A stretch of DNA of 64,000 bases, from the NCBI GenBank assembly GCA_035651655.1, contig DASRFG010000014.1, positions 1 through 64,000 of the forward strand. The letters run 5' to 3'. The notes under the pieces were generated by a model. That model saw only the letters and a program-made list of their open reading frames with translations. It was not told the DNA's origin and did no database searches. Positions 1 through 64,000 of the stretch are shown here, piece by piece. Position numbers and translations under genes: made by a program. Position 1 is the first letter of the stretch, and each line of letters starts with the position of its first letter. This DNA comes from Terriglobales bacterium (GTDB lineage Bacteria > Acidobacteriota > Terriglobia > Terriglobales > Acidobacteriaceae).

Positions 1-87
1 CTCTGGATTTACCGTATTTAGTTGAGTACCAGCATTCCGCCGGTCTGGCGGAGCGACGGTTCTTGCGACTCCCGCGCGGAGGCCATC

Positions 88-297
88 ATGGCACCTCAAT
101 TAAGTTGTCCTATCTGTCATCGCACAACCATTGAGCCGCTGCTTGAGGATCTTGGAATCACCATAGACGCCTACGGCAACCTGAAAAAAGTTGGTGGGCT
201 CTCCACCTTCATGTGTACGGTGGAAAACCATATATTCTTCGTGCGTACATCCGATTTGGCACCGGAATACAGGCTAGAAGCAGCGAACCAAAGTTGA
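88..297 (+). CDS. Small zinc-ribbon-like protein
   Basis: A 69-residue protein. It opens with a CPIC pair and has a third Cys and a His further on (MCTVENH), so a small metal-binding knuckle is plausible. The reading frame runs upstream to a TTG at 22, but a GGAGG at 78-82, five bases before the ATG at 88, favours the shorter start. No function is recognised. It lies about 200 bases ahead of the DUF2934 gene on the same strand. Confidence in the ORF is moderate and in the metal binding low. Confidence 0.5.
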   Translation: MAPQLSCPICHRTTIEPLLEDLGITIDAYGNLKKVGGLSTFMCTVENHIFFVRTSDLAPEYRLEAANQS

Positions 298-499
298 GGC
301 TCTACTATGCTGAATGTGTCAGTTGTGGTTTGGACCAGCGTTGCCGTTTGGATGGTTATGGCGTTGGCAGCTCTACGAGAGGCAAGCCGGAACCGGCCTT
401 GCCCGCATGGCTGTTGCTAACCACGTGAGTGACGCTAGTTGCGTGGATGATTGTTTGGCGCGCTTGGCACTTAGGTTTTTCCCAAGTTTGGAGGCTACC

Positions 500-697
500 G
501 TGTCAAATTACCCGGGATCAAAAGGACAATCGGATAGGCCAGTCGCCTATCTGGATGGTACGCCGAGCACAGTTGAGCAAAAAGTGCGAGTCAGGGCCTA
601 CCAACTATACGAATACCATCGCGGGGTGGACGGTCGTGCCGAGCAAGACTGGCTAGAAGCCGAAGCTCAGGTGGTGGGAATAAAGCGAAGCTGGTAA
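500..697 (+). CDS. DUF2934 domain protein
   Basis: A 65-residue protein whose C-terminal half carries the pattern RVRAYQLYEYH...AEQDWLEAEAQV. This matches the DUF2934 family, short proteins common in soil bacteria and of unknown function. The GTG at 500 is preceded by GGAGG at 490-494 with a five-base spacer, so I chose it over an upstream start at 314 that would add an unconvincing Cys/Trp-rich N-terminus. The stretch 298-499 between this gene and the previous one holds nothing I can support. Confidence 0.65.
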   Translation: MSNYPGSKGQSDRPVAYLDGTPSTVEQKVRVRAYQLYEYHRGVDGRAEQDWLEAEAQVVGIKRSW

Positions 698-890
698 GGC
701 GCGCCCACGTCCGCCGCGAAAACCATACGGAGGCCAACGGCCTTCCCCATTACGCAGTTCGGCGCGCCTCTCGCGGATTACTTATTTCTCCGATCGAACC
801 CTTTTGATTGTGACTGTAGCTGGCCGAACATACTTCCTGGCGACTTTAAGTTATTCCCGCGCTCCCCACCGGCTTGTACTATGACCGCGT

Positions 891-1406
891 ATGCTTTCGT
901 CGCTTGATCTGTTGCTGCTGACCTCGATAGAAGAGGGGATAACGACTGTCTATCGCCTGCGTGAGGAAGCCGGACTTTCACCGGGTACCACTGTTCCGGC
1001 GCTGCGCCGGCTGGAGAAATCCCGCCTGATAAGAAAGGCCCCGGCGGCAAAGCGCAGCAAGGCGGAACTGGTGGTGACGATCACCGGCAAAAGAGAACTA
1101 GCCTCGGGGATGAAGGATCTCCTTAGTACTGCCGTTAAAGATCCGCCTCCGGAACTCGAAGCTGTGCTGCGGCTGTTCGCCATGGCCAGTTCGCGCGGCC
1201 TGGCTTCCCTGGCTAAGGCATTGCTCGGCGCCGCCAGTGAGGGACGAAAGACGCGCCTAGAGAAGCTAGCTGCCCTTAATAAAGGAAGAAGATCCCCGAA
1301 ATTAAGCGCCAAATATGCCAGTCTAGTGCGGCTGTGGGAGGTCGAGCGAATCAAGGCGGAGATTCGCCTCCTCGAGCGGTTGGCACCCAGCCCTCGGACC
1401 CGCTAG
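891..1406 (+). CDS. PadR/winged-helix type transcriptional regulator
   Basis: A 171-residue protein. Residues about 1-75 read as a winged helix: a first helix rich in Leu (SSLDLLLLTSIEEG), a recognition-helix segment (GTTVPALRRLEKSRLI), and a basic wing followed by VTITGKRELAS, as in PadR-like regulators. The remainder is helical and Lys/Arg rich, probably for dimerisation. No sensor domain is visible. It is convergent with the winged-helix/TolB gene to its right. Target and ligand are unknown. Confidence 0.6.
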   Translation: MLSSLDLLLLTSIEEGITTVYRLREEAGLSPGTTVPALRRLEKSRLIRKAPAAKRSKAELVVTITGKRELASGMKDLLSTAVKDPPPELEAVLRLFAMASSRGLASLAKALLGAASEGRKTRLEKLAALNKGRRSPKLSAKYASLVRLWEVERIKAEIRLLERLAPSPRTR

Positions 1407-1462
1407 CCTTTTTCCCAATCTCAGTAAAGGGTTGAACATTGGAGAACATCTCCCAATCTGGC

Positions 1463-1497
1463 GCCTGAGGTGCCGCCGTATGGCGGGCACCTCAGGC
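1463..1497. terminator. Inverted repeat between convergent genes
   Basis: A perfect 12-bp inverted repeat (GCCTGAGGTGCC at 1463-1474 and its complement at 1486-1497) lies between the convergent genes ending at 1406 and 1697. There is no U-tract after it on the plus strand, so it is a transcript-end hairpin candidate and not a canonical intrinsic terminator. The rest of 1407-1696 shows nothing else. Confidence 0.35.
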
Positions 1498-1696
1498 CGA
1501 AAGATTTCACCGCGGAGCCGCGATTACTGTTGCGAGATCTCCCTCTCACTCGTCAGGATTACTGGTGAGAAGGGCTGTTCTCAACACCAATGTCCGCGAA
1601 CCCAGTTCTTACCTGAGTAGCCCGGCCCTTTGCCGCGATCGGTTCCGAATCCACCCACTTGCAACCTGGCCAATTCCGCAGAGACGCGCGAGTGAC

Positions 1697-3841
1697 TTAC
1701 GGCGCTTGCCAATCGAGGGCGTAGATTTCCTTGCTTCCGGTGTCGCGGACTAGCAACGGCGAATCATCGGGCGTCAGCCCTGTCCATGATCCCAGATCTC
1801 CCGAGTACCGTCGCATTTCCTTGAGGCTGACCAGCCGCTCCACCTTATGGTCTGAAATCCGGACGCGAAAAACGTTAGCGTCCTGGGTGAAGGTTGTGTC
1901 GAAGTAAATGTATTGCCCATCGTGCGACCAACTGGGATATCCCATGGGCACCTTCACTAGTTGTTCCCATTGCTGGCGGACCCGATCGAATAACATCAAG
2001 GTGCCCGAGTCGTTTGTAAGCGCCGCAATGTACCTCCCGTCAGGGGACCAGCGCGGGGAGAAAAATTGTTTTGCTCCCGGCAGGGGAGAGATTTTTCCGG
2101 TGACCGAATCAAGGATCACAATGCCCGGCCCGGTCGGCATACTACTGGGCGAGCCCGCCTCGTTCAAAGTCAACACAATTGACTTACCATCGGCTGACCA
2201 TCCGGGATCATATCCAGCTTCCGCGCCGGGGATCAGCTCGCGCAGCCCCGGGCCATCGCTGGAGATCAGGTACGCACGCCATCCGGTTTTCAAGGTTGTG
2301 CCCATGAATACGATTCGTTTTCCGTCAGGCGACCATCGGGGCAACGCTGCCGTCATCGGATCGAATGTAAGTTGAAGCCGCTGGCTGCCGTCCACTCGGC
2401 TCCGCCAAAGCTGACCCTCCGGGACGGAGATGTACGCGACCCACTTTCCATCAGCCGAAAAGGCCAGGTCGGTTGCCGATATGCCGCCAAAATAAGGTGC
2501 GAAGCCAGACTTGCTGTCGTAACGCACCAGCTCGCCACGCGGTTGGGACCCGACCGCGAAAATCCGCCTGCCGTCCTTGCTGGCTACGGGAGAATTGAAA
2601 TCTAGTGGGCCATTCGTCAACTGCACAGGTTTGGGTTCTCTACTGAGCCAAGCTGATTTCTCGGCCAAGGCCCACAAACTGGTCCGACCATCTCGAAAGC
2701 TCTGAAAAAGGAAGTACTTCCCATCGGGAGTCCAGTTGCCGCAACATTCACGAGGGTTACTGTTCCAACCGGGGAGTAATGGATGCAAATCGGTTCCATC
2801 ACGACGCATTTCCCAAATTGCGCTGGCGCCATTTCTCGGATCGACCACATCGAAGCGAAGTCTCCCGCCATCGGGTGAAACACGAATCCCAAAAACCTGG
2901 CTGCCGACAGTCGCCAGCTTCCGTGGTTCGCTGCCGTCACTCTTCGCCACATAAATCTCCGGTCCTTTGGAGAACAACAGTCGGCTCCCATCGGGCGACC
3001 AAGTTGCCGAGTCGATGACGAAGTCACCGAGCCTGCGTGCCGCCCCGCTAGGCAAGGGTAAAGACCACAGCTCCATGCCTTGGGCTGTGTAGCGAAATAC
3101 TCCTAACAGAAGTGCAGAGCCGTTCGGAGCGACGCTAAAAGGACCAGCATTCTCGAAAGGAGTTGCCAACACGCTTGTCTCGCCACCTGCGACCGATACC
3201 TGGCTGGCCACAGCACGATCACCTTGCAACTCAGCAAAGTACAGTCGTTCGGCGTCGGTGGAGACAAGGCCCTTTCCCCGCGCATCGTGCGTGATCTGCG
3301 TGTAGCCCAGGATAGTCGGCTGCCGGGAAGGAGCGAGCCAGTACGCGGCCGCCCCCACGATGAAGAGGAGTAAGAGGATCGCTAGGTAAAAAATTGAACG
3401 TTTTCGCCGAGTCGAAACATCAGACGCAGCCCGACTCGACATCGGTTCGGCGGACGCCGCTGACAGCGAACCGATCTCAACGAGCGGAATCTGTTCAGGG
3501 TTTGGGGCTCCGCTTACCGGCGCGATGAATCGATATCCGCGACGGTACAATGTCTCAACAAACCGCGGATTTTCTGAGTCGTCATTGAGCGCCTGCCGCA
3601 GTTTCTTGACCGCACTGTTTAAGCTTAGGTCAAAGTCAACGAATGTGTCTCCGGGCCAAAGTGTTCTCTGCAGCTCGTCCCGAGTGACAATAGCGCCCGG
3701 CCGCCCCACTAACATGGCAAGGATCTGGAACGGTTGCTCCTGCAGTTTGATTCTCACGCCGGACTTGCGCAGCTCGCGTGCGTCCAGGTCGAGTTCAAAG
3801 AGTCCAAATCGAACCACTCTACTAGTGGCGGCCTGGGCCAT
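1697..3841 (-). CDS. Winged-helix (OmpR/CadC type) membrane protein with TolB-like propeller
   Basis: A 714-residue protein. Residues about 8-108 form an OmpR/PhoB-type winged helix (FGLFELDLDARELRKSG ... TRDELQRTLWPGDTFVDFD ... VKKLRQALNDD ... ETLYRRGYRF). A single membrane segment follows at about 149-170. The rest is a chain of PD40/TolB-like blades with repeated WSPDGKxI patterns. This is the CadC/ToxR layout: cytoplasmic DNA binding, with a periplasmic propeller as probable sensor or protein-binding part. Such proteins are numerous in Acidobacteriota. No receiver domain is present, so it is not phosphorylated like a classical response regulator. It is divergent from the small exported protein at 4095, with a shared 250-base promoter region. 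Confidence 0.85.
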   Translation of the reverse strand: MAQAATSRVVRFGLFELDLDARELRKSGVRIKLQEQPFQILAMLVGRPGAIVTRDELQRTLWPGDTFVDFDLSLNSAVKKLRQALNDDSENPRFVETLYRRGYRFIAPVSGAPNPEQIPLVEIGSLSAASAEPMSSRAASDVSTRRKRSIFYLAILLLLFIVGAAAYWLAPSRQPTILGYTQITHDARGKGLVSTDAERLYFAELQGDRAVASQVSVAGGETSVLATPFENAGPFSVAPNGSALLLGVFRYTAQGMELWSLPLPSGAARRLGDFVIDSATWSPDGSRLLFSKGPEIYVAKSDGSEPRKLATVGSQVFGIRVSPDGGRLRFDVVDPRNGASAIWEMRRDGTDLHPLLPGWNSNPRECCGNWTPDGKYFLFQSFRDGRTSLWALAEKSAWLSREPKPVQLTNGPLDFNSPVASKDGRRIFAVGSQPRGELVRYDSKSGFAPYFGGISATDLAFSADGKWVAYISVPEGQLWRSRVDGSQRLQLTFDPMTAALPRWSPDGKRIVFMGTTLKTGWRAYLISSDGPGLRELIPGAEAGYDPGWSADGKSIVLTLNEAGSPSSMPTGPGIVILDSVTGKISPLPGAKQFFSPRWSPDGRYIAALTNDSGTLMLFDRVRQQWEQLVKVPMGYPSWSHDGQYIYFDTTFTQDANVFRVRISDHKVERLVSLKEMRRYSGDLGSWTGLTPDDSPLLVRDTGSKEIYALDWQAP

Positions 3842-4094
3842 CTTCCCTCACCCCCTTTGATTCAGAAAGTTTACACCTCATTGCCCTTCGCACACATTGG
3901 ACGTCTCAGGTCACATTCTGTTTATATCCCATTCTTTTCAATAAATTAGCTGGCCTTATTTATTCCTAGCCCAAACCATTGGTCATCCATTGTTCTGCCT
4001 ACTGCGTGCGCCGAAAGTTGCACCTGCAAGCCGCAAAAAGCGGCCAGGGCGGGAGGATCCAAACCGCCGGCAATAAGAAACAAGGAGAAATCGA

Positions 4095-4508
4095 ATGAAA
4101 AAGCAAACTCTGATCGTCGCAAGCTTCTGTCTGGTATTTGGGTTGGTTTCGGCTCACGCTCAGGCAGGTGGTATCCAAGCGAACGTCCCATTCAGCTTCG
4201 CCGCCTCCGGCAAGACTTTTCCCGCCGGCGAATACACGATGATCGCGACCCCGCACCAGGTCAAAATCCAGGATGCCAACGGTAAAACGGTGGCTATGAT
4301 TTTGGCCAATGAAGTGTCAGGCCGCACTGGTGGCGCGAACGGGCGGATCATCTTTCACTGCTACCGCGAGGGCTGTTTCCTCTCGGAACTCTGGTCACCG
4401 GTACAGGAAAACGGGAAGCAGTTGCTCGTGTCCCGGACCGAGGCAAGGTTGGCGATGGAGGAACGCGGAAATTACTTCGCAGTTATGGGAGGGAAGCCGC
4501 AGAAGTAG
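4095..4508 (+). CDS. Small exported protein, function unknown
   Basis: A 137-residue protein with a clear Sec signal (MKKQTLIVASFCLVFGLVSAHAQA). The mature part begins with NVPFSFAASGKTFPAGEYTM, a pattern seen in short exported acidobacterial proteins of unknown role. An AAGGAGAAATCG ribosome site directly precedes the ATG. A predicted beta-rich mature domain with two Cys (about residues 91 and 96) could form a disulfide. No function can be assigned. The downstream 225 bases up to the CPBP pseudogene hold no gene I can support. Confidence 0.7.
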   Translation: MKKQTLIVASFCLVFGLVSAHAQAGGIQANVPFSFAASGKTFPAGEYTMIATPHQVKIQDANGKTVAMILANEVSGRTGGANGRIIFHCYREGCFLSELWSPVQENGKQLLVSRTEARLAMEERGNYFAVMGGKPQK

Positions 4509-4733
4509 ATTCACAGTGGTGGGCACTGCGCCGACCCGCACCGAAATGCCGATATTCCTCGCGGCAACCACCATGTCCGGGATGGAAAAGGAGTCTTGCG
4601 TAGCATCTCAGCGGCAAGGCTCCTCCCGGAATGCCGAACTGCTACGGAGGTCAGGTGCGTAACTCAGAAGAAAGCGCTGGCGTAAATTCTTGTCCTCTAC
4701 ATCAGAAAAACGATTGAACTTAGGAGGAAGCGC

Positions 4734-5536
4734 GTGAGAGATCGCTTGCGGCGATTTTTTGTCAGGGATGATTCTGAGTATGTTGCCCTAGTGGAGAAGT
4801 ATCAGGCCAAATCAGTTGCTTCGAAGGTCTTCTATTTGTTCTTTCACCTGCTGCCGGGATTGCTGGTTTACGTCATCATCAATGTACTCCCAGTTCATAG
4901 CGCCGCACTTAAGATTACTGGCTTATCGGACTCGATGCTGCAAGGTTCTGCAGTGCTGGCAATGTTTTTCACCTGGCACTTGATAATGCCGTTTCTGGTT
5001 CTTGGTCTAGCGGACAAGCTCTCGTTCCGCGAGTCAATCAGCTTTCTAAGCTTGCACCAGTTTGACACTAAAGGTTTCTTTATTGTCCTGCCTGTTGTCT
5101 TCGCGGTCTTCACGATCGGCTCATTGCCGTATATGAATACGCCTTTCCGCTGCTCACCTCTTGGATAGAGTCGATTCCGGGCTTGAATCCCCCGCATACA
5201 GCATTTATCGAGACCCCAGTGCGGTCTACAGCCTGTTTCCCGCATGGTTGGTTGCGGTTGCGCTGGTGGGCAATTTCTTGTGTGAGGAAATCTACTTTCG
5301 GGGATACCTGCTGAAGAAGGTGGGCTTCCTCGGCTCATGGGCTTGGGTCGTCAACTCTCTACTGATGGCTCTGTACCATGTTTGGCAGGCACCTACAACC
5401 TGGGCACTGATCCGGACCGGCGTTGGCCTTCGGGTTGCTCATGCAGTGACGCAAGAATCTCTATCCGCTTATTGCCTTTCATTTTCTGATCAATATTGTC
5501 CGGGGCGCAATCATTGGTGCGGTTCTAGCAAACTGA
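4734..5536 (+). pseudogene. CPBP family intramembrane metalloprotease, multiply frameshifted
   Basis: The intact family member would be an Abi/CPBP (Rce1-like) membrane protease. The first ~130 codons from the GTG at 4734 (GGAGG upstream) encode the N-terminal membrane helices in one frame. The reading then moves to a second frame near 5131 (YEYAFPLLTSWIESIPGLN). Near 5210-5220 it moves to a third frame carrying the catalytic motifs CEEIYFRGYLL and LLMALYHVWQAP. Near 5420 it shifts again to LAFGLLMQ, a TGA stop at 5447-5449, then RKNLYPLIAFHFLINIV up to the TGA at 5534. Three frameshifts and one nonsense codon in about 320 bases mean it cannot be functional as read. Neighbouring genes are intact, which argues against general sequencing error. 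It lies beside the integrase remnant. Confidence 0.8.
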
Positions 5537-6045
5537 GGTGTCGTCGTGGCAGTCGTGCCGCGTGCCATGTATAGGATTACAGTTGATAATGTATGGTCCG
5601 CGGCGCGACTGCAAGAAGAAGAAGTCAAAGAACGAAATTCAGTCTGCGCAAATGTATCCGGGCTCTTTGTGGAGATGGTCTCCGGGCCATGATGAGTTCC
5701 GTGCGTGCCTGTCCTGGTAAATCCCCCGGTCGTTGAAGACCATTTTTCGACCCAGGTCCTCAGGTACGCGGTTTGACTGTTCTTTCGTCCTGGCTGTTCT
5801 CCTCTGCAGACCTATTGGGTGAGCTCTGTTCGCTCACGGAACAACGCAGCAGAGCGGGGAGCCTCGCGCGGTACGGGAATATACCGCGGCCATCAGACGC
5901 CGGTCACGATGCGGGTCCGTACGGGGCTGCCCGTGCTGAGTCACACCTCTCCCGGCCCCGCGCCACAAGTCGGACGAAGGAAAGCCTGTGCCTGTTTACG
6001 GTAAGGCCACGTCCCAAAATGATAGTTAAACTAATGGAAATATAT
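5537..6045. other. Intergenic stretch without a supported gene
   Basis: About 500 bases between the decayed protease gene and the XRE regulator. A 41-codon ORF (ATG 5567 to TGA 5692) has no family resemblance I recognise. The reading frame of the XRE gene stays open back to 5773, but the extra residues are low-complexity and lack a ribosome site. The last ~35 bases become strongly A/T-rich, unlike the surroundings. Confidence 0.4.
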
Positions 6046-6624
6046 ATGCTTAATAGTTATAATATTACCGTGAATACAGATTTTACTTGGCACGAAATTG
6101 GGTATCGGATCCGGGCCTGGCGCTGCGCTGCGGGCATGACCCAGCAGGCGCTTGCCAAAGCGGCGAAGATGAGCCAACCGGGTTTGGCCCGCATTGAGAA
6201 CGGGACGGTGAACCCGCAACTGGACACCTTGCAAAAGATAGCAACAGTCCTCGGCCGCAGCCTGCGCGAATTATTCTGCGGTCGACAGGAGACGCGCACG
6301 GCTGCTATCGGTGGACTCTTGCAGAGAGCACGGCTGATCGCCGAATCGCAGGATGCAATCGCGTTATCCACCTTCACCAGTGGACTGATCGCAGCCGAGG
6401 CGCTGTTGAGCCGAAAAAGATGCGTTGTAAAGCGCAATATGGAAGTTCCAGAACTGCTGTTTTCGCCGGAGGCCCCGATCGTGAGGACCGTCGCTGGTAG
6501 CGAACGCAAAGGATCGTCCGCTCCGCACGCTCGGGCAGCTTTCCGCCAATCACAGTCACGGCGCACTATAGCAGCCAGAACATCGAAGCCGCGATCCAGG
6601 CAGCCACGCCGCGATGGTCCATAA
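6046..6624 (+). CDS. XRE family helix-turn-helix regulator
   Basis: A protein of 192 residues from the ATG at 6046 (other in-frame ATGs at 6034 and 6019). An HTH_3/XRE domain occupies about residues 15-75 (IGYRIRAWRCAAGMTQQALA, then MSQPGLARIENGTVNPQLDTLQKIATVLG). The remainder is basic and poorly conserved, ending in Arg/Ser-rich sequence. Start choice is uncertain because no strong Shine-Dalgarno is seen, only GGAAA five bases before 6046. It stands directly ahead of an excisionase-like gene and an integrase, so it probably controls that mobile element. Confidence 0.65.
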   Translation: MLNSYNITVNTDFTWHEIGYRIRAWRCAAGMTQQALAKAAKMSQPGLARIENGTVNPQLDTLQKIATVLGRSLRELFCGRQETRTAAIGGLLQRARLIAESQDAIALSTFTSGLIAAEALLSRKRCVVKRNMEVPELLFSPEAPIVRTVAGSERKGSSAPHARAAFRQSQSRRTIAARTSKPRSRQPRRDGP

Positions 6625-6673
6625 GGGGGTGGAGGGTTTTTGGAACGCTTGGTCGTGCAACCGGAGTGGGGCC

Positions 6674-6913
6674 ATGTTGAAGTCCAGCCGCAAGGCAGCT
6701 CGACGCGAAGTCCGCGGGCGGCAATCCAGGCAGTCAGAAGGCGCCGGCTTCGACCTAATCACCCCCCAAGAACTCGCGGATATTCTGCGAGTGCACAAAA
6801 ATTGGGTGTACGGCCATCAAAGTGAGCTCCCCACCATCCGCTTGGGGCGCTACATCAGGTTTCGCCGTCGCGACATACACCGCATGCTCGAAGCCAGGGT
6901 CTCTTGCCTTTAG
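6674..6913 (+). CDS. Excisionase-like helix-turn-helix protein
   Basis: A 79-residue protein from the ATG at 6674, preceded by GGAG seven bases away; an upstream in-frame ATG at 6614 lacks a ribosome site. The C-terminal half has the HTH_17/MerR-like pattern LITPQELADILRVHKNWVYG ... LPTIRLGRYIRFRRRDI, the winged helix of excisionase and phage-type DNA-binding proteins. It sits 50 bases before the tyrosine recombinase, consistent with a directionality factor. The N-terminal ~30 residues are basic and unstructured. Confidence 0.65.
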   Translation: MLKSSRKAARREVRGRQSRQSEGAGFDLITPQELADILRVHKNWVYGHQSELPTIRLGRYIRFRRRDIHRMLEARVSCL

Positions 6914-6966
6914 CGCTATTTGCTGGTACTCATAGCCCACGGTTGAAGCACCACGGAAGGAGAATC

Positions 6967-8148
6967 GTGGTGCGAGTGCGTTATCAGAGGCCCGAGGTCA
7001 AAGACCTTGGGAATAAATGGAAGCTATGGTACTGGGACTACAGCTCGGTTGCTCGGCGCAGACGTTCGAGATCCTGGTCAAAAAACGCGGTGCCCGCCCG
7101 TCGCGATGCACAGCGCTTAGCTGACCAGTTCATGAAGTCCATCAACGAACACAACAATGACCCTACTTTTTGCCAAGCTGCAGAGGACACGTATGGGGCG
7201 CTGGTCCGGATGTGCGGAGAGAAAACCTGGCCGCATCTCAAAAACTCCACCCGACAGAGCTATGACTTCTTCAACGCTAGCTACCTGCTCCCGATTTGGG
7301 GAAGGGCTCCGTTGAGCAAGATCAGGACGGTGCACTTGCAGGACTACTTCAACTCGTTTTCACCCCGGCTATCGCCAAAAACCATCCGCCTGATGCATGG
7401 CTGCATGCGCGCGACCATCAATCAGGGGAAAGCCTGGGGACTGATCGACCGCAATCCAGCGGTAGGTGTAAAGCTTCCCCGGAAGAAGGCGCGAAAGCCT
7501 CCGGTGTTGCTCGAAAAGAGGGACATCCAACGCTTCCTTCGTGCCCTGCCCGAGCCCTCGCGTTCAATATGCACATTAATAGCGTGCGGCTCTTTGCGAC
7601 CAGGCGAAATTCTCGCTCTGCGCCGTAAGCGAGTGCTGCGGGATCGCATCCAGGTTGTCGAGCGAATTTACGAGGGCGAGTTCGACGAGGTCAAGACCGA
7701 GGCGGGCGTGCGGGACGTGCCGCTTGATCGCCAGGGCCACATGCGCGCGGTGCTGCAGAGAGCTTTGAACTCGTCTCGTTTTCGCGGGGCCGACGACTTG
7801 GTTTTCTGCAACCGTAACGGCGGGCCGCTTAACCGCCGAAACCTACTTCGACGCCAACTGAAACCAACAGCTCGCAGACTGGGACTGCCGGGAAGCATCG
7901 ATTTCCGCAGTTTCCGCACCATGCATGCCAGTCTCATGCTGCGCAACGGTACACGACCTGAAGTGGTGCGCGACAACATGGGCCAGGCCAACATCGATAC
8001 CACCCAGAACATTTACGGTAAGACCTGGTGGGGGGAGCGCGTTGAGGCCGTGTCGCGCACCTCGGATTCCATCTTTGGAAAATTCTCCGCGGTTCGGCGA
8101 AGCAAGGTGCCGCAACCACGGTCGCGTGGACGTCAGCGGAATCTGTAA
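6967..8148 (+). CDS. Tyrosine recombinase/integrase with altered active-site residues
   Basis: A 393-residue protein from the GTG at 6967 (AAGGAG at 6957-6962); the frame stays open back to a TTG at 6904. A SAM-like core-binding domain lies at about residues 65-170 and the catalytic domain at about 180-365. Visible catalytic positions are Arg211 (SLRPGEILAL), Lys243 (VKTEAGVRDVPL), Arg317 and Tyr350 (TTQNIYGK). The first His of the HxxR box is Arg314 (FRSFRTMHA), and the second conserved His (LGH) is Gln340 (NMGQANIDTT). These substitutions are unusual and could reduce activity. The gene ends 70 bases from the 3' end of tRNA-Pro, the usual position of an integrase at a tRNA attachment site. 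Confidence 0.85.
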   Translation: MVRVRYQRPEVKDLGNKWKLWYWDYSSVARRRRSRSWSKNAVPARRDAQRLADQFMKSINEHNNDPTFCQAAEDTYGALVRMCGEKTWPHLKNSTRQSYDFFNASYLLPIWGRAPLSKIRTVHLQDYFNSFSPRLSPKTIRLMHGCMRATINQGKAWGLIDRNPAVGVKLPRKKARKPPVLLEKRDIQRFLRALPEPSRSICTLIACGSLRPGEILALRRKRVLRDRIQVVERIYEGEFDEVKTEAGVRDVPLDRQGHMRAVLQRALNSSRFRGADDLVFCNRNGGPLNRRNLLRRQLKPTARRLGLPGSIDFRSFRTMHASLMLRNGTRPEVVRDNMGQANIDTTQNIYGKTWWGERVEAVSRTSDSIFGKFSAVRRSKVPQPRSRGRQRNL

Positions 8149-8218
8149 CAACGGAGCGCAATGGGCACCCCTTTGGGAACCCCAAGAGCATGCCGGATGT
8201 AGCAAACCTCAAAAACAT

Positions 8219-8295
<77 letters not shown>

Positions 8296-8371
8296 ACGTC
8301 AGGCAGGAACAACGTTTCCGGGCAGAATCAGAGCGATCGGCCAGAGCGATTGGCGAAACGTTTCGACTGAA

Positions 8372-8377
8372 ATTATA
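8372..8377 (-). promoter_or_regulatory. Candidate -10 box for tRNA-Pro
   Basis: TATAAT on the minus strand, about 77 bases upstream of the tRNA 5' end. The -35 region is poor and falls inside the 12-base tandem repeat. A perfect 12-bp palindrome (CGAAACGTTTCG, 8354-8365) lies between this box and the tRNA. Confidence 0.35.
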
Positions 8378-8393
8378 GCATTCGCATCTTTGG

Positions 8394-8453
8394 ACTCTGC
8401 CGCGAACTCTGCCCCGAACTCTGCCGCGAACTCTGCCCCGAACTCTGCCGCAG
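8394..8453. repeat. Tandem 12-base repeat, five copies
   Basis: Five head-to-tail copies of ACTCTGCCGCGA / ACTCTGCCCCGA, alternating strictly between the G and C variant at the ninth base; the fifth copy ends CAG. Twelve bases is a multiple of three, but no ORF with a ribosome site runs through it. It abuts the likely -35 region of the tRNA-Pro promoter. Confidence 0.85.
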
Positions 8454-8722
8454 CTAATTGCCAGAATCAGATGTGTGCGAACCTTTCCCAGCCTTGCTAG
8501 TCGTCGCTTGAATGCCGTTCGTGAGACCGAGGCGACACGCTCTTCCCTGGAATCCTATTGACTGTCGAAGGCTTCATCGCGATGGCGTGTGGCACGAGCG
8601 CCGTTTAAGCAAATGGTCCTACATCGGAAGTCGCACAGAACCGGCCACCTTAAGCTGCTCGCGCATCGAAATGAAGGCCATAGGAATCAAAGGTATCGAA
8701 CCTTGGTACCCATCAGGAGGAA
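8454..8722. other. Intergenic region ahead of the efflux operon
   Basis: No gene with a ribosome site and family resemblance is seen here. The open frame 8512-8745 has no recognisable features. The stretch must contain the promoter of the tolC-emrA-emrB operon, but I see no clear -35/-10 pair or regulator site. Confidence 0.4.
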
Positions 8723-10252
8723 GTGAAAGGCAAGAAAGTGATTGATGAACAACGAGTCACCGAACGGCAATGGACAAGGCGCAATGTTTTGATAGCTGTA
8801 GCTCTCATGCATCTTTCTGTACCGGTCCTTCTCGCCGGCCAGACTTCCGTAGCCACCCCCCTGCGACCATCTACTCCGCCCGAAGATATAAGCGCGTCAT
8901 CAGCCATGGTGAACTCTGCCGCGACTAATCTTTCGAACGCGCAGAATCCATTCCTGGGAAGCGTTCCCCAAAAGCCGATTCCGGGAATTTTTCCGCTATC
9001 GTTGCGCGACGCCATCGATCGCGGGTTGAACTACAACCTTGGCGTAGTGTTCGCTACCCACAGTGAGCGCCAAGCCGAGGGGGCGCGGCTGAACGCGCTC
9101 AGTAAACTCCTGCCCAATATCAGCGCGCGAGTGATAGGAACCGAGCAGCAAATCAATCTTGCAGCACTAGGTCTTCCAACAAACGCGTTTCGGGGGATTC
9201 CCACTGTCGTCGGCCCCTTCAGCGTTTTTGACGCTCGCGCATTGCTGTCGCAGCGTGTGGTAGACCTGGAATCGCTCTATCGGTTGCGCTCGAATTCAGA
9301 AGATCGCAGGGCCACCCAGAACAACTACACCAATGCGCGAGACATGGTTGTGCTAGTGGTGGGCGGACTGTACCTGCAAGCGGTTTCGCAAGCGGCACGC
9401 ATTGATTCGGTCCGCGCACAGCTGCAGACAGCCCAAGCCTTGTATCGCCAATCCGCGGACATGAAAAGTGCCGGCGTAGCGGCCGGTATAGACGTGCTGC
9501 GAAGTCAGGTGGAGATGCAGGTGCAACAGCAGCGATTGCTGGCTGTGCAAAATGAATATGAGAAACAAAAGTTGATGTTGTTGCGAGCCATAGGCCTGCC
9601 TACGTCACAGGAATTCACTTTCGCGGACAAGATCCCCTTTCAGCCTGCTCCACCTCTTACCTTGGATGAAGGGTTGGCACGTGCCTTGCGCTCTCGCGCC
9701 GATTATCGAGCCGCACAGAATCTGCTGCGAGCAGCGGAGCTGGCCAGAAAAGCTGCGGTTGCTGAGCGGCTACCCTCGCTGGCCCTGAATGGCGACTATG
9801 GCGTGATCGGGCCGGAGCCGGGTAATTCTCATGGGACCTTTACTGCTGCCGCCGCGCTCAACATCCCGGTTTTTCAGGGCGGCAAAGCACACGCCGACAC
9901 GGTGCAGGCCGACGCATTGATGCAGCAGCGCGGCTCCGCGCTCCAGGACCTGCGCGGCCGTATCGAGCTGGAGGTGCGCACGGCTTTCCTCGACCTGAAC
10001 ACTGCGGCTGACCAGGTGGCCGTGGCTCATAGCTCGGTCCAACTCGCGACTCAACAGGTGACGGAGGCGCGGGACCGGTATACCGCGGGGGTGGTGAATA
10101 CTGTTGAAGTGGTGCAGGCACAGGAGGCACTGGCTACAGCCGAAGAAAATTATATTTCCAGTGTCTTTGCACATAATTTGGCCAAGCTCTCTCTGGCGCG
10201 TGCTCTCGGAGTAGCCGAAGAAGCGACCAAGAACTATTTGGGAGGTAAGTAA
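8723..10252 (+). CDS. TolC family outer membrane efflux protein
   Basis: A 509-residue outer-membrane factor of the TolC/OEP family. The N-terminus has a basic stretch and a hydrophobic signal (NVLIAVALMHLSVPVLLAG). Two OEP repeats follow (about residues 95-290 and 310-500), rich in Ala/Gln helices with typical patterns such as DRYTAGVVNTVEVVQAQEALATAEENYI. It would form the exit duct through the outer membrane for the pump encoded next. The start is a GTG only two bases after AGGAGG, which is tight; an alternative GTG lies at 8738. It is first in an operon with the adaptor and carrier genes. Confidence 0.88.
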   Translation: MKGKKVIDEQRVTERQWTRRNVLIAVALMHLSVPVLLAGQTSVATPLRPSTPPEDISASSAMVNSAATNLSNAQNPFLGSVPQKPIPGIFPLSLRDAIDRGLNYNLGVVFATHSERQAEGARLNALSKLLPNISARVIGTEQQINLAALGLPTNAFRGIPTVVGPFSVFDARALLSQRVVDLESLYRLRSNSEDRRATQNNYTNARDMVVLVVGGLYLQAVSQAARIDSVRAQLQTAQALYRQSADMKSAGVAAGIDVLRSQVEMQVQQQRLLAVQNEYEKQKLMLLRAIGLPTSQEFTFADKIPFQPAPPLTLDEGLARALRSRADYRAAQNLLRAAELARKAAVAERLPSLALNGDYGVIGPEPGNSHGTFTAAAALNIPVFQGGKAHADTVQADALMQQRGSALQDLRGRIELEVRTAFLDLNTAADQVAVAHSSVQLATQQVTEARDRYTAGVVNTVEVVQAQEALATAEENYISSVFAHNLAKLSLARALGVAEEATKNYLGGK

Positions 10253-11497
10253 GTGGCGGACTCGAAAGCAGAGGCAAGATCGCTAGTTGAGGTTGAACAG
10301 CCAGCACCCATCCGCGAGCCCTGGCCGGAAGAAGTCGAAGAGCCCAGCCGCCGTGCCCGTGCCCGCTCCTACTTCCGTGAGCATCCCGGCGCTAAGTGGA
10401 TTTTACTGGTTGCATTACTTGTGCTGGTGGTGGCAGTTTTTGCGATCTGGAGCTACTACGCCGCACGAGAAACAACTGATGATGCGCAGATTGATGCTCA
10501 CATTATTCCTATCAGCGCACGCGTCGGCGGAACGGTGATCAAGATTAACTTTAATGACAATCAGTACGTTCCAGCCGGTGTGGTCCTGATCCAACTCGAT
10601 CCCACCGACTATCAGGTTGCTCTTGAGCGCGCCCGGGCCAACCTCCAGGACGCTGTTGCCCGAGCTCAGGCTGCTCACACCGGTGTGCCGGTCACTTCGA
10701 CAACGTCGTCCAGCCAGCTCCAAAATGCACAAGCCGCGCTGAGGGCTGCGCAACAGCAGGTGGACGCGGCCCGCGCGCAGCTTCGCGATGCTGAAGCCAG
10801 ATACGCGCTGGCCGTCCAGGACTTGGAGCGCTACAAGCGGTTGGTGGAGCGCGACGAGATTCCTCGTCAGCAGTACGACACCGCTTTAACTAACGAACAG
10901 CGCGCAGCCGCCAGCGTGGACGCGGCCAAGGCAGCCGTGGCGGACGCGCAAAGCCGCGTCCAACAGGCCGAGTCACAAGTCGAGTCTGCCATGAGCGCGC
11001 CGAAACAGGTCGCCATCAGCCGTTCACAGGCTAGCGCCGCCGATGCGCAGGTTGCAGTCGAGAAAGCAGCCCTATCACAAGCCGAGCTGAACTTGCAGTA
11101 CACCACCATTCGCGCCCCCGTGAACGGTATAGTCAGCAAGCGTACGGTCGAACTCGGGGAGGTTATTCAGGCCGGACAGCCCTTGGTGGCGGACGTTAAC
11201 CTCGATGACATCTGGGCCACGGCAAACTACAAAGAAACCCAACTCAAGTACATGCGTCCCGGGCAGCCCGCCACCATTCATGTGGACACCAATGGCCGCG
11301 ATTACAGGGGCCATGTGGACAGCTTTGGTGGCGCGACGGGTGCTCGCTTCAGCCTCCTACCGCCGGAAAATGCCACCGGCAATTACGTGAAGGTGGTGCA
11401 AAGGATACCGGTGAAACTCGTCTTCGAAGGCGGTCAAGACCCACAGCACCTCTTGCGACCTGGAATGTCGGTGGAACCCACGGTTCGAGTCAAATAA
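10253..11497 (+). CDS. HlyD/EmrA family efflux adaptor
   Basis: A 414-residue membrane-fusion protein. A cytoplasmic N-terminus is followed by one membrane helix (about 48-68, WILLVALLVLVVAVFAIWSY). Then come the split lipoyl/barrel domain (TDDAQIDAHIIPISARVGGTV and YTTIRAPVNGIVSKRTVELG) and a long Ala/Gln coiled coil (about 120-275). The pattern is that of EmrA, which links an inner-membrane DHA2 carrier with TolC. The GTG start follows the stop of the upstream gene directly, with GGGAGG eight bases before it, so the two are translationally linked. Confidence 0.9.
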   Translation: MADSKAEARSLVEVEQPAPIREPWPEEVEEPSRRARARSYFREHPGAKWILLVALLVLVVAVFAIWSYYAARETTDDAQIDAHIIPISARVGGTVIKINFNDNQYVPAGVVLIQLDPTDYQVALERARANLQDAVARAQAAHTGVPVTSTTSSSQLQNAQAALRAAQQQVDAARAQLRDAEARYALAVQDLERYKRLVERDEIPRQQYDTALTNEQRAAASVDAAKAAVADAQSRVQQAESQVESAMSAPKQVAISRSQASAADAQVAVEKAALSQAELNLQYTTIRAPVNGIVSKRTVELGEVIQAGQPLVADVNLDDIWATANYKETQLKYMRPGQPATIHVDTNGRDYRGHVDSFGGATGARFSLLPPENATGNYVKVVQRIPVKLVFEGGQDPQHLLRPGMSVEPTVRVK

Positions 11498-11510
11498 GGG
11501 CTTCTTCCGC

Positions 11511-13079
11511 ATGGCTACATCCGAGCAGGCGCGCTTCCAACCCGCAATCAATCCCTGGATCATCGCCGTGGCGGTGATGATGGGCACCTTCATGGAGGTG
11601 CTGGACACCACCGTCGTGAACGTCTCCCTGCCGCATATCGCGGGCAACCTCTCGGCTACGGTTGATGAGTCCACGTGGGTGCTGACGTCTTACCTGGTGG
11701 CCAACGCGATTATCCTGCCGATGACCGGCTGGCTTGCAAATTATTTCGGCCGGAAGCGCATTCTGATGGTTTCCATTGCTGGATTCACAGTCGCGTCGGT
11801 GTTGTGCGGCCTGGCGCCGAATCTGCCATTTCTGATTATTTTTCGAGTGGTTCAGGGCGCCACCGGAGGAGGATTGCAGCCGCTTTCGCAGGCCATCATG
11901 CTGGAGGCATTCCCGCCGCAGGATCGCGGCAAGGCCATGGGTTTCTGGGGCCTAGGCATTGTGGTTGCGCCTATGCTTGGGCCGGTCTTAGGTGGCTGGA
12001 TCACGGATAGCTACAGCTGGCGCTGGATCTTCTATATCAACCTTCCGGTTGGTGCCGGCGCATTGCTGATGTCAAAGCTATTCATTTTTGATCCACCCTA
12101 CATACGCCGCACCACTGCACGGGTTGACTACTGGGGAATTGGATTCTTGTCCTTGGGAATCGCGTCGCTGCAGGTGATGCTGGACAAGGGCCAGGAAGAG
12201 GATTGGTTTAGCTCCAACTTTATCCGCGTCCTCACCGTCATGGCGGCTGCGGGCCTGATCGCGTTCCTCATTCACGAGCTCCGTAGCCAGCATCCGATCG
12301 TCAATTTGAGAGTATTCCGAATACGCACCTATGCCACCGGGGTATTCCTTATGACGGTGCTGGGTTTTGGACTTTACGGCAGCCTGGTACTGCTGCCGAT
12401 CTTTTTGCAGACACTGCTGGGCTACCCCTCGCTTAATGCCGGCTTTGCCATGCTGCCACGAGGTCTGGGATCGTTTGTTACCATGCCGCTTGTAGGCATT
12501 CTGTTGTCAAAAATTGAGGCTCGAAAGCTGTTGCTGGGCGGATTCATGGGCGCTGCTGTCAGCATGTACCTGCTGTCGTCTATAAATCTGAATGCCGGCT
12601 ACTGGAATATCTTCTGGCCGCAATTTCTGCAGGGCATAGCGTTGGGATTTCTTTTTGTCCCGCTCACCACAATTACTCACGGCCCGATCAGACAGGAAGA
12701 GATGGGCAATGCGACCAGTATCTTCAACCTGATGCGCAACATCGGTGGCAGCATAGGGATTGCCACCGTAACCACGCTGCTAGCTCGATATTCTCAGCGC
12801 AATATTAATGTCCTGGGCGCTAATGTCACGCCGTATGACCTCACCAGCCGTCGCGTGTTAGAAAGCATTCGCGCCGCCTTGATTGCCAGGGGAATGGACG
12901 CAGTCACCGCAACCCGCCAAGCTTATGGTGCCGTGTTCGGGATGGTGCAGCAACAGGCTTCCATGCTCGCGTTCAACCATATTTTCCTGTTGCTGGGCGG
13001 GTTCTTCTTGGCAGTGACACCCCTGATTTTCCTGATGAAGAAGCCGAAAAAAGGTGGGGCGCCGGTTGCAGCGCATTAA
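11511..13079 (+). CDS. DHA2 family (EmrB-like) drug:H+ antiporter
   Basis: A 522-residue MFS protein with the expected 14 membrane segments. Diagnostic stretches include MGTFMEVLDTTVVNVSLPHI (the DHA2 motif D1/C region), GWLANYFGRKRILM (motif A) and GPVLGGWITD (motif C). It should pump hydrophobic toxic compounds in exchange for protons and hand them to the adaptor and TolC protein encoded upstream. It is the last gene of the operon, separated by 13 bases from the adaptor gene. The substrate cannot be told from the sequence. Confidence 0.9.
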   Translation: MATSEQARFQPAINPWIIAVAVMMGTFMEVLDTTVVNVSLPHIAGNLSATVDESTWVLTSYLVANAIILPMTGWLANYFGRKRILMVSIAGFTVASVLCGLAPNLPFLIIFRVVQGATGGGLQPLSQAIMLEAFPPQDRGKAMGFWGLGIVVAPMLGPVLGGWITDSYSWRWIFYINLPVGAGALLMSKLFIFDPPYIRRTTARVDYWGIGFLSLGIASLQVMLDKGQEEDWFSSNFIRVLTVMAAAGLIAFLIHELRSQHPIVNLRVFRIRTYATGVFLMTVLGFGLYGSLVLLPIFLQTLLGYPSLNAGFAMLPRGLGSFVTMPLVGILLSKIEARKLLLGGFMGAAVSMYLLSSINLNAGYWNIFWPQFLQGIALGFLFVPLTTITHGPIRQEEMGNATSIFNLMRNIGGSIGIATVTTLLARYSQRNINVLGANVTPYDLTSRRVLESIRAALIARGMDAVTATRQAYGAVFGMVQQQASMLAFNHIFLLLGGFFLAVTPLIFLMKKPKKGGAPVAAH

Positions 13080-13086
13080 AGCCTGT

Positions 13087-13284
13087 TAACGGCTCGTTTG
13101 GCGCGGGCTGACGCCCTTAAGCCGGAATGTCGGCCCTCCGGGGCTTGCATTGTTGGCGACTCCTACCCAGCGCTTACGCGCTGGGCTAACGGCTGTGCCG
13201 CTGCTCCGCAGCTGGGCTGTGGTCTTTCTAAGAGCGGCTCTATAGCTGCGGAATGGATTGTGCCGCCACTCCGCTTTGGATAAC
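13087..13284 (+). repeat. Dispersed GC-rich repeat, copy A
   Basis: First of two head-to-tail copies of a ~192-base element. Recognisable blocks in order: GCTGACGCCCTTAAG, GGCCCTCCGGGGCTTGC, a near-perfect palindrome TACCCAGCGCTTACGCGC followed by TGGGCTAAC, GCTGTGCCGCTGCTCCGCAG, and an end GCTTTGGATAACG. Non-coding and rich in inverted repeats, like REP/BIME-type elements. Confidence 0.8.
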
Positions 13285-13476
13285 GGTCGTTTAGGGACGT
13301 GCTGACGCCCTTAAGCAGGAAGGTCGGCCCTCCGGGGCTTGCATTGTGGCGACTCCTACCCAGCGCTTACGCGCTGGGCTAACGGCTGTGCCGCTGCTCG
13401 CAGCTGGGTTGTAGTCTTTCTACGAGCGGCGCTACAGCTGCGGAAAGGATTGTGCCGCTGCTCCGCTTTGGATAAC
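13285..13476 (+). repeat. Dispersed GC-rich repeat, copy B
   Basis: Second direct copy, about 90% like copy A by eye and with the same block order. Block offsets between the copies are 192-193 bases (GCTGACGCCC at 13108 and 13301; GCTTTG at 13273 and 13465). It ends 39 bases before nagA and fills most of the region between emrB and nagA. Confidence 0.8.
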
Positions 13477-13515
13477 GCGCTTCCGCAAACTCATCCGTTA
13501 CAATGAGCGGCTTAG

Positions 13516-14688
13516 ATGATTGCTATCACAGCCGCGGCCTTGATTACTCCACTCGAGCGAATCGAGCTGCCGTTGCTACTTGTTGATGGCAATACCATCG
13601 CCGAAGTCACTTCGCGCTCCGCACGCCAAGCCCCTGCGGATTGCCGGGTTGTGGATTTTCCCGATGCAATCCTCGCGCCGGGGTATCTGGACATTCACAT
13701 CCACGGCGGCGGCGGGCACGACATCATGGAATCTGATCCTGAAGTTTTGCCCGGACTTGAGCGTCTGCTGGCACAGCACGGGGTCACTGCCTACGTACCC
13801 ACAACCGTCACTGCACCTTTGGACAAAACCCTCGCCTCCCTTGAGCGGCTGGCATCCGCCATCGAAGCCGCCGCTAAGCAACCGGCGACCAAGGCCGATC
13901 TCCGTGCCCGGCCGATCGGGATTCATATCGAAGGGCCGTTTCTCAGCCACTCCAAACGGGGAGTGCATCCTTCGGAATATCTCCTTCAACCTTCACGACA
14001 ACTCTTCCAGCGTCTTTGGCAAAGCAGCCGCGGCCACATCAAGGTGATGACCATTGCCCCTGAGTTGGAAGGCGCTCTCGAGGTCATCGAAGAGGCTACC
14101 AAGCACGGCGTTTGCGTCAGCCTCGGCCATTCTGACGCTGATATGGCTACCACGCAGGCTGGAATCGGGCGTGGTGCACGCCACGCCACACATACCTTCA
14201 ACGCTATGCGCCCACTGGACCATCGCGACCCTGGAATTCTGGCCGCGGTCCTCACTGATGACCGTCTTAGTGCGGACATCATTGCTGATGGCATTCACGT
14301 CGATCCTTCCGTAATCAAGTTGTTTCTTAGGGCCAAAGGTCCGGAACGCGCGGTGCTTATCACTGATGCACTGAGCGCCACGGGTATGCCCGATGGCCGG
14401 TATCGCCTGGGAAGTTTCGACATCGAGGTGCTGGACGGTAAGTGCACTGCTGCCGGTACGAACATTTTGGCTGGAAGCATTCTCACGTTGGACCGAGCAG
14501 TCCGCAACGTGATGCAGTTTGCAGGCTGGGAGCTCCCGCAGGCTGCTCGGCTCGCAAGCCTTAATCCCGCGTGCGCGTTACAGATCAAAAATAAAGGAGT
14601 GCTCACGGCGGGAGCTGATGCGGACCTGGTGGTGCTCAATGCCCGGGGTGAAGTCATCAGGACCGTCGTGGGAGGAGTTGGACTGTAG
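13516..14688 (+). CDS. nagA: N-acetylglucosamine-6-phosphate deacetylase
   Basis: A 390-residue amidohydrolase. It removes acetate from GlcNAc-6-phosphate to give glucosamine-6-phosphate, the entry step of amino-sugar and cell-wall recycling. Visible motifs are the metal HxH at His61/His63 (LDIHIHGGGGHDIM), the metal Glu in GIHIEGPFL, the His residues in LGHSDAD and ATHTFNAM, and the catalytic Asp in LITDALSATGMPDG. Length matches the family. It is followed after 18 bases by a DapB-like dehydrogenase on the same strand. No other nag gene is nearby. No good ribosome site precedes the ATG. Confidence 0.9.
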   Translation: MIAITAAALITPLERIELPLLLVDGNTIAEVTSRSARQAPADCRVVDFPDAILAPGYLDIHIHGGGGHDIMESDPEVLPGLERLLAQHGVTAYVPTTVTAPLDKTLASLERLASAIEAAAKQPATKADLRARPIGIHIEGPFLSHSKRGVHPSEYLLQPSRQLFQRLWQSSRGHIKVMTIAPELEGALEVIEEATKHGVCVSLGHSDADMATTQAGIGRGARHATHTFNAMRPLDHRDPGILAAVLTDDRLSADIIADGIHVDPSVIKLFLRAKGPERAVLITDALSATGMPDGRYRLGSFDIEVLDGKCTAAGTNILAGSILTLDRAVRNVMQFAGWELPQAARLASLNPACALQIKNKGVLTAGADADLVVLNARGEVIRTVVGGVGL

Positions 14689-14706
14689 ATTAACTGAGGA
14701 GGCATA

Positions 14707-15720
14707 TTGGAGCATCACAAGATCCGCGTCATCCAGTACGGGGTAGGCCCGATTGGTGCTGGCATGGTGCGGTTGATGTTACAAAAGCCCGAGATCGAGA
14801 TTGTCGGGGCCATAGACATTGACCCCGAGAAAAACGGCAAGGATCTCGGCAGGGTGGTCGGCGCCGATCGCGATCTAGGCGTCACCGTGCGCCAGGATGT
14901 GCGCGATGTACTGCGCACCGGCGCTCATGTGGTCGTGCACACCACGTCCTCTTACCTGGAGAAGGTTGCCGATCAGTTGATCGGCTGTTTGAATGCGGGT
15001 CTGCACGTAGTTTCCACCTGCGAAGAGTTGGCATATCCCTTTCGCAAACATCCGGAACTGTCACAGAAACTGGATCGAACTGCCCGCGAGCATCGCGTTG
15101 CGCTGCTGGGAACAGGTGTGAATCCTGGGTTTGCAATGGACAAGCTGGTGCTCACCCTGGGGACTGCCTGTCAGCAAGTCAGCAAAGTACGCGTCCGTCG
15201 TGTAGTTGATGCCGCAGGCCGCAGATTGCCGCTCCAGAAAAAAGTCGGGGCAGGAATGACGGAGCAGGAATTTCGCGCCCAAGTGGCGGCAGGCGTCATC
15301 AAGCACCACGGCCTGCCCGAATCCGCCGCGATGATTGCCGATTCCTTCGGAATATCTTTAGATCGGATTGAAGAAACCATCGAGCCAGTGATTGCCGATT
15401 CTGCTGTTCGCAGCGAGTTTCTCGAAGTGCCAGCCGGCCGAGTGAAGGGCGTGCGCCAGGTCGCCCGTGGAATGGCTGCTGGTGGCGAGAATGTTTATCT
15501 TGAATTGCAGATGTACTTGAAAGCGCCGGAGCCCGTGGATGCCATTGAAATCTTCGGTGTTCCCGACCTCAAGCTCTCGATTCCCGGCGGTATCCACGGC
15601 GACCTTGCCACCGCCGCGATTGCCGTGAACTGCATCCCGGCGTTGTTGGAGGTAAAGCCTGGTCTCCGCACCTCACGCGACATCCCGATGTGTTATCTAC
15701 CCGGACTCACGCAGCGCTGA
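14707..15720 (+). CDS. DapB-like NAD(P)-dependent dehydrogenase (diaminopentanoate dehydrogenase-like)
   Basis: A 337-residue protein with an N-terminal Rossmann fold (VIQYGVGPIGAGMVRLML, then VGAIDIDPEKNGKDLG) of dihydrodipicolinate-reductase type and a long C-terminal domain. The layout matches the dehydrogenase family that includes 2,4-diaminopentanoate dehydrogenase; the true substrate is unknown. The TTG start at 14707 is supported by GAGGAGG a few bases upstream. Its closeness to nagA suggests cotranscription, but no shared pathway is evident. Confidence 0.7.
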   Translation: MEHHKIRVIQYGVGPIGAGMVRLMLQKPEIEIVGAIDIDPEKNGKDLGRVVGADRDLGVTVRQDVRDVLRTGAHVVVHTTSSYLEKVADQLIGCLNAGLHVVSTCEELAYPFRKHPELSQKLDRTAREHRVALLGTGVNPGFAMDKLVLTLGTACQQVSKVRVRRVVDAAGRRLPLQKKVGAGMTEQEFRAQVAAGVIKHHGLPESAAMIADSFGISLDRIEETIEPVIADSAVRSEFLEVPAGRVKGVRQVARGMAAGGENVYLELQMYLKAPEPVDAIEIFGVPDLKLSIPGGIHGDLATAAIAVNCIPALLEVKPGLRTSRDIPMCYLPGLTQR

Positions 15721-15798
15721 AGTCGCATTGGGGTCAAATGCCAGAGAGCGAAAACCGCTGTTGGGACTGATTACGACGTGACTGGGAATGAGTAGTGG

Positions 15799-16161
15799 TT
15801 AGTTCGGCTTTTTTCCATTCAGCCGGTAACGAAGAAATGCCTTGTCGGCAGCGGACCTCAATTTTTCTGGCGGGGTGTCGGTGGGCGTTGCGGCTTCCTC
15901 TCCGCCGCCTTGCTGAAGCGCACGGCGCAGAGTCTCCTTCAGGCCTGATCCGTTGCTCATGATCTGGCCGTAGAACCAGAGGAAGTGACGCATCTGGTCA
16001 AGTGCCGCCCGCAAGGTATTCAGGGCTTCGCCTGTGGGCAGTTCATTCGCTTCTCCCTGTTCCACATTCGCAGAAGCTTGAATGGCCGCGAAGTTCAGTT
16101 CCTGCTGAATAATTCGCAGGTCCTCGGTGACGCGGCGCATGCGGGCATAAATAGTGTCCAT
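15799..16161 (-). CDS. Small conserved helical protein, function unknown
   Basis: A 120-residue soluble, mainly helical protein with no signal or membrane segment. It opens with TIYARMRRVTEDLRIIQQEL, has a coiled-coil look over residues 1-80, and a Pro/Thr linker at about 88-98. AGAGGA precedes the ATG. I do not recognise the family. It is convergent with the dehydrogenase gene to the left. Confidence 0.55.
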   Translation of the reverse strand: MDTIYARMRRVTEDLRIIQQELNFAAIQASANVEQGEANELPTGEALNTLRAALDQMRHFLWFYGQIMSNGSGLKETLRRALQQGGGEEAATPTDTPPEKLRSAADKAFLRYRLNGKKPN

Positions 16162-16409
16162 TGATCGTCCTCTTACAACCAGCTGATCGCCTGAGGGAGG
16201 AGCAATGAAACAACCTTCTCACCCGTGAGATTTTGTCACCAGATGTCCACTGTGCACTGCCTTTGGTTACTGCCTTTCGTAATGGCCCAGAGGGGCCAAA
16301 TACCGCTGTCGGCGCGGCTTTTGGAGATCCTTATGGCGAGGAAAGATGTGACTTAAGGCTCGGTACCGAGGCGAGGGCGACGCGGAACAATGCCGATGGC
16401 AGGCGGCCC
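16162..16409. other. Intergenic stretch, no supported gene
   Basis: It lies between two minus-strand genes and just left of the 15-base palindromic repeats. The open frames here (for example 16233-16457) run through the repeats and have no ribosome site or family resemblance. Nothing else is seen. Confidence 0.4.
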
Positions 16410-16454
16410 GGGGCTTCAATCCCCGGGGCTTCAATCCCCGGGGCTTCAACCCTA
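16410..16454. repeat. Three tandem 15-base palindromic units
   Basis: GGGGCTTCAATCCCC at 16410-16424 and 16425-16439, with a third, degenerate unit to 16454. Each unit can fold as GGGG/CCCC around a seven-base loop. The array lies just past the 3' end of the small membrane protein gene at 16499, so it may act as a transcript-end structure. Confidence 0.75.
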
Positions 16455-16498
16455 TGAGCGGCAGAAAAGGACGAGCCCCGGAGCGTTCTTTGCGAGAC

Positions 16499-16654
16499 CT
16501 ATGTAGCAGTGGTTCGCGGGCCGCGCACCAGATGCAGGACCAGCGAAATGATCGCCACGATGAGTAACAGGTGGATCAGACCGGAAGTGATGTGTACTCC
16601 CAGCCAGAAAATCAGCCACAACGCGACCAGCAGGATAAATAACCCCAAAAACAT
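16499..16654 (-). CDS. Small two-helix membrane protein (Lmo0937/DUF5670-like)
   Basis: A 51-residue protein with two hydrophobic helices (MFLGLFILLVALWLIFWLGV and IHLLLIVAIISLVLHLV) separated by a short Gly/His turn and ending in basic residues. This is the layout of the short Lmo0937-type membrane proteins. The ATG at 16654 is preceded by GGAGG with a five-base spacer; longer starts (16684, 16727) add unlikely residues. Function is unknown; such proteins are often stress-related, which is not shown here. Confidence 0.65.
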   Translation of the reverse strand: MFLGLFILLVALWLIFWLGVHITSGLIHLLLIVAIISLVLHLVRGPRTTAT

Positions 16655-16798
16655 GGTGACCTCCGCGGCCCCGCACGGGGCCATTCACTGCGATTAGAAC
16701 AAGGTGGCGCTGGTCGGGTTGCACCATCCGCGTTGCTGCAGTTGATGGCGAGTCCGCTTTTCGTCTTAGGCCACGTCAATCCGTGCTACAACGCTGCT

Positions 16799-18118
16799 GT
16801 GAACACGTCCCGTGAAAGCGCTGGCCTGGTACGCAGCATTGGACGCTGGAGCCTGGCTGCGCTGATGGTGAACTCCATCATCGGCAGCGGTATCTTCGGC
16901 CTGCCTTCAATCATTGCTCGGCAGCTTGGGCCGGCCGCCCCGCTCGCTTGGCTACTCGCGGCCGTGTTCAGCGGCATCATCATGGGATGCTTTGCGGAAG
17001 TGGCTTCCCGCTTCACCGAAGCAGGCGGTCCCTACCTCTATTCGCGGGTCACTTTTGGCAGGTTTGTCGGAATTCTGATGGGTTGGTTAGCCTGGCTGGT
17101 CCGCATCGCTGCAGCCGCTGCCAGCGCCAATCTCTTTGTTGTGTACCTAAAGGAGTTCTGGGGAGTGGCCGGGAATTTCCTTCCGCGATTGCTCATCCTG
17201 AGCCTTCTCATAGGCCTGCTCGCTGCAATCAATGTTCGCGGCGTGCGCGCAGGAACGCAGCTCAGCAATGTGGTTACGGTCGCCAAGCTGACCCCGTTGG
17301 CCGTCTTTATCGTTGTTGGCGGTGCCTATCTTATTACGCGGCATCAGCACATGGTTGTAGGGTGGGTTCATACGAGCACGCAATCATGGCTCGACGCGAT
17401 GCTACTCATGGTATTTGGCTATGGCGGTTTTGAGGGCGCGCTGATGCCACTGGGCGAAGCTAAGGATCCCCGCCGCGATGCCCCGTTTGCGCTGTTCACC
17501 GCCTTGATCACCTGCACAGCGGTTTACACCACGATTCAAATCGTCGTAATGGGCGTTTTGCCCAACGCTGCCTTAACCGACCGTCCTCTTGCTACCGCCG
17601 CTCGCGTCTTTATGGGGCCTGCAGGAGCTGTCCTCTTGACCCTGGGTACCCTTCTTTCCGGTTATGGGTATCTGGCCTCGATGATGCTCAACGTTCCACG
17701 ACTCACCTATGCTCTGGCTGAGCGCGATGATTTTCCAACGATTTTCAGAGCTGTCCACCATCGCTTCCGCACGCCCTACATTTCCATCATGGTATTCGCA
17801 GCGCTGATATGGCTGCTGGCGCTGTGGGGAAATTTTGAGTGGAACGCCACGTTGTCGGCAATTGCCCGACTCTTTTATTTTGCCGTGGTATGTGCGGCAT
17901 TGCCGGTGCTCCGGCGACGTGAAGCTCGGATCGCCGGAAAAGCAGATTTCGGAGCCGCCGTCTTTCGCTTGCCACTGGGCATTCCGTTGTCATTCGTCGG
18001 GGTTGTTACCTGTGCGCTTCTGGTCGGCGGGATCCGCCGTGGGTCTTTCGCAATTCTGTTGGGAGTACTGGCCGTCGCATTCATGAATTGGCTTTGGGCG
18101 ACCCGGCGACAACGTTAG
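16799..18118 (+). CDS. APC family amino acid permease
   Basis: A protein of about 439 residues from the GTG at 16799; the frame is open to 16733, with an ATG at 16745. It has the APC signature at the first helix (ALMVNSIIGSGIFGLPSIIA) and about 12 membrane segments, including the helix-6-like GYGGFEGALMPLGEAKDPRRDAP. It probably imports amino acids or related amines by proton symport. No ribosome site distinguishes the starts; 16799 puts ~18 residues before the first helix, normal for the family. A repeat copy follows the stop codon. Confidence 0.85.
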   Translation: MNTSRESAGLVRSIGRWSLAALMVNSIIGSGIFGLPSIIARQLGPAAPLAWLLAAVFSGIIMGCFAEVASRFTEAGGPYLYSRVTFGRFVGILMGWLAWLVRIAAAAASANLFVVYLKEFWGVAGNFLPRLLILSLLIGLLAAINVRGVRAGTQLSNVVTVAKLTPLAVFIVVGGAYLITRHQHMVVGWVHTSTQSWLDAMLLMVFGYGGFEGALMPLGEAKDPRRDAPFALFTALITCTAVYTTIQIVVMGVLPNAALTDRPLATAARVFMGPAGAVLLTLGTLLSGYGYLASMMLNVPRLTYALAERDDFPTIFRAVHHRFRTPYISIMVFAALIWLLALWGNFEWNATLSAIARLFYFAVVCAALPVLRRREARIAGKADFGAAVFRLPLGIPLSFVGVVTCALLVGGIRRGSFAILLGVLAVAFMNWLWATRRQR

Positions 18119-18119
18119 A

Positions 18120-18240
18120 ACACAGCTGCGGAGCAGCGGCACAGCTTTTAGCCCAGCGCGCAAGCGCTGGGTAAGGCCAGGCAAACAACGCAAGCCCCGG
18201 AGGGCCATCCATGCTCAAGGGCGTAAGCCCGGCTTGTTCC
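18120..18240 (-). repeat. Dispersed GC-rich repeat, copy C (inverted, shortened)
   Basis: Inverted relative to copies A and B at 13.1-13.5 kb. It contains the complements of their blocks: CAGCTGCGGAGCAGCGGCAC, TAGCCCAGCGCGCAAGCGCT followed by GGGTA, GCAAGCCCCGGAGGGCC, and AAGGGCGTAAGCC. The distal half of the long copies is missing. It fills the gap between the permease and the CocE gene. Confidence 0.75.
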
Positions 18241-18271
18241 CGCCCAGCCCAGATGTTAACCTGCGCGATTC

Positions 18272-20038
18272 ATGAGATCGCTCCCGCAGATTGGCGCGCT
18301 GCTGATTTTCCTTGCGCTCTCCTCATTTGCTGACCTGCCCGACTTCGCCGTGGACAAAGACGTTGCGGTTCCCATGCGCGACGGTGCCGTGGTACGCGCG
18401 GACATCATGCGCCCGCGCCGTGGTAGTCGCTTCCCAACCCTCGTTTATCGCACGCCATATAACAAGGAAGAGGCCCTCAAGAATTCCACGACATTTCGCC
18501 ACGCGGTCGAACGCGGCTATGCGGTGGTCGTACAAGATGTGCGTGGCCGGTACGCCTCTGGAGGCGAGTTCGCGGCGTATGAGAACGAGGGGCGCGACGG
18601 GTACGACACCATTGAGTGGGCTGCACGCCAGCCTTGGTCAAGCGGCGACGTTGGTACCTTCGGCCTGTCTTATCCCGGAGCGGTGCAGTGGCTGGCCGCC
18701 ATTGAGACCCCGCCGCATCTCAAGGCAATGGTGCCGGCCATGACCTTCTCGACGCCGCGCCAGTTCTTTTATTCCAGCGGCGTCTTTGATATGTCCTGGA
18801 TCGAGTGGATCTGGAACAACATGGCTCCCGATGTCCGAATAAAGAAGAACCTTCCCGGCCCTCGGACCTATGCCGATGCCGTCGCCGACTGGAAACGTAA
18901 TCGCGAGAAGATGCTTAACGTTCTGCCTCTCGACTCACTGCCGGAGCTCCGCCAAATAGCTCCCTATTACTATGAGTGGTTGCACCATCCGCCCGAGGAT
19001 CCCTGGTGGAACTGGGCGGAGCTTCACGACAAGTACGATCGCGTACACGCCGCCGTGCTGAACCTCTCGGGCTGGTATGACGAAGATTATGGGCCGGAAG
19101 GGGCCACCACTAACTTTCTCGGGCTGGTGGCCTCGCGGAAGGGTGACGCTGACCCGCGCACCCATCTCTTGATCGGCCCATGGGTACACGGGGCGGAAGA
19201 AACCGGCATCACTCACTCGGGAGACCGCGAATTTGGGCGAGCGGCGCGGATTGATTATGACGACACTGTGCTCCGTTGGATGGACCATTATCTGCGCGGC
19301 ATCGACAACGGCGTCGAGCGGGAGGCCCCGGTTCGATTGTTCGTCATGGGGGACAATCGCTGGCGAGAAGGTCGCATCTGGCCACCTCAGGGAGTGCAAC
19401 CCACGGCGTTCTACATTGGCGGAAGTCACCGCAATGACCAGCCGAAAAATCGCGGTGTTCTGACCCGCAGTGCCCCGCAAGAAGAACGATCCACGGTCTT
19501 CACCGCCGATCCCGCACATCCCGTCACCGACCCTTACGCGGGCGTTCTCGGCGCCCACGATTTCCGCGAGTTGGCGAAACGCTCCGACGTGCTGGTTTTC
19601 GATACCGATCCACTAGAGCACGACCTCGAAGTCACTGGGCCGATCACAGCCGAGGTTTATGTTTCATGCGATTGTCGTGACTTTGATCTATGGGTGCGCC
19701 TGCTTGATGTTTTGCCCGATGGCACCGCTTACAACCTGATGAGTCCCGGATCTGACGTGTTGCGAGCCAGCCACCGGAATGCGCAGCATAGCCGTGAGAT
19801 GCTGAACCCCGGACAAATCTACAAACTGACTCTGCCCAATATGCGGTTGAGCAACGTCTTTAAGTCGGGCCATCGCATCCGGGTGCAGATTTCAGCGTCC
19901 TTCTTCCCCGATTTCTCTCGCAATTTGCAGAGTGGAAAATTGGAAACGACTTCTGCAGAGATGCGGAAAGCCAACATTCACATCCACCACGGACGGGGCC
20001 ATGCCTCGCGACTTGTACTGCCGGTAATGCCTCGATGA
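18272..20038 (+). CDS. CocE/NonD family (peptidase S15-like) hydrolase, exported
   Basis: A 588-residue alpha/beta hydrolase with an N-terminal signal (RSLPQIGALLIFLALSSFA). The S15 domain spans about residues 30-310, with nucleophile Ser133 in GTFGLSYPGAVQ and the preceding oxyanion-type stretch YRTPYNKEEA. The C-terminal jelly-roll (about 360-585) is typical of X-Pro dipeptidyl peptidases and cocaine esterase. Substrates may be acyl esters, amides or beta-lactam-like compounds; the sequence does not decide. Its stop overlaps the start of the propeller/PHP gene by four bases, so both are translated together. Confidence 0.88.
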   Translation: MRSLPQIGALLIFLALSSFADLPDFAVDKDVAVPMRDGAVVRADIMRPRRGSRFPTLVYRTPYNKEEALKNSTTFRHAVERGYAVVVQDVRGRYASGGEFAAYENEGRDGYDTIEWAARQPWSSGDVGTFGLSYPGAVQWLAAIETPPHLKAMVPAMTFSTPRQFFYSSGVFDMSWIEWIWNNMAPDVRIKKNLPGPRTYADAVADWKRNREKMLNVLPLDSLPELRQIAPYYYEWLHHPPEDPWWNWAELHDKYDRVHAAVLNLSGWYDEDYGPEGATTNFLGLVASRKGDADPRTHLLIGPWVHGAEETGITHSGDREFGRAARIDYDDTVLRWMDHYLRGIDNGVEREAPVRLFVMGDNRWREGRIWPPQGVQPTAFYIGGSHRNDQPKNRGVLTRSAPQEERSTVFTADPAHPVTDPYAGVLGAHDFRELAKRSDVLVFDTDPLEHDLEVTGPITAEVYVSCDCRDFDLWVRLLDVLPDGTAYNLMSPGSDVLRASHRNAQHSREMLNPGQIYKLTLPNMRLSNVFKSGHRIRVQISASFFPDFSRNLQSGKLETTSAEMRKANIHIHHGRGHASRLVLPVMPR

Positions 20039-22581
20039 ATCGAGAGAAGAAATTGCGCCTGCGAATTCTAATTGTATTAATGCTTGTCGCACCCTGCGCC
20101 TTTGGCCAGCGTCGTCCCCTATTGCAGCAGATTGATCTCCCTCATCCTTATTACTACCGAGAAATGTACCTGCCCCAGCTCACGACGGGGCCGAGCGCGG
20201 TCGCGTGGTCTCCAGATTCGAAGTCGCTGGTCTATTCCATGGCTGGAACGCTTTGGCGGCAGGAGCCCGGGTCCTCCACGGCGCAACAATTAACTGACGG
20301 ACCCGGCTACGACTACCAACCGGACTGTTCACCTGATGGCCGTTGGATCGTTTACACCTCGTACTACAAAGATGCATACGAGCTCCATGTTCTGGACTTG
20401 CAGACTGGTCACTCCCAGGCGATCACCAGCGGCGGCAACGTCAATGCAGAGCCGCGCTGGTCGCCAGACGGCAAGCACATCGCTTTCGTATCCACAGCCT
20501 ACAATCGCCGCTTTCATATATTCGTGGCTGACGTTGCAGAGGGTGTGCTCGGCAACGTGCAGAGGCTCACAGGTGAAACTCGAAGCTCTCTGCCCCGCTA
20601 CTACTACAGCCAGTTCGATACGGAGATCAGCCCGGTGTGGTCGCCCGATGGTTCGGACCTGGTATTCATTTCCAATCGCGGACACATCTATGGCAGCGGC
20701 GGGTTCTGGCGAATGAAAGCACAACCCGGCGCCGAAGCCCATGAGATCCACTATGAAGAGACCACATGGAAAGCCCGGCCGGATTTCTCACCCGACGGCA
20801 AGCGTCTGGTCTACGCCTCATATCTCGGCAGGCAGTGGCACCAGCTTTGGCTTTTACCGTCCAAAGGGGGAGATGCCTTTCCCATTTCTTATGGCGAGTT
20901 CGACAACATCAATCCGCGCTGGTCTCCCAACGGCAAGCACATCGCGTTCATCTCTAACCGTGGGGGAAACACCTCACTGTGGATACAAGAAGCTCTCGGC
21001 GGAGCGCAAACCCAAATTATTCCCACGGAGCGTCGCTATCGAAAGCCAATGGGCACGCTGACCATCAGCGTCACTGACAACAAAGGGCAGCTCACGCCGG
21101 CGCGCGTCTCCATCCTTGGTCAGGACGGCCGGGCTTATGCTCCCGATGACGACTGGATGCGCGGCGATGACAGCTTTGATCCCACGGCTCCGTTCGAAGT
21201 GCATTATTTCCATACGCCCGGAAAAAGCACCATCAGAGTTCCCGTGGGCGAGATTTCGGTCGAGACGATGAAGGGACTCGACTATGAGGTAAATAAACGA
21301 GAACTGCAAATCGCACCCGGCCAGAATACTGAGATCACACTTCGTCTGCAGCCTCTCTTGGTGCGCAATGAGCCCGGATATCGTTGGGCCAGCGCTGATC
21401 TCCACGTGCACATGAACTATGCGGGTGCTTATCGCGACACTCCGCGCAGACTAGTAATGCAAGCAACTGCAGAGAACCTCGGGCTGGTGGAAGATTTAGT
21501 TGTCAACAAAGAGCAGCGGATTCCGGATATCTCGTATTTCCGCACTGATCCCGATCCCGCGTCCACGCCCGACATGCTGCTTATGCACAGCCAGGAATTC
21601 CATACCAGCTATTGGGGACATCTTGGGGCACTCAATCTGACCAGAAATTTTATTTTGCCGGGCTATGCTGGCTATCCCGAGACCGGCGCAGCGAGCTTGG
21701 TTCCTACAAATGCCGATGTCGCTGACCTGGCCCACGCTCAGCAGGGAGTCGTGGGATACGTGCACCCCTTTGAATCCCTTCCCGATCCGGCCAACCCTGC
21801 GCCACTCACTGATGAGTTGCCGGTCGATGTCGCGCTCGGCAAGGTTGACTACATTGAAATTGTCGGCTTCAGCGATCACAGGTCGACCGCCGAGGTCTGG
21901 TACAAGCTGCTGAACTGCGGGTTTCGGATACCCACAGGAGCCGGCACCGATGCCATGGCAAACTTCGCATCGTTGCGTGGCCCGGTCGGCTTGAACCGCG
22001 TGTACGCGAGAATTCCGGACAAGCAGGGACCGAATACCCGGTTGGATCCTCAGGTCTGGCTGGATTCGCTTCGCAAGGGGCACACCTTTGCGACCAATGG
22101 CCCCTTGCTGGGGTTCACCCTGGGCGGCCAGAACCTCGGCGAGGAATTGAAGTTGCCGGGTCAGCAGGAAGTCAAATTTACTGCCTGGATGCGTTCTATT
22201 GTGCCGGTTGATCATCTTGAATTAGTTTGCAATGGCCAAGTCGCTAAGGACCTCAGATTAGGTCCCGCTCGAACTGCCGCGGACATTCAGGGAACCCTCC
22301 CGATTTCGAAGAGCGGCTGGTGCCTCTTGCGGGCATGGAATGAAAAAGCCCACCATGCGGTGCTCGACCTTTACCCATATGCAACCACTAGTCCCGTGTA
22401 TATCAATGTGGGCTCCGCACCCGTCCGATCGGCAAACGATGCTACATATTTTGTGGCTTGGATTGATAGGTTGACCCAGGCGGCGAAAGCCTTTTTGGAC
22501 TGGAACAGCGAAGCCGAGAAGGCCCATGTCCTGAAACAGCTATCTGACGCCCGGAATGTTTACGCCCGACAACTCAAGTAA
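20035..22581 (+). CDS. TolB-like propeller fused to PHP/CehA-type metallohydrolase domain
   Basis: An 848-residue exported protein with an N-terminal signal (LRILIVLMLVAPCAFG). Six PD40 blades span residues about 50-340 (WSPDSKSLVYS, SPDGRWIVYTS, WSPDGKHIAFVS, WSPDGSDLVFIS, FSPDGKRLVYAS, WSPNGKHIAFIS), and a short Ig-like linker follows. The C-terminal part has PHP/CehA-McbA features: DLHVHMNYAGAY, GVVGYVHPFE, VGFSDH and PTGAGTDAM, giving clustered His/Asp metal ligands. A periplasmic phosphoesterase or amide/carbamate hydrolase is plausible. It overlaps the CocE gene by ATGA, implying joint action on one substrate class. Confidence 0.85.
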   Translation: MNREKKLRLRILIVLMLVAPCAFGQRRPLLQQIDLPHPYYYREMYLPQLTTGPSAVAWSPDSKSLVYSMAGTLWRQEPGSSTAQQLTDGPGYDYQPDCSPDGRWIVYTSYYKDAYELHVLDLQTGHSQAITSGGNVNAEPRWSPDGKHIAFVSTAYNRRFHIFVADVAEGVLGNVQRLTGETRSSLPRYYYSQFDTEISPVWSPDGSDLVFISNRGHIYGSGGFWRMKAQPGAEAHEIHYEETTWKARPDFSPDGKRLVYASYLGRQWHQLWLLPSKGGDAFPISYGEFDNINPRWSPNGKHIAFISNRGGNTSLWIQEALGGAQTQIIPTERRYRKPMGTLTISVTDNKGQLTPARVSILGQDGRAYAPDDDWMRGDDSFDPTAPFEVHYFHTPGKSTIRVPVGEISVETMKGLDYEVNKRELQIAPGQNTEITLRLQPLLVRNEPGYRWASADLHVHMNYAGAYRDTPRRLVMQATAENLGLVEDLVVNKEQRIPDISYFRTDPDPASTPDMLLMHSQEFHTSYWGHLGALNLTRNFILPGYAGYPETGAASLVPTNADVADLAHAQQGVVGYVHPFESLPDPANPAPLTDELPVDVALGKVDYIEIVGFSDHRSTAEVWYKLLNCGFRIPTGAGTDAMANFASLRGPVGLNRVYARIPDKQGPNTRLDPQVWLDSLRKGHTFATNGPLLGFTLGGQNLGEELKLPGQQEVKFTAWMRSIVPVDHLELVCNGQVAKDLRLGPARTAADIQGTLPISKSGWCLLRAWNEKAHHAVLDLYPYATTSPVYINVGSAPVRSANDATYFVAWIDRLTQAAKAFLDWNSEAEKAHVLKQLSDARNVYARQLK

Positions 22582-22598
22582 GCATGCTTGATCGGGAT

Positions 22599-22630
22599 CT
22601 CAAACAAACACATCACATTTGAGGTTTTTT
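22599..22630 (+). terminator. Putative intrinsic terminator
   Basis: CTCAAA and TTTGAG (22599-22604 and 22618-22623) form a six-base stem with a 13-base loop, followed by GTTTTTT. It lies 18 bases after the propeller/PHP stop codon. The stem is weak and A/T-rich, so confidence is limited. Confidence 0.4.
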
Positions 22631-22694
22631 CTGACGTGAACTACACTTCCGGCTACCGGGGCCCTAATGCCCCCACCGTGATGTGAGGTACCCC

Positions 22695-23288
22695 ATGGCA
22701 GTGGCTTCTTCTTCCCGGCAGGTGATCTCGATTGCTAGCCTCGTGCAAGATCTGCGCAATTTTCCGGAACGCTCTTTCGTCTCAACCGAAGAAATCCGGC
22801 GCTTCCTGGCGGAACACCCGGTGGATCCGGCTTCACTCGATGGCTACTTGTTCTGGGATGCTCAACACTACACCCGCAACCTTATTGACAAAACGCCGCT
22901 CTACGAGTTGGTCGCCATCTGTTGGGAAGTTGGCCATCACAGTTCCATTCATAATCACCGCGACCAAAACTGCTGGATGGCGGTCCCGATCGGCCGGCTG
23001 ATGGTGCAGAACTATCGCGTGCTCTTTCAGGACTTGAAAGCTGGGAAATGCCACATTGAGAAGTCGTTTGCGGTGCAGATGGATGCGGCAAATCCGGTGG
23101 CGGTGGATCCCAATGCCCCAGTGCACAAGGTCTACAATCCGCGCGAGTGGGCCCAGCGCGCGGTCAGCTTGCACGTTTACTCGCGGCCATTCGATAACTG
23201 CGATGTCTATTCAGAGGAGCAGCAGACGTGCGGCACCATTGCTCTGAGCTACACCTCCGAGCGGGGCGTACGCTCTCGCCCAGCCTGA
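22695..23288 (+). CDS. Cysteine dioxygenase family protein
   Basis: A 197-residue cupin-fold thiol dioxygenase. The iron ligands are visible as His86 and His88 (SSIHNHRDQNC) and His144 (VHKVYNP). The second-sphere SxHxY triad is SLHVYSRPF (Ser158, His160, Tyr162), and Cys93 could form the Cys-Tyr crosslink with Tyr162, as in type I cysteine dioxygenase. It should oxidise cysteine to cysteine sulfinate; 3-mercaptopropionate is an alternative. The ATG at 22695 is preceded by GAGG; a GTG at 22683 is less likely. No sulfur genes are adjacent. Confidence 0.88.
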   Translation: MAVASSSRQVISIASLVQDLRNFPERSFVSTEEIRRFLAEHPVDPASLDGYLFWDAQHYTRNLIDKTPLYELVAICWEVGHHSSIHNHRDQNCWMAVPIGRLMVQNYRVLFQDLKAGKCHIEKSFAVQMDAANPVAVDPNAPVHKVYNPREWAQRAVSLHVYSRPFDNCDVYSEEQQTCGTIALSYTSERGVRSRPA

Positions 23289-23376
23289 CAGACTGGTGGC
23301 GCCGAATTGACTACCAACTCAAGCTTCTGTAACGTTGATTGTTGCCCTGTGTCTGCAGTTAGGACCTGGAGGAATT

Positions 23377-23568
23377 ATGTTTGAGGGTCTGTTTCAACCC
23401 ATGCATCTGTTGGTGATCTTTGCCATCGCTCTCTTCATCTTCGGACCCAAAAAGCTACCCGAATTGGGCAAAGGGATTGGCGATGGCATTCGCGCACTCA
23501 AGGAAGGTCTGCGCGACGATTCCAGCAAATCTGCGGAGAAGGCTCCGGATCAAACCATCAAGAGCTGA
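23377..23568 (+). CDS. tatA: Twin-arginine translocase subunit TatA/TatE
   Basis: A 63-residue protein with a short N-terminal membrane helix (HLLVIFAIALFIFGPKKLPE), the conserved FGPKKLPELGKGIG hinge, and an amphipathic helix (GDGIRALKEGLRDD) with a charged tail. It oligomerises in the inner membrane and forms the passage for folded proteins with RR signals. GGAGGAATT directly precedes the ATG at 23377; the longer frame from 23335 is not needed. No tatB or tatC is adjacent. Two proteins with Tat-type signals are encoded further right (32699 and 57524). Confidence 0.9.
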   Translation: MFEGLFQPMHLLVIFAIALFIFGPKKLPELGKGIGDGIRALKEGLRDDSSKSAEKAPDQTIKS

Positions 23569-23634
23569 CCGGCCCTGCTGTCCGATTGGGAGTGGTCCAG
23601 GCCTGGGGCCACAGTCGTCCAAATGGATAAAAAA

Positions 23635-23667
23635 ACCGGGAGCATTGGACTAGCCAATGCTCCCGGT
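23635..23667 (-). terminator. Intrinsic terminator of pilin gene 1
   Basis: A perfect 14-bp stem (ACCGGGAGCATTGG and its complement) with a five-base loop. On the minus strand it is followed by a run of seven T. It lies 20 bases after the stop of the pilin gene at 23688-24176. The core GGGAGCATTG is shared with the terminator of the second pilin. It may also stop transcripts from tatA. Confidence 0.9.
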
Positions 23668-23687
23668 TCGCTATGTTCGATACGGCG

Positions 23688-24176
23688 TTACTGCAACACA
23701 GTCGCAGCGCCACAGTTCGCGATTGCAGCCTGCGCGAAGTGGATCACAGCATCTTCAACCGAGCAGAAGGAGCGCACGCCGGTTTGGTTCTGAGTAACCG
23801 GGTCCGAATTCACCAGGTAAGTGGTGAGTGCGCCTGCCGCGTTCGCGTTACCACCAACTGCGGTGAAGTTGTAACCACTCTTGGAACCTCCGCCCAGCGT
23901 GGTGTCAATTAAGCACGCCTGGGCGTTTGTGGCTACGCAACCTGCGCCGCCACCGCCACCAAGGTTAGCCAGAGCCGCAGCATAACCGAAGGTCGGAAAT
24001 GCAACGTTATAAGAGATTTCCGCAGTGTTGATGGTACGCACCGAAGCCACAGCCGATGATTCGTTGGCGGCGATCCTGGCGCGCAACAAGTTCGGAATAG
24101 CAATCGCAGCGATGATCAGGATGATCGCTACTACGATCAGCAACTCAATCAATGAAAAGCCTTTATCTTTACGCAT
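23688..24176 (-). CDS. Type IV pilin (PilA-like), copy 1
   Basis: A 162-residue prepilin. The short leader MRKDKG is cut before Phe (GFSLIELLIVVAI), followed by the Glu5-containing hydrophobic helix and the IPNLLRARIAANESSAVASV stretch typical of acidobacterial and deltaproteobacterial pilins. The C-terminal domain has a Gly-rich loop (LGGGGGAGC) and four Cys. The ATG at 24176 has GAGGA upstream; longer frames are not supported. It differs from copy 2 (24560-25048) at only six positions, with the last ~38 residues identical. A candidate sigma-54 promoter and a strong terminator flank it, so it forms its own transcript. Confidence 0.92.
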   Translation of the reverse strand: MRKDKGFSLIELLIVVAIILIIAAIAIPNLLRARIAANESSAVASVRTINTAEISYNVAFPTFGYAAALANLGGGGGAGCVATNAQACLIDTTLGGGSKSGYNFTAVGGNANAAGALTTYLVNSDPVTQNQTGVRSFCSVEDAVIHFAQAAIANCGAATVLQ

Positions 24177-24240
24177 CTTTTTTCCTCGACTCGGGATGAA
24201 CAAAATTTGACCCCTTGGGGGTGTAATCTCCACATTCTCA

Positions 24241-24258
24241 ATTGCATTTTCCTCGCCA
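24241..24258 (-). promoter_or_regulatory. Candidate sigma-54 promoter of pilin gene 1
   Basis: On the minus strand TGGCGAGGAAAATGCAAT has the GG-N10-GC spacing of -24/-12 promoters with TGGC and TGCA cores. It would start transcription about 57 bases before the ATG. Pilin genes are commonly sigma-54/PilR dependent. A matching element is present before copy 2. Confidence 0.45.
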
Positions 24259-24506
24259 GTTCGGGCCAGGGATCGGTTTAAAGTAACCCTATTTGATTCA
24301 GCCATTTAACTTCGTATGTGGCCTGGACTTCGAGCCAAAATTCGCAGTGATTGACATTTTTTGTCGCCAGACTGAGGGTGGGCGACATTTTCCGTCAGCC
24401 CGTCTGATATGCAGGTTCGTTGCGGATGGCCCAAGTGCGTGCCGGCATATTCCTCACGATGAGCTGGCAGAAAGGACGCCGGGAGGACTTGGATCGCAAA
24501 AAAGAA

Positions 24507-24533
24507 GGGAGCATTGAATCTCTCAATGCTCCC
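24507..24533 (-). terminator. Intrinsic terminator of pilin gene 2
   Basis: An 11-bp perfect stem (GGGAGCATTGA and its complement, five-base loop) followed on the minus strand by TTCTTTTTT. It lies 26 bases past the stop of the second pilin. The stem core is the same as in the first pilin terminator, showing that the duplication included the 3' flank. Confidence 0.85.
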
Positions 24534-24559
24534 AGATATTGCGACGAGATTTGCTCTAA

Positions 24560-25048
24560 CTATTGCAGTACAGTCGCAGCGCCACAGTTCGCGATTGCAG
24601 CCTGCGCGAAGTGGATCACAGCGTCTTCAACCGAGCAGAAGGAGCGCACGCCGGTCTGGTTCTGCGTTACCGGGTTGGTGTTCACCAGGTAAGTGGTGAG
24701 CGCGCCTGCCGCGTTGGCGTTGCCGCCAACTGCGGTGAAGTTGTAGCCACTCTTGGTGCCGCCGCCCAGGGTAGTGTCGAGCAAGCAAGCCTGCGCGTTT
24801 GTGGCTACGCAACCTGCACCGCCACCGCCACCAAGGTTAGCCAGAGCCGCAGCATAACCGAAGGTCGGGAATGCGATATTGTACGAAATTTCCGCGGTGT
24901 TAATGGTACGCACCGAGGCCACAGCCGATGATTCATTGGCGGCGATTCTGGCGCGCAACAAGTTCGGTATAGCAATAGCAGCGATAATCAGGATGATCGC
25001 TACCACGATCAGCAACTCAATTAGTGAAAAGCCTTTTTGCTTCCGCAT
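24560..25048 (-). CDS. Type IV pilin (PilA-like), copy 2
   Basis: A 162-residue prepilin with leader MRKQKG, cleavage before Phe, Glu5 and the standard hydrophobic helix. Compared with copy 1 it has Gln for Asp at position 4 and conservative changes elsewhere (Val/Ile, Ile/Leu, two Ser/Thr, Asp/Asn). The near identity at both the DNA and protein level points to recent duplication or gene conversion. The ATG has a GAGGAAAAC ribosome site. It lies upstream of copy 1 in transcription direction but is separated by its own terminator. Either copy may be the main fibre subunit. Confidence 0.92.
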   Translation of the reverse strand: MRKQKGFSLIELLIVVAIILIIAAIAIPNLLRARIAANESSAVASVRTINTAEISYNIAFPTFGYAAALANLGGGGGAGCVATNAQACLLDTTLGGGTKSGYNFTAVGGNANAAGALTTYLVNTNPVTQNQTGVRSFCSVEDAVIHFAQAAIANCGAATVLQ

Positions 25049-25094
25049 GTTTTCCTCGCTCCGAGATATTTAGGGGACTTCGGTGGTATTACTA

Positions 25095-25110
25095 GGCAGG
25101 TTGGTCGCCA
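25095..25110 (-). promoter_or_regulatory. Candidate sigma-54 promoter of pilin gene 2
   Basis: Minus-strand TGGCGACCAACCTGCC shows GG-N10-GC spacing and shares the TGGCGA start with the element before copy 1. It would initiate about 37 bases before the start codon. A sigma-70-like TTGACA at 25160-25165 has only a poor -10 match. Confidence 0.4.
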
Positions 25111-25325
25111 TTCGTATGGCAGGCCTGGTTCAGTGCACGAAACGCGCTAAGTGTAGGGGTGTCAACGACTTTTCGATTGGGTTGTAAGAAACTTTTCGTG
25201 ATGTGCTAGCGTCGAATGACAGAATTTGTCATTATTTCTTGCCAAACTGCGTCTCTCGGTTTTTTTCATCGTTCGCCAGAGGATTGGCCGCTACTTTTAA
25301 CGATGCCCACGAAAGGAATGCCAGA

Positions 25326-25610
25326 ATGCCCAAATACGTCATTGAACGAGAAATCCCCGGCGCTGGGAAATTGAAGCCTCAAGAGCTACAAGCCGTGTCG
25401 CAGAAATCTTGTGAGGTTCTAAGGAATCTCGGTCCGCAAATTCAGTGGGTGCACAGCTACGTCACCGACAATAAGATCTATTGTATTTACATTGCTCCCA
25501 ACGCCGAACTGATACGCGAGCACGCCCGTAAAGGAGGTTTTCCCGCAAACCAGGTCTCTGAAGTTAAGACTGTGATTGACCCGACGACTGGAGAAAACCA
25601 CCCCGCCTAG
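25326..25610 (+). CDS. DUF4242 (SCO4226-like) small protein
   Basis: A 94-residue ferredoxin-like-fold protein of the DUF4242 family: PKYVIEREIPGAGKL at the start, QIQWVHSYVTDNKIYCIYIA in the middle, and REHARKGGFPANQVSEVKTV at the end. A Streptomyces relative binds nickel, but a metal role here is inference. The ATG at 25326 is preceded by AAGGAA; the frame extends upstream without support. A seven-base inverted repeat (AATGACA and its complement, 25215-25233) lies in the upstream region and could be an operator. Confidence 0.75.
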   Translation: MPKYVIEREIPGAGKLKPQELQAVSQKSCEVLRNLGPQIQWVHSYVTDNKIYCIYIAPNAELIREHARKGGFPANQVSEVKTVIDPTTGENHPA

Positions 25611-25670
25611 CCGCGATGGCCTGGGCTCGATGACGGGGAAAGCTGATTTTAGATAAGAACAGTACTGTGG

Positions 25671-26771
25671 CTATTCTCCCAGCCAAACGCCGTAGGGCTG
25701 CAGCGATTCAACGTGATCGAAAATGATTTTCATCGCCCCCGTGATTGGGATCGCCAATACCAATCCCATGCCGCCCCACATCCAACCCCAGAAGAGAAGT
25801 GCCAGGCTGACCACCAGCGGATTTAACTGCAGTCGATTGCCCACCAGTTTCGGATAGAGCACGTTCAGGGCAAACAAGTGCAACACAAAGACGGTTACAG
25901 CGATTACGAGAGCATCGCCCGAGGAAATCTGCCCCAGGCCGACCATCAAAGGGGGCACCAATGCCAACACCACTCCGAGGTAAGGCAGCAGGCTCAGAAA
26001 TCCGCTGAAAATACCGACAAAGTAGAAAAACGGCAGGTGTATCAGGCCAAACACCGCGGTACTTACCGCCGCCAGGAACAATCCTACTAGCAGGTTTCCC
26101 ACCATGAAACTGCGCATCATGCGTGCGATCAATCCCAGGGTGACGTAAGCGGCGTGCCGGTTTTCAAGCCGGAACAGCATGACCGTCGCCGAGCGCACAT
26201 GATGGTGCCAGGTGAGCATGAAGTACACCAGGAATGGAATAAACGAAATCGCGACCAACACTTGTGACACGGAACCTAAACTCTGCGCGAGTGCCTGCCA
26301 CGCCGGAGTTGCTGCTGGCCGCACGGTCACAGTAGCTCTGTCCTCTCCATCCGGTTCGAGTACTTCTGTAGTTGTTTTCTGAAATGTCTCGGCGCGTGCG
26401 CGTGCGCGGTTGATGGCATCGCGGATCTCCCCTGAATACTTCGGCAGGGTTTGCATGAACGTGACGGCTTGACTGTATGAGTAGAAAGTCGCGGCACCCA
26501 TGAAGGTTAGTAGCAGCAGGATAGCGAGCAGCGAACTAATGCTGCGTGGTAAATGGAGCCGCTGGAGGAAGTCTCGGAGCGGCGCCAGAATGAAAGTAAG
26601 CATTATGGCCACCAATAGCGTGATCAGGACTAATCGCGCGACGTAGCAGATGGTAAGGACCACCCCGGCGGCAATTATCATCTCGGCGCGGTCTCTTCCG
26701 GTCGGGTGGCTAACCACAGGTGGAGATGAAGGGGCGGTGGTCTCTAATACTAAATGGGCGGCCTGGTGCAT
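25671..26771 (-). CDS. AI-2E (PerM/UPF0118) family transporter
   Basis: A 366-residue inner-membrane protein with about eight membrane segments. The N-terminal helix pair (VLTICYVARLVLITLLVAIMLTFIL), the ILAPLRDFLQRL loop, and the C-terminal GFLSLLPYLGVVLALVPPLM segment are typical of the family. Members include the autoinducer-2 exporter TqsA and a sodium/proton antiporter; the substrate here is unknown. It ends 60 bases from the convergent DUF4242 gene. Confidence 0.85.
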   Translation of the reverse strand: MHQAAHLVLETTAPSSPPVVSHPTGRDRAEMIIAAGVVLTICYVARLVLITLLVAIMLTFILAPLRDFLQRLHLPRSISSLLAILLLLTFMGAATFYSYSQAVTFMQTLPKYSGEIRDAINRARARAETFQKTTTEVLEPDGEDRATVTVRPAATPAWQALAQSLGSVSQVLVAISFIPFLVYFMLTWHHHVRSATVMLFRLENRHAAYVTLGLIARMMRSFMVGNLLVGLFLAAVSTAVFGLIHLPFFYFVGIFSGFLSLLPYLGVVLALVPPLMVGLGQISSGDALVIAVTVFVLHLFALNVLYPKLVGNRLQLNPLVVSLALLFWGWMWGGMGLVLAIPITGAMKIIFDHVESLQPYGVWLGE

Positions 26772-27101
26772 TTTCCACTTCCTGGGCTAGGTGGCCGTAT
26801 ATTCGCAGAACAGCGGGAAACTAGCACCTTCCAGAACTTTGGTCAATGAGCGTTTGCGGGAACCAACAGGACCTCGGGTGAGTATGCCGCCAGCTATCTG
26901 CCGCCGGCGAGCGGCCGCTCCTGAGTTGCGCCGGGAAATTCTGAACTGTAGCTTGTGATACCCTCCTCCAGGCTGCTCAAACCGGAGCCGTTTCCCGCAG
27001 AAACTTTGTTGTTGTGAGGGGTTGAATCACTTGCTGTGCCGCGGCCACGCAGCCATAGTTTGGGCTATTTGGGACATCCAGATATACGAAGGTTGAGCTG
27101 G
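26772..27101. other. Divergent intergenic region
   Basis: The region separates the AI-2E gene from the TldD/PmbA gene on the opposite strand. The downstream reading frame remains open to 27036. No ORF, repeat, hairpin with T-run or convincing promoter pair was seen. Confidence 0.4.
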
Positions 27102-28487
27102 TTGCTAACAAGAGATAAAACTCAGGAGATCTTCGAGCGCGTTCGCAGGCACGCGGCCAGTGATGAGGTAGAAGTCCTGATCGCCGGCGGTCACAGTGCG
27201 CTCACGCGCTTCGCTAATAACACGATCCACCAGAACGTGGCGGAAGAGAACTACGTTGTTTCGGTGCGGACCACCTTCAATGGTCGAACTGCACGCGCTA
27301 CCACTAATAGGTTTGACGAAGAGAGCCTGGGAAGCGCGGTAAAAGCTTCTGAAAGCCTGGCCCGAGTTCAAGAGCCGGATCCCGACTTGTTGCCCATGGC
27401 CGGAGCGGAAGTGACCACGGGCACTCCGGAAGTGCGCCGCGCTCACGTTGAAACTTCGTCGCTGACTCCCCAAGACAGGGCCGCAGCAGTACAAAAAATC
27501 GTAGGCATAGCAAAAAAGCACCAGCTGACCACCGCCGGAATCTTCTCCAACTCCGAAAGCGTAGAGGCCATTCTGAATTCGCGCGGGCTGGTCGCCTACC
27601 ACACACAAACTTCCTCAGAAATCTCCGTGACCATGCTGGCCGGCGACTCGTCTGGCTGGCAAAAGGCCAATTCCCCTGACGTGCGCAACCTGAATCCCGT
27701 TGCCCTGGCGGAGACGGCTGCCGAAAAAGCACTCAAATCAGCCCACCCGCAGGAACTCGCGCCAGGCAAATACACGGTGATTCTCGAGCCTGCCGCGGTG
27801 CTCGACCTGGTGGGATTCATGTTTTGGGACTTCGCGGGCATGGCTATTCTCGATCAGCGCTCCTTCTTGAATAATCGGATGGGGGTGAAGATATTTGGAG
27901 AGAACATCACGGTGCGCGATGACGTCACGCACTCTTTGCAATCCGGCGCTCCTTTCGATGGCGAAGGGGTGCGACGTGAGCGGGTGCCGCTTATCGAGAA
28001 CGGAGTCGTAAAGCGGCTGGTATATGCGCGTGCCACCGCGGAGAAGATGAAGAAGTCAGAGTACGCTTCCAAAGTGGGGCCCATCGAGGCCACCGGCCAC
28101 GGCTTTCCCTTGCCGAACGAGGTCGGCGAGGCGCCGGTAAATGTTGTCTTCGAAGGGGCGCCAGGGAAGTCAGCCAAAACGATTCCACAGATGATCGAGA
28201 GCACTGAGCGGGGAGTCCTGGTCACACGCCTGTGGTACATCCGCGAAGTTGACCCTTACGAAAAGATCCTCACCGGAATGACGCGAGACGGCACTTTCTA
28301 TGTCGAGGGTGGCAGACTGCAGCACGGAATACGCAATTTCCGCTTCAACGAGAGTCTCATCCACATGCTGAGTAATGTTTTAGAGATGGGCACTTCAGTG
28401 CGCGCCAGCGGCGAAGAGTCCTTCGATATGGTGGTCCCTCCGATGAAGGTAGGGGAGTTCAATTTCACGGAAGTCACGAAGTTCTAA
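27102..28487 (+). CDS. TldD/PmbA family metallopeptidase
   Basis: A protein of about 461 residues from the TTG at 27102 (AAGG nine bases before); a GTG at 27036 would add 22 atypical residues. The N-terminal domain includes EVLIAGGHSALTRFANNTIHQN, the usual PmbA/TldE substrate-groove segment. The C-terminal domain includes RRERVPLIENGVVKRLVYAR and ERGVLVTRLWYIREVDPYEK. I see no HExxxH zinc motif, so it resembles the non-catalytic TldE/PmbA partner. These proteins act as TldD-TldE heterodimers in peptide maturation and gyrase-toxin processing; no tldD lies in the window. Confidence 0.82.
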   Translation: MLTRDKTQEIFERVRRHAASDEVEVLIAGGHSALTRFANNTIHQNVAEENYVVSVRTTFNGRTARATTNRFDEESLGSAVKASESLARVQEPDPDLLPMAGAEVTTGTPEVRRAHVETSSLTPQDRAAAVQKIVGIAKKHQLTTAGIFSNSESVEAILNSRGLVAYHTQTSSEISVTMLAGDSSGWQKANSPDVRNLNPVALAETAAEKALKSAHPQELAPGKYTVILEPAAVLDLVGFMFWDFAGMAILDQRSFLNNRMGVKIFGENITVRDDVTHSLQSGAPFDGEGVRRERVPLIENGVVKRLVYARATAEKMKKSEYASKVGPIEATGHGFPLPNEVGEAPVNVVFEGAPGKSAKTIPQMIESTERGVLVTRLWYIREVDPYEKILTGMTRDGTFYVEGGRLQHGIRNFRFNESLIHMLSNVLEMGTSVRASGEESFDMVVPPMKVGEFNFTEVTKF

Positions 28488-28728
28488 GGGGCTTTTCAGG
28501 TGGTTGGCCCCTGAGTTCCAGCCCAAGCCAAGTACTGAGAAGCAAAGGGGCCATTCGGGCGTCGAGACATCTTGGCGGCCTTGCATGGCCTTTTTCTGCA
28601 TCGGAAATTCAATAACCTTTCGTAACTTTTCGACGTTTTCCCTCAAGTGTAAGCTGCGAATACGGTAACTAACATTCGGTGGAGCGCGGTTCCCCGCCTG
28701 CGCCACCACGTTACTGGAGACATCAAGG

Positions 28729-29097
28729 GTGACGGAAGAAGTTACGCCCAAGGCGGGGACAGAACCGGCGCAAGAACCACAGCCGGTGGGGCGCTTCATT
28801 GAGAAGCAAAGCGCCATGCGCTTTCCCCTTCGGCTTCCCGTCGAATTTCATTCCCAAAATGGCGATCAGGCCGGCGAGACGCGCAACATCTCCGCCAATG
28901 GAGTGCTGTTTCAGGTGGAGAGCGAAATGCCGATCGGCTCCAGTGTGGAGTTCGAGATTTCCATGTCCCCTGAGATTTTAGGGGCGCCCATTGATGTTGC
29001 GGTGAAGTGCCGCGGGCGCGTGGTACGCAGTTTTCAAGAAGGCGATCAGCGCTGGGCTGGTGTCGTGATTGACGAATACAAGTTCCAGCGGCGTTAA
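28729..29097 (+). CDS. PilZ domain protein
   Basis: A 122-residue protein. From about residue 22 it follows the PilZ pattern: EKQSAMRFPLRLPVEFHSQ, then AGETRNISANGVLFQVE, matching the family's N/DxSxxG box (NISANG). The upstream arginine motif is less canonical than RxxxR, so c-di-GMP binding is not certain. The GTG start has GGAG upstream. It lies 19 bases before a NarL-type regulator gene and is probably cotranscribed, suggesting a link between second messenger and transcription, possibly of surface or pilus functions. Confidence 0.8.
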   Translation: MTEEVTPKAGTEPAQEPQPVGRFIEKQSAMRFPLRLPVEFHSQNGDQAGETRNISANGVLFQVESEMPIGSSVEFEISMSPEILGAPIDVAVKCRGRVVRSFQEGDQRWAGVVIDEYKFQRR

Positions 29098-29116
29098 GGG
29101 TTCGTAAGGGGAGAAG

Positions 29117-29980
29117 ATGTCCAGCAGCACGGTCAAAATGACGGAAGCAATTACCCCGCAGGAGGGTAAGCTGCCGCCCATCCGGCTGATCGTAGCCGAT
29201 AGCCAGACCATCTTCCGCGTCGGTCTGCGCAAGATCTTCGCTGTAGAAGATGATGTTCGGGTTGTTGGCCAGGCCGAGACCTATGGCCAGGCAATCTCGG
29301 CGATCAGCAAATTTACCGCTGACGTCATTTTGTTTGAAGCCGCTCTTGCCGGCGATCCCGCGGAAGCGGTAACGGAATTGTTACGCCGTTCTCCGCAATC
29401 GAAGCTGGTAGTGCTTACTGCCAACTCGGACAAAGATCTCACTCTGGAAATTTTCCGGCGTGGCGCGCAGGGTGTAGTGGACCGCGCAGTTGAACCAGAA
29501 CTGCTGGTGAAGTGCATTCGCAAGGTAGCGAGTGGCGAGGTCTGGCTGGACCAGCAAGCAGTGAACTGGGTGCTGCACGCATATCGCAGTCAAGCTACCC
29601 GGCCGATGGCCGCTGCTCCCAAGGTGCATCTCACGCAAAAAGAAATGAACATAGTTGCCTGCGTTTCGCAGGGTATGAAGAACAAAGAAATTGCCCAGCG
29701 CGTAAACACCACCGAGCAAGTGGTAAAGAATTATTTGCGAAAGGTGTATGACAAGCTAGGCGTTTCCGATCGCCTTGAGTTGGCGCTCTACTGCCTGCAT
29801 CATCGGTTATTGGAAAATTCTGAAGGCCTCACTGGCCCAGTTGCTCAGCCTGTCTTTCGTAGGCCTGAACCCGCCTCCACCCCAGAAGTACCTGGAACCC
29901 AAGCTCCTACCGCAAAGTCCCATGCCGAGAGCGTAACTGAGCCGGCCACGGTTGGGCCGACAGGGACTAAAGCCGAATAA
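29117..29980 (+). CDS. NarL/FixJ-type regulator with atypical receiver domain
   Basis: A 287-residue protein. The receiver domain (about 22-140) keeps the acidic pocket Asp28 (LIVADSQ) and Thr101 (VVLTANSD). The phosphoacceptor position is Glu74 (DVILFEAALAG) and the conserved Lys is replaced by Arg123 (GVVDRAV). A LuxR/NarL helix-turn-helix follows at about 170-235 (LTQKEMNIVACVSQGMKNKE, then KNYLRKVYDKLGVSDRLELA). The C-terminal 45 residues are Pro/Thr-rich. Classical phosphorylation is unlikely; the Glu could mimic a permanently active state. It is probably in one operon with the PilZ gene. A strong ribosome site (AAGGGGAGAAG) precedes the ATG. Confidence 0.85.
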   Translation: MSSSTVKMTEAITPQEGKLPPIRLIVADSQTIFRVGLRKIFAVEDDVRVVGQAETYGQAISAISKFTADVILFEAALAGDPAEAVTELLRRSPQSKLVVLTANSDKDLTLEIFRRGAQGVVDRAVEPELLVKCIRKVASGEVWLDQQAVNWVLHAYRSQATRPMAAAPKVHLTQKEMNIVACVSQGMKNKEIAQRVNTTEQVVKNYLRKVYDKLGVSDRLELALYCLHHRLLENSEGLTGPVAQPVFRRPEPASTPEVPGTQAPTAKSHAESVTEPATVGPTGTKAE

Positions 29981-30129
29981 TCGCGCAAATGAATTCCAGC
30001 CAGTGATCTCCTGGACTGATTGCGCCCTGGTTTGCTCCGAAGTAATTTCGACCAGTACAATCCAGAGAGAGCATTGCGAGTAGTGGGTCCTGAAATAACT
30101 CAGCCAAGCCCACGTTGCTTCCTTTAAGC

Positions 30130-30219
30130 GGAGAGATGGCCGAGTGGCTGAAGGCGCACGCTTGGAAAGCGTGTTTAGGGGAAACTCTAACGTGGGTTCG
30201 AATCCCACTCTCTCCGCCA
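30130..30219 (+). tRNA. tRNA-Ser (anticodon GGA)
   Basis: A 90-base class II tRNA gene. It has acceptor GGAGAGA paired with TCTCTCC, D-arm TGGCCGAGTGGCTGAAGGC, anticodon loop TTGGAAA in stem ACGC/GCGT, a long variable arm (TTAGGGGAAACTCTAA), T-arm GTGGG-TTCGAAT-CCCAC, and encoded GCCA at the 3' end. GGA reads serine UCC/UCU codons. It marks the left edge of the YncE/organic-acid region, but I found no integrase or second copy of its 3' end. Confidence 0.95.
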
Positions 30220-30275
30220 GACTTTACTTTTAGGCGACACAGCTCACCATCCGATAAAACTTGCCCGTGTAGCAT

Positions 30276-30318
30276 TTCATCTAGCCTTCAGTCTCTCTTA
30301 ATCTGCAGCCCGTACAAT
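30276..30318 (+). promoter_or_regulatory. Triple direct-repeat promoter, site 1 (before first YncE gene)
   Basis: TTCAT at 30276, TTCAG at 30287 and TTAAT at 30298, spaced exactly 11 bases. After ten bases comes TACAAT (30313-30318), a good -10 box. The second repeat overlaps the -35 position. The ATG follows at 30363. Confidence 0.75.
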
Positions 30319-30362
30319 TAGTGGGGCTCCGATAACATCGGGCAGACCTTCAGGAGATGAAC

Positions 30363-31466
30363 ATGAAATCGCGCTTGGCCGTTTTATTCAGTTTCTGGAT
30401 GTTCTGGGTGGCGAGCCTGCACGGGCAGGCTAATCCACCATTGAAGTTTCTGCAGAGCATCGACATGCCCAATGTAGAAGGCTACTTCGACCACCCGGCC
30501 GTTGATGTTAAAGGCCAGCGCCTGTTCGTTCCCGGCGAATTCCAAGAGACGCTCGAGGTCCTGGATCTTCGTGCCGGCAAGACGATTCACTCGATTACCG
30601 GTTTGGGCGGGCACCCGCGGAAAGTCATCTATATCCCGGAATCAAACCAGATCTGGGTAGACCTGGGAAGCGGTCAGTGCAAAGCGTTCAGCGGCGATTC
30701 GTACCAGCTGCTCAAAACGGTCCAGCTGAATCCTGATTCGCCACCGGAAGCCGGACGGGAACCCGATAACGGTGTGTACGATCCCGCCACACATTTGTTT
30801 TATATCGGCGATCGCGGTGACCGTTCTAAAGAAGATACGAAGGGTTCGATCGAAATCGTGGACACCAAAGCCGGTTCGTACGTAGGTGCGATCACTCTGG
30901 ACGACAATGATCCCGCCGGCCTGGCGCTTGACCCTGGCTCACCAAGGATGTATGTCGTGCTGGGGCAGACGAGCCGTGTTGCAGTGATTGACCGGGAGAA
31001 GCGTGCCGTTGTTGCATTGTGGCCGATCACGGGAGGGCCGCTGCCACATGCGCTGGGTCTCGATGCAGCCCATCGTCGCCTGTTCATCGGCAGCCGCGTT
31101 AAGAAAGGACATATTTACAAGCCCGGGAAGATGGTGGTGATGGATGCCGACAACGGCAAAATAATTACGGTCATAGATAGTGAGGGTGGCGTGGATGAAG
31201 TGGAGTATGAACCTAAGAGTCAGCGCGTCTACTTCACCGGCACCACTGGCGGGGTAGACGTTTTCAAGCAGGTTGATGCCGATCACTATCAGCGGTTGGC
31301 ACTGGTTCCGACAAGCCCTATCGCCAAGACATCCCTGCTAGTGCCTGCGCTTAAACGGTTCTACGTGATCGTTCCGAAGCACATCATCCTCACACCACCG
31401 ATTCCGCAGGAGAAGGAAGCGAGTATCGAGGATGCGAAAGTGATGGTGTTCGAAGTGCTGCCATAG
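30363..31466 (+). CDS. Secreted YncE/YVTN-type beta-propeller protein 1
   Basis: A 367-residue protein with a Sec signal (SRLAVLFSFWMFWVASLHGQ). The rest is a seven-bladed YVTN/YncE-like propeller with repeated phrases such as VDVKGQRLFVPGEFQETLEV, LALDPGSPRMYVVLGQTSRV, AVIDREKRAVVALWPITGG, LGLDAAHRRLFIGSR and VMDADNGKIITVI. Function within the family ranges from DNA-binding periplasmic proteins to cofactor-linked and scaffold roles, so none is assigned. Start 30363 is preferred to 30357 because AGGAG then has a normal spacer. It is the first of five such proteins in this region and has its own triple-repeat promoter. Confidence 0.85.
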   Translation: MKSRLAVLFSFWMFWVASLHGQANPPLKFLQSIDMPNVEGYFDHPAVDVKGQRLFVPGEFQETLEVLDLRAGKTIHSITGLGGHPRKVIYIPESNQIWVDLGSGQCKAFSGDSYQLLKTVQLNPDSPPEAGREPDNGVYDPATHLFYIGDRGDRSKEDTKGSIEIVDTKAGSYVGAITLDDNDPAGLALDPGSPRMYVVLGQTSRVAVIDREKRAVVALWPITGGPLPHALGLDAAHRRLFIGSRVKKGHIYKPGKMVVMDADNGKIITVIDSEGGVDEVEYEPKSQRVYFTGTTGGVDVFKQVDADHYQRLALVPTSPIAKTSLLVPALKRFYVIVPKHIILTPPIPQEKEASIEDAKVMVFEVLP

Positions 31467-31506
31467 GATGGTTGAGTGGAGCGCGTGATCGGTTTCTGAA
31501 CAACAT

Positions 31507-31549
31507 TTCACTTCCTTTTCAGACGGAATTCATGTTTCGTATGTAGTTT
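31507..31549 (+). promoter_or_regulatory. Triple direct-repeat promoter, site 2 (before second YncE gene)
   Basis: TTCAC at 31507, TTCAG at 31518 and TTCAT at 31529, exactly 11 bases apart, then ten bases to a weak -10 hexamer TAGTTT (31544-31549). It lies about 70 bases before the TTG start. Confidence 0.7.
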
Positions 31550-31604
31550 CAGAGGGCACCAAAGCCGGAATAGGTTTTGTAAACGTGTCAAAGGGAGGAT
31601 TCTC

Positions 31605-32651
31605 TTGAAGCTCTTCCGCTTAACTCGCATCGTGATGTGTCTGTCAGTACTTGCCGTGTTTGCGCCCAATGCACTCTCGGAATCTGGTTATCATTTATCC
31701 AAGACATATAAATTCGGGGCGGCGCCGGGAGGTAAGGAGTATTTCGACTACATCACGGTAGATGCGCCCAACCGTCGCGTTTATCTCTCCCATGGCAGTG
31801 AGGTGCTGGTGGTGAATGCAGACACGGGCGCGCTGGTGAAAAAGATTTCCGGGTTCGACCGGAACCATGGAGTCGCACTGGTGAAGCCACTTGGACGCGG
31901 ATTTGTGAGTGATGGCGATGCGGGCAAGGTCGTCGTATTCGACCTCAAGACTCTGAAGACCATTGGCTCGGTAAAAGCTGCGGAGGATGCTGATTGCATC
32001 GTTTACGATCCGGCATCAAAGCGCATCTTTACTTTGAACGGCGACGCCGGTACTACCACAGCGATCGATCCCCAAGCCCAAACTCTGATAGGGGCGGTTG
32101 AATTGGGCGGAAAGCCCGAATTTGCCGCAGCGGATGGGAAGGGTACTCTTTACGCCAACCTTGTGGACAAGAATGAAGTGGTCGCCGTTGACACTCGCGC
32201 GATGAAGGTAAAGTCTCATTGGCCGGTGGCGCCAGGCGGTGCTCCTGTCTCCATGGCGATCGATCGAGTACACCGGCGCCTCTTTATTGGAGCGCGGGAT
32301 CCCAAAATGCTGGTTGTCATGAATGCTGATAACGGGAAAGTTGTCCAGAGCTTGCCCATCAGCGGGGGAGTTGACGCTACTGTTTTCGACCCAGAAAGTG
32401 GCACCGTATTCACTTCCACGCGGGAAGGGAAGATTCACATATTTCACGAAGACTCGCCCGATCACCTCAGTTCCGTGGAGACGGTTAATACTGAGGTCGG
32501 TGCCAAGACCATGGGGTACGACAGCAAGACCCACAATCTGCTAACGGATACGGCTGACTTCGGAGCGCCTCCGGCACCGACCGCGGAAAAACCGCACCCC
32601 AGTCCGGCGGCAGTTCCGGGAACGTTACGCCTTCTGGTTTACAGCAAGTAG
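31605..32651 (+). CDS. Secreted YncE/YVTN-type beta-propeller protein 2
   Basis: A 348-residue protein with a Sec signal (LTRIVMCLSVLAVFAPNALS). Propeller blades follow: DYITVDAPNRRVYLSHGSEV, VVFDLKTLKTIGSVKAAEDA, IVYDPASKRIFTLNGDAGTT, MAIDRVHRRLFIGARDPKML and VMNADNGKVVQSLPISGGVD. The C-terminus has a Pro-rich loop (APPAPTAEKPHPSPAA). The start is TTG with GGGAGG seven bases upstream. It is a paralogue of the neighbouring propellers, with its own triple-repeat promoter. No enzymatic motif is visible. Confidence 0.85.
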   Translation: MKLFRLTRIVMCLSVLAVFAPNALSESGYHLSKTYKFGAAPGGKEYFDYITVDAPNRRVYLSHGSEVLVVNADTGALVKKISGFDRNHGVALVKPLGRGFVSDGDAGKVVVFDLKTLKTIGSVKAAEDADCIVYDPASKRIFTLNGDAGTTTAIDPQAQTLIGAVELGGKPEFAAADGKGTLYANLVDKNEVVAVDTRAMKVKSHWPVAPGGAPVSMAIDRVHRRLFIGARDPKMLVVMNADNGKVVQSLPISGGVDATVFDPESGTVFTSTREGKIHIFHEDSPDHLSSVETVNTEVGAKTMGYDSKTHNLLTDTADFGAPPAPTAEKPHPSPAAVPGTLRLLVYSK

Positions 32652-32698
32652 CGACCCTCGGGAGGGCAAGGGGCAGGTTGGAGTACTGAGTTGGGCGT

Positions 32699-34213
32699 TC
32701 AGCTTCGCTGAAGCAATGGCCGCAGCGATCTGATGTCTTCTTTGTGATCGAGATTCAATACCGCGTCAATCAACGCCGTGCATTTAGCGGAATCCAGGAA
32801 TGTTGCCAGCAGGTCGCGAGCTTTCTGAACCACTTCGTCGCGCGTCATGGGATTTTCCACGGTTCCACGTACCGCCTCCACTCGTTCGGTCAGATGTGTC
32901 CCATCCTTGAGAGTCAGCTCCAACACTGCCACTCGCTTGGGATAGAGTCGTTCCAACTGCTCATCCGGAACAAGCTGTACCTTGGCGCGCTGCCGGAGGA
33001 TCACGGGGTCCTGCATCCGCGCCTTATCATGGGCTGCGCGAAATGAGGCATTTTTATCTACCAGCATGACGGCCATCATGTGCTGCAGACAAATGTCGGG
33101 CATCTCACGATTGTTGACCGTGTGTGCCTCGCTGTTCGCCATCCGCACATCCAGCTTCTGCACCTCGTCGGCTTCGAACGGGTGGCGTTTGCGTAGGTTC
33201 TCCAGCGCGTCTAGGGGGGCCTGGATGGGCGACCCGACAGTCCACTTCTTGATGTTTGTCCTGGTCACCTCGTACCTGCTCCCGAGTTTGTCAATCAATC
33301 CGGTTGGATTGGCGCTGGGGGAAAACGCTAGAAGAAAGTTATCTGGGCCCGAAAAAATGTCCTCGACACCCGTCCCCCCGGAGTGGATCAGCAATGCCGC
33401 GGTAACCCCGTTGCGCGCCGGCATTCCGGCAAATACAAAAGATTTCTCGATGTGCTGAGTATCGCGCTGCCAGGCAGCTACACCTGACGCCTGCTGTGCG
33501 GCATAGTCAAGCAACCATCGCATCTGCTGCGCATTCAATCCGGCAGCACAACCAGCAGCCGCAGCCGATCCAAAGTTTCCTGCAATGCAGTGGTTACTGC
33601 GATGGCTCTGCATCTGGTACTGAAAACCTCCCAGCGTCATGGTTACGCGCGACCCGATGTCGTATCCGAGCGCCACGGCGCGCAGGAAGCGCGCGCCACT
33701 GATACCAAAATATTCGCCAGAAGCAAGGGCCGCGGGAACTACTGAACAACCAGGATGGGAATGTGAGGGAGCGTGGGAGTCATCGGTTTCGTCGGAGTGG
33801 GCCAGCATGCCATTTGCGATTGCCGCTTCCAATGGGCCACAAAGCAGGCTGGAGCCCACCACGGTCGCGGTTTTCTGTCCCGATTGCGCACCTGCAAAGC
33901 TGAATGCAACCTTGGCAGGCGGTAAGTCGGCGCCGGAAATCATGGCAGCGATAGTATCCAGAATGTGGTGCTTCGCCTTCTCCAATGCTTCCTCGGGAAG
34001 TGGGCGATCCCCGGCGCTGCTCATGTAAGCGCTGAGTTCTTGAATGACCGAAACGGCAGGCGGTGACGTCGCACCCGGAGCTTCTGTTTGCGTGATCGCT
34101 TTGAGGGGCAGTGCGCTAGCGGCCAGCGCGAACCCCGTGCCTTTCAGCAAGCCGCGGCGGGTTACCTTGGTCGAGCTCTTTTGTTCAGAGTGTTGTGGTT
34201 GCCGATTTGCCAT
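32699..34213 (-). CDS. MmgE/PrpD family protein with Tat signal, copy 1
   Basis: A 504-residue protein of the MmgE/PrpD fold (2-methylcitrate dehydratase, cis-aconitate decarboxylase and relatives). The N-terminus carries a twin-arginine signal (KVTRRGLLKGTGFALAASAL), unlike the cytoplasmic classical enzymes. Family stretches include KAKHHILDTIAAMISGADLP, ANGMLAHSDETDDSHAPSHS (metal/active-site region with His/Asp/Glu) and SRVTMTLGGF. The reaction could be dehydration, decarboxylation or isomerisation of a tricarboxylate-like compound outside the cytoplasm. It follows the YncE gene at 34257 by 43 bases on the same strand and is probably cotranscribed from site 3. Confidence 0.85.
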   Translation of the reverse strand: MANRQPQHSEQKSSTKVTRRGLLKGTGFALAASALPLKAITQTEAPGATSPPAVSVIQELSAYMSSAGDRPLPEEALEKAKHHILDTIAAMISGADLPPAKVAFSFAGAQSGQKTATVVGSSLLCGPLEAAIANGMLAHSDETDDSHAPSHSHPGCSVVPAALASGEYFGISGARFLRAVALGYDIGSRVTMTLGGFQYQMQSHRSNHCIAGNFGSAAAAGCAAGLNAQQMRWLLDYAAQQASGVAAWQRDTQHIEKSFVFAGMPARNGVTAALLIHSGGTGVEDIFSGPDNFLLAFSPSANPTGLIDKLGSRYEVTRTNIKKWTVGSPIQAPLDALENLRKRHPFEADEVQKLDVRMANSEAHTVNNREMPDICLQHMMAVMLVDKNASFRAAHDKARMQDPVILRQRAKVQLVPDEQLERLYPKRVAVLELTLKDGTHLTERVEAVRGTVENPMTRDEVVQKARDLLATFLDSAKCTALIDAVLNLDHKEDIRSLRPLLQRS

Positions 34214-34256
34214 TTTTTGTGTCTCGAAATGTTGGGAAGGCTGGGAGCTATTTGGC

Positions 34257-35276
34257 CTACTCTACCTTGTAAGCATAGATCTCACCCCGCGAAGTTCCTT
34301 GCGGGGGTATTGCAACGAAGTACCGCTGGATGGAATTCACCAGGATTGCATTCTTTCCCAGAGGACCCGAGGGCACTTGCGCCAGAGTGTCAAATTTGTC
34401 GGGGTCCTTCTCCTGGATTACCGCAATCGCGCCACTGCCGCCTCCAGAAGCGGCATAGATGCGCTTTCTCGCGGCGTCGAAGATCAGCTCATCGACATTC
34501 TTTTCGATAGGAACAGCTTCGATTTCCTTGCCCGTATCCGTGTTGAGCACAACCACCGCGCCACTCCGGCAGCCGACGAACAAGCGATGGTTACCCTCAT
34601 CAAGCGCCATGGCCACATTCACCTTGCCACGCGTGATTGGCCAACTCGCCACCACGGCCCGCTTCTCACGATCGAACACCTCAACCTGATTCTTTGCCCG
34701 ATTATTGATGTAAATCCGCGGACTGGATTTGGCTAATGCCATCGCCTCAAGCGTCTCCCCATCAATCTTGACGTCGGCAATCTTCTCCCCTGAAGTGGTG
34801 TCCACAATGCTGAACATGGAGAAGCTGTCGTGGGCGTCGCCCCCGCCGTTGTCGATGTAAAGATATTTGGTAGCTGGATCGTAGCCCACGGAATCGGCAT
34901 CAACCTTCAGTCCCACAGTCTTCAATAATTTATAGGTCTTTCCATCGAAGATCTTGAGATCGCCAGTGCCGCCATCCGTGACGTAAAGCCGGTCCAGATC
35001 GTCGCGATAGAACACGGCGTGCGGAACCTGCACCCCGTCTATGTTGCGGATCCACTCTCCGCTTTGGAGGTTGAAAACCAGGACGGCGTGTGCCGCCTCT
35101 GCGGCGAGGAACAAGCGATTGCCTGCAACATCAACTCCGAAGTGGTCGAAGCGGGTCGCCTTGATGGTCTCCGGCATTGGATATTTTCCGACCAACGTCA
35201 AAGGGCCGGCCGCGTAAACGCTGGTTGCAAGAGCCGTTACAACCGCCGCCAGTGCCAGCTTTTTTACGAGCAACAT
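34257..35276 (-). CDS. Secreted YncE/YVTN-type beta-propeller protein 3
   Basis: A 339-residue protein with a Sec signal (VKKLALAAVVTALATSVYAA). Blades include FGVDVAGNRLFLAAEAAHAV, VLFYRDDLDRLYV-type phrases, VGYDPATKYLYIDNGGGDAH, EVFDREKRAVVASWPITRGK, MALDEGNHRLFVGCRSGAVV and IFDAARKRIYAASGGGSGAI. It closely resembles propeller 4 (48601-49671) in blade wording. It is first in an apparent operon with the MmgE/PrpD gene, under triple-repeat promoter site 3. The molecular role is not known. Confidence 0.85.
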   Translation of the reverse strand: MLLVKKLALAAVVTALATSVYAAGPLTLVGKYPMPETIKATRFDHFGVDVAGNRLFLAAEAAHAVLVFNLQSGEWIRNIDGVQVPHAVFYRDDLDRLYVTDGGTGDLKIFDGKTYKLLKTVGLKVDADSVGYDPATKYLYIDNGGGDAHDSFSMFSIVDTTSGEKIADVKIDGETLEAMALAKSSPRIYINNRAKNQVEVFDREKRAVVASWPITRGKVNVAMALDEGNHRLFVGCRSGAVVVLNTDTGKEIEAVPIEKNVDELIFDAARKRIYAASGGGSGAIAVIQEKDPDKFDTLAQVPSGPLGKNAILVNSIQRYFVAIPPQGTSRGEIYAYKVE

Positions 35277-35343
35277 CTGACTCTCCTCGACAAGCCGGAA
35301 TGCAACTGATCCCCTCTTGGGCTACGGGACCACCGCAAGCTGA

Positions 35344-35386
35344 GGTATACCACCCTATGATTAAGGACGCATGAAGATGAAATTAA
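35344..35386 (-). promoter_or_regulatory. Triple direct-repeat promoter, site 3 (before YncE 3 / MmgE-PrpD operon)
   Basis: On the minus strand TTAAT (35386-35382), TTCAT (35375-35371) and TTAAT (35364-35360), 11-base spacing, followed after ten bases by -10 TATACC (35349-35344). The start codon of the propeller gene is 68 bases further on. Confidence 0.75.
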
Positions 35387-35415
35387 TTTGGGACCCGCCG
35401 AAAGCGGATCCCACT

Positions 35416-36681
35416 CTACACACCTGCCGATACTCTGTTCGAAGGCGAACGTTCCAGGTCCGTTCCACCGCCGGCCTGGTCAGTGAATGGCACCGCTTTC
35501 TTTTCCGGTCCGAGAGCGATCACGGTTGCGGCAAAAGCAAAAAGGAAGAGCATAGTGAAACCGAGCGCCTGTTTGTAGGTGAAGTGTTCGGCCAGAATGG
35601 ATTCAACATAGGCTACTCCGGACGCGCACAGGACCCCCATTTGATAGGCGAAGCCGGGGAAAAAGCCGCGAATTTCGTTGGGAGAAAGCTCGTTCAGGTG
35701 CGCGGGAATAATGCCCCATGCTCCTTGCACCATAAACTGCATCAAAAACGCCCCGACCGTGATGATCCCGATCTTCGGTATCAGTATCCAGAAGGGAATC
35801 AGGCATGCTCCTAGCGCTGCCGCGGTCACCATCGCACGCCGCCGTCCCAGAGTGTCTGAGATTCGGCCGAAAAATAGTCCCCCACAAATTGCACCTATCA
35901 TGGAAATTACTGTAATGGTCGCCGTCGTCTGCACGCTGAAGTGATAATGATGGCTCAGGAAGGTGGGATAGAGATCCTGTGTGCCGTGCGACATGGAGTT
36001 CATGCCTGCCATCAGCACGACCAAATAAATAAAAAGTCGCCAGTTCTTGGCAAGGGCGCGCCGATACGTCGCCCACGGCATTCGTGACGCATGCCAGACG
36101 CGGCTCTCCTTCACTTTTGCGCGGATAAAAAGTGACAGCAATGCCGGCAGTCCACCGATGAAAAACATAGGGCGCCAGCCCCAATGTGGAAATACGAAAT
36201 AGTACACAACTGCCGCCAGCAAATAGCCGGCGGCGTATCCCTCCTGCAACAAGCCGGACACTATTCCGCGCCATTTTGGCGGGATAGACTCCATTGCGAG
36301 CGAGGCGCCTACTCCCCATTCGCCACCCATGCCAATTCCATAGATCAACCGCAAAATGAGGAAAACCGTATAGGTCGGCGCAAGCCCTGAGAGGACCTCA
36401 ACCAACGAGTAGAGGACGATATCGAGCATGAGGGGGAGACGCCGTCCATAGCGGTCCGCCATCAGCCCAAATATCAGCGCTCCTAGTGGACGGGTTGCCA
36501 GGCTGGCGGTAAGTGTTAGTGCGATGGCTGGGATGGTGCGGTGAAAATCCCTGGCGACGGCGCTCATTACCATCACCAGAATGAAAAAATCGAAAGCGTC
36601 CAACATCCAGCCCAGAAAGGCTGCAATCACTGCGTTGCGTTGATTGGCGCGTTCCTGTGCGACGGCAGAATTGCTAGCCAT
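35416..36681 (-). CDS. MFS carrier, SHS-like (monocarboxylate/sialate type)
   Basis: A 421-residue MFS protein with 12 membrane segments, starting at the ATG at 36681 (GGAGGAG upstream). It has a DAFDFFILVMVMSAVARDF first-helix pattern, motif A (GLMADRYGRRLPLM), GIGMGGEWGVGASLAMESIP and a second motif A-like loop (GRISDTLGRRRAM). These are typical of the JEN1/NanT-like (SHS) group, which moves lactate, pyruvate or sialate with protons. It lies 60 bases downstream of the histidine kinase gene on the same strand, so it is probably part of the regulator operon: a carrier controlled with, or signalling to, the two-component system. Confidence 0.85.
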   Translation of the reverse strand: MASNSAVAQERANQRNAVIAAFLGWMLDAFDFFILVMVMSAVARDFHRTIPAIALTLTASLATRPLGALIFGLMADRYGRRLPLMLDIVLYSLVEVLSGLAPTYTVFLILRLIYGIGMGGEWGVGASLAMESIPPKWRGIVSGLLQEGYAAGYLLAAVVYYFVFPHWGWRPMFFIGGLPALLSLFIRAKVKESRVWHASRMPWATYRRALAKNWRLFIYLVVLMAGMNSMSHGTQDLYPTFLSHHYHFSVQTTATITVISMIGAICGGLFFGRISDTLGRRRAMVTAAALGACLIPFWILIPKIGIITVGAFLMQFMVQGAWGIIPAHLNELSPNEIRGFFPGFAYQMGVLCASGVAYVESILAEHFTYKQALGFTMLFLFAFAATVIALGPEKKAVPFTDQAGGGTDLERSPSNRVSAGV

Positions 36682-36740
36682 GTGGCGCTCCTCCATGCTG
36701 CTTACTGCCGAACTGGTTATCTACCAAGCCGAGCGTGTGG

Positions 36741-38228
36741 TCAGGACTTTCTTTGTAATTGGGCGTAGCCTGCTTCGTGTACCTCGGAAGGAATTTTCGG
36801 CGGCGGCGCAGGAGTCTGGCCAGTAACTGCTCCAGTGGCTAACGGCAATTCCACTCGGAAAGTACTGCCTCTACCTTCTTGGCTGGACACGCTGACGTTT
36901 CCACCGTGAGCGACGCAGATGGATTTAACAATAGACAGCCCCAGACCGGCACCGCCGGAATATCGGGATCGCGCTTTGTCGGCCCGGTAGAAACGTTCAA
37001 ACAAGTGCGGCAGCGATTCAGCAGAAATTCCTGCTCCATTGTCGGAGACTTCCAGAATGGCATTGCCAGCCTGGGTATACACCGCGATTTCTACCCAGCC
37101 TTCCTCCCCGGTGTAACGGATGGCGTTATCCAGGAGGTTGACTAGGATCTGTCTGAGACGGGAAGGATCGCCCTGTACCCTGATTCCGGGCTGCAACCTG
37201 TATCGCAGAGATACCAATTTCTCGTCAGCGAGCAGCTGCATCTGTTCCGCGGTAGTGCTCGCCAGATCGGCAAGATCAATTCGTTGCTGCTCCATCCGCG
37301 TCTCGCCGGCGTCAACCCGGGAAATAGCGAGAAGGTTCTCCACAATTTTGGTCAGCCGATCGATTTCTTCCAGAGCACTGCCCAGGGTATCGAGCACTTC
37401 CGGAGCCAGCCGTTGCCGCTCGGTGACGTACTCCAACTCTCCGCGCAAGATCGTCAAGGGGGTGCGCAGCTCGTGAGACACATCTGCCGAGAAGCGGTTG
37501 ATGTGTTGGAAGGCTTCATCCAGCCTGGCAATCATGCGATTCAGGGCGGTGGATAGCCGCTCAAGTTCATCGCCAGTTTTCAGAACAGGAAGCCGCTCGC
37601 TAAGGTTTCTGGAGGTGATCTGCTCGGCCTGCCGAGCAATCTCGTTGACCGGGTACAAGGCGCGATACATCAGCAGGTATCCGCCCGCAATCGCGCACGC
37701 CAAGATAAACGGCAATCCCACGGCTAACACCACAACCAGCCCGTGCAAGGCATGTTCGATAGGCTGAAACAATGCGCCAGTCTCCACCAGGAAGCGCTTG
37801 CCATCGGGAGTCGTAACCGGCATCGCTTCGACGATCAGGCGCCGAGCATCGGGCAGGGTTCGGTCCGCTGAGATATCCTGTTCTACCTGCCCTGAAATTC
37901 TGGGAACTTTTTGTGGATCAAAACCTTTGTCTGCCGGGGCGATGGATTGGTATAGCACGCTTCCGTCTTGTCGGCTGACGCGAAGGAACATCTTGTTATT
38001 GTCGAAGTCCTCGTTCATCTCGTTGGCAAACCAGGGTTCCCCCTTGGCAGGCACTTTGGCAACGTTCAGGGCGACGTCCTTGGCCTTGTGCCGAAGAGAA
38101 GTTCTGAGGGTCTGCTCGAGATATCTTCCGAGACCCATGTAAACGGCAAAACCGAAAAGGACAACTGTGACTGCCAGCACGGCTGCGTACCAGGCTGCCA
38201 CGCGGAAGCGCAGGGAATGAGTATTCAT
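36741..38228 (-). CDS. Membrane sensor histidine kinase
   Basis: A 495-residue kinase. Two membrane segments (about 12-33 and 163-188) enclose a periplasmic sensor of ~130 residues. A HAMP linker follows (about 187-240, RALYPVNEIARQAEQI), then the HisKA box with His252 (FSADVSHELRTPLTIL) and the ATPase domain with N box (QILVNLLDNAIRY), G1 (VSDNGAGI) and G2 (GGAGLGLSI). The architecture resembles heavy-metal-type sensors (CusS-like), but the ligand may equally be the organic acid of this locus. Its start overlaps the response regulator stop by four bases, so the pair is translationally coupled. Confidence 0.9.
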   Translation of the reverse strand: MNTHSLRFRVAAWYAAVLAVTVVLFGFAVYMGLGRYLEQTLRTSLRHKAKDVALNVAKVPAKGEPWFANEMNEDFDNNKMFLRVSRQDGSVLYQSIAPADKGFDPQKVPRISGQVEQDISADRTLPDARRLIVEAMPVTTPDGKRFLVETGALFQPIEHALHGLVVVLAVGLPFILACAIAGGYLLMYRALYPVNEIARQAEQITSRNLSERLPVLKTGDELERLSTALNRMIARLDEAFQHINRFSADVSHELRTPLTILRGELEYVTERQRLAPEVLDTLGSALEEIDRLTKIVENLLAISRVDAGETRMEQQRIDLADLASTTAEQMQLLADEKLVSLRYRLQPGIRVQGDPSRLRQILVNLLDNAIRYTGEEGWVEIAVYTQAGNAILEVSDNGAGISAESLPHLFERFYRADKARSRYSGGAGLGLSIVKSICVAHGGNVSVSSQEGRGSTFRVELPLATGAVTGQTPAPPPKIPSEVHEAGYAQLQRKS

Positions 38229-38905
38229 GCTTCCGCCTGGTCGCTGATCACATAGCCAACACCACGAACTGTACGGATGAGCTTGCGGTCGTGCAGTTCA
38301 TCCACTTTGTTGCGGAGATGGCGAACGTAAACGTCCACGATGTTGGTGATACCGTCGAAACTTCGGTCCCACACGTGTTCAATAATCATGGTCCGCGAAA
38401 GCACTCTCCCCGCGTTCGACATCATGTACTCAAGCAGAGAGTATTCCTTGGACGTGAGCTCAATGCGCCGACCGGCGCGCTTGACTTGCTGAGACAGGCG
38501 ATCCAGTTCCAAGTTGTCGAGCCGGATGACGCTTGAACGGTTGACGGGACCGCGCCGCAACAAAGCTTTCACCCGGACCAATAATTCCGCAAAAGCAAAT
38601 GGCTTCGTAAGATAATCGTCGGCGCCGGCCTCGAAGTTCTCCACCTTGTCCTGAATGGCATCGCGCGCCGTAAGCACCAGGACGGGCACCTTGGAGTTCG
38701 TGCGCCGCACCTGTCGCAGGACCTCTGTGCCCGGGAGTCCCGGCAACATGAGGTCGAGAATAATCATGTCGTACTCGTAAGTTTGAGCTAGTTCCAGCCC
38801 AGTTTTGCCGTCTCGCGCCACATCCACGGCAAACCGCTCGGCAGTGAGCCCACGACTGACAAAGCTCGACACCTTTGCCTCGTCTTCGATCAACAAAACT
38901 CGCAT
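38225..38905 (-). CDS. OmpR-family response regulator
   Basis: A 226-residue regulator. The receiver domain (1-120) has acidic pocket Glu7-Asp8, phosphoacceptor Asp51 (MIILDLMLPGLPG), the Thr in VLVLTARDA and Lys in YLTKPF. The C-terminal winged helix (about 130-222) shows LTSKEYSLLEYMMSNAGRVL and VDVYVRHLRNKVD. OmpR-family dimers bind direct repeats spaced about one helical turn, which fits the 11-base triple repeats found here and at seven other promoters nearby. It is therefore the probable regulator of the whole locus; this is inference. A -10-like TATACT lies only nine bases ahead of the ATG, implying a nearly leaderless message if used. Confidence 0.92.
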   Translation of the reverse strand: MRVLLIEDEAKVSSFVSRGLTAERFAVDVARDGKTGLELAQTYEYDMIILDLMLPGLPGTEVLRQVRRTNSKVPVLVLTARDAIQDKVENFEAGADDYLTKPFAFAELLVRVKALLRRGPVNRSSVIRLDNLELDRLSQQVKRAGRRIELTSKEYSLLEYMMSNAGRVLSRTMIIEHVWDRSFDGITNIVDVYVRHLRNKVDELHDRKLIRTVRGVGYVISDQAEA

Positions 38906-38913
38906 TGTCCCTC

Positions 38914-38955
38914 AGTATAGCGGTTCAAATGAAGCTGAAATGAAGTGAAGATTAA
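38914..38955 (-). promoter_or_regulatory. Triple direct-repeat promoter, site 4 (before the two-component operon)
   Basis: Minus strand TTAAT (38955-38951), TTCAT (38944-38940) and TTCAT (38933-38929), 11-base spacing, then nine bases to TATACT (38919-38914). It lies between the regulator operon and the divergent MFS gene at 39070 and could serve both. Confidence 0.75.
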
Positions 38956-39069
38956 ATGTTGTTCAAACAACAACAAATGCCGGGTATTTGCGCTCCAGCC
39001 GCGCATCTGGCAGCCATTTTACCCTGTGTTGGCGTGGTACTATCCTGCGCGCCCCGGGAGATCTGCCAG

Positions 39070-40386
39070 ATGGTTGAGTCAGCCGCGATAGACAAGCTCG
39101 AGATCGCACCCTCACGACAAAAGCTTACTGGGAACCAGGTCCGTGGTTTCTGGGCGGCCTGGGGCGGCTGGGCCCTGGATGGAATGGATTCCTTCATTTA
39201 TGCCCTGGTTATGGTGCCGGCCCTGCACGAGTTGTTGCCGCGCTCCGGGATCCCAGATACGCCGGGTAATCAAGGTTTTTATGGAGGGCTGCTGTTCGCC
39301 TTCTTCTTGGTGGGCTGGGGCTTGGCGATGCTGTGGGGCCCATTAGCAGACAAGTTCGGCCGGGTTCGCACCCTTATGCTTACCATAGCCTGGTATTCCT
39401 TATTTACATTCCTGGGTGCAGTTGCCCATAACGTCTGGCAATTGGCCGCTTTTCGCTTATTGGCGGGCATCGGCATCGGCGGAGAGTGGGCCATGGGAGG
39501 CACTTTTATTGCCGAAGAATGGCCCGAGAGCCGCCGCGCCATGGGGGCTGGCCTGATGCATACCGGCTACTATTTCGGCTTTTTTCTAGCCGCGCTATTG
39601 AACTATGCGGTTGGAGCTCATTACGGCTGGCGGGCGATGTTCGCTGTGGGTGGAACGCCCGCGTTGCTGGTCGGCTTGATCCGCTACGGAGTAACCGAAC
39701 CTCGCCGCTGGACGGAGAAGGTACAGCACATCAAGCGGAAATCGATAAGCCATTCCTTCCTGATCCTGTTTAGTCCAGTGTTTCGGCGCCGCACAATCCT
39801 GAATTGCCTCTACGTGCTGGTATCGATTATTGGACTGTGGGCGGGTGCGGTCTATGTTCCCTCCTCGGTGATTTACCTTGCGAGCCATGCGGGAATGACA
39901 GCCGCCGCAAGCTCTCGCCTGGCTTCTTATGGAACCATGCTTCTTTCCATAGGCACGATCGTAGGATGCATCGCCTTGCCGCCGATGGCGGAGCGGCTAG
40001 GCCGCCGCATGGCACTGGCGTTCTATTTTGCAATAATGTTGGTCTTTATCCCGCTCGCCTTCGGTTACGCGTTTTATCGTCCGACGCACGCGCTGGGCTT
40101 GTTCATAGCGTGCTTGCCATTCCTGGGAATCGGAGGCGCGAACTTCGCCATGTACACGCTGTGGCTACCTGAACAGTATCCAACCGAATGCCGGGCCAGC
40201 GCCTTCGCGCTCGCGGTATCTGCGGGACGGTTTGTGGGAGCGGGCATCACTTTCCTGGTGGGTGCTGGTGTTGCTCACTTTCACAGCATTGGCACCCCCG
40301 TGGCGCTCACCGGCGCCGCATTTGCCGTGGGCTTGCTGCTCCTCGCCTTCGGAGAAGAGACGAGAGGACAACCTCTGCCCGCATGA
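39070..40386 (+). CDS. MFS carrier, metabolite:H+ symporter type
   Basis: A protein of about 438 residues from the ATG at 39070 (GGGAG ten bases upstream); the open frame to 38956 reads as non-protein sequence. Twelve membrane segments are expected. Motifs: LDGMDSFIYALVMVPALHEL in helix 1, GPLADKFGRVRTLML (motif A), GIGIGGEWAMGGTFIAEEWP and MAERLGRRMALAF. These resemble aromatic-acid and metabolite symporters. It is divergent from the regulator operon, sharing the region with site 4, and 111 bases before the next operon, whose promoter is separate. Confidence 0.85.
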   Translation: MVESAAIDKLEIAPSRQKLTGNQVRGFWAAWGGWALDGMDSFIYALVMVPALHELLPRSGIPDTPGNQGFYGGLLFAFFLVGWGLAMLWGPLADKFGRVRTLMLTIAWYSLFTFLGAVAHNVWQLAAFRLLAGIGIGGEWAMGGTFIAEEWPESRRAMGAGLMHTGYYFGFFLAALLNYAVGAHYGWRAMFAVGGTPALLVGLIRYGVTEPRRWTEKVQHIKRKSISHSFLILFSPVFRRRTILNCLYVLVSIIGLWAGAVYVPSSVIYLASHAGMTAAASSRLASYGTMLLSIGTIVGCIALPPMAERLGRRMALAFYFAIMLVFIPLAFGYAFYRPTHALGLFIACLPFLGIGGANFAMYTLWLPEQYPTECRASAFALAVSAGRFVGAGITFLVGAGVAHFHSIGTPVALTGAAFAVGLLLLAFGEETRGQPLPA

Positions 40387-40429
40387 ATTTCGCCGCTCAG
40401 GAGTTATGGCCGGGCACTGAAAATCGTTG

Positions 40430-40472
40430 TTCATCCTGACTTCATGCGGGTTTCATCTGAAATTGATAACGT
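40430..40472 (+). promoter_or_regulatory. Triple direct-repeat promoter, site 5 (before phosphatase-family/aminotransferase operon)
   Basis: Three perfect TTCAT repeats at 40430, 40441 and 40452, with 11-base spacing. A weak -10 hexamer TAACGT (40467-40472) follows after ten bases. The start codon is 25 bases downstream of that hexamer. This is the best-conserved copy of the repeat. Confidence 0.75.
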
Positions 40473-40497
40473 GCTCCGGGTCTTTGAGGGAACTTGA

Positions 40498-41970
40498 ATG
40501 CGGTCGTTGTGGTGCGCAGTGGCGCTGGTGTGTGCGATTCCTGGTTGGACTCTGTCCGAAACTCTGCCGCCCGCCCGCGTGTCCCGAGTTCTCCTGATCA
40601 GCATTGACGGTCTCCACGCCTTGGATCTTGCCAACTATGTACAAGCCAAACCGGATTCGACGCTCGCAAAGTTAGCCAGACATGGCGTGACCTACACCAA
40701 CGCACTGACCGCGATGCCCTCAAATTCCTGGCCGGGCCTGCTCGCGATGATCACGGGCGGTTCGCCCATCTCAACTGGAGTAATGTTCGAAAACAGCTAC
40801 GATCATAATCTGTCTCCGCCAGGATCGAATTGCAGTACGCGAGGGACCAGAGTTGTGTTCGACAGCTCGATTGACCGCGATCCCAATGCCCTCGATGGGG
40901 GCGGAGGTATTGATCCCGAGAAGCTGCCCCGCGATCCTGCTAACGGATGCACGCCCGTATATCCTCACCAATTTCTGCGCGTAAATACCGTCTTCGAGAT
41001 CATCAAAGCTGCAGGACGACGTACCGCCTGGTCGGACAAGCACCCCGCTTACGAGTTGGTGAACGGGCCTTCGGGAAAGGGCGTGGACGATCTTTTGGTC
41101 CCGGAAGTCCGTGCCGCGAGCAGGGCGAGGAGTATTCCCCGAATCGAAGAATTCGACGATATGAGAGTGCAAGGTGTGCTCAATGAGATCAGGGGAAAAG
41201 ATCACAGTGGCGCTCACGTAGCCGAAGTCCCGGCATTATTCGGCATGAATTTCCAAGCCATTAGTGTTGCGCAGAAGATTCCCGGTAATGGATATCTGGA
41301 CGCGCAAGGTACTCCCAGCGCCGGATTGGCAGAAGCGCTGGATCATACCGACCGCTCGCTTGGCCAGATGGTTGCCGCATTGCAATCGCAGCGGCTACTC
41401 GCTTCCACTCTAATCATTGTGACGGCCAAGCACGGCGATGCTCCTATTGACCCGCGCGCCTTGCAGTACGCGGACCTCGAGCTTATTCCCAAGCTTGTGA
41501 ACGGGATTCATCCGGGGCTGCTAGCTCAGGCAAACCAGGATGGCAGTTGTGCGCTAATCTGGCTCAGCGATCACAGTCGCACGCAAGAGGTGGTACGCAC
41601 TCTCGAACTGAGACGCAGCGAGGCCAAGATTCAGACCATTTATGCAGGGAACTCTCTCCGGCTCAGGTTTAATGATCCGCTGGCTGACAGTCGAATGCCA
41701 GATATCATCGTCCAACCACAGCCTGGTGTGCTCTACACTGATGCCAACTTTATCGCCGAGCACGGTGGGTTCACGGAGGACGACACTCACGTGGCGCTGC
41801 TAGTCTCGTTTCCATCTTACGAGGCTACGACCATTAAGTCTCCGGTTCGAACCGCGCAGATCGCACCGACCATTTTGAAAGCGCTGGGTTTGAGCCCCGA
41901 CGCTCTTGAGGCGGTGCGAATGGAGATGACATCTCAGCTGCCCGGCTTAATTTTCCAGGCGGACAAATGA
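40498..41970 (+). CDS. Alkaline-phosphatase-superfamily exported hydrolase
   Basis: A 490-residue protein with a Sec signal (MRSLWCAVALVCAIPGWTLS). It has the phosphodiesterase/nucleotide pyrophosphatase fold: metal Asp in VLLISIDGLHALDL, nucleophile region NALTAMPSNSWPGLLAMITG, IVTAKHGDAPID (metal Asp/His) and AEHGGFTEDDTHVALL (metal His). Substrate could be a phosphodiester, phosphonate or sulfate ester. It is first in an operon with a class V aminotransferase (4-base overlap) and a D-2-hydroxyacid dehydrogenase, so it may release an organic substrate outside the cytoplasm. Confidence 0.8.
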   Translation: MRSLWCAVALVCAIPGWTLSETLPPARVSRVLLISIDGLHALDLANYVQAKPDSTLAKLARHGVTYTNALTAMPSNSWPGLLAMITGGSPISTGVMFENSYDHNLSPPGSNCSTRGTRVVFDSSIDRDPNALDGGGGIDPEKLPRDPANGCTPVYPHQFLRVNTVFEIIKAAGRRTAWSDKHPAYELVNGPSGKGVDDLLVPEVRAASRARSIPRIEEFDDMRVQGVLNEIRGKDHSGAHVAEVPALFGMNFQAISVAQKIPGNGYLDAQGTPSAGLAEALDHTDRSLGQMVAALQSQRLLASTLIIVTAKHGDAPIDPRALQYADLELIPKLVNGIHPGLLAQANQDGSCALIWLSDHSRTQEVVRTLELRRSEAKIQTIYAGNSLRLRFNDPLADSRMPDIIVQPQPGVLYTDANFIAEHGGFTEDDTHVALLVSFPSYEATTIKSPVRTAQIAPTILKALGLSPDALEAVRMEMTSQLPGLIFQADK

Positions 41971-43220
41971 CAGGCAAGCGTCGTCCCGGTAGGCATTTTC
42001 TTCAGGTTCCGGGACCAACCAATGTCCCCGACCGTGTTCTTCGTGCCATAGATCGCCCCACTATCGATCATCGCAGTCCAGATTTCGCGGCGCTTGCCAC
42101 GAATGTGCTGGAGGGGTGCCGCTCGATTTTCCAGACCTCCGGCCCGGTTTTGATCTTCCCCTCATCGGGAACCGGAGCTTGGGAAGCCGCGATCGTCAAC
42201 ACCCTCTCGCCCAACGACCAGGTACTGATGTTCGAAACGGGTCAGTTTGCCGTCCTTTGGCAAGCCCTGGCAAAGAAACTGGGGCTGAAGGTTGACTTCG
42301 TACCCGGCGACTGGCGGCATGGAGTAGCCCCCGAGGAAGTGCACGCTCGCCTTTCTGCCGACCGGAAACGCGAAATTAAAGCGGTCATGGTTGTGCACAG
42401 CGAGACCGCCACTGGAACTGCCAGCAGGATTCCGGACATACGCCGGGCCATTGATGACATAGCCCATCCCGCGCTGTTTATGGTGGATGCCGTTTCCTCG
42501 TTGGGCGCAATGGAGTATCAGCACGACGCCTGGGGTGTTGATGTCACCATTTCAGGCTCGCAAAAAGGTCTAATGCTGCCGCCCGGCTTGGGCTTCAATG
42601 CTGTATCCGCCAAGGGATTGGAGGCGTCAAAGAGAAACGGCTTCTCGCGTTCGTATTGGGATTGGCGCGACATGATGGAGTTCAATGCCACCGGTTATTT
42701 TCCCTATACCCCTGCCACCAATATGCTTTATGGCCTGCAGGAAGCGATCGCCATGCTGCATGAGGAAGGATTACAAAATGTTTTTGCGCGGCACCGACGT
42801 CACGGTGCAGCTACACGAGCCGCTGTCCAAGGCTGGGGACTCGAAGTCCTTGCTCTTGATCCCCGCGAATACTCGAATTCAGTGACAGCGGTTCTTTTGC
42901 AACCGGGGCAGGACGCCGACGCGTTCCGGAGAGTCACATTCGAAAAGTACAATCTCTCACTCGGCATGGGATTGGGAAAACTGAAAGGCAAAGTCTTCCG
43001 CATCGGACATCTTGGTGACTTTAACGATCTCATGCTGATGGGCACTCTTGCGGGGGTAGAGCTAGGTCTGCGTGCCGCCGGCGTTCCCTATCGTCCCAAT
43101 GGAGTCCGGGCTGCAATGGAGTGTCTCGGCGGAGACACTTTCGACGAAACTGCTCGAGACAAGTGCGCTGCATCCGCTGCGCAACCACCAAGACCGCTTG
43201 ACCATACTGATCGAGGATGA
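41967..43220 (+). CDS. Class V aminotransferase, serine/alanine-glyoxylate type
   Basis: A 417-residue PLP enzyme of the alanine-glyoxylate/serine-glyoxylate aminotransferase group. Visible are the N-terminal substrate loop HFLQVPGPTNVPDRVLRA, the cofactor loop FPSSGTGAWEAA, Asp in FMVDAVSSLGAM, and the PLP lysine Lys200 in SGSQKGLMLPPGLGF. It should convert glyoxylate and an amino donor (serine or alanine) to glycine. Four-base overlaps with both neighbours give tight translational coupling. With the next gene (a D-2-hydroxyacid dehydrogenase giving 2-oxoacids) it may handle glyoxylate or a related oxoacid. Confidence 0.88.
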   Translation: MTGKRRPGRHFLQVPGPTNVPDRVLRAIDRPTIDHRSPDFAALATNVLEGCRSIFQTSGPVLIFPSSGTGAWEAAIVNTLSPNDQVLMFETGQFAVLWQALAKKLGLKVDFVPGDWRHGVAPEEVHARLSADRKREIKAVMVVHSETATGTASRIPDIRRAIDDIAHPALFMVDAVSSLGAMEYQHDAWGVDVTISGSQKGLMLPPGLGFNAVSAKGLEASKRNGFSRSYWDWRDMMEFNATGYFPYTPATNMLYGLQEAIAMLHEEGLQNVFARHRRHGAATRAAVQGWGLEVLALDPREYSNSVTAVLLQPGQDADAFRRVTFEKYNLSLGMGLGKLKGKVFRIGHLGDFNDLMLMGTLAGVELGLRAAGVPYRPNGVRAAMECLGGDTFDETARDKCAASAAQPPRPLDHTDRG

Positions 43221-46200
43221 TGTATCACGAGCCGTCCGAAAATGGATCGAGCACAATGAATCCTGATCCAGCCCTGCCGCGAACTGCGGCACTCACCTCC
43301 GCGGACTCTTTGCGACAAGAACTTGAGCAACAAGTCAGCGGAGAGACCAGGTTCGACGCCGTCTCGCGCGTTCTCTACTCCACCGACGCCAGCGTGTATC
43401 AAATCCAGCCGTTGGGGGTAGTGCTGCCGCGTACAACCGATGACATCGTACAAGTGGTGCGTATATGTGGCCGACATGGTGTACCGATTACGGTACGAGG
43501 CGGCGGCACATCTCAGGCGGGCCAGGCGATTGGGAGCGGTGTTGTACTGGATACATCGAAATACCTAAATCGAATTTTGGAAGTGAATGCTAGCGAGCGA
43601 TGGGCGCGGGTTGAGCCTGGGGTTGTGCTTGACCAATTGAATGTCACTTTGCGCCCGCACGGGTTGCGTTTTGCGCCGGATATCTCCACCGCCAGCCGAG
43701 CCACCATCGGTGGCATGATGGCAAACAATTCCAGTGGCGCTCGCTCGCTGGTGTATGGGAAGACCATTGACCACGTGCTCGAACAATGTGTGGTGCTCGC
43801 CGACGGATCCATCGCTCACTTTCGTGTTTTGTCCGCAGACGAACTCGATGCCGCTAGCACCGGCGACACGCTTGAGGCAAACGCATACCGAATGGTGCGT
43901 GAACTTGCTGCCACGCATCGCGACGAGATAGATCGCCGTTTCCCCAAAATTTTACGCAGAGTAGGTGGCTATAACCTTGATGCGTTTGTTGGGGACCAGC
44001 CGTTCAACTTGTGCAAGCTCATGGTCGGTTCTGAAGGCACTTTAGGAGTCGTCGTTGAAGCGAAAATCAAACTAGTCCCATTGCCGAAGGCCAAGGCAGT
44101 GTTGGCAATTCACTTTGCCGATCTCTTGCAGTCGTTGGCGGCAGTGCCGGCCATTCTCGAACATCACCCCGTCGCCATCGAGGTAATGGACAATTTCATT
44201 CTGAACCACACGCGTGAGAATCCTGCCTTTGAGCGCATGCGGGATTTTATCGTGGGTGATCCGGGGGCGCTCCTGGTTGTCGAATTCTACGGCGACACCG
44301 ACGACCTGCTTGGCCCCAGGCTCGACGCGCTCGAGAAGGACCTGGCCGGAAGGCACTTTGGATACCACTTCCACCGCGCTCTCGACCCAAAATCCCAAGC
44401 CAAGATCTGGAACCTGCGCGAAGCTGCTCTCGGTCTATCAATGGCAATGAAAGGAGACGCAAAATCGCTCTCTTTTGTAGAAGACACCGCCGTCGCACCC
44501 GAAAAGTTGCGTGATTACATTGAGCGGTTTCTGGCCCTTATACACCGCCATGGCACCACCGCCGGGGTTTACGCACATGCCTCCGTCGGATGTCTGCACG
44601 TGCGACCTGTTATCGATTTAAAAACCAGCGAGGGCATCGAACGATTTGAAAGTATTGCCAACGGCAGCGCGGACCTCGTGCTGGAGTTTGGCGGAGCTAT
44701 TTCCGGCGAACATGGCGACGGTCTGGTGCGAACTCCTTTTGTGCGAAAAATGTTTGGAGACGAACTGTACGGCGCGTTTCGCGCGATCAAAAAGCAATTT
44801 GATCCCGCGGGAATTTTCAATCCTTCAAAAATAGTTGATCCCGTTTCACTTACGGCAAACCTTCGCTACGGCGCCGAGTACAAAACGGCGGATCCCCCCA
44901 CGTTCTTCGATTATTCCGAATACGGCGGCGTCGTTCGTGCCGTGGAGATGTGCAGCGGACTTGGCGTATGCCGCAAAAAGCTGGACGGGACCATGTGCCC
45001 CTCTTACATGGCAACTCGCGAGGAAGCGCACAGCACGCGCGGGCGTGCCAACGTTCTGCGTTTAGCAATGAATGGAACTCCCGGCGCCATGCCGCTAGCC
45101 GCGAAAGATGTGTACGCCGTGTTAGACCTGTGTTTGGAGTGCCGCGCTTGCCGGTCAGAGTGCCCGGTTGGAGTGGACATGGCCCGATTCAAAAGCGAAT
45201 TTCTAGCGAGCTACTGGGCGTCGAACGGGACTCCCTGGCGCGCCCGAATGTTCGGCGCCATCGATCGCATGTCACGGTGGGGAAGCCGGTTCGCTCCGGT
45301 TTCCAACTGGGTGATGGCAAATAGCGGCGTTCGCTACCTGAGTGAGCGATTGATTCATCTGGATCGGAGAAGGCGGTTTCCTCAATGGAAGCGTCACACC
45401 TTCGAAGATTGGTCAAAGGCAAACGCGCCCGCCCAACAAGCCAATTCGGTGCTCCTCTTCAATGACACGTTCACGAACCATTTTGATCCGGAGATCGGAA
45501 TTGGAGCCACGCAGGTTCTGAACTCTATAGGGCACAAGGTCGGCGTGCTGCCCTACCACTGCTGCGGACGTCCCCTTATCTCGCAAGGCTTGCTGGAACA
45601 AGCGCGTGCGCGCGCCCGGGAGACGACGGAGGCTTTCTACTCTGCCGCGTTAGCCGGGAAACACATCGTCTTTTGCGAGCCGAGTTGTCTCTCCGCGGTT
45701 CGCGAAGATCTGCCGGGATTACTACGAGGCGAACTCAGAGAGCAGGCAGACCTAGTGGCTAGTCAGTGTGTGCTGTTTGAAGAATTTATGGAAGGGGAAC
45801 TGCGGTCGGGCAACAGCCCGCTTAATTTCACTCCGGGACCACGCAAACTGCTCTTGCATGGTCACTGCCATCAGAAATCCATGGGCCTGCTGGCTCCCGC
45901 GTTGGCGCTGCTGTCCAGGATCCCGGGCACGTCGGTTGTGGATTTGGACGCAGGATGTTGTGGTATGGCCGGCTCTTTCGGTTATCTTCGGGAGCATTAC
46001 GACGTCTCACGGCAGATTGGGGAGCGCAAACTGCTTCCCGCAGTTCGCAATGCGGATGAGGGGACCGTGGTGATAGCTGGAGGCACTTCTTGCCGCCATC
46101 AGGTAATGGACTTCACTGGCAGAGTGGCGGTTCATCCCGCCATTTTGCTGCGCGATCACATCCGGCCTGCCCCGATAAGCGTTGAGCCGGCGTTTCCGTC

Positions 46201-46237
46201 TCAGGACCTCTCGACCGTTTCTTCTTCCATTCGATAG
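43217..46237 (+). CDS. FAD-linked D-2-hydroxyacid dehydrogenase fused to FeS/CCG domains (YdiJ-like)
   Basis: A 1006-residue protein. The FAD-binding PCMH domain is at about 55-250 (GVPITVRGGGTSQAGQAIGS) and the FAD-oxidase C-terminal domain at about 270-555. Two 4Fe-4S cysteine sets lie near residues 578-595 and 638-648 (CLECRACRSECPVGVDM), and two CCG half-domains near 782 (YHCCGRPLISQG) and 913 (DAGCCGMAGSFGY). Length and layout match YdiJ, a D-2-hydroxyglutarate dehydrogenase; glycolate or D-lactate are alternatives. Electrons would go to the quinone pool through the FeS part. The start overlaps the aminotransferase stop; alternative ATGs lie at 43220 and 43256. Its 3' end overlaps a convergent gene by 37 bases. 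Confidence 0.9.
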   Translation: MMYHEPSENGSSTMNPDPALPRTAALTSADSLRQELEQQVSGETRFDAVSRVLYSTDASVYQIQPLGVVLPRTTDDIVQVVRICGRHGVPITVRGGGTSQAGQAIGSGVVLDTSKYLNRILEVNASERWARVEPGVVLDQLNVTLRPHGLRFAPDISTASRATIGGMMANNSSGARSLVYGKTIDHVLEQCVVLADGSIAHFRVLSADELDAASTGDTLEANAYRMVRELAATHRDEIDRRFPKILRRVGGYNLDAFVGDQPFNLCKLMVGSEGTLGVVVEAKIKLVPLPKAKAVLAIHFADLLQSLAAVPAILEHHPVAIEVMDNFILNHTRENPAFERMRDFIVGDPGALLVVEFYGDTDDLLGPRLDALEKDLAGRHFGYHFHRALDPKSQAKIWNLREAALGLSMAMKGDAKSLSFVEDTAVAPEKLRDYIERFLALIHRHGTTAGVYAHASVGCLHVRPVIDLKTSEGIERFESIANGSADLVLEFGGAISGEHGDGLVRTPFVRKMFGDELYGAFRAIKKQFDPAGIFNPSKIVDPVSLTANLRYGAEYKTADPPTFFDYSEYGGVVRAVEMCSGLGVCRKKLDGTMCPSYMATREEAHSTRGRANVLRLAMNGTPGAMPLAAKDVYAVLDLCLECRACRSECPVGVDMARFKSEFLASYWASNGTPWRARMFGAIDRMSRWGSRFAPVSNWVMANSGVRYLSERLIHLDRRRRFPQWKRHTFEDWSKANAPAQQANSVLLFNDTFTNHFDPEIGIGATQVLNSIGHKVGVLPYHCCGRPLISQGLLEQARARARETTEAFYSAALAGKHIVFCEPSCLSAVREDLPGLLRGELREQADLVASQCVLFEEFMEGELRSGNSPLNFTPGPRKLLLHGHCHQKSMGLLAPALALLSRIPGTSVVDLDAGCCGMAGSFGYLREHYDVSRQIGERKLLPAVRNADEGTVVIAGGTSCRHQVMDFTGRVAVHPAILLRDHIRPAPISVEPAFPSQDLSTVSSSIR

Positions 46238-47076
46238 AACTCTTCGAGTCCTATAGTGTCTTCTATTTCCTTGCGCACTCCCACGTACACTTTCTGATCC
46301 ATACCGGTACGTCCTTGGGTCTTCAGCTGGACAAACAAGTCCTTGACGCTTTTGAACACCACGCTGATCGCGCTGATCGCATCATTCGCCATCTTGAAGC
46401 CCATGTCCTCGAGTTCCTGGATAGCGAAGATCGGCCGCCCAAAACGGTTTCCTTCGCTGTTAACAAATATCAGGGGCGCCTTGACGTCTTTGGGTGCTTG
46501 CCGTGCTTCTGCCACGCTGTTGGGAAAGAGCATGACCATGTCAGCTCCAGCCTCGGCATACAAATTGGCGCGACGGATGGCTTCGGCATAGCCATCGGTA
46601 ATCATGGCATCGGTCCGTGCGGCAATTACAAAGTCGGGATCGCGGCGGGCCCGCAACGCGTAACGTATCTTCACGCACATCTCCTCGGCCGGAATCAGAT
46701 GTTCGATTCCCTTGTGGTAGTGGACCCGCTTCGGGTACACCTGGTCCTCAATATGGATAGCGGCAGCGCCAGCTCTCTCCAGTTCTTGTATTGTCCGCAC
46801 TACATAGGCAGGGTCGCCGTAGCCTGCTCCGCCATCCACCATCAACGGAATATTTACCGCCGCCGTAATCCGCCTGGTGGCTTCCGCAACATCGGTCAAT
46901 GTAAGCATGGGTTCGGGAACGCAGTTGCTCGCGCCCAGCGCGTATCCGCCTAAGTCCAGGGCTTTAAAACCAACTTTTTCGGCAATCTTGGCGGTCAAAG
47001 GATCGTATGCAATGGGAGCATGGATGATTCCAGGACGCTGTAGCATCTCCCTGAAAACTTTGGTCATTCTCTCCAC
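46201..47076 (-). CDS. Isocitrate lyase/PEP mutase family protein lacking the lyase cysteine
   Basis: A 291-residue TIM-barrel protein. Family features: PIAYDPLTAKIAEKVGFKAL, the metal-binding stretch MVDGGAGYGDP (Asp81, Asp88) and IHIEDQVYPKR (Glu110, Asp111). Where isocitrate and methylisocitrate lyases have K(K/R)CGH, this protein reads KRVHYH, so the catalytic Cys is Val118. It may be an oxaloacetate decarboxylase-like or other C-C/P-C hydrolase. The GTG start has AGGAGG eight bases before it. It lies 77 bases after an ACS-type carrier gene, in the apparent operon YncE 4 - carrier - this gene. Confidence 0.82.
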   Translation of the reverse strand: MERMTKVFREMLQRPGIIHAPIAYDPLTAKIAEKVGFKALDLGGYALGASNCVPEPMLTLTDVAEATRRITAAVNIPLMVDGGAGYGDPAYVVRTIQELERAGAAAIHIEDQVYPKRVHYHKGIEHLIPAEEMCVKIRYALRARRDPDFVIAARTDAMITDGYAEAIRRANLYAEAGADMVMLFPNSVAEARQAPKDVKAPLIFVNSEGNRFGRPIFAIQELEDMGFKMANDAISAISVVFKSVKDLFVQLKTQGRTGMDQKVYVGVRKEIEDTIGLEEFYRMEEETVERS

Positions 47077-47153
47077 GTGATGGGCCTCCTAGACATTTTT
47101 GGTCAGCCAGCAGAATCCATTGCCGTAGTTGAGCATAGCGGAATAGTTCAGCA

Positions 47154-48545
47154 TCAAGGGCGTTGCTGTCCGCCACTCATTTGTGCTGTTGCCACACTGG
47201 CGCTTTGAGCGGCCGGTTCCAGTGATGCCTCGGCATTAACAAACATCCACAGAACTCCGGCGGTAAATGAAATGATTGCGCCAACGTCGAGAGCGCGGCT
47301 CCAGCCGAACCTGGTTGCGATATACGCAGTCAATATGGGCGCTATACCGCCCGCGATGTTCGCACACGTGTTCATCAAACCGGAGAGCGAGCCGGAGTAA
47401 TTGGGGGTCATATCAATGCACGTGGCCCACCAGCTTGCGGCGGCAAATGCGCTGAATCCTGCGGCCAGAGCGAGCAGCGAAACTGCAAGACTGGTACTGG
47501 TGGCGTGACTTCCCGCCCACAGCAGGAGTGCTGACGAAGTCATTCCCAGCATGGCAGCAATCTGTCGGCCACGACGGCGACCGTAGCGGGATGCCGCCCT
47601 ATCGGAAAACCAGCCTCCCAGCGGCGACATCAACGTAATCGCAATAAACGGAGTGGTTCCCCATATTCCACCCTTGGTAACCGTAAGGCCGCGAACGCGC
47701 ACCAGGTAGATAAAGAACCAAGTGTAGTAAATATAGGGCGTGTATCCATGGCAGAAATAACTGAGAAGCAATGCCCATGCTGAGCCGCTGGAAAAGAACC
47801 TTCTCCAAGGCGTGCGCCCTCTCCCGATCCGCGTTCTGGCGTTTGCAGAGGCGGTAATGAGTGCCAGCTCAGCGGAATTGATGCGCGGGTGCTGCTCCGG
47901 ACGGTCGGTTGCGAACACATACCAACAGAAGGCGATTACAGCGGCTACGGCGCCGCAAAGGACGAAACTGCTCCGCCACCCCCATCCTTGTGCCACCCGT
48001 GAGAGGACCAGCGGAGCAAGGATTCCGCCCGCGCCAACTCCGCCGAGCAGGAAGCTGCTGCCCAAGCCACGCTCCCCAGCGCGCGTCCAGAACGCGACGA
48101 CCTTGTTCGCGTTCGGATAACTGGCTGCTTCGCCGGCTCCCGTTAGGAGGCGCACAATTCCGAAGGCCAAGGCAAGGTGCCACCACGTACGGAAGTGGAT
48201 CGCCGGCACGAAAGACATCAGGACGGTAAGACTCGCCCACCACAACATCGCCGCGGTCAGGGTGCCGCGAGGGCCAAACCGATCTCCCGCCCATCCGCAT
48301 GGCACCTGGCACAATGCATAGCCAAAGGCGAACGCCCCCAGTATCCACCCCATCGCTTCGGTGCTGAACTTGAATTCGTCCTGGATGTACTTGCCGGCAA
48401 TGCTCAGGTTAAGGCGTCCCAGGGCTGTTACTGCCATGATGAGCGCCAGCAGCGCCAGGATCTGCCATCGCACGCGGGTTGGCCTGACGGTCGCCGTTTC
48501 AGTACCGGGCATCATCGGCGGCCTCGGGGCCAGTGTTGAATTCAT
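47154..48545 (-). CDS. MFS carrier, ACS family (sugar acid/organic anion type) 1
   Basis: A 463-residue MFS protein with 12 membrane segments. Helix 1 has ALLALIMAVTALGRLNLSIA, then WILGAFAFGYALCQVPCGWAGDRFGPRGTL and, in the second half, GGWFSDRAASRYGRRRGRQIA. This is the anion:cation symporter group that includes hexuronate, galactarate and tartrate carriers. It is preceded 55 bases upstream by YncE 4 and followed by the PEP-mutase family gene, all minus strand, consistent with one transcript from site 6. It would import the anionic substrate of the pathway. Confidence 0.85.
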   Translation of the reverse strand: MNSTLAPRPPMMPGTETATVRPTRVRWQILALLALIMAVTALGRLNLSIAGKYIQDEFKFSTEAMGWILGAFAFGYALCQVPCGWAGDRFGPRGTLTAAMLWWASLTVLMSFVPAIHFRTWWHLALAFGIVRLLTGAGEAASYPNANKVVAFWTRAGERGLGSSFLLGGVGAGGILAPLVLSRVAQGWGWRSSFVLCGAVAAVIAFCWYVFATDRPEQHPRINSAELALITASANARTRIGRGRTPWRRFFSSGSAWALLLSYFCHGYTPYIYYTWFFIYLVRVRGLTVTKGGIWGTTPFIAITLMSPLGGWFSDRAASRYGRRRGRQIAAMLGMTSSALLLWAGSHATSTSLAVSLLALAAGFSAFAAASWWATCIDMTPNYSGSLSGLMNTCANIAGGIAPILTAYIATRFGWSRALDVGAIISFTAGVLWMFVNAEASLEPAAQSASVATAQMSGGQQRP

Positions 48546-48600
48546 TGAAGACAGTTCTCGCTTCGGACCGGCGTGCGTGTCGGCCGAGAACGGGTGAGGG

Positions 48601-49671
48601 TCACTTCACATCGAACACTTTGACACTTGCCATTTTTGACCCGACTTTAGAGCCATCGGCCTTACAGACGGCGACGTATAAGCGGCTTAACTCGGGGACA
48701 AAAATGGCCGTCTTACCTCCGGGAGAGCTCGGCACATTGGCTACAACCTGGTAGTGGTCTGCATCAGTTTGCCCATAGACAACTACGACGCCTGCACGCG
48801 TTGAAACGTAAATTCGCTTGCGAGCTGGGTCTAAAAAGATGTCGTCCGCGCCGGTGGCGCTGGGTAGGCTGGCGACTTGTTTCCCGCTGGTTGAGTCCAA
48901 TACCACCAAGCGCGGTGGCGTGCGAGTAACCACAAGCAGCCTGTGGTTCGCCTCGTCGAGTGCCATGGGAGAATTCTTCTGGCCTGCCGTAATGGGCCAG
49001 GTTTCAACGATTGCGCGCTTTTCGCGATCAATCACCAGGACACGGCTATTCGCTGTATCGTTCACGAACATCCGTGGACTGGAGGGTTCCAATGCGATCG
49101 CCTCCAGCTGCGGTGACTCGATACGAATATCGGCAATGTGCTTGTCGGTGTTCGTGTCGGTGATGCTAACCGCCGAGTATTTCAGGTTTGCGCCTTTACC
49201 GCCGTTCACTGTGTACAAATACCCGGTAGAAGGATCGAAGGCAGAAGAGTCCGCATCTTCCATTAACTTGACGGAGTCAATGGGCGCGTAGGTATCTCCT
49301 TTGAGGAACTTCACCTCAGCAGCGCCACCATCAACCACAACCAGTTTGTTTGCCTGTGGAAGATAACGCACGTAGTGCGGCTCGCCAAACCCGCCGACAC
49401 TGCGGAGGTGTCTTCCGGACTTAAGGTCGAAAACTTCGATGCTCTTGTGATCTTCGGCTGTAAGAAAGAGGCGATTACCTTTCAGATCAAGGCCAAAATG
49501 GTCGAAGTCGCCATCAATGTCCTTGAGCGAAATAGTTTGAACTAGTCGGAGGGGAGCGCTGGCTGTGCTCTTGGCGGCAGCCTTCGTGATCTTCGGTTTG
49601 GAGTCCCAGGAATGCGCATTGCTCGTCAATGCAAGGACAAGAGACACACAGACGAGATTGAACTTTCTCAC
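48601..49671 (-). CDS. Secreted YncE/YVTN-type beta-propeller protein 4
   Basis: A 356-residue protein from the GTG at 49671, which has AAGGAGG seven bases upstream; the longer frame to 49830 is not supported. A Sec signal (KFNLVCVSLVLALTSNAHS) is followed by propeller blades: FGLDLKGNRLFLTAEDHKSI, VVVDGGAAEVKFLKGDTYAP, SAFDPSTGYLYTVNGGKGAN, LVIDREKRAIVETWPITAGQ, MALDEANHRLLVVTRTPPRL and IFLDPARKRIYVSTRAGVVV. It is most like propeller 3. It is first in the operon with an ACS carrier and the PEP-mutase family gene. Confidence 0.85.
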   Translation of the reverse strand: MRKFNLVCVSLVLALTSNAHSWDSKPKITKAAAKSTASAPLRLVQTISLKDIDGDFDHFGLDLKGNRLFLTAEDHKSIEVFDLKSGRHLRSVGGFGEPHYVRYLPQANKLVVVDGGAAEVKFLKGDTYAPIDSVKLMEDADSSAFDPSTGYLYTVNGGKGANLKYSAVSITDTNTDKHIADIRIESPQLEAIALEPSSPRMFVNDTANSRVLVIDREKRAIVETWPITAGQKNSPMALDEANHRLLVVTRTPPRLVVLDSTSGKQVASLPSATGADDIFLDPARKRIYVSTRAGVVVVYGQTDADHYQVVANVPSSPGGKTAIFVPELSRLYVAVCKADGSKVGSKMASVKVFDVK

Positions 49672-49728
49672 AAATCCTCCTTCAGCCGCCCTACCCCTGG
49701 CCAAAAGCCCCTGATACCAGACGATGAA

Positions 49729-49771
49729 ACTATAGCCAGTGCAGATTAAGGATTCCTGAACGCCAAATAAA
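49729..49771 (-). promoter_or_regulatory. Triple direct-repeat promoter, site 6 (before YncE 4 operon; degenerate)
   Basis: Minus strand TTTAT (49771-49767), TTCAG (49760-49756) and TTAAT (49749-49745), 11-base spacing; the first unit departs from the consensus. After ten bases comes a strong -10, TATAGT (49734-49729). The start codon is 57 bases beyond. Confidence 0.55.
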
Positions 49772-49916
49772 TCGGATTCCAACGCCCCGAGACGCCCAGA
49801 GGACAGAATGCCGGCAATTTGATCTCCCATTTTCGTCCGTGCTGCTACCGATCACACGCACGCGGCCGTCTCTTCTCTCACTTATGCCTTGACACGCCGT
49901 CATACAATGTCAGCTC

Positions 49917-50618
49917 ATGAGAGCACAACTGCCGTGGTTTTGCGCTGTTTTTGCGCTGTTAGTAGTCCTGCCGCCAGGTAATTCCGTTGTGGACGTTGCC
50001 GCCGAGCCCCATCACCACCTCGTACTGCAGAATACGTACATGCGCGCCTTCAGGGTGGAGGTACCAGCGCACGAACCGACCCTGCCCCATCACCACTCGA
50101 CTGACTACGTGTCTGTGAGTCTCGCGGACGCGGCAGTTGAGAACGACGTCGAGGGTAAGCCACCTGTTACAACAAAGAGCCTCGCCGGTGACGCTCGCCT
50201 GGTTAATGGCGGGTTTACGCACCAAGTGAAAAATTTGGCCGACACTCCGTTCCGCAACATGACAGTCGAAATTCTTCGCACTCCGCCATCTTCTGCTCCG
50301 GCGGAGGCGAGCAGTCATCCGCAGCCGGCGAAAATAGCTGAGGGTGTGGTCAAGACTGCGAAGGGCGAAAGCGCCGCGGTTCGAGTGTCGGAGACTGTGA
50401 TTAACGCCGGAGTCACCGTCCCCGAGCATAGTCATTCTGTGCCGCACCTGCTGATCGCCATCAGCAACCTTAATTTGCAGAGCAATACCGCTGGAAAGCC
50501 GCCCCAAGCTGTGCGGGTTGCCGCTGGCGACGTGGCTTGGTTCGACGCTGGCATCAAACACTCGGTGACGAACATCAGCCAAGAACCTGCCCGGTATGTG
50601 ACTGTGGAGTTCAAATAG
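49917..50618 (+). CDS. Exported double-cupin protein
   Basis: A 233-residue protein with a Sec signal (WFCAVFALLVVLPPGNSV). Two cupin-like halves follow. The first has YMRAFRVEVPAHEPTLPHHH with a His cluster; the second (about 150-233) has VTVPEHSHSVPHLLIAISNL and AGDVAWFDAGIKHSVTNISQ, a full metal-binding set. Metal-dependent binding or isomerase/dioxygenase activity is possible, and the substrate is unknown. It is divergent from YncE 4 and convergent with the CxxCH-propeller gene, 15 bases apart. No clear triple repeat in its own direction was found. Confidence 0.78.
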   Translation: MRAQLPWFCAVFALLVVLPPGNSVVDVAAEPHHHLVLQNTYMRAFRVEVPAHEPTLPHHHSTDYVSVSLADAAVENDVEGKPPVTTKSLAGDARLVNGGFTHQVKNLADTPFRNMTVEILRTPPSSAPAEASSHPQPAKIAEGVVKTAKGESAAVRVSETVINAGVTVPEHSHSVPHLLIAISNLNLQSNTAGKPPQAVRVAAGDVAWFDAGIKHSVTNISQEPARYVTVEFK

Positions 50619-50633
50619 CTACAGTACTGTCCA

Positions 50634-52454
50634 CTAACGCATGACAAGCGTGTTCATGCGCTTCGGAACTTCACCCACCGGTATGAGCGCAATCGGTTTT
50701 ATCGTTTGCGAATCGATGACTGAAACCGAGCGTGCTCCAGAATTTGAAACGTACACCCGCTTGCTGTCTGGCGTGAACGTTATCCATTCAGGCACCGCGC
50801 CGGAGCGTTCCGCACCCAAGGAATGGACCAGGGGGAGAGATGCGTGTCCCATTAACGTAAGGTCGGGAAGGGAATATTTGAAGACGGCGTTCGCCACCGT
50901 GCTGTTAACCCATAGCGACTTGCCGTCTGGCGCGACGCCGATCCCGTGGGACGGGCTTCCCATACGTCCCTCAGCGATGCCGAATCCACTCGGCTCATCG
51001 GGGAGCTTGATCCTGGCTGCTTCTGCTCGCTTGGCGAAATCCACCACGGCAAACCCATTGAAATTCGACAGCTGCAGAAAAATTCGACTGGTGGATCCAT
51101 CCGCATTCACGGCAAACGTCATGGGGCGAACGCCCTGGTCAAACTTGACTTCCCACACGGCTTCGTTTTTCTGAAGATCGAGAACCGTCATGGTTTTCGC
51201 CTCGATAGAGCCGCTCACCGCGAACTTTCCGTCTGGCGTGACATAGATGTTGTGCACGCTCCCATTCATCGGAATAGTGTTCAGTCGCCGTAGCGAACTT
51301 GCGGAGATTACGTCTACCGCGCCTCGCGGGTGGCGGATGCCTACCAGCACTCGTTCTCCATCCTTTGTAATGGTCAGGTTGTTGGGACGGCCGCTCAAAG
51401 GTACCTTGTGCAGAATTTCCCCTGTATGCGAGTCAACCACATCCAGAGTGCTCTCCGATTCGTTACTGATGTAGACTCGGCTGCCGTCAGGTGAGAAGAC
51501 CACTCCGTGGGGCAACTCTATCCCACGAATAACCTGCACAACCTTGTTTGTGGATGCGTCCACAACATCAATGGTGTCGGCTGCGCTGTTGGTGACATAG
51601 ATGCGTGCCCCTCCACCGGGCATGGAAATCGCCCCCCTTTTTAAGTCCCTCACCCACTGAGCGAGAATTAGCCAGTCAGGATCGTTCTCCGACTGGAATT
51701 GCCGGCCGCCGGAATGAAAAGGGTCGCCTCCCGCTTCCGGAGCCAGGGGATGCATCAGCAGTCTGCTGGATCCCGGGTCCCCTGGTGCCACTTGCTGGAC
51801 TGCGCTCTGATAATTGCGTCGGGTTTGCTCGGGTGTCCAGGCTAGCGCGCCAGGGGGCAATGGCTCGAGTCGGAAGATCCGGTTGGCTTCAGTGTGGCAG
51901 CCGTAGCAGCGCGCGTGCCCCGGCCGCTCCTTCAGGAAAACAGGCTGAACACGGGTCGCAAAGAAGTCCAGTTCGGGAGTGTCTTGTGGTCTGGCAGAGC
52001 TTCCACTGGACGGAGCACCAGAAGAAGCGCCGCCGATCCAATTTGCCACCAGTTGCCATTCCGGGTCCTGCCGCGATTGCCAGAATTTGCCGCCAGTGTG
52101 TGTGGGATCTCCTCCCTCCTCAGTCGCAAGCGGATGGAGCAACAAGCGACTCTCAAGAGGTGCTGAGGGGACCACTAGTTGAGAAACTGCCTCGAAATTC
52201 TGGCGCGACTGTTCCTCTGTCCAGGAAGAATTACCTTGTGTCAGCGGCTGTAATCGCAGGCGCGTAGCAATGGCAGAGTGGCAATCGTAGCAGCGCATTC
52301 CCCCGGGACGCTGCTTGAGGAAGATCGGCTCGATCCGCGAGCGATATACCTCAAAATTCAACGGTGATGCCGGTGCTGCTTGTCCGAAGGGTTGCGGACT
52401 GTGGGTGGCGAACAAAATGCCCACCACCCACAGCGCTTGCGCTAGCTTAGGCAA
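50634..52454 (-). CDS. Two CxxCH domains fused to a YncE/YVTN propeller (propeller 5)
   Basis: A 606-residue exported protein (signal within residues 1-25). It has two similar ~125-residue N-terminal modules, each with one CxxCH: Cys55-Cys58-His59 (MRCYDCHS) and Cys183-Cys186-His187 (ARCYGCHT). Each ends with a matching WQLVANWI or WLILAQWV helix. This is the layout of planctomycete-type cytochrome c modules. From about residue 285 a propeller follows (IYVTNSAADTIDVVDASTNK, VVFSPDGSRVYISNESESTL, ITKDGERVLVGIR, VYVSNSGARSVSVID). The CxxCH sites suggest covalent haem and electron transfer. It follows the TonB receptor gene by 21 bases and is probably cotranscribed from site 7. Confidence 0.85.
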   Translation of the reverse strand: MPKLAQALWVVGILFATHSPQPFGQAAPASPLNFEVYRSRIEPIFLKQRPGGMRCYDCHSAIATRLRLQPLTQGNSSWTEEQSRQNFEAVSQLVVPSAPLESRLLLHPLATEEGGDPTHTGGKFWQSRQDPEWQLVANWIGGASSGAPSSGSSARPQDTPELDFFATRVQPVFLKERPGHARCYGCHTEANRIFRLEPLPPGALAWTPEQTRRNYQSAVQQVAPGDPGSSRLLMHPLAPEAGGDPFHSGGRQFQSENDPDWLILAQWVRDLKRGAISMPGGGARIYVTNSAADTIDVVDASTNKVVQVIRGIELPHGVVFSPDGSRVYISNESESTLDVVDSHTGEILHKVPLSGRPNNLTITKDGERVLVGIRHPRGAVDVISASSLRRLNTIPMNGSVHNIYVTPDGKFAVSGSIEAKTMTVLDLQKNEAVWEVKFDQGVRPMTFAVNADGSTSRIFLQLSNFNGFAVVDFAKRAEAARIKLPDEPSGFGIAEGRMGSPSHGIGVAPDGKSLWVNSTVANAVFKYSLPDLTLMGHASLPLVHSLGAERSGAVPEWITFTPDSKRVYVSNSGARSVSVIDSQTIKPIALIPVGEVPKRMNTLVMR

Positions 52455-52475
52455 TTAATTTTCTCAGCCCCGCAA

Positions 52476-55400
52476 TTACCAGATAAATTTCACAGCAAAT
52501 TGAATTTCCCGGGCCGTGGTACTGGTCCGCGAAAGTCTTCCGGCGACCCCCGTTGGAGCTCCAGTTCCGTCAAATATATCCGTATTGTCCGGGGTAGTAG
52601 GCGGGGCAAAGTTCGCATGATTCAGTGCGTTGAACAATTCCGCCCGGAACTGCACGTTGAAGGTCTCCGATATTCTTCGAATGTGGTTGTTTTTGAATAT
52701 TGAAAAATCCATCTCTGTTACTCCAGGGCCGGTAAGGATGTTCCGTCCCGCGTTACCGCGAAGATTGAAACAATCCGGGAAGGAGACGGGTCCACCAACG
52801 CTGGGTGGATTCTTGTCACAGTTGGCATTCCAGAATGCCAGAGTAGGCGCCGCAGGTACGGTGAAGCACTCTGTCTTGACGTAATGGTCGGGATTTCCTG
52901 GATTAATAAGGCTGCTGCATCCAGGGGTAGTAAGGCGATTGGGAACGTCCCAGTCATCGCTGCTTAACGTTCCCAGGGGGTCACCGCCAGTGGCAAAGGT
53001 AGGACTGAAAGGAACCCCGTCACTAGCCTGGAAAATCATTCCCAGCTGCCACCCATCCGAAAACCAACGCACCGGACCGGAGAGCGACTTGGGCGCGGGC
53101 ACTTCCCAAGTTCCGTTGAGTACGAAGGTGCGTCCAATGTTGTAATCGGATACACCGCGGCTCACGCGCGGGTCAAACCACGTCAAGCTCGAAATGGAAT
53201 TGCCGAACGCGTCTCCCGCCACGGTTGCCGAACTGGTATCAATACTCTTGCCCCAGGTGTAAGCGCCTTGCACTTGAAAACCATGGCTCATGCGTTTAGC
53301 CACCTGCAATTCGAGCGCGTTATAGTAGGAGCGGCCCACGTAGAACATTCCTCGAATTGACCCGAAGTTTTCATTAAAGCGTGAGGGAGGCTGACCGGTT
53401 GTAAGTAAGTTGCCATCGGCATCCACCTGCGGCCACAGATAACCGGCAGCGGTTTTCGTCGGCATTACCTGGTCTGCGTCATCAACCCGGAAGGGTTGAT
53501 GGACTCCGCGTGATCCCACATATGCCACCATTGCGCTGAGGGTTGGCGTTAGTTGCTGCTGCACATTGAGGTTCCACTGCATCACGTAATTGCGTTTGGG
53601 GTTGGGCTCAATATATGTGCCTCGTATTTTGCCGGCCGGTAGAACCGATGGCAGTCCAGAGAAAAAAGCTTGTGGCGTGGTGAAGTCCGACTTTGGGATT
53701 ACCGTGTACTTGAAGAATGGTGTAGCGAGAGTCGTCAAAAGTATGAACTGATAGGGCAGTGGCTGCACATCAAATAGACCGACTCCGCCGCGGACCGCCG
53801 TCTTCCCGGTGCGGAACGGGTCCCAGGCAAACCCAACCCTCGGCTCGAAATCCCGCGTGGTGGGATTGCTAAAGAATGGATCCCCGAGATGTGGAACCGC
53901 GTCCGTAAGATTCCGCAGATTCGAGAGCTTGCCACTTGTTTCCGTTGGCACCGTGGACATCTCGTAGCGGAGTCCCAGGTTCAGTGTCAGGTTCGGCTTC
54001 CATCGCCAGTCATCCTGCACGTAAGCGCCAAACAGTGTCTGGCGGAGATGCCTGGGGCTGACTGTACTTACTACGCCACCCTGGAATCTTTTGGGGTTGT
54101 TCGTCAAGAAGTCCTGCAAGGTCTTGAATTGCCAGATCCCGTTCGGGTCAGTGAATGCGGAAACATTCAGATGCATGCGCTCGGCAGAGAACCCGAAGGC
54201 GAGTGAATGCGTGCCCTTGGTGAGAAAGGCATCATCGTAGATTTGAAAGGAATCCCAGCCATACAAATATGTCGGAAGCCCGCCAACTCCACCCGGCATC
54301 GGGGTCACCGCACTGATCTGAACTTGCGTCGCGTTTCGACCCGCAAACGATCCCAGCGATGGGTCGGCTGCTGCTGGATTGATTGCGCTCACGCTCTGAT
54401 TGTTGTTCACGATTTGATGTTGGTACCCGAATCGAAGGGCATTAACGAGAGCAGAGGTAAACGAATGTGTCTCCTCCACGGCCAGGATGTGGCGTGAGGT
54501 CAGGCTTCCGAGCAAGACGTTGTTCATCCCATCGGGAGAGTTGTAAGGAGTGCGGTCAAACATGTACGTGCCAAAAAGGCCGTCTTTTTCGGAAAAGCGG
54601 TGATCAATGCGCGTCGTAACGAAATTTTCGTTGACCACCTGCTGACCTGCAAAACTGAAGGTTGCGATATCGGGATTGTCAGTGACCGCGCCGTTGGGTA
54701 TGGGATAGAGTGCCAAATATTTCTGCGCCGCGGGGTCTACGGATACGGTTATAGGATTACCCGAAGAGTCATGGATGTGCCCGGCACGCGCCGCGAGTGT
54801 CGGAACAGTATCCACCGCTGTTAGGCCTTTGGCCTGCCGAACTCCTTCATAATCGGCAAAGAAGAACGTACGATCTTTGAAGATGGGGCCCCCCACCGCT
54901 CCACCGAACTGGTTTCGCTTGAATGGGGGAATTTTGTCCCCATCGAAGTAGTTTCTCGCGTCCAATGCGCTATTGCGCAGGAACTCGTAAGCACTGCCGT
55001 GGAAAGCGTTGGTTCCGGTGCGCGTTACTGCGTTCACTACACCCCCGGAGGTCTTGCCGTATTGCGCTGAATAGTTACTTGTCAAGACTGAGAACTCCTG
55101 GATGGCATCCACTCCCAGGTTCCCGCCCAACACGCTTCCGGGTGCCCCATTTGCATAGTCGTTGAGGCTGACGCCATCCAGACGGTAGTTGTTCTGCTGC
55201 GGCCGGGCCCCCGAAATCGTCAACTGTTGCCCAAAACCACGATTGCCGCGATCGGCTCCTACGGCAAAAGATGGTTGCGTATAGATGGTGTCCACGCCTG
55301 GCTGCAGCGTCGCCAGGTCCGTCCAGCTCCTTCCGTTCAACGGTAATTCACGAACCGTGGTGGCATTCACTACCGCGCTTATGTCGGAGGAAATCAGCTG

Positions 55401-55805
55401 GATCGCGGGCACCTCAGAGGTCACTTCAACTTTCCTGGTCTCGGTCCCGACTCGCAGGGTCAGGTTCAGCGTTTGCTGCGCCCCAACCGTCATCAAGATT
55501 CCTCTTCGCACCTCGGTATTGAAGCCGGCAGCTGAAGCCGTGATTTCGTAGGGGCCGGGAGTCAGGTTGGCAACGGTATAGAAACCATCGGTATTGGTCT
55601 CGGCCGTCCTTATAACTCCCGTTGACGTGTTCTTAATGTCCAAGTGAACGCGCGTTACAACCGCGCCCGAGGGATCCAGAATCGTTCCTTGCAACGCACC
55701 GCCTGCTACCTGTGCGTGTACGTGAAGACAAACCGCCAATGCAAGCACCGCGAACGAGCTTGCTGCCAGGCGAGCACTGCTTCGCGAGCATAGTCGTAGG
55801 TTCAT
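52476..55805 (-). CDS. Oar-like TonB-dependent receptor with carboxypeptidase-regulatory N-domain
   Basis: A 1109-residue outer-membrane protein. The signal (RLAASSFAVLALAVCLHVHA) is followed by a CarboxypepD_reg-like domain (about 33-120, LQGTILDPSGAVVTRVHLDI ... GFYTVANLTPGPYEITASAA), a plug domain (TVRELPLNGRSWTDLATLQP) and a long beta-barrel ending in aromatic Trp (FAVKFIW). Such receptors import large or scarce substrates with TonB energy; this acidobacterial group is large and mostly uncharacterised. It is the first gene of a transcript that also encodes the CxxCH-propeller protein, with triple-repeat site 7 upstream. It is the likely outer-membrane entry point for the regulon's substrate. 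Confidence 0.9.
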   Translation of the reverse strand: MNLRLCSRSSARLAASSFAVLALAVCLHVHAQVAGGALQGTILDPSGAVVTRVHLDIKNTSTGVIRTAETNTDGFYTVANLTPGPYEITASAAGFNTEVRRGILMTVGAQQTLNLTLRVGTETRKVEVTSEVPAIQLISSDISAVVNATTVRELPLNGRSWTDLATLQPGVDTIYTQPSFAVGADRGNRGFGQQLTISGARPQQNNYRLDGVSLNDYANGAPGSVLGGNLGVDAIQEFSVLTSNYSAQYGKTSGGVVNAVTRTGTNAFHGSAYEFLRNSALDARNYFDGDKIPPFKRNQFGGAVGGPIFKDRTFFFADYEGVRQAKGLTAVDTVPTLAARAGHIHDSSGNPITVSVDPAAQKYLALYPIPNGAVTDNPDIATFSFAGQQVVNENFVTTRIDHRFSEKDGLFGTYMFDRTPYNSPDGMNNVLLGSLTSRHILAVEETHSFTSALVNALRFGYQHQIVNNNQSVSAINPAAADPSLGSFAGRNATQVQISAVTPMPGGVGGLPTYLYGWDSFQIYDDAFLTKGTHSLAFGFSAERMHLNVSAFTDPNGIWQFKTLQDFLTNNPKRFQGGVVSTVSPRHLRQTLFGAYVQDDWRWKPNLTLNLGLRYEMSTVPTETSGKLSNLRNLTDAVPHLGDPFFSNPTTRDFEPRVGFAWDPFRTGKTAVRGGVGLFDVQPLPYQFILLTTLATPFFKYTVIPKSDFTTPQAFFSGLPSVLPAGKIRGTYIEPNPKRNYVMQWNLNVQQQLTPTLSAMVAYVGSRGVHQPFRVDDADQVMPTKTAAGYLWPQVDADGNLLTTGQPPSRFNENFGSIRGMFYVGRSYYNALELQVAKRMSHGFQVQGAYTWGKSIDTSSATVAGDAFGNSISSLTWFDPRVSRGVSDYNIGRTFVLNGTWEVPAPKSLSGPVRWFSDGWQLGMIFQASDGVPFSPTFATGGDPLGTLSSDDWDVPNRLTTPGCSSLINPGNPDHYVKTECFTVPAAPTLAFWNANCDKNPPSVGGPVSFPDCFNLRGNAGRNILTGPGVTEMDFSIFKNNHIRRISETFNVQFRAELFNALNHANFAPPTTPDNTDIFDGTGAPTGVAGRLSRTSTTAREIQFAVKFIW

Positions 55806-55907
55806 AACCCCTCCTTGGCTTATCGGGAACTCGAGACCCCTGATTGTGCGCTTCTTTCCTACCTGTATCCAGTACTTCTGAAAGCGAACTGCCGCAATCC
55901 CACGGTG

Positions 55908-55950
55908 AGGCTATCCATCGAACATGAAAGACACATGAAAACAACGTGAA
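55908..55950 (-). promoter_or_regulatory. Triple direct-repeat promoter, site 7 (before TonB receptor)
   Basis: Minus strand TTCAC (55950-55946), TTCAT (55939-55935) and TTCAT (55928-55924), 11-base spacing, then ten bases to a weak -10 hexamer TAGCCT (55913-55908). The leader to the receptor start is about 100 bases. Confidence 0.72.
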
Positions 55951-55958
55951 CTTCCAAT

Positions 55959-57269
55959 TTATCCTGCGCTGGGTGCTTGGTCGCGACGCTTTCCCACCAA
56001 GAGCATGAACCCACCCGAAGCAAAAAGACTAATAACCAGATAGAGCATGCCCGCTTTGAAGGAGTGCGTACGGCCGGCCAGGTATCCCATTACCGCCGGA
56101 CCGACGAACCCGCCGAGATTACCCACTGAATTAATCATGCCTATGGAAGCGGCGGCTGCCGATTCGCTAAGAAAACGAGTGGGCACCGCCCAAAAGCATG
56201 GATGAAAGGCGTAAAAACATGCCCCCACCAGAGTGAAGATGAGCAATGAGACTGCAGGACTTGAAGAGAAAACCACTGCAAGCGAAAGCGATGCACCGCA
56301 AGCGATCACCGGAATCGCTGCATGCCACCGCCGCTCACAATGTCGGTCGGAATGCCACCCGTTTAGCTGTTGGGTAATGAAGCCTGCAATGTAGGGTAGG
56401 CTTGCCAATAGGATTACTCGGGAGTCACTCTTCCCGGACAGCCGCTTCAGAATGCTCGGTAGCCAAAAGCCAATACCGTAGCCGCCCGTCTGCGCACAAA
56501 AATAGCAGAGCGTCAGCAGGAGCACGTCACGTTGGCGCAGAGCCTCCCAGATGCGATACGAATGCACCCGCTTCTTAGCTTCTTTTTCCTTGGCTAGCTG
56601 TTCCGTGATCCAGGATCGCTCCGACTCCGACAGCCAGCGAGCCTGGTGCGGCCAATCGGTGAGATAAAAAAATGTTATGACGCCAAAGACTACCGCCGGA
56701 ATTCCCTCCATAATAAAGAGCCACCGCCATCCCCTTATACCGAGCCAGGAGATTCCAAGCAGCCAACTGGCAAGGGGTGACCCAACCACGTAAGAAAGAG
56801 AATTGGCAGCATAGAAAACGGCCACCGCCTTGGCGCGGTCCTGGTACCGAAACCAGTGGGTCATGTAGACGATGGCGCCGGGAAAGAATCCGGCCTCGGC
56901 GGCGCCCACCAGAAAACGCGTCATATAAAACTGCCGGGCGGTGTGAATGAAAGCCATCAGAATTGTTACGAGTCCCCAGGAAACCATGATTCGGCAAATC
57001 CAACGGCGGGCACTCCAGCGCTCTACGATCAATGCGCCCGGAATTTCGAGCAGGAAATAGCCAAGAAAGAAAATACCTGCCCCAAAGCCCAATACACCGT
57101 CACTGAAGCCGAGGTCGTGGGGCATCTGCAGCGCGGCGGCTCCAACGTTCATTCGATCTATGAAGGCGATGATGTACAGCACGAATAGGAACGGCAGGAT
57201 GCGCCAGGCAATACGACGCCGGGCACGTTGAGCAATATCAGTTTCCAATTCCAATACTGGAGAAGACAT
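55959..57269 (-). CDS. MFS carrier, ACS family (tartrate/TtuB-like) 2
   Basis: A protein of about 436 residues from the ATG at 57269 (GAGAGG upstream); the open frame to 57326 is not needed. Twelve membrane segments. Typical stretches: ILPFLFVLYIIAFIDRMNVG, LGYFLLEIPGALIVERWSAR, VGAAEAGFFPGAIVYMTHWF and GWRWLFIMEGIPAVVFGVIT, the pattern of TtuB/phthalate-type anion symporters. It is divergent from the operon containing a tartrate-dehydrogenase-type enzyme, which supports a hydroxy-dicarboxylate substrate. Site 8 lies upstream. Confidence 0.87.
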   Translation of the reverse strand: MSSPVLELETDIAQRARRRIAWRILPFLFVLYIIAFIDRMNVGAAALQMPHDLGFSDGVLGFGAGIFFLGYFLLEIPGALIVERWSARRWICRIMVSWGLVTILMAFIHTARQFYMTRFLVGAAEAGFFPGAIVYMTHWFRYQDRAKAVAVFYAANSLSYVVGSPLASWLLGISWLGIRGWRWLFIMEGIPAVVFGVITFFYLTDWPHQARWLSESERSWITEQLAKEKEAKKRVHSYRIWEALRQRDVLLLTLCYFCAQTGGYGIGFWLPSILKRLSGKSDSRVILLASLPYIAGFITQQLNGWHSDRHCERRWHAAIPVIACGASLSLAVVFSSSPAVSLLIFTLVGACFYAFHPCFWAVPTRFLSESAAAASIGMINSVGNLGGFVGPAVMGYLAGRTHSFKAGMLYLVISLFASGGFMLLVGKRRDQAPSAG

Positions 57270-57315
57270 CTCGCCTCTCTTGGAACATGCTGCCGGTCCG
57301 CATTTTGCGAGACAC

Positions 57316-57358
57316 AGCATGGACACATGACATTAAGGCTGCGTGAATGCTACGTGAA
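57316..57358 (-). promoter_or_regulatory. Triple direct-repeat promoter, site 8 (between ACS carrier and MmgE/PrpD operon)
   Basis: Minus strand TTCAC (57358-57354), TTCAC (57347-57343) and TTAAT (57336-57332), 11-base spacing, with a weak -10 (CATGCT, 57321-57316) after ten bases. It is oriented towards the carrier gene. The divergent operon starting at 57524 has no separate triple repeat of its own that I can see, so it may share this one. Confidence 0.65.
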
Positions 57359-57523
57359 AAACAGCCCGGAATGCGATTTTTGCCTTCCTATGGAATGGAA
57401 TAACGTTGTAACAATAACAACAGTACCGACATGCTCTATTTTTGGCCATCGATTATCGCTGAAATGTGATCGCCGAGGCAGCTTGAAAAGAATGACCTTC
57501 GCAAAAGGGGAAACAGATCCAAG

Positions 57524-59035
57524 ATGAAGCGGCGCGCGTTCTTGAAAAGCTCAGCCAGTATCGGCGCCGGACTTGGTCTGGTGGGCAGCTCTAGTCTTGG
57601 CTTCGCGTCTGCTACATCTGAATCGTGTTCAGTCCAATTTCCCCAAATCCCCGGGCTAACAAAGTATGTGGCTGATTTTGTAGTGCGAACCACATACTCG
57701 GATATTCCCGACGATGTGATTGAACTAGGTAAAAAATCTTTGCTGGATGGTATCGGCCTGGCCCTGGCCGGGTCCCGCCTTCAAACCAACGAGATTCTGC
57801 AGACCTACATGAAATCGTTCGGATTTCCGGCTGGCGGCGCGACCGTAATCGGCACCGCCAGCAAACTCCCAACCCGGTTTGCTGCATTTGTGAATGGCGT
57901 TGCGATTCATGTGGAGGACTTCGACGACACCCAACTTGCGGTGGCGAAGGACCGGGTTTACGGTCTGCTTACGCATCCCACCGTGCCTGTATTGCCCGCC
58001 GCCTTTGCTATCACAGAGACGGTGGGCCGCAGCGGAAAAGATCTGATGCTTGCGTATCAGCTTGGTATAGAAGTCGAAACCAAAATCGCGGAGGCGATTT
58101 CTCCTCGCCATTATGAAGATGGCTTTCACTCCACCGGAACGTGCGGTGTCTTTGGTGGCACTGCCGCTTGCGCTAAGCTGCGCGGCTTTAAGACAGATCA
58201 AATCGAGCGCGCATTCGCCATTGCGGCGAGCCAGGCCAGTGGTTTGCGCGAGAATTTCGGCACTATGATGAAGCCGTTCCATGCCGGCCATGCGGCCGAG
58301 GTTGGCGTTTTTTCCACTGACCTGGCCGCACTCGGTTGGAGCGGAGCTGACGGAATACTGGAGGCTCCTCGCGGGTTCTTTCACGCCTACGGGGGTACCT
58401 ATGCTCCTGCGGCCATCATGGACAAATTAGGGAAGCCGTGGACGTTTGCCTCCCCGGGAGTGTCTATTAAACCCTTCCCATCGGGATCGCTGACTCATCC
58501 CGGCATGAGTGAGATGTTGCGCTTGATCCGGACGGAGCACATCAGAGCTGCCGACATTGAGCAAGTGGAAGTCGGAACGAATCACAATCTTCCGAATGCC
58601 CTAATCCACCATCGCCCCAAAAATGCTCTCCAGGCAAAGTTCAGCATGGAATTCTGTATGGCAATCCTGCTGCTAGACGGCAAGGCCGGCCTTAGGGAAT
58701 TCACCGACAGTGTGGTGAATCGCCGTGACGTGCAAGAAATGATCGGGCGAGTCCGCTTTTACGTGGATCCGGAGGCCGAGGCAGCCGGTTTCGACAAGAT
58801 GACAACCATCATCAAAGTTCATTTGAAAAACGGGCGCACACTTTCAGGCCGTGCTGATTTTGCCAAAGGCAGTCCCACGAATCCAATGAGCTACGAAGAA
58901 GTGGCGGAGAAATTTTACGGCTGTGCAAATTTTGCCGATTGGCCGGACGCCAAGACGAAGGAAATTGGGGAATTGGTCCGGAAGATTGAATCCGAGCCGG
59001 ACATGCACAGGCTCACCGCGCTCTGTACCCGTTAG
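57524..59035 (+). CDS. MmgE/PrpD family protein with Tat signal, copy 2
   Basis: A 503-residue MmgE/PrpD-fold protein. The first residues, KRRAFLKSSASIGAGLGLVG, form a classical twin-arginine signal (RRxFLK), so it should be folded in the cytoplasm and exported. Family stretches: KKSLLDGIGLALAGSRLQTN, NGVAIHVEDFDDTQ (active-site His/Asp region), CGVFGGTAACAKLRGFKTDQ and SIKPFPSGSLTHPGM. It may dehydrate, isomerise or decarboxylate a tricarboxylate-like acid. It is only distantly similar to copy 1 at 32699. It leads the operon MmgE/PrpD - dehydrogenase - FAH - LeuA-like. Confidence 0.87.
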   Translation: MKRRAFLKSSASIGAGLGLVGSSSLGFASATSESCSVQFPQIPGLTKYVADFVVRTTYSDIPDDVIELGKKSLLDGIGLALAGSRLQTNEILQTYMKSFGFPAGGATVIGTASKLPTRFAAFVNGVAIHVEDFDDTQLAVAKDRVYGLLTHPTVPVLPAAFAITETVGRSGKDLMLAYQLGIEVETKIAEAISPRHYEDGFHSTGTCGVFGGTAACAKLRGFKTDQIERAFAIAASQASGLRENFGTMMKPFHAGHAAEVGVFSTDLAALGWSGADGILEAPRGFFHAYGGTYAPAAIMDKLGKPWTFASPGVSIKPFPSGSLTHPGMSEMLRLIRTEHIRAADIEQVEVGTNHNLPNALIHHRPKNALQAKFSMEFCMAILLLDGKAGLREFTDSVVNRRDVQEMIGRVRFYVDPEAEAAGFDKMTTIIKVHLKNGRTLSGRADFAKGSPTNPMSYEEVAEKFYGCANFADWPDAKTKEIGELVRKIESEPDMHRLTALCTR

Positions 59036-59071
59036 GCGTAACACATTCCTTCCACCATACTGCGAGGCATT

Positions 59072-60133
59072 TTGAAGCGCTACAAGATTGCAGTCATCGA
59101 GGGCGACGGCATCGGCCGCGAAGTAGTTCCAGAAGGTATTCGTGTGCTGGAATCTGTTGGTCGCGGCAGCGACATTAATTTCTCCTGGCAGCACTTTGAC
59201 TGGAGTTGCGAGCGGTTTCTCAAAACCGGGCGAATGATGCCGGAAGACGGTCTCGATCAGCTCCGCTCTTTCGATGCTATCTATCTGGGAGCGGTGGGTA
59301 GCCCACAAGTGCCGGATCATGTATCCCTTTGGGGACTTCTTATTCCCATTCGCCGGGCGTTCCAGCAGTACGTGAACCTGCGGCCGTGCCGTCTGCTCCA
59401 GGGGATCTCAACCCCTCTCAGAGATTTCCCTCCTGGCTGCATTGATCTCTGCATCGTTCGCGAAAACAACGAGGGTGAATATTCTGAGATTGGAGGCCGA
59501 CTGTTCCGCAACACCGACGCGGAGTTTGCAACCCAGGAGACAGTCTTTACCCGCCATGGATGCGATCGTGTAATGCGGTTTGCGTTTCAGCTGGCTGCAA
59601 AACGGAAGCGGCATGTCACCTCGGCCACTAAGTCAAATGGCATCGTCTTCACCATGCCGTTCTGGGATGAGCGCTTCGCCGCGATTACCAAGGAATTTCC
59701 GGACATCAAAACCGATCAATATCACATCGACATTCTGACGGCGCACTTTGTGCGTCACCCTGACTGGTTTGATGTTGTGGTGGGATCGAACCTGTTCGGC
59801 GACATCTTGTCCGACCTGGGGGCAGCCGTCGTAGGCTCCATGGGACTCGCGCCTTCGGCAAATCTCAATCCTGAACGTAAATATCCTTCCATGTTTGAGC
59901 CCGTTCATGGGTCTGCGCCCGACATCGCCGGACGCGGAATTGCAAATCCCACCGCGCAAATCTGGTCAGGAGCAATGATGCTACGCCACCTGGAGGAAGA
60001 CAAGGCGGCTGACAAAATTGAACGGGCCATCGCCGCAGTCCTCGCGACACCTGAGGTTCGAACTCCTGACATTGGCGGGAAGGCTACTACCAGCGATCTA
60101 GGAGACGCGATCGCACACGAAGTTGCCGCCTAG
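59072..60133 (+). CDS. Tartrate/D-malate dehydrogenase type beta-decarboxylating dehydrogenase
   Basis: A 353-residue member of the isocitrate/isopropylmalate dehydrogenase family. The stretch GSPQVPDHVSLWGLLIPIRR followed by YVNLRPCRL is that of tartrate/D-malate dehydrogenases (TtuC/DmlA). Other features are IAVIEGDGIGREVVPEG, CIVRENNEGEYSEIGG and the nucleotide-binding FEPVHGSAPDIAGRGIANP. It should oxidise a 2-hydroxy-dicarboxylate with NAD and often decarboxylate it. The TTG start has GAGG five bases upstream. It lies 36 bases after the MmgE/PrpD gene. Confidence 0.87.
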   Translation: MKRYKIAVIEGDGIGREVVPEGIRVLESVGRGSDINFSWQHFDWSCERFLKTGRMMPEDGLDQLRSFDAIYLGAVGSPQVPDHVSLWGLLIPIRRAFQQYVNLRPCRLLQGISTPLRDFPPGCIDLCIVRENNEGEYSEIGGRLFRNTDAEFATQETVFTRHGCDRVMRFAFQLAAKRKRHVTSATKSNGIVFTMPFWDERFAAITKEFPDIKTDQYHIDILTAHFVRHPDWFDVVVGSNLFGDILSDLGAAVVGSMGLAPSANLNPERKYPSMFEPVHGSAPDIAGRGIANPTAQIWSGAMMLRHLEEDKAADKIERAIAAVLATPEVRTPDIGGKATTSDLGDAIAHEVAA

Positions 60134-60189
60134 GCGGCCTGTTGGACAACCTTCACTGGGCTCACTAAACTCATCCCAAGCAGAAATTT

Positions 60190-61233
60190 ATGCGCCTAGT
60201 GACCTTTGAAAATGAATTCCGCCAGAGCCGGATTGGCGCAGTAGGTTCGCAAGGCGAAATTGTTGATCTAAACGTCGCCCGCGCTCTGTACCTCCGAGAC
60301 GTAGACGGCCAGACCGCATACGCTCGAACGGCCGATTCGATGGTCCCCCCCAACATGCGGCAGTTGTTCGAAGGCGGCGATGCGAGTCTGGAAGCTGCAG
60401 GGAAAGCATTTCAGCACGCGCTGGAAGTTAAGCAGACGAAGGAAAGGCCGCTCGGAACGAGTGATGAGCCGCTTTTTTACAAGTTTTCTGAAGTGAAGGT
60501 AAAGGCGCCGATCATCCCGAAAAAGTTCTTTCACACCGCCGGTAATTTCCGCGAACACCACGAAGAAGCGCAGCGCGCGAAATTTTCTCATCCCGTGCGG
60601 CCATGGATTGTATTTTTCCAGAATGTTGACGCCATTGTGGGCCCGGATGAGCCGGTGATCTATCCCGAGCACCTCACGCAAGAGTTGGACTACGAGCTGG
60701 AGCTGGCCGTCGTGCTAAAAAAATCCGGCAAACATTTCACGGCGGCAGAAGCCAGCGATTACATCGGCGGCTACGTGATCTTCAACGACATTACGGCGCG
60801 CGACATCCAGCGCGAGGAGATGAAGTCAGGCGTATTCAGTTTTTGCAAAGCTATAGACACCTTCTGTCCGCTCGGGCCGCACATTGTTACGGCCGACGAA
60901 ATTCCCGACCCGCACAATCTGGCCATGGAGCTGCGAGTGAACGGCGAGCCGCGCCAGCGTTCGCATTCCGGCAAGATGGCTGTGAAGATTCCCGAGATTC
61001 TCGCCCACTATTCGCCCATGGGTTACAGCGCCGGCGATGTGCTTTCCACGGGAACGGTTTCGGGGGTGGCGGCGTTCAGCGGAGATCCGAAAGCCTGGTA
61101 CCTCAAGCCCGGTGACGTGATGGAGTGCGAGATCGAGCGCATCGGCGTGCTGCGCAATCCAGTCATCTCCTGGAAAGAGGCTTACGGCGGCAAACCCGCG
61201 CCGGTGCTGGCGGCGCTGGAAACTGATCGCTAG
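60190..61233 (+). CDS. Fumarylacetoacetate hydrolase (FAH) family protein
   Basis: A 347-residue FAH-fold enzyme. The metal-binding triad appears as Glu residues in LDYELELAVVLKKSGK and Asp in VIFNDITARDIQ. Substrate-side motifs are HTAGNFREHHEEAQ near the start, CKAIDTFCPLGPHIVTADEI, and the C-terminal GTVSGVAAFSGDP and LKPGDVMECEIERIG. Members cleave or decarboxylate beta-oxo acids such as fumarylpyruvate or oxaloacetate. Its place between a hydroxyacid dehydrogenase and a LeuA-like enzyme suggests it acts on an oxoacid intermediate. No strong ribosome site precedes the ATG. Confidence 0.87.
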   Translation: MRLVTFENEFRQSRIGAVGSQGEIVDLNVARALYLRDVDGQTAYARTADSMVPPNMRQLFEGGDASLEAAGKAFQHALEVKQTKERPLGTSDEPLFYKFSEVKVKAPIIPKKFFHTAGNFREHHEEAQRAKFSHPVRPWIVFFQNVDAIVGPDEPVIYPEHLTQELDYELELAVVLKKSGKHFTAAEASDYIGGYVIFNDITARDIQREEMKSGVFSFCKAIDTFCPLGPHIVTADEIPDPHNLAMELRVNGEPRQRSHSGKMAVKIPEILAHYSPMGYSAGDVLSTGTVSGVAAFSGDPKAWYLKPGDVMECEIERIGVLRNPVISWKEAYGGKPAPVLAALETDR

Positions 61234-61251
61234 ACTGGAAACTGATGGGTA

Positions 61252-61273
61252 GAGACGTAGCCTGCTACGTCTC
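61252..61273. repeat. Perfect 10-bp inverted repeat before the LeuA-like gene
   Basis: GAGACGTAGC and its complement GCTACGTCTC with a two-base loop, ending 11 bases before the start codon at 61285. It occupies the position where a ribosome site would be. It may be a mobile palindromic repeat or a translation-affecting hairpin. Confidence 0.8.
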
Positions 61274-61284
61274 CTCAATATTTC

Positions 61285-62499
61285 ATGACATCCGACGGCC
61301 TAAAAAACAAAGTTTGGGTGAGCGAAGTCAATGCCCGGCCGGAGATCCGGTCCGCCTTTCGCCGCACCCAGCCGGTTCGCTTTTATGACACTACACTGCG
61401 CGATGGCGAGCAAACCGTCGGCGTGGTGCTCTCGCCGGAACAGAAGCTCGAAATCGCGCACAAGCTGGATGAGCTGGGCGTCAGCCGCATTGAAGCGGGA
61501 TTCCCTCGAGTTTCCGCGGAAGACAGTCATGCTTTCAAACTCGTGCTGGACGCTGGCCTGAAGGCCGAAGTATGGGGCTTTGCTCGCGCCACCCGCGCAG
61601 ACGTTGAGGAGCTGGTGCGCCTCGGAGCTCGAGCATCTGTGATCGAGGTACCTACCAGCGACATCAAGCTCAAAGCTTATGACATTTCTCGTGAGCAAGC
61701 GGTAGCGCGAGTGACCGAAACTATCCGTTTTGCCAAGCAGAACAACATCACGGTTGCGTTCTTCGCAGTGGATGGCACTCGCACTGAGCTCACGTTTCTG
61801 AGAGAAATCTATCTGGCTGCCTGCGAAGCCGGCGCCGACGAAGTGGTACTAGTGGACACCATCGGCGCCTGCGGGCCCGAAGCCGTTGAATTCCTTACGC
61901 GGCAACTATGCGAATGGGTAGGCCCGACAATTCCGGTGCACTTTCATGGGCACAACGATTTTGGCCTGGCCACCGCGTCAGCCATCGCGGCGGTGCGCGG
62001 CGGCGCTACGTGGATCCAGGGCACGATCAATGGAATGGGCGAGCGCGCGGGCAATGCCGATATCGCCGAGATCGCGCTGGCGCTGCGCTGCCTGTACGAC
62101 GTCCCCGTGGCGCTCGACTTAACGAAAGTGCGTGAGGTATCTGAAGTCGTCCGCAAGGCGGCCGGCTATGATGTGGACGCCTGGAAACCGCTGGTCGGAG
62201 AAAACCTGTTCATGCGTGAGAGCGGCGCCGTGGCCAGCCAGTTTCATATCCCCGAGGCAATCGAGCCTTACTCCGCCGATCTTGTCCGAGCCAACCGGCG
62301 AATTGTGTTGGGAAAAAAGAGCGGCTTAGACAGCATCGACTTGAAATGCCGCGAGCTGGGAGTGGAAATTCCGGCAGATGCACGAGCAACCATCCTGGCC
62401 GAAATAAAACGAAGAGCTATTGCGAAGCGTGGATTGATCAGCGATAAAGAATTCCGCGAGATCGCAGCTCAGCTCGCTCCAACGTCGCGACTCGCCTAG
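61285..62499 (+). CDS. Homocitrate/isopropylmalate synthase family (HMGL-like) protein
   Basis: A 404-residue DRE-TIM enzyme. Motifs: RFYDTTLRDGEQTVGVVLSP (Arg-Asp catalytic and metal site), GVSRIEAGFPRVS, VLVDTIGACGP, HFHGHNDFGLATASA (metal HxH) and GTINGMGERAGNADIAEIAL. The C-terminal extension (about 290-404) lacks a full leucine regulatory domain, so a homocitrate- or citramalate-like synthase, or a lyase of the same fold, is more likely than LeuA proper. It would condense or cleave acetyl-CoA with a 2-oxoacid. It is last in the MmgE/PrpD operon and overlaps the convergent gene by four bases. Confidence 0.86.
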   Translation: MTSDGLKNKVWVSEVNARPEIRSAFRRTQPVRFYDTTLRDGEQTVGVVLSPEQKLEIAHKLDELGVSRIEAGFPRVSAEDSHAFKLVLDAGLKAEVWGFARATRADVEELVRLGARASVIEVPTSDIKLKAYDISREQAVARVTETIRFAKQNNITVAFFAVDGTRTELTFLREIYLAACEAGADEVVLVDTIGACGPEAVEFLTRQLCEWVGPTIPVHFHGHNDFGLATASAIAAVRGGATWIQGTINGMGERAGNADIAEIALALRCLYDVPVALDLTKVREVSEVVRKAAGYDVDAWKPLVGENLFMRESGAVASQFHIPEAIEPYSADLVRANRRIVLGKKSGLDSIDLKCRELGVEIPADARATILAEIKRRAIAKRGLISDKEFREIAAQLAPTSRLA

Positions 62500-63590
62500 T
62501 CGCCTCTTCTTGCTCCCGCAGCTTTGAAATGCGGCAGCACCGCTTCGCCAAACAGCCGCGCTTGCTCTTCGCGATTTTCTCCCCAAATTTCCAGCAGGAT
62601 GTGAGTGCATCCGGCGGCACGGTATTGTTCGATAGCTGCAATACATTCGTCGGGTGTGCCCGCGATGGGAGAGGTCTTACGCAGGATGTCGTCCGTGACC
62701 GCGCCTGCGGCCGCTTTGCGCCCGCCGCGCTCCATAGCGTCCGCAATCGGCTGGATTTCTTCAGAGGTCAGACCGGCATTCTGCAGGATCATGTCGGCGG
62801 AGCCGCGGATGTTCTGAACTTTGTTGGCTAAATACATGGCCGCCATCTCGCGAGCGCCCTCTTTTCCGCGCGCAGAATTGCGGTCGATGCTGCCGACCAC
62901 CACCGAGCCGAGATCGAGGGCGGCAGGATCACGCCCCGCCTTGCGCGCACCTTCTTCCATGTTCGTGCGCGAGTAGCGCACAAATCCGGGCGTGGTGATG
63001 CTGGCGGTAAGCAGCCCGTCGGAGTGCGACCCGGAAAGCCGCTGCAGCACCGGACCGGTGGCGCCAACATAAATGGGGGGAACCGAACGCGGCGAATGCG
63101 CGTCGCTGCGCAAAGGCGGCAAGAATGCGGAAAAAGCCTTTCCCTGAAATTCCACGGCCTTTCCGGCGAGCGCAGCTTTGACAATCTCTATGCTCTCGCG
63201 CATCACCACCGCCGGACTTGCTTCCTTTCCCTTCTCACCCTCGCCAATTTCCTTCATGAAAATTTTCGAGGCGCCCAAGCCGAGCAGAAACCGTCCTTCG
63301 CCGGCGGCCTCCTGCATCACTCGAGCCTCCATCGCGATCTGCACCGGATGGCGCGTATAAGGCGAAATAATTCCCCAGCCGATGAGGATGCGTCGCGTCT
63401 CACGGCCAATGATGGCGGTAATGGCGGTTGAGGAACGCGCCTCCATGGAATGTTTGCGCCACCACGGGTAGGCCTCGGCCAGCCAGAACGCGTCGAAGCC
63501 GGCGCGGTCGCAGGCTTTCGCCATGCGCACCGTTTCTTCCAGCGGCTCCATGCTCAACTGCAATACACCAATGCGAAATGGAACGCTCAT
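62496..63590 (-). CDS. LLM class (luciferase-like) flavin-dependent oxidoreductase
   Basis: A 364-residue TIM-barrel protein of the bacterial luciferase-like group, binding FMN or F420. It starts with RIGVLQLSMEPLEETVRMAK and has AFWLAEAYPWWR, GRETRRILIGWGIISPYTRH and GRFLLGLGASKIFMKEIG. The middle PPIYVGATGPVLQRLSGSHS and the final ILLEIWGENREEQARLF are usual for F420-dependent members. The substrate is unknown. It is 31 bases downstream of the ketopantoate-reductase-type gene, probably one operon. Confidence 0.85.
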   Translation of the reverse strand: MSVPFRIGVLQLSMEPLEETVRMAKACDRAGFDAFWLAEAYPWWRKHSMEARSSTAITAIIGRETRRILIGWGIISPYTRHPVQIAMEARVMQEAAGEGRFLLGLGASKIFMKEIGEGEKGKEASPAVVMRESIEIVKAALAGKAVEFQGKAFSAFLPPLRSDAHSPRSVPPIYVGATGPVLQRLSGSHSDGLLTASITTPGFVRYSRTNMEEGARKAGRDPAALDLGSVVVGSIDRNSARGKEGAREMAAMYLANKVQNIRGSADMILQNAGLTSEEIQPIADAMERGGRKAAAGAVTDDILRKTSPIAGTPDECIAAIEQYRAAGCTHILLEIWGENREEQARLFGEAVLPHFKAAGARRGD

Positions 63591-63621
63591 AAATTTCGGG
63601 TTCGTCCACGGTCGACGGTGT

Positions 63622-64000
63622 TTACGGCTCCGTCCACGAATGCTCCAGGCCCTTAATCAGCGCCCACATGGCGCGATTCAGCGGAGTGGGTACGCCGGTC
63701 TTTTCTCCCCAGTGCACGATAGCACCATTCATGAAGTCCACTTCTGTCTGGCGCTTCGCGATCACGTCCTGAAGCATGCTCGCCTTGTGCTTGCCGGGCG
63801 CGTTGGCGCCTTTCTTGACCAGCTCTCTCGGATCGCCGTGCAGCGCGATGCCCAACGCCTTTGCGACCGCTAATCCTTCGTCGATCAAGTCGTCGAAAAG
63901 TCGACCAGTGGATGGAAAGAATGTCGCAGCGCCATGGTGAAGTAGCGTGAGGGCGCCCACCGGATTTGTAGAAGCATTGAAGATCAACTTGGTCCATTGC
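63622..64000 (-). CDS. Ketopantoate reductase family protein (partial, 5' part outside window)
   Basis: The C-terminal ~125 residues of a PanE/ApbA-type 2-oxoacid reductase; the frame stays open through the window end (QWTKLIFNASTNPVGALTLL), so the N-terminal Rossmann half lies beyond 64000. The Lys-Asn-Asn set of the active site (KLIFN...N) and the later RQTEVDFMNGAIVHWGEKTG helix are typical of the family's catalytic C-domain. It could make pantoate or reduce another 2-oxoacid. It is followed by the LLM oxidoreductase gene. Confidence 0.85.
   Translation of the reverse strand, partial: QWTKLIFNASTNPVGALTLLHHGAATFFPSTGRLFDDLIDEGLAVAKALGIALHGDPRELVKKGANAPGKHKASMLQDVIAKRQTEVDFMNGAIVHWGEKTGVPTPLNRAMWALIKGLEHSWTEP

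Follow-up and report, generated by a model that had tools for sequence, protein, structure and literature searches.

In the cd1-type reductases NirS and NirN, a cytochrome c domain precedes the propeller within the same chain; they have a single c haem, and their eight-bladed propeller binds haem d1. NosZ has seven His ligands for CuZ and a CuA domain with a Cys pair. FoxE, which functions in Fe(II) oxidation, contains two haems and uses the Met of an MPPG motif as a haem ligand. The alpha subunit of hydrazine synthase is described as harbouring a class I fold whose haem (alphaII) is ligated by two His residues, His689 and His772, and the beta subunit as a seven-bladed propeller (PMC12607021; PMC12758564). 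Thiocyanate dehydrogenase is presented as a seven-bladed propeller with a three-copper site in its tunnel and a monohaem cytochrome c as electron acceptor (PMC9456337). AztD is described as an eight-bladed propeller that transfers zinc, held in its pore by three His (PMC6689063).

The window analysed here, a stretch of 64,000 nucleotides from an acidobacterial genome, encodes a protein in which two probable haem modules of the CxxCH/HxGG type precede a seven-bladed YncE-type propeller (Table 1). The components are known singly; the combination is undescribed as far as literature searches on it show, and searches aimed at YncE/YVTN-cytochrome fusions returned nothing on the topic among the papers listed, judged by titles and the starts of abstracts. 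The protein probably goes beyond carrying electrons and acts as an electron-transferring enzyme.

Table 1. Features of the module-propeller gene, its product and the upstream receptor gene, in window coordinates. Counts refer to cytochrome-linked propellers or to distinct modules, as defined in the text.
Feature	Position	Strand	Basis
Gene for 606-aa exported protein (predicted), two CxxCH modules and propeller	50634..52454	-	ORF list, Pfam, AF2
Hydrophobic signal-peptide-like region, residues 1-25	52380..52454	-	By eye from sequence
Module 1, residues 32-143, probable c-type haem module	52026..52361	-	AF2, profile, alignment
CxxCH of module 1, residues 55-59	52278..52292	-	Motif search
HTGG of module 1, residues 119-122; predicted distal ligand His119	52089..52100	-	Module alignment
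Module 2, residues 158-272, probable c-type haem module adjoining propeller	51639..51983	-	AF2, profile
CxxCH of module 2, residues 183-187	51894..51908	-	Kept in 124/124 modules
HSGG of module 2, residues 247-250; predicted distal ligand His247	51705..51716	-	Kept in 124/124 modules
Seven-bladed YncE-type propeller, residues 281-606	50637..51614	-	Pfam, AF2, structure comparison
His316, blade 2, start of innermost strand	51507..51509	-	76/76 cytochrome-linked propellers with a residue there
His401, blade 4, start of innermost strand	51252..51254	-	77/77 cytochrome-linked propellers
His503, blade 6, start of innermost strand	50946..50948	-	76/76 with a residue there
TonB-dependent receptor, carboxypeptidase-regulatory-like N-terminal domain	52476..55805	-	Pfam, 21-bp gap

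Organization of the gene and its product

The gene initiates at a TTG codon, separated by 21 bp from the stop codon of the TonB-receptor gene on the same strand; an earlier start is impossible, since a TAA lies in frame directly 5' of the TTG. Given the short gap, the two genes are probably carried on one transcript; a promoter and terminator scan yielded nothing beyond shuffle level. The product is predicted from its sequence to be exported, and would be periplasmic or face the outer membrane; residues 1-28 have a pLDDT < 50 in the AF2 model of the 606-aa protein.

All four Cys residues of the protein fall within the two CxxCH motifs, for which the first-pass annotation gave exact positions (residues 55-59 and 183-187). 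None of 20,000 shuffled versions of the protein contained two or more CxxCH motifs. The module duplication reported in that annotation is genuine, with a local alignment score of 310 (maximum 54 in 1000 shuffles); the repeat period is 128 residues and the folded module spans about 115. A YncE-like propeller does follow the modules, as had also been proposed (Pfam YNCE, PF21783, 44.7 bits; cut-off 27.1), and Pfam Cytochrom_D1 likewise scores above its cut-off on the propeller (39.6 versus 25.5).

Two probable bis-His haem modules

Cys183, Cys186, His187, Ser230, His247, Gly249 and Trp267 (module 2 numbering) are invariant in 124 distinct modules, a set picked by profile from loci L001-L120 with no demand for [HM]xGG, although the profile itself was built on an alignment (A2) whose members were chosen by a pattern demanding [HM]xGG; stretches of less than 90 residues were dropped and near-identical sequences retained. 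The invariance of the HxGG His makes this residue, rather than a Met, the predicted second axial ligand; His235, also considered as the distal ligand, was rejected on account of its presence in only 94 of the 124 modules. An AF2 model computed for one module with 64 relatives (pLDDT 93) displays class I cytochrome c topology, with helices at residues 6-20, 29-33 and 105-116 and the HxGG motif (residues 93-96) directly preceding the last helix. The candidate position for the distal Met of class I cytochromes is occupied by His in 124/124 modules, and His/His ligation of the module haems is very probable. Of the axial ligands raised in the first-pass annotation, Met or His, His is the one predicted.

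The module has no assigned family in Pfam, NCBIfam or PHROGs. Neither module of the window protein reaches the cut-off of any Pfam or NCBIfam cytochrome model, and no match of 65 modules to these models is better than E 0.017; the weak matches are to PccH (9/65 modules, best E 0.027), SorB (5/65, best E 0.022) and single strays. The Planctomycete cytochrome model PSCyt1 (PF07635) matches one of the 65 modules (E 0.46) and, at E 1, does not match the window protein. Foldseek with the module alone found no significant PDB match (best E 7.8).

The module profile does match FoxE of Rhodobacter ferrooxidans (PDB 5mab), its best solved relative by profile, with an E-value of 1.9e-4 over nearly its full length, a similarity that does not imply a shared function. 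The alignment with one FoxE domain extends from the N-helix of the module to its C-helix and has CxxCH in register, whereas FoxE has its MPPG Met where the module has HxGG (with a one-residue alignment shift) and its 291-residue chain contains no propeller. In a structural second look with VIA-align, covering eight chains, the sole row returned was hydrazine synthase chain D (5c2v_D, residues 506-791), onto which 95 residues of the module were superposed with a middling Z of 6.0, weak alone, and an rmsd of 3.2.

Haem attachment is possible in this organism, since its genome contains Ccm-like genes: a CcmF-like gene adjoins a CcmH-like gene, and CcmA-, CcmB- and CcmC-like genes lie elsewhere (the PF01578 matches come from Pfam, the gene names from inspection). 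ResB of the System II maturation pathway was sought in the genome and not found. The genome holds only these two modules, as judged by two module-query searches, one of them with the profile at E 0.1. The first-pass annotation had read CxxCH as a site of covalent haem attachment, and this reading is well supported by the invariant CxxCH and distal His, the class I topology, the FoxE profile match and the Ccm-like genes; haem is predicted in both modules with high confidence.

Conserved residues of the propeller

The strand list of the AF2 model comprises seven four-stranded blades. Conservation was assessed in a cleaned set of 77 cytochrome-linked propellers, fused and split, obtained from 80 rows by removing L079 (no visible module) and L030 and L093 (truncated copies of L008); rows without a residue at a position are not counted. 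In addition to the three His residues listed in Table 1, Asn358 (77/77), Arg443 (76/77), Trp557 (75/75), Lys598 (71/75) and Arg599 (75/75) are conserved, and all 49 full-length proteins share His316, His401, His503, Asn358, Trp557, Lys598 and Arg599. His is carried by blades 2, 4 and 6, and blades 1, 3, 5 and 7 carry Lys/Arg, Asn, Arg and Glu/Trp, respectively; by the strand list, all of these residues stand where the innermost strands begin, which places them in a ring at one mouth of the propeller tunnel. The family signature, an HxGG haem module followed by a propeller whose blade starts carry HG, E, PN, HN, R, HG, W and KR, provides a simple handle for finding and annotating members. His316, His401 and His503 constitute a candidate metal site that is rather likely to be occupied, with copper likelier than zinc.

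The three His are also kept in 5/5 companion propellers that lack a module. Module-less companions with the three His and with Arg in place of Met445 occur in syntenic loci (L031:13212-14243, L034:13245-14294, L046:8071-9105 and L080:9976-10989). A search of the window's genome revealed no such companion and no second propeller near this family, the best other stretch scoring 67.5 bits versus 755. Three stretches of 1l0q, a generic YVTN propeller, were aligned, and none has a His opposite the first His.

The propeller is similar in fold to those of NosZ (Z about 33) and thiocyanate dehydrogenase (Z about 32). The latter enzyme differs in having three coppers and its cytochrome on a separate chain, and the likeness is one of fold. 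When the His-carrying blades were aligned by hhalign with the NosZ-like blade SPHGVDVSPDG, matches were obtained for His401 (E 2.5e-4, probability 43%), His503 (E 4e-4, probability 35%) and His316 (E 0.015, probability 3%); these weak alignments, all on one NosZ blade, suggest blade equivalence and not descent. The yardstick was L121, among the best matches to the L-NosZ model and NosZ-like by its motifs, together with its relatives, and the His of SPHGVDVSPDG is taken to be a CuZ copper ligand, consistent with NosZ His mutants among PDB titles. Instead of the seven His ligands and the CuA domain of NosZ, the present protein has three invariant His and no Cys outside CxxCH, and it scores 70.8 with the L-NosZ model (NCBIfam NF052460; cut-off 700). 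This model gave some match in 158 of 199 Acidobacteriota genomes and none above cut-off; NosZ-like open frames in genomes of this phylum (L121-L130) all fall under it.

The module and the propeller each match one chain of hydrazine synthase (5c2v), but in that enzyme they are separate subunits, the active-site haems differ and no His occurs at the aligned propeller positions. The score with the hydrazine synthase beta model (NCBIfam NF052340) is 71.9 against a cut-off of 560, and that with the E. coli YncE equivalog (NF052280) 54.8 against 400 bits; the seven blades of the model contrast with the eight of cd1 nitrite reductases. By these tests, the protein lies outside the NosZ, hydrazine synthase beta, E. 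coli YncE equivalog and cd1 families. Quinohaemoprotein amine dehydrogenase chain 1jju_B is also among the Foldseek matches. The binding of a single metal by three His in a propeller pore is described for AztD (PMC6689063).

Pairing of modules and propellers

A whole-protein search of genome contigs identified 53 loci, and the module profile, which was built mostly on propeller-linked modules and favours the detection of linked ones, matched 31 of 297 Acidobacteriota genomes. Of 29 module loci (the window's genome excluded), 8 carry the propeller in the module's own frame, 11 carry it in an adjacent frame, and 10 have no such propeller in flanks of about 1.5 kb or less per side. Five of these ten are long proteins, in frames of 1,413-1,512 aa, and three are short proteins that belong to a different branch; one locus is cut by a contig end, and the last is a stand-alone module (G107), around which no such propeller lies within 7.5-8 kb on each side (16 kb). 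A scan of relatives at loci L001-L030, a set in which the window is counted and one gene is represented by more than one locus, gave 11 fused, 7 adjacent and 12 without a propeller. Among plasmid records, 472 match the protein and none covers more than 80% of its length. Fusion or adjacency of the propeller to a haem module recurs in Acidobacteriota, Alphaproteobacteria and Gammaproteobacteria, with single-module fusions also present in Gammaproteobacteria. The pairing is a conserved unit, a feature that the first-pass annotation had missed, as it had the invariant residue set at the tunnel mouth.

Fused and split forms are mixed in the module tree. One group (16 tips, support 0.98) contains the first modules of the two-module fusions, and another (27 tips, 0.99) their second modules together with those of single-module fusions; the gammaproteobacterial modules group together (22 tips, 0.998) and are joined by three acidobacterial ones (25 tips, 0.86). 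In split two-module proteins, too, the first modules are placed apart from the second and single ones; the duplication therefore looks old, and loss of module 1 could explain the single-module proteins, though the rooting is uncertain. That module 1 is a recent addition was considered and dropped, as the first modules of other two-module proteins likewise lie outside the second/single group.

The long proteins represent a separate use of the module. A long acidobacterial protein of the ~1,400-1,500 aa class (L135:7094-11521) ends in an HxGG module; the four others that were scanned all match HEAT repeats, two of them above the Pfam cut-off.

Gene neighbourhood

The link to a TonB-dependent receptor, on which the first-pass annotation had built, holds for Acidobacteriota and, for this receptor cluster, does not extend to Gammaproteobacteria. 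A receptor of the same cluster lies within five genes upstream on the same strand in 22 of 26 acidobacterial loci, the window included, and directly upstream in 8; the exceptions are L035, L037, L050 and L054. That cluster is absent from all 24 gammaproteobacterial loci, a count that leaves room for receptors of other kinds. Recurring acidobacterial neighbours are MFS transporters, enzymes of the PrpD and isopropylmalate dehydrogenase types and a two-component system, together with an amidohydrolase that recurs outside the window. Among the 24 gammaproteobacterial loci, a dicarboxylate symporter is present in 20, an amidase and a RidA-type protein in 17 each, and a flavin amine oxidase and a cytochrome c cluster in 13 each, every partner cluster being typed from one representative. 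Small class I cytochromes c are encoded near two split module/propeller pairs. No single substrate fits all members, because the gene contexts differ between phyla; on this sequence evidence, the module-propeller protein appears to serve different pathways. For the window, the neighbours and the Arg and Lys residues of the propeller allow the guess that the substrate is a small acid.

Proposed function and alternatives

The reading favoured here, though finely balanced, is that of an exported redox enzyme, in which the propeller is a tri-His, probably copper-dependent, oxidoreductase and the bis-His haems of the same chain act as relays. His316, His401 and His503 would hold a metal, most likely copper, at the tunnel mouth. 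The TonB receptor would assist in importing a small, probably carboxylated substrate, which Arg443, Lys598 and Arg599 would grip. The propeller would oxidize the substrate and pass electrons to the module-2 haem and then the module-1 haem, from which a small soluble cytochrome c would carry them to the respiratory chain. The recurrent fusion or adjacency to a haem module suggests that the propeller gives up or receives electrons; redox catalysis there, with transfer of electrons to the haems, is predicted, with a confidence that falls slightly short of an even balance. Counting against the favoured reading, the tri-His propeller of plasmid pMR68 has no module within a 9.5-kb stretch. A periplasmic redox role is likely for the protein, in keeping with the electron acceptor or donor suggested in the first-pass annotation, but that description understates a propeller with its own invariant tri-His set. 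More tentatively, and on balance doubtfully, the proteins would constitute an undescribed family of periplasmic copper oxidoreductases with a mononuclear tri-His site and bis-His c haems, fused or split, in Acidobacteriota and Gammaproteobacteria.

It is unlikely that the protein is a plain electron carrier, in which bis-His c-haem modules are joined to a propeller that serves as a docking platform like hydrazine synthase beta. This subunit ranks high among solved propellers in similarity to the present one (profile E 5.9e-31, Foldseek rank 2), and it is described as having no cofactor and a likely structural role (PMC12607021). Against this, the tunnel mouth carries the invariant His/His/His/Asn/Arg/Trp/Arg set, and the aligned stretches of hydrazine synthase beta have no His at those positions, with one His a residue off.

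Quite improbable is a non-redox metal propeller, such as a zinc-type hydrolase, a lactonase or an AztD-like metallochaperone, tethered to a cytochrome with a separate role in electron transfer or redox sensing. The three-His pore zinc reported for AztD (PMC6689063), the 6-phosphogluconolactonase fold of the propeller (6nau, Z 37.9) and the module-less pMR68 propeller near a mercury operon are consistent with such a role, whereas the fusion or adjacency to haem modules recurs in three proteobacterial and acidobacterial lineages and the AztD NCBIfam model scores 27.5 against a cut-off of 400.

A propeller that binds haem d1 or another tetrapyrrole, as in a cd1-like reductase such as NirS or NirN, is highly improbable: Cytochrom_D1 scores above its cut-off and both proteins are among the best 50 Foldseek matches, yet the model has seven blades rather than eight, and the NirS alignments, at 551-596 columns longer than the propeller, have an rmsd of 14-22 A. 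Equally remote is a haem-free module that binds zinc or forms a disulfide, for which the scores below every cytochrome cut-off would speak, but against which stand the class I topology, the FoxE match, the invariant CxxCH and distal His, the signal-peptide-like start and the Ccm-like genes.

If the tri-His site of the favoured oxidoreductase binds copper, Acidobacteriota and Gammaproteobacteria would share a type of periplasmic oxidase that couples the uptake or catabolism of some substrate directly to c haems. Relatives on annotated plasmids are named 'hypothetical protein' or 'cytochrome D1 domain-containing protein', names that conceal the conserved active-site-like ring.

Other propellers in the window and on plasmids

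Four further propellers with signal-like starts are encoded in the window (30357-31466, 31605-32651, 34257-35276 and 48601-49830). The first-pass annotation suggested that the fusion would change the reading of these propellers, which finds no support in their scores of 35.7-57.2 bits with the profile of the present propeller (523.7 for the latter) or in a cluster of 44 of their relatives, in which Asp and Arg are conserved and no His reaches 85%. They belong to a different, Asp/Arg-conserved group, possibly of lactonase type.

The propeller on plasmid pMR68 of Pseudomonas sp. K-62 (L137:2484-3539) has the three His, 52% identity and Gln in place of Lys598, and is encoded close to a mercury-resistance operon and to a propeller resembling virginiamycin B lyase. 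A 'cytochrome D1 domain' propeller on a Ciceribacter selenitireducens plasmid (L138:5527-6666) has another His set (PHN, PAH, PHG and AHG, by eye) and lies inside a copper cluster with a multicopper oxidase, copper-binding proteins and cytochromes c, which again hints at an association of His-lined YncE-type propellers with copper.
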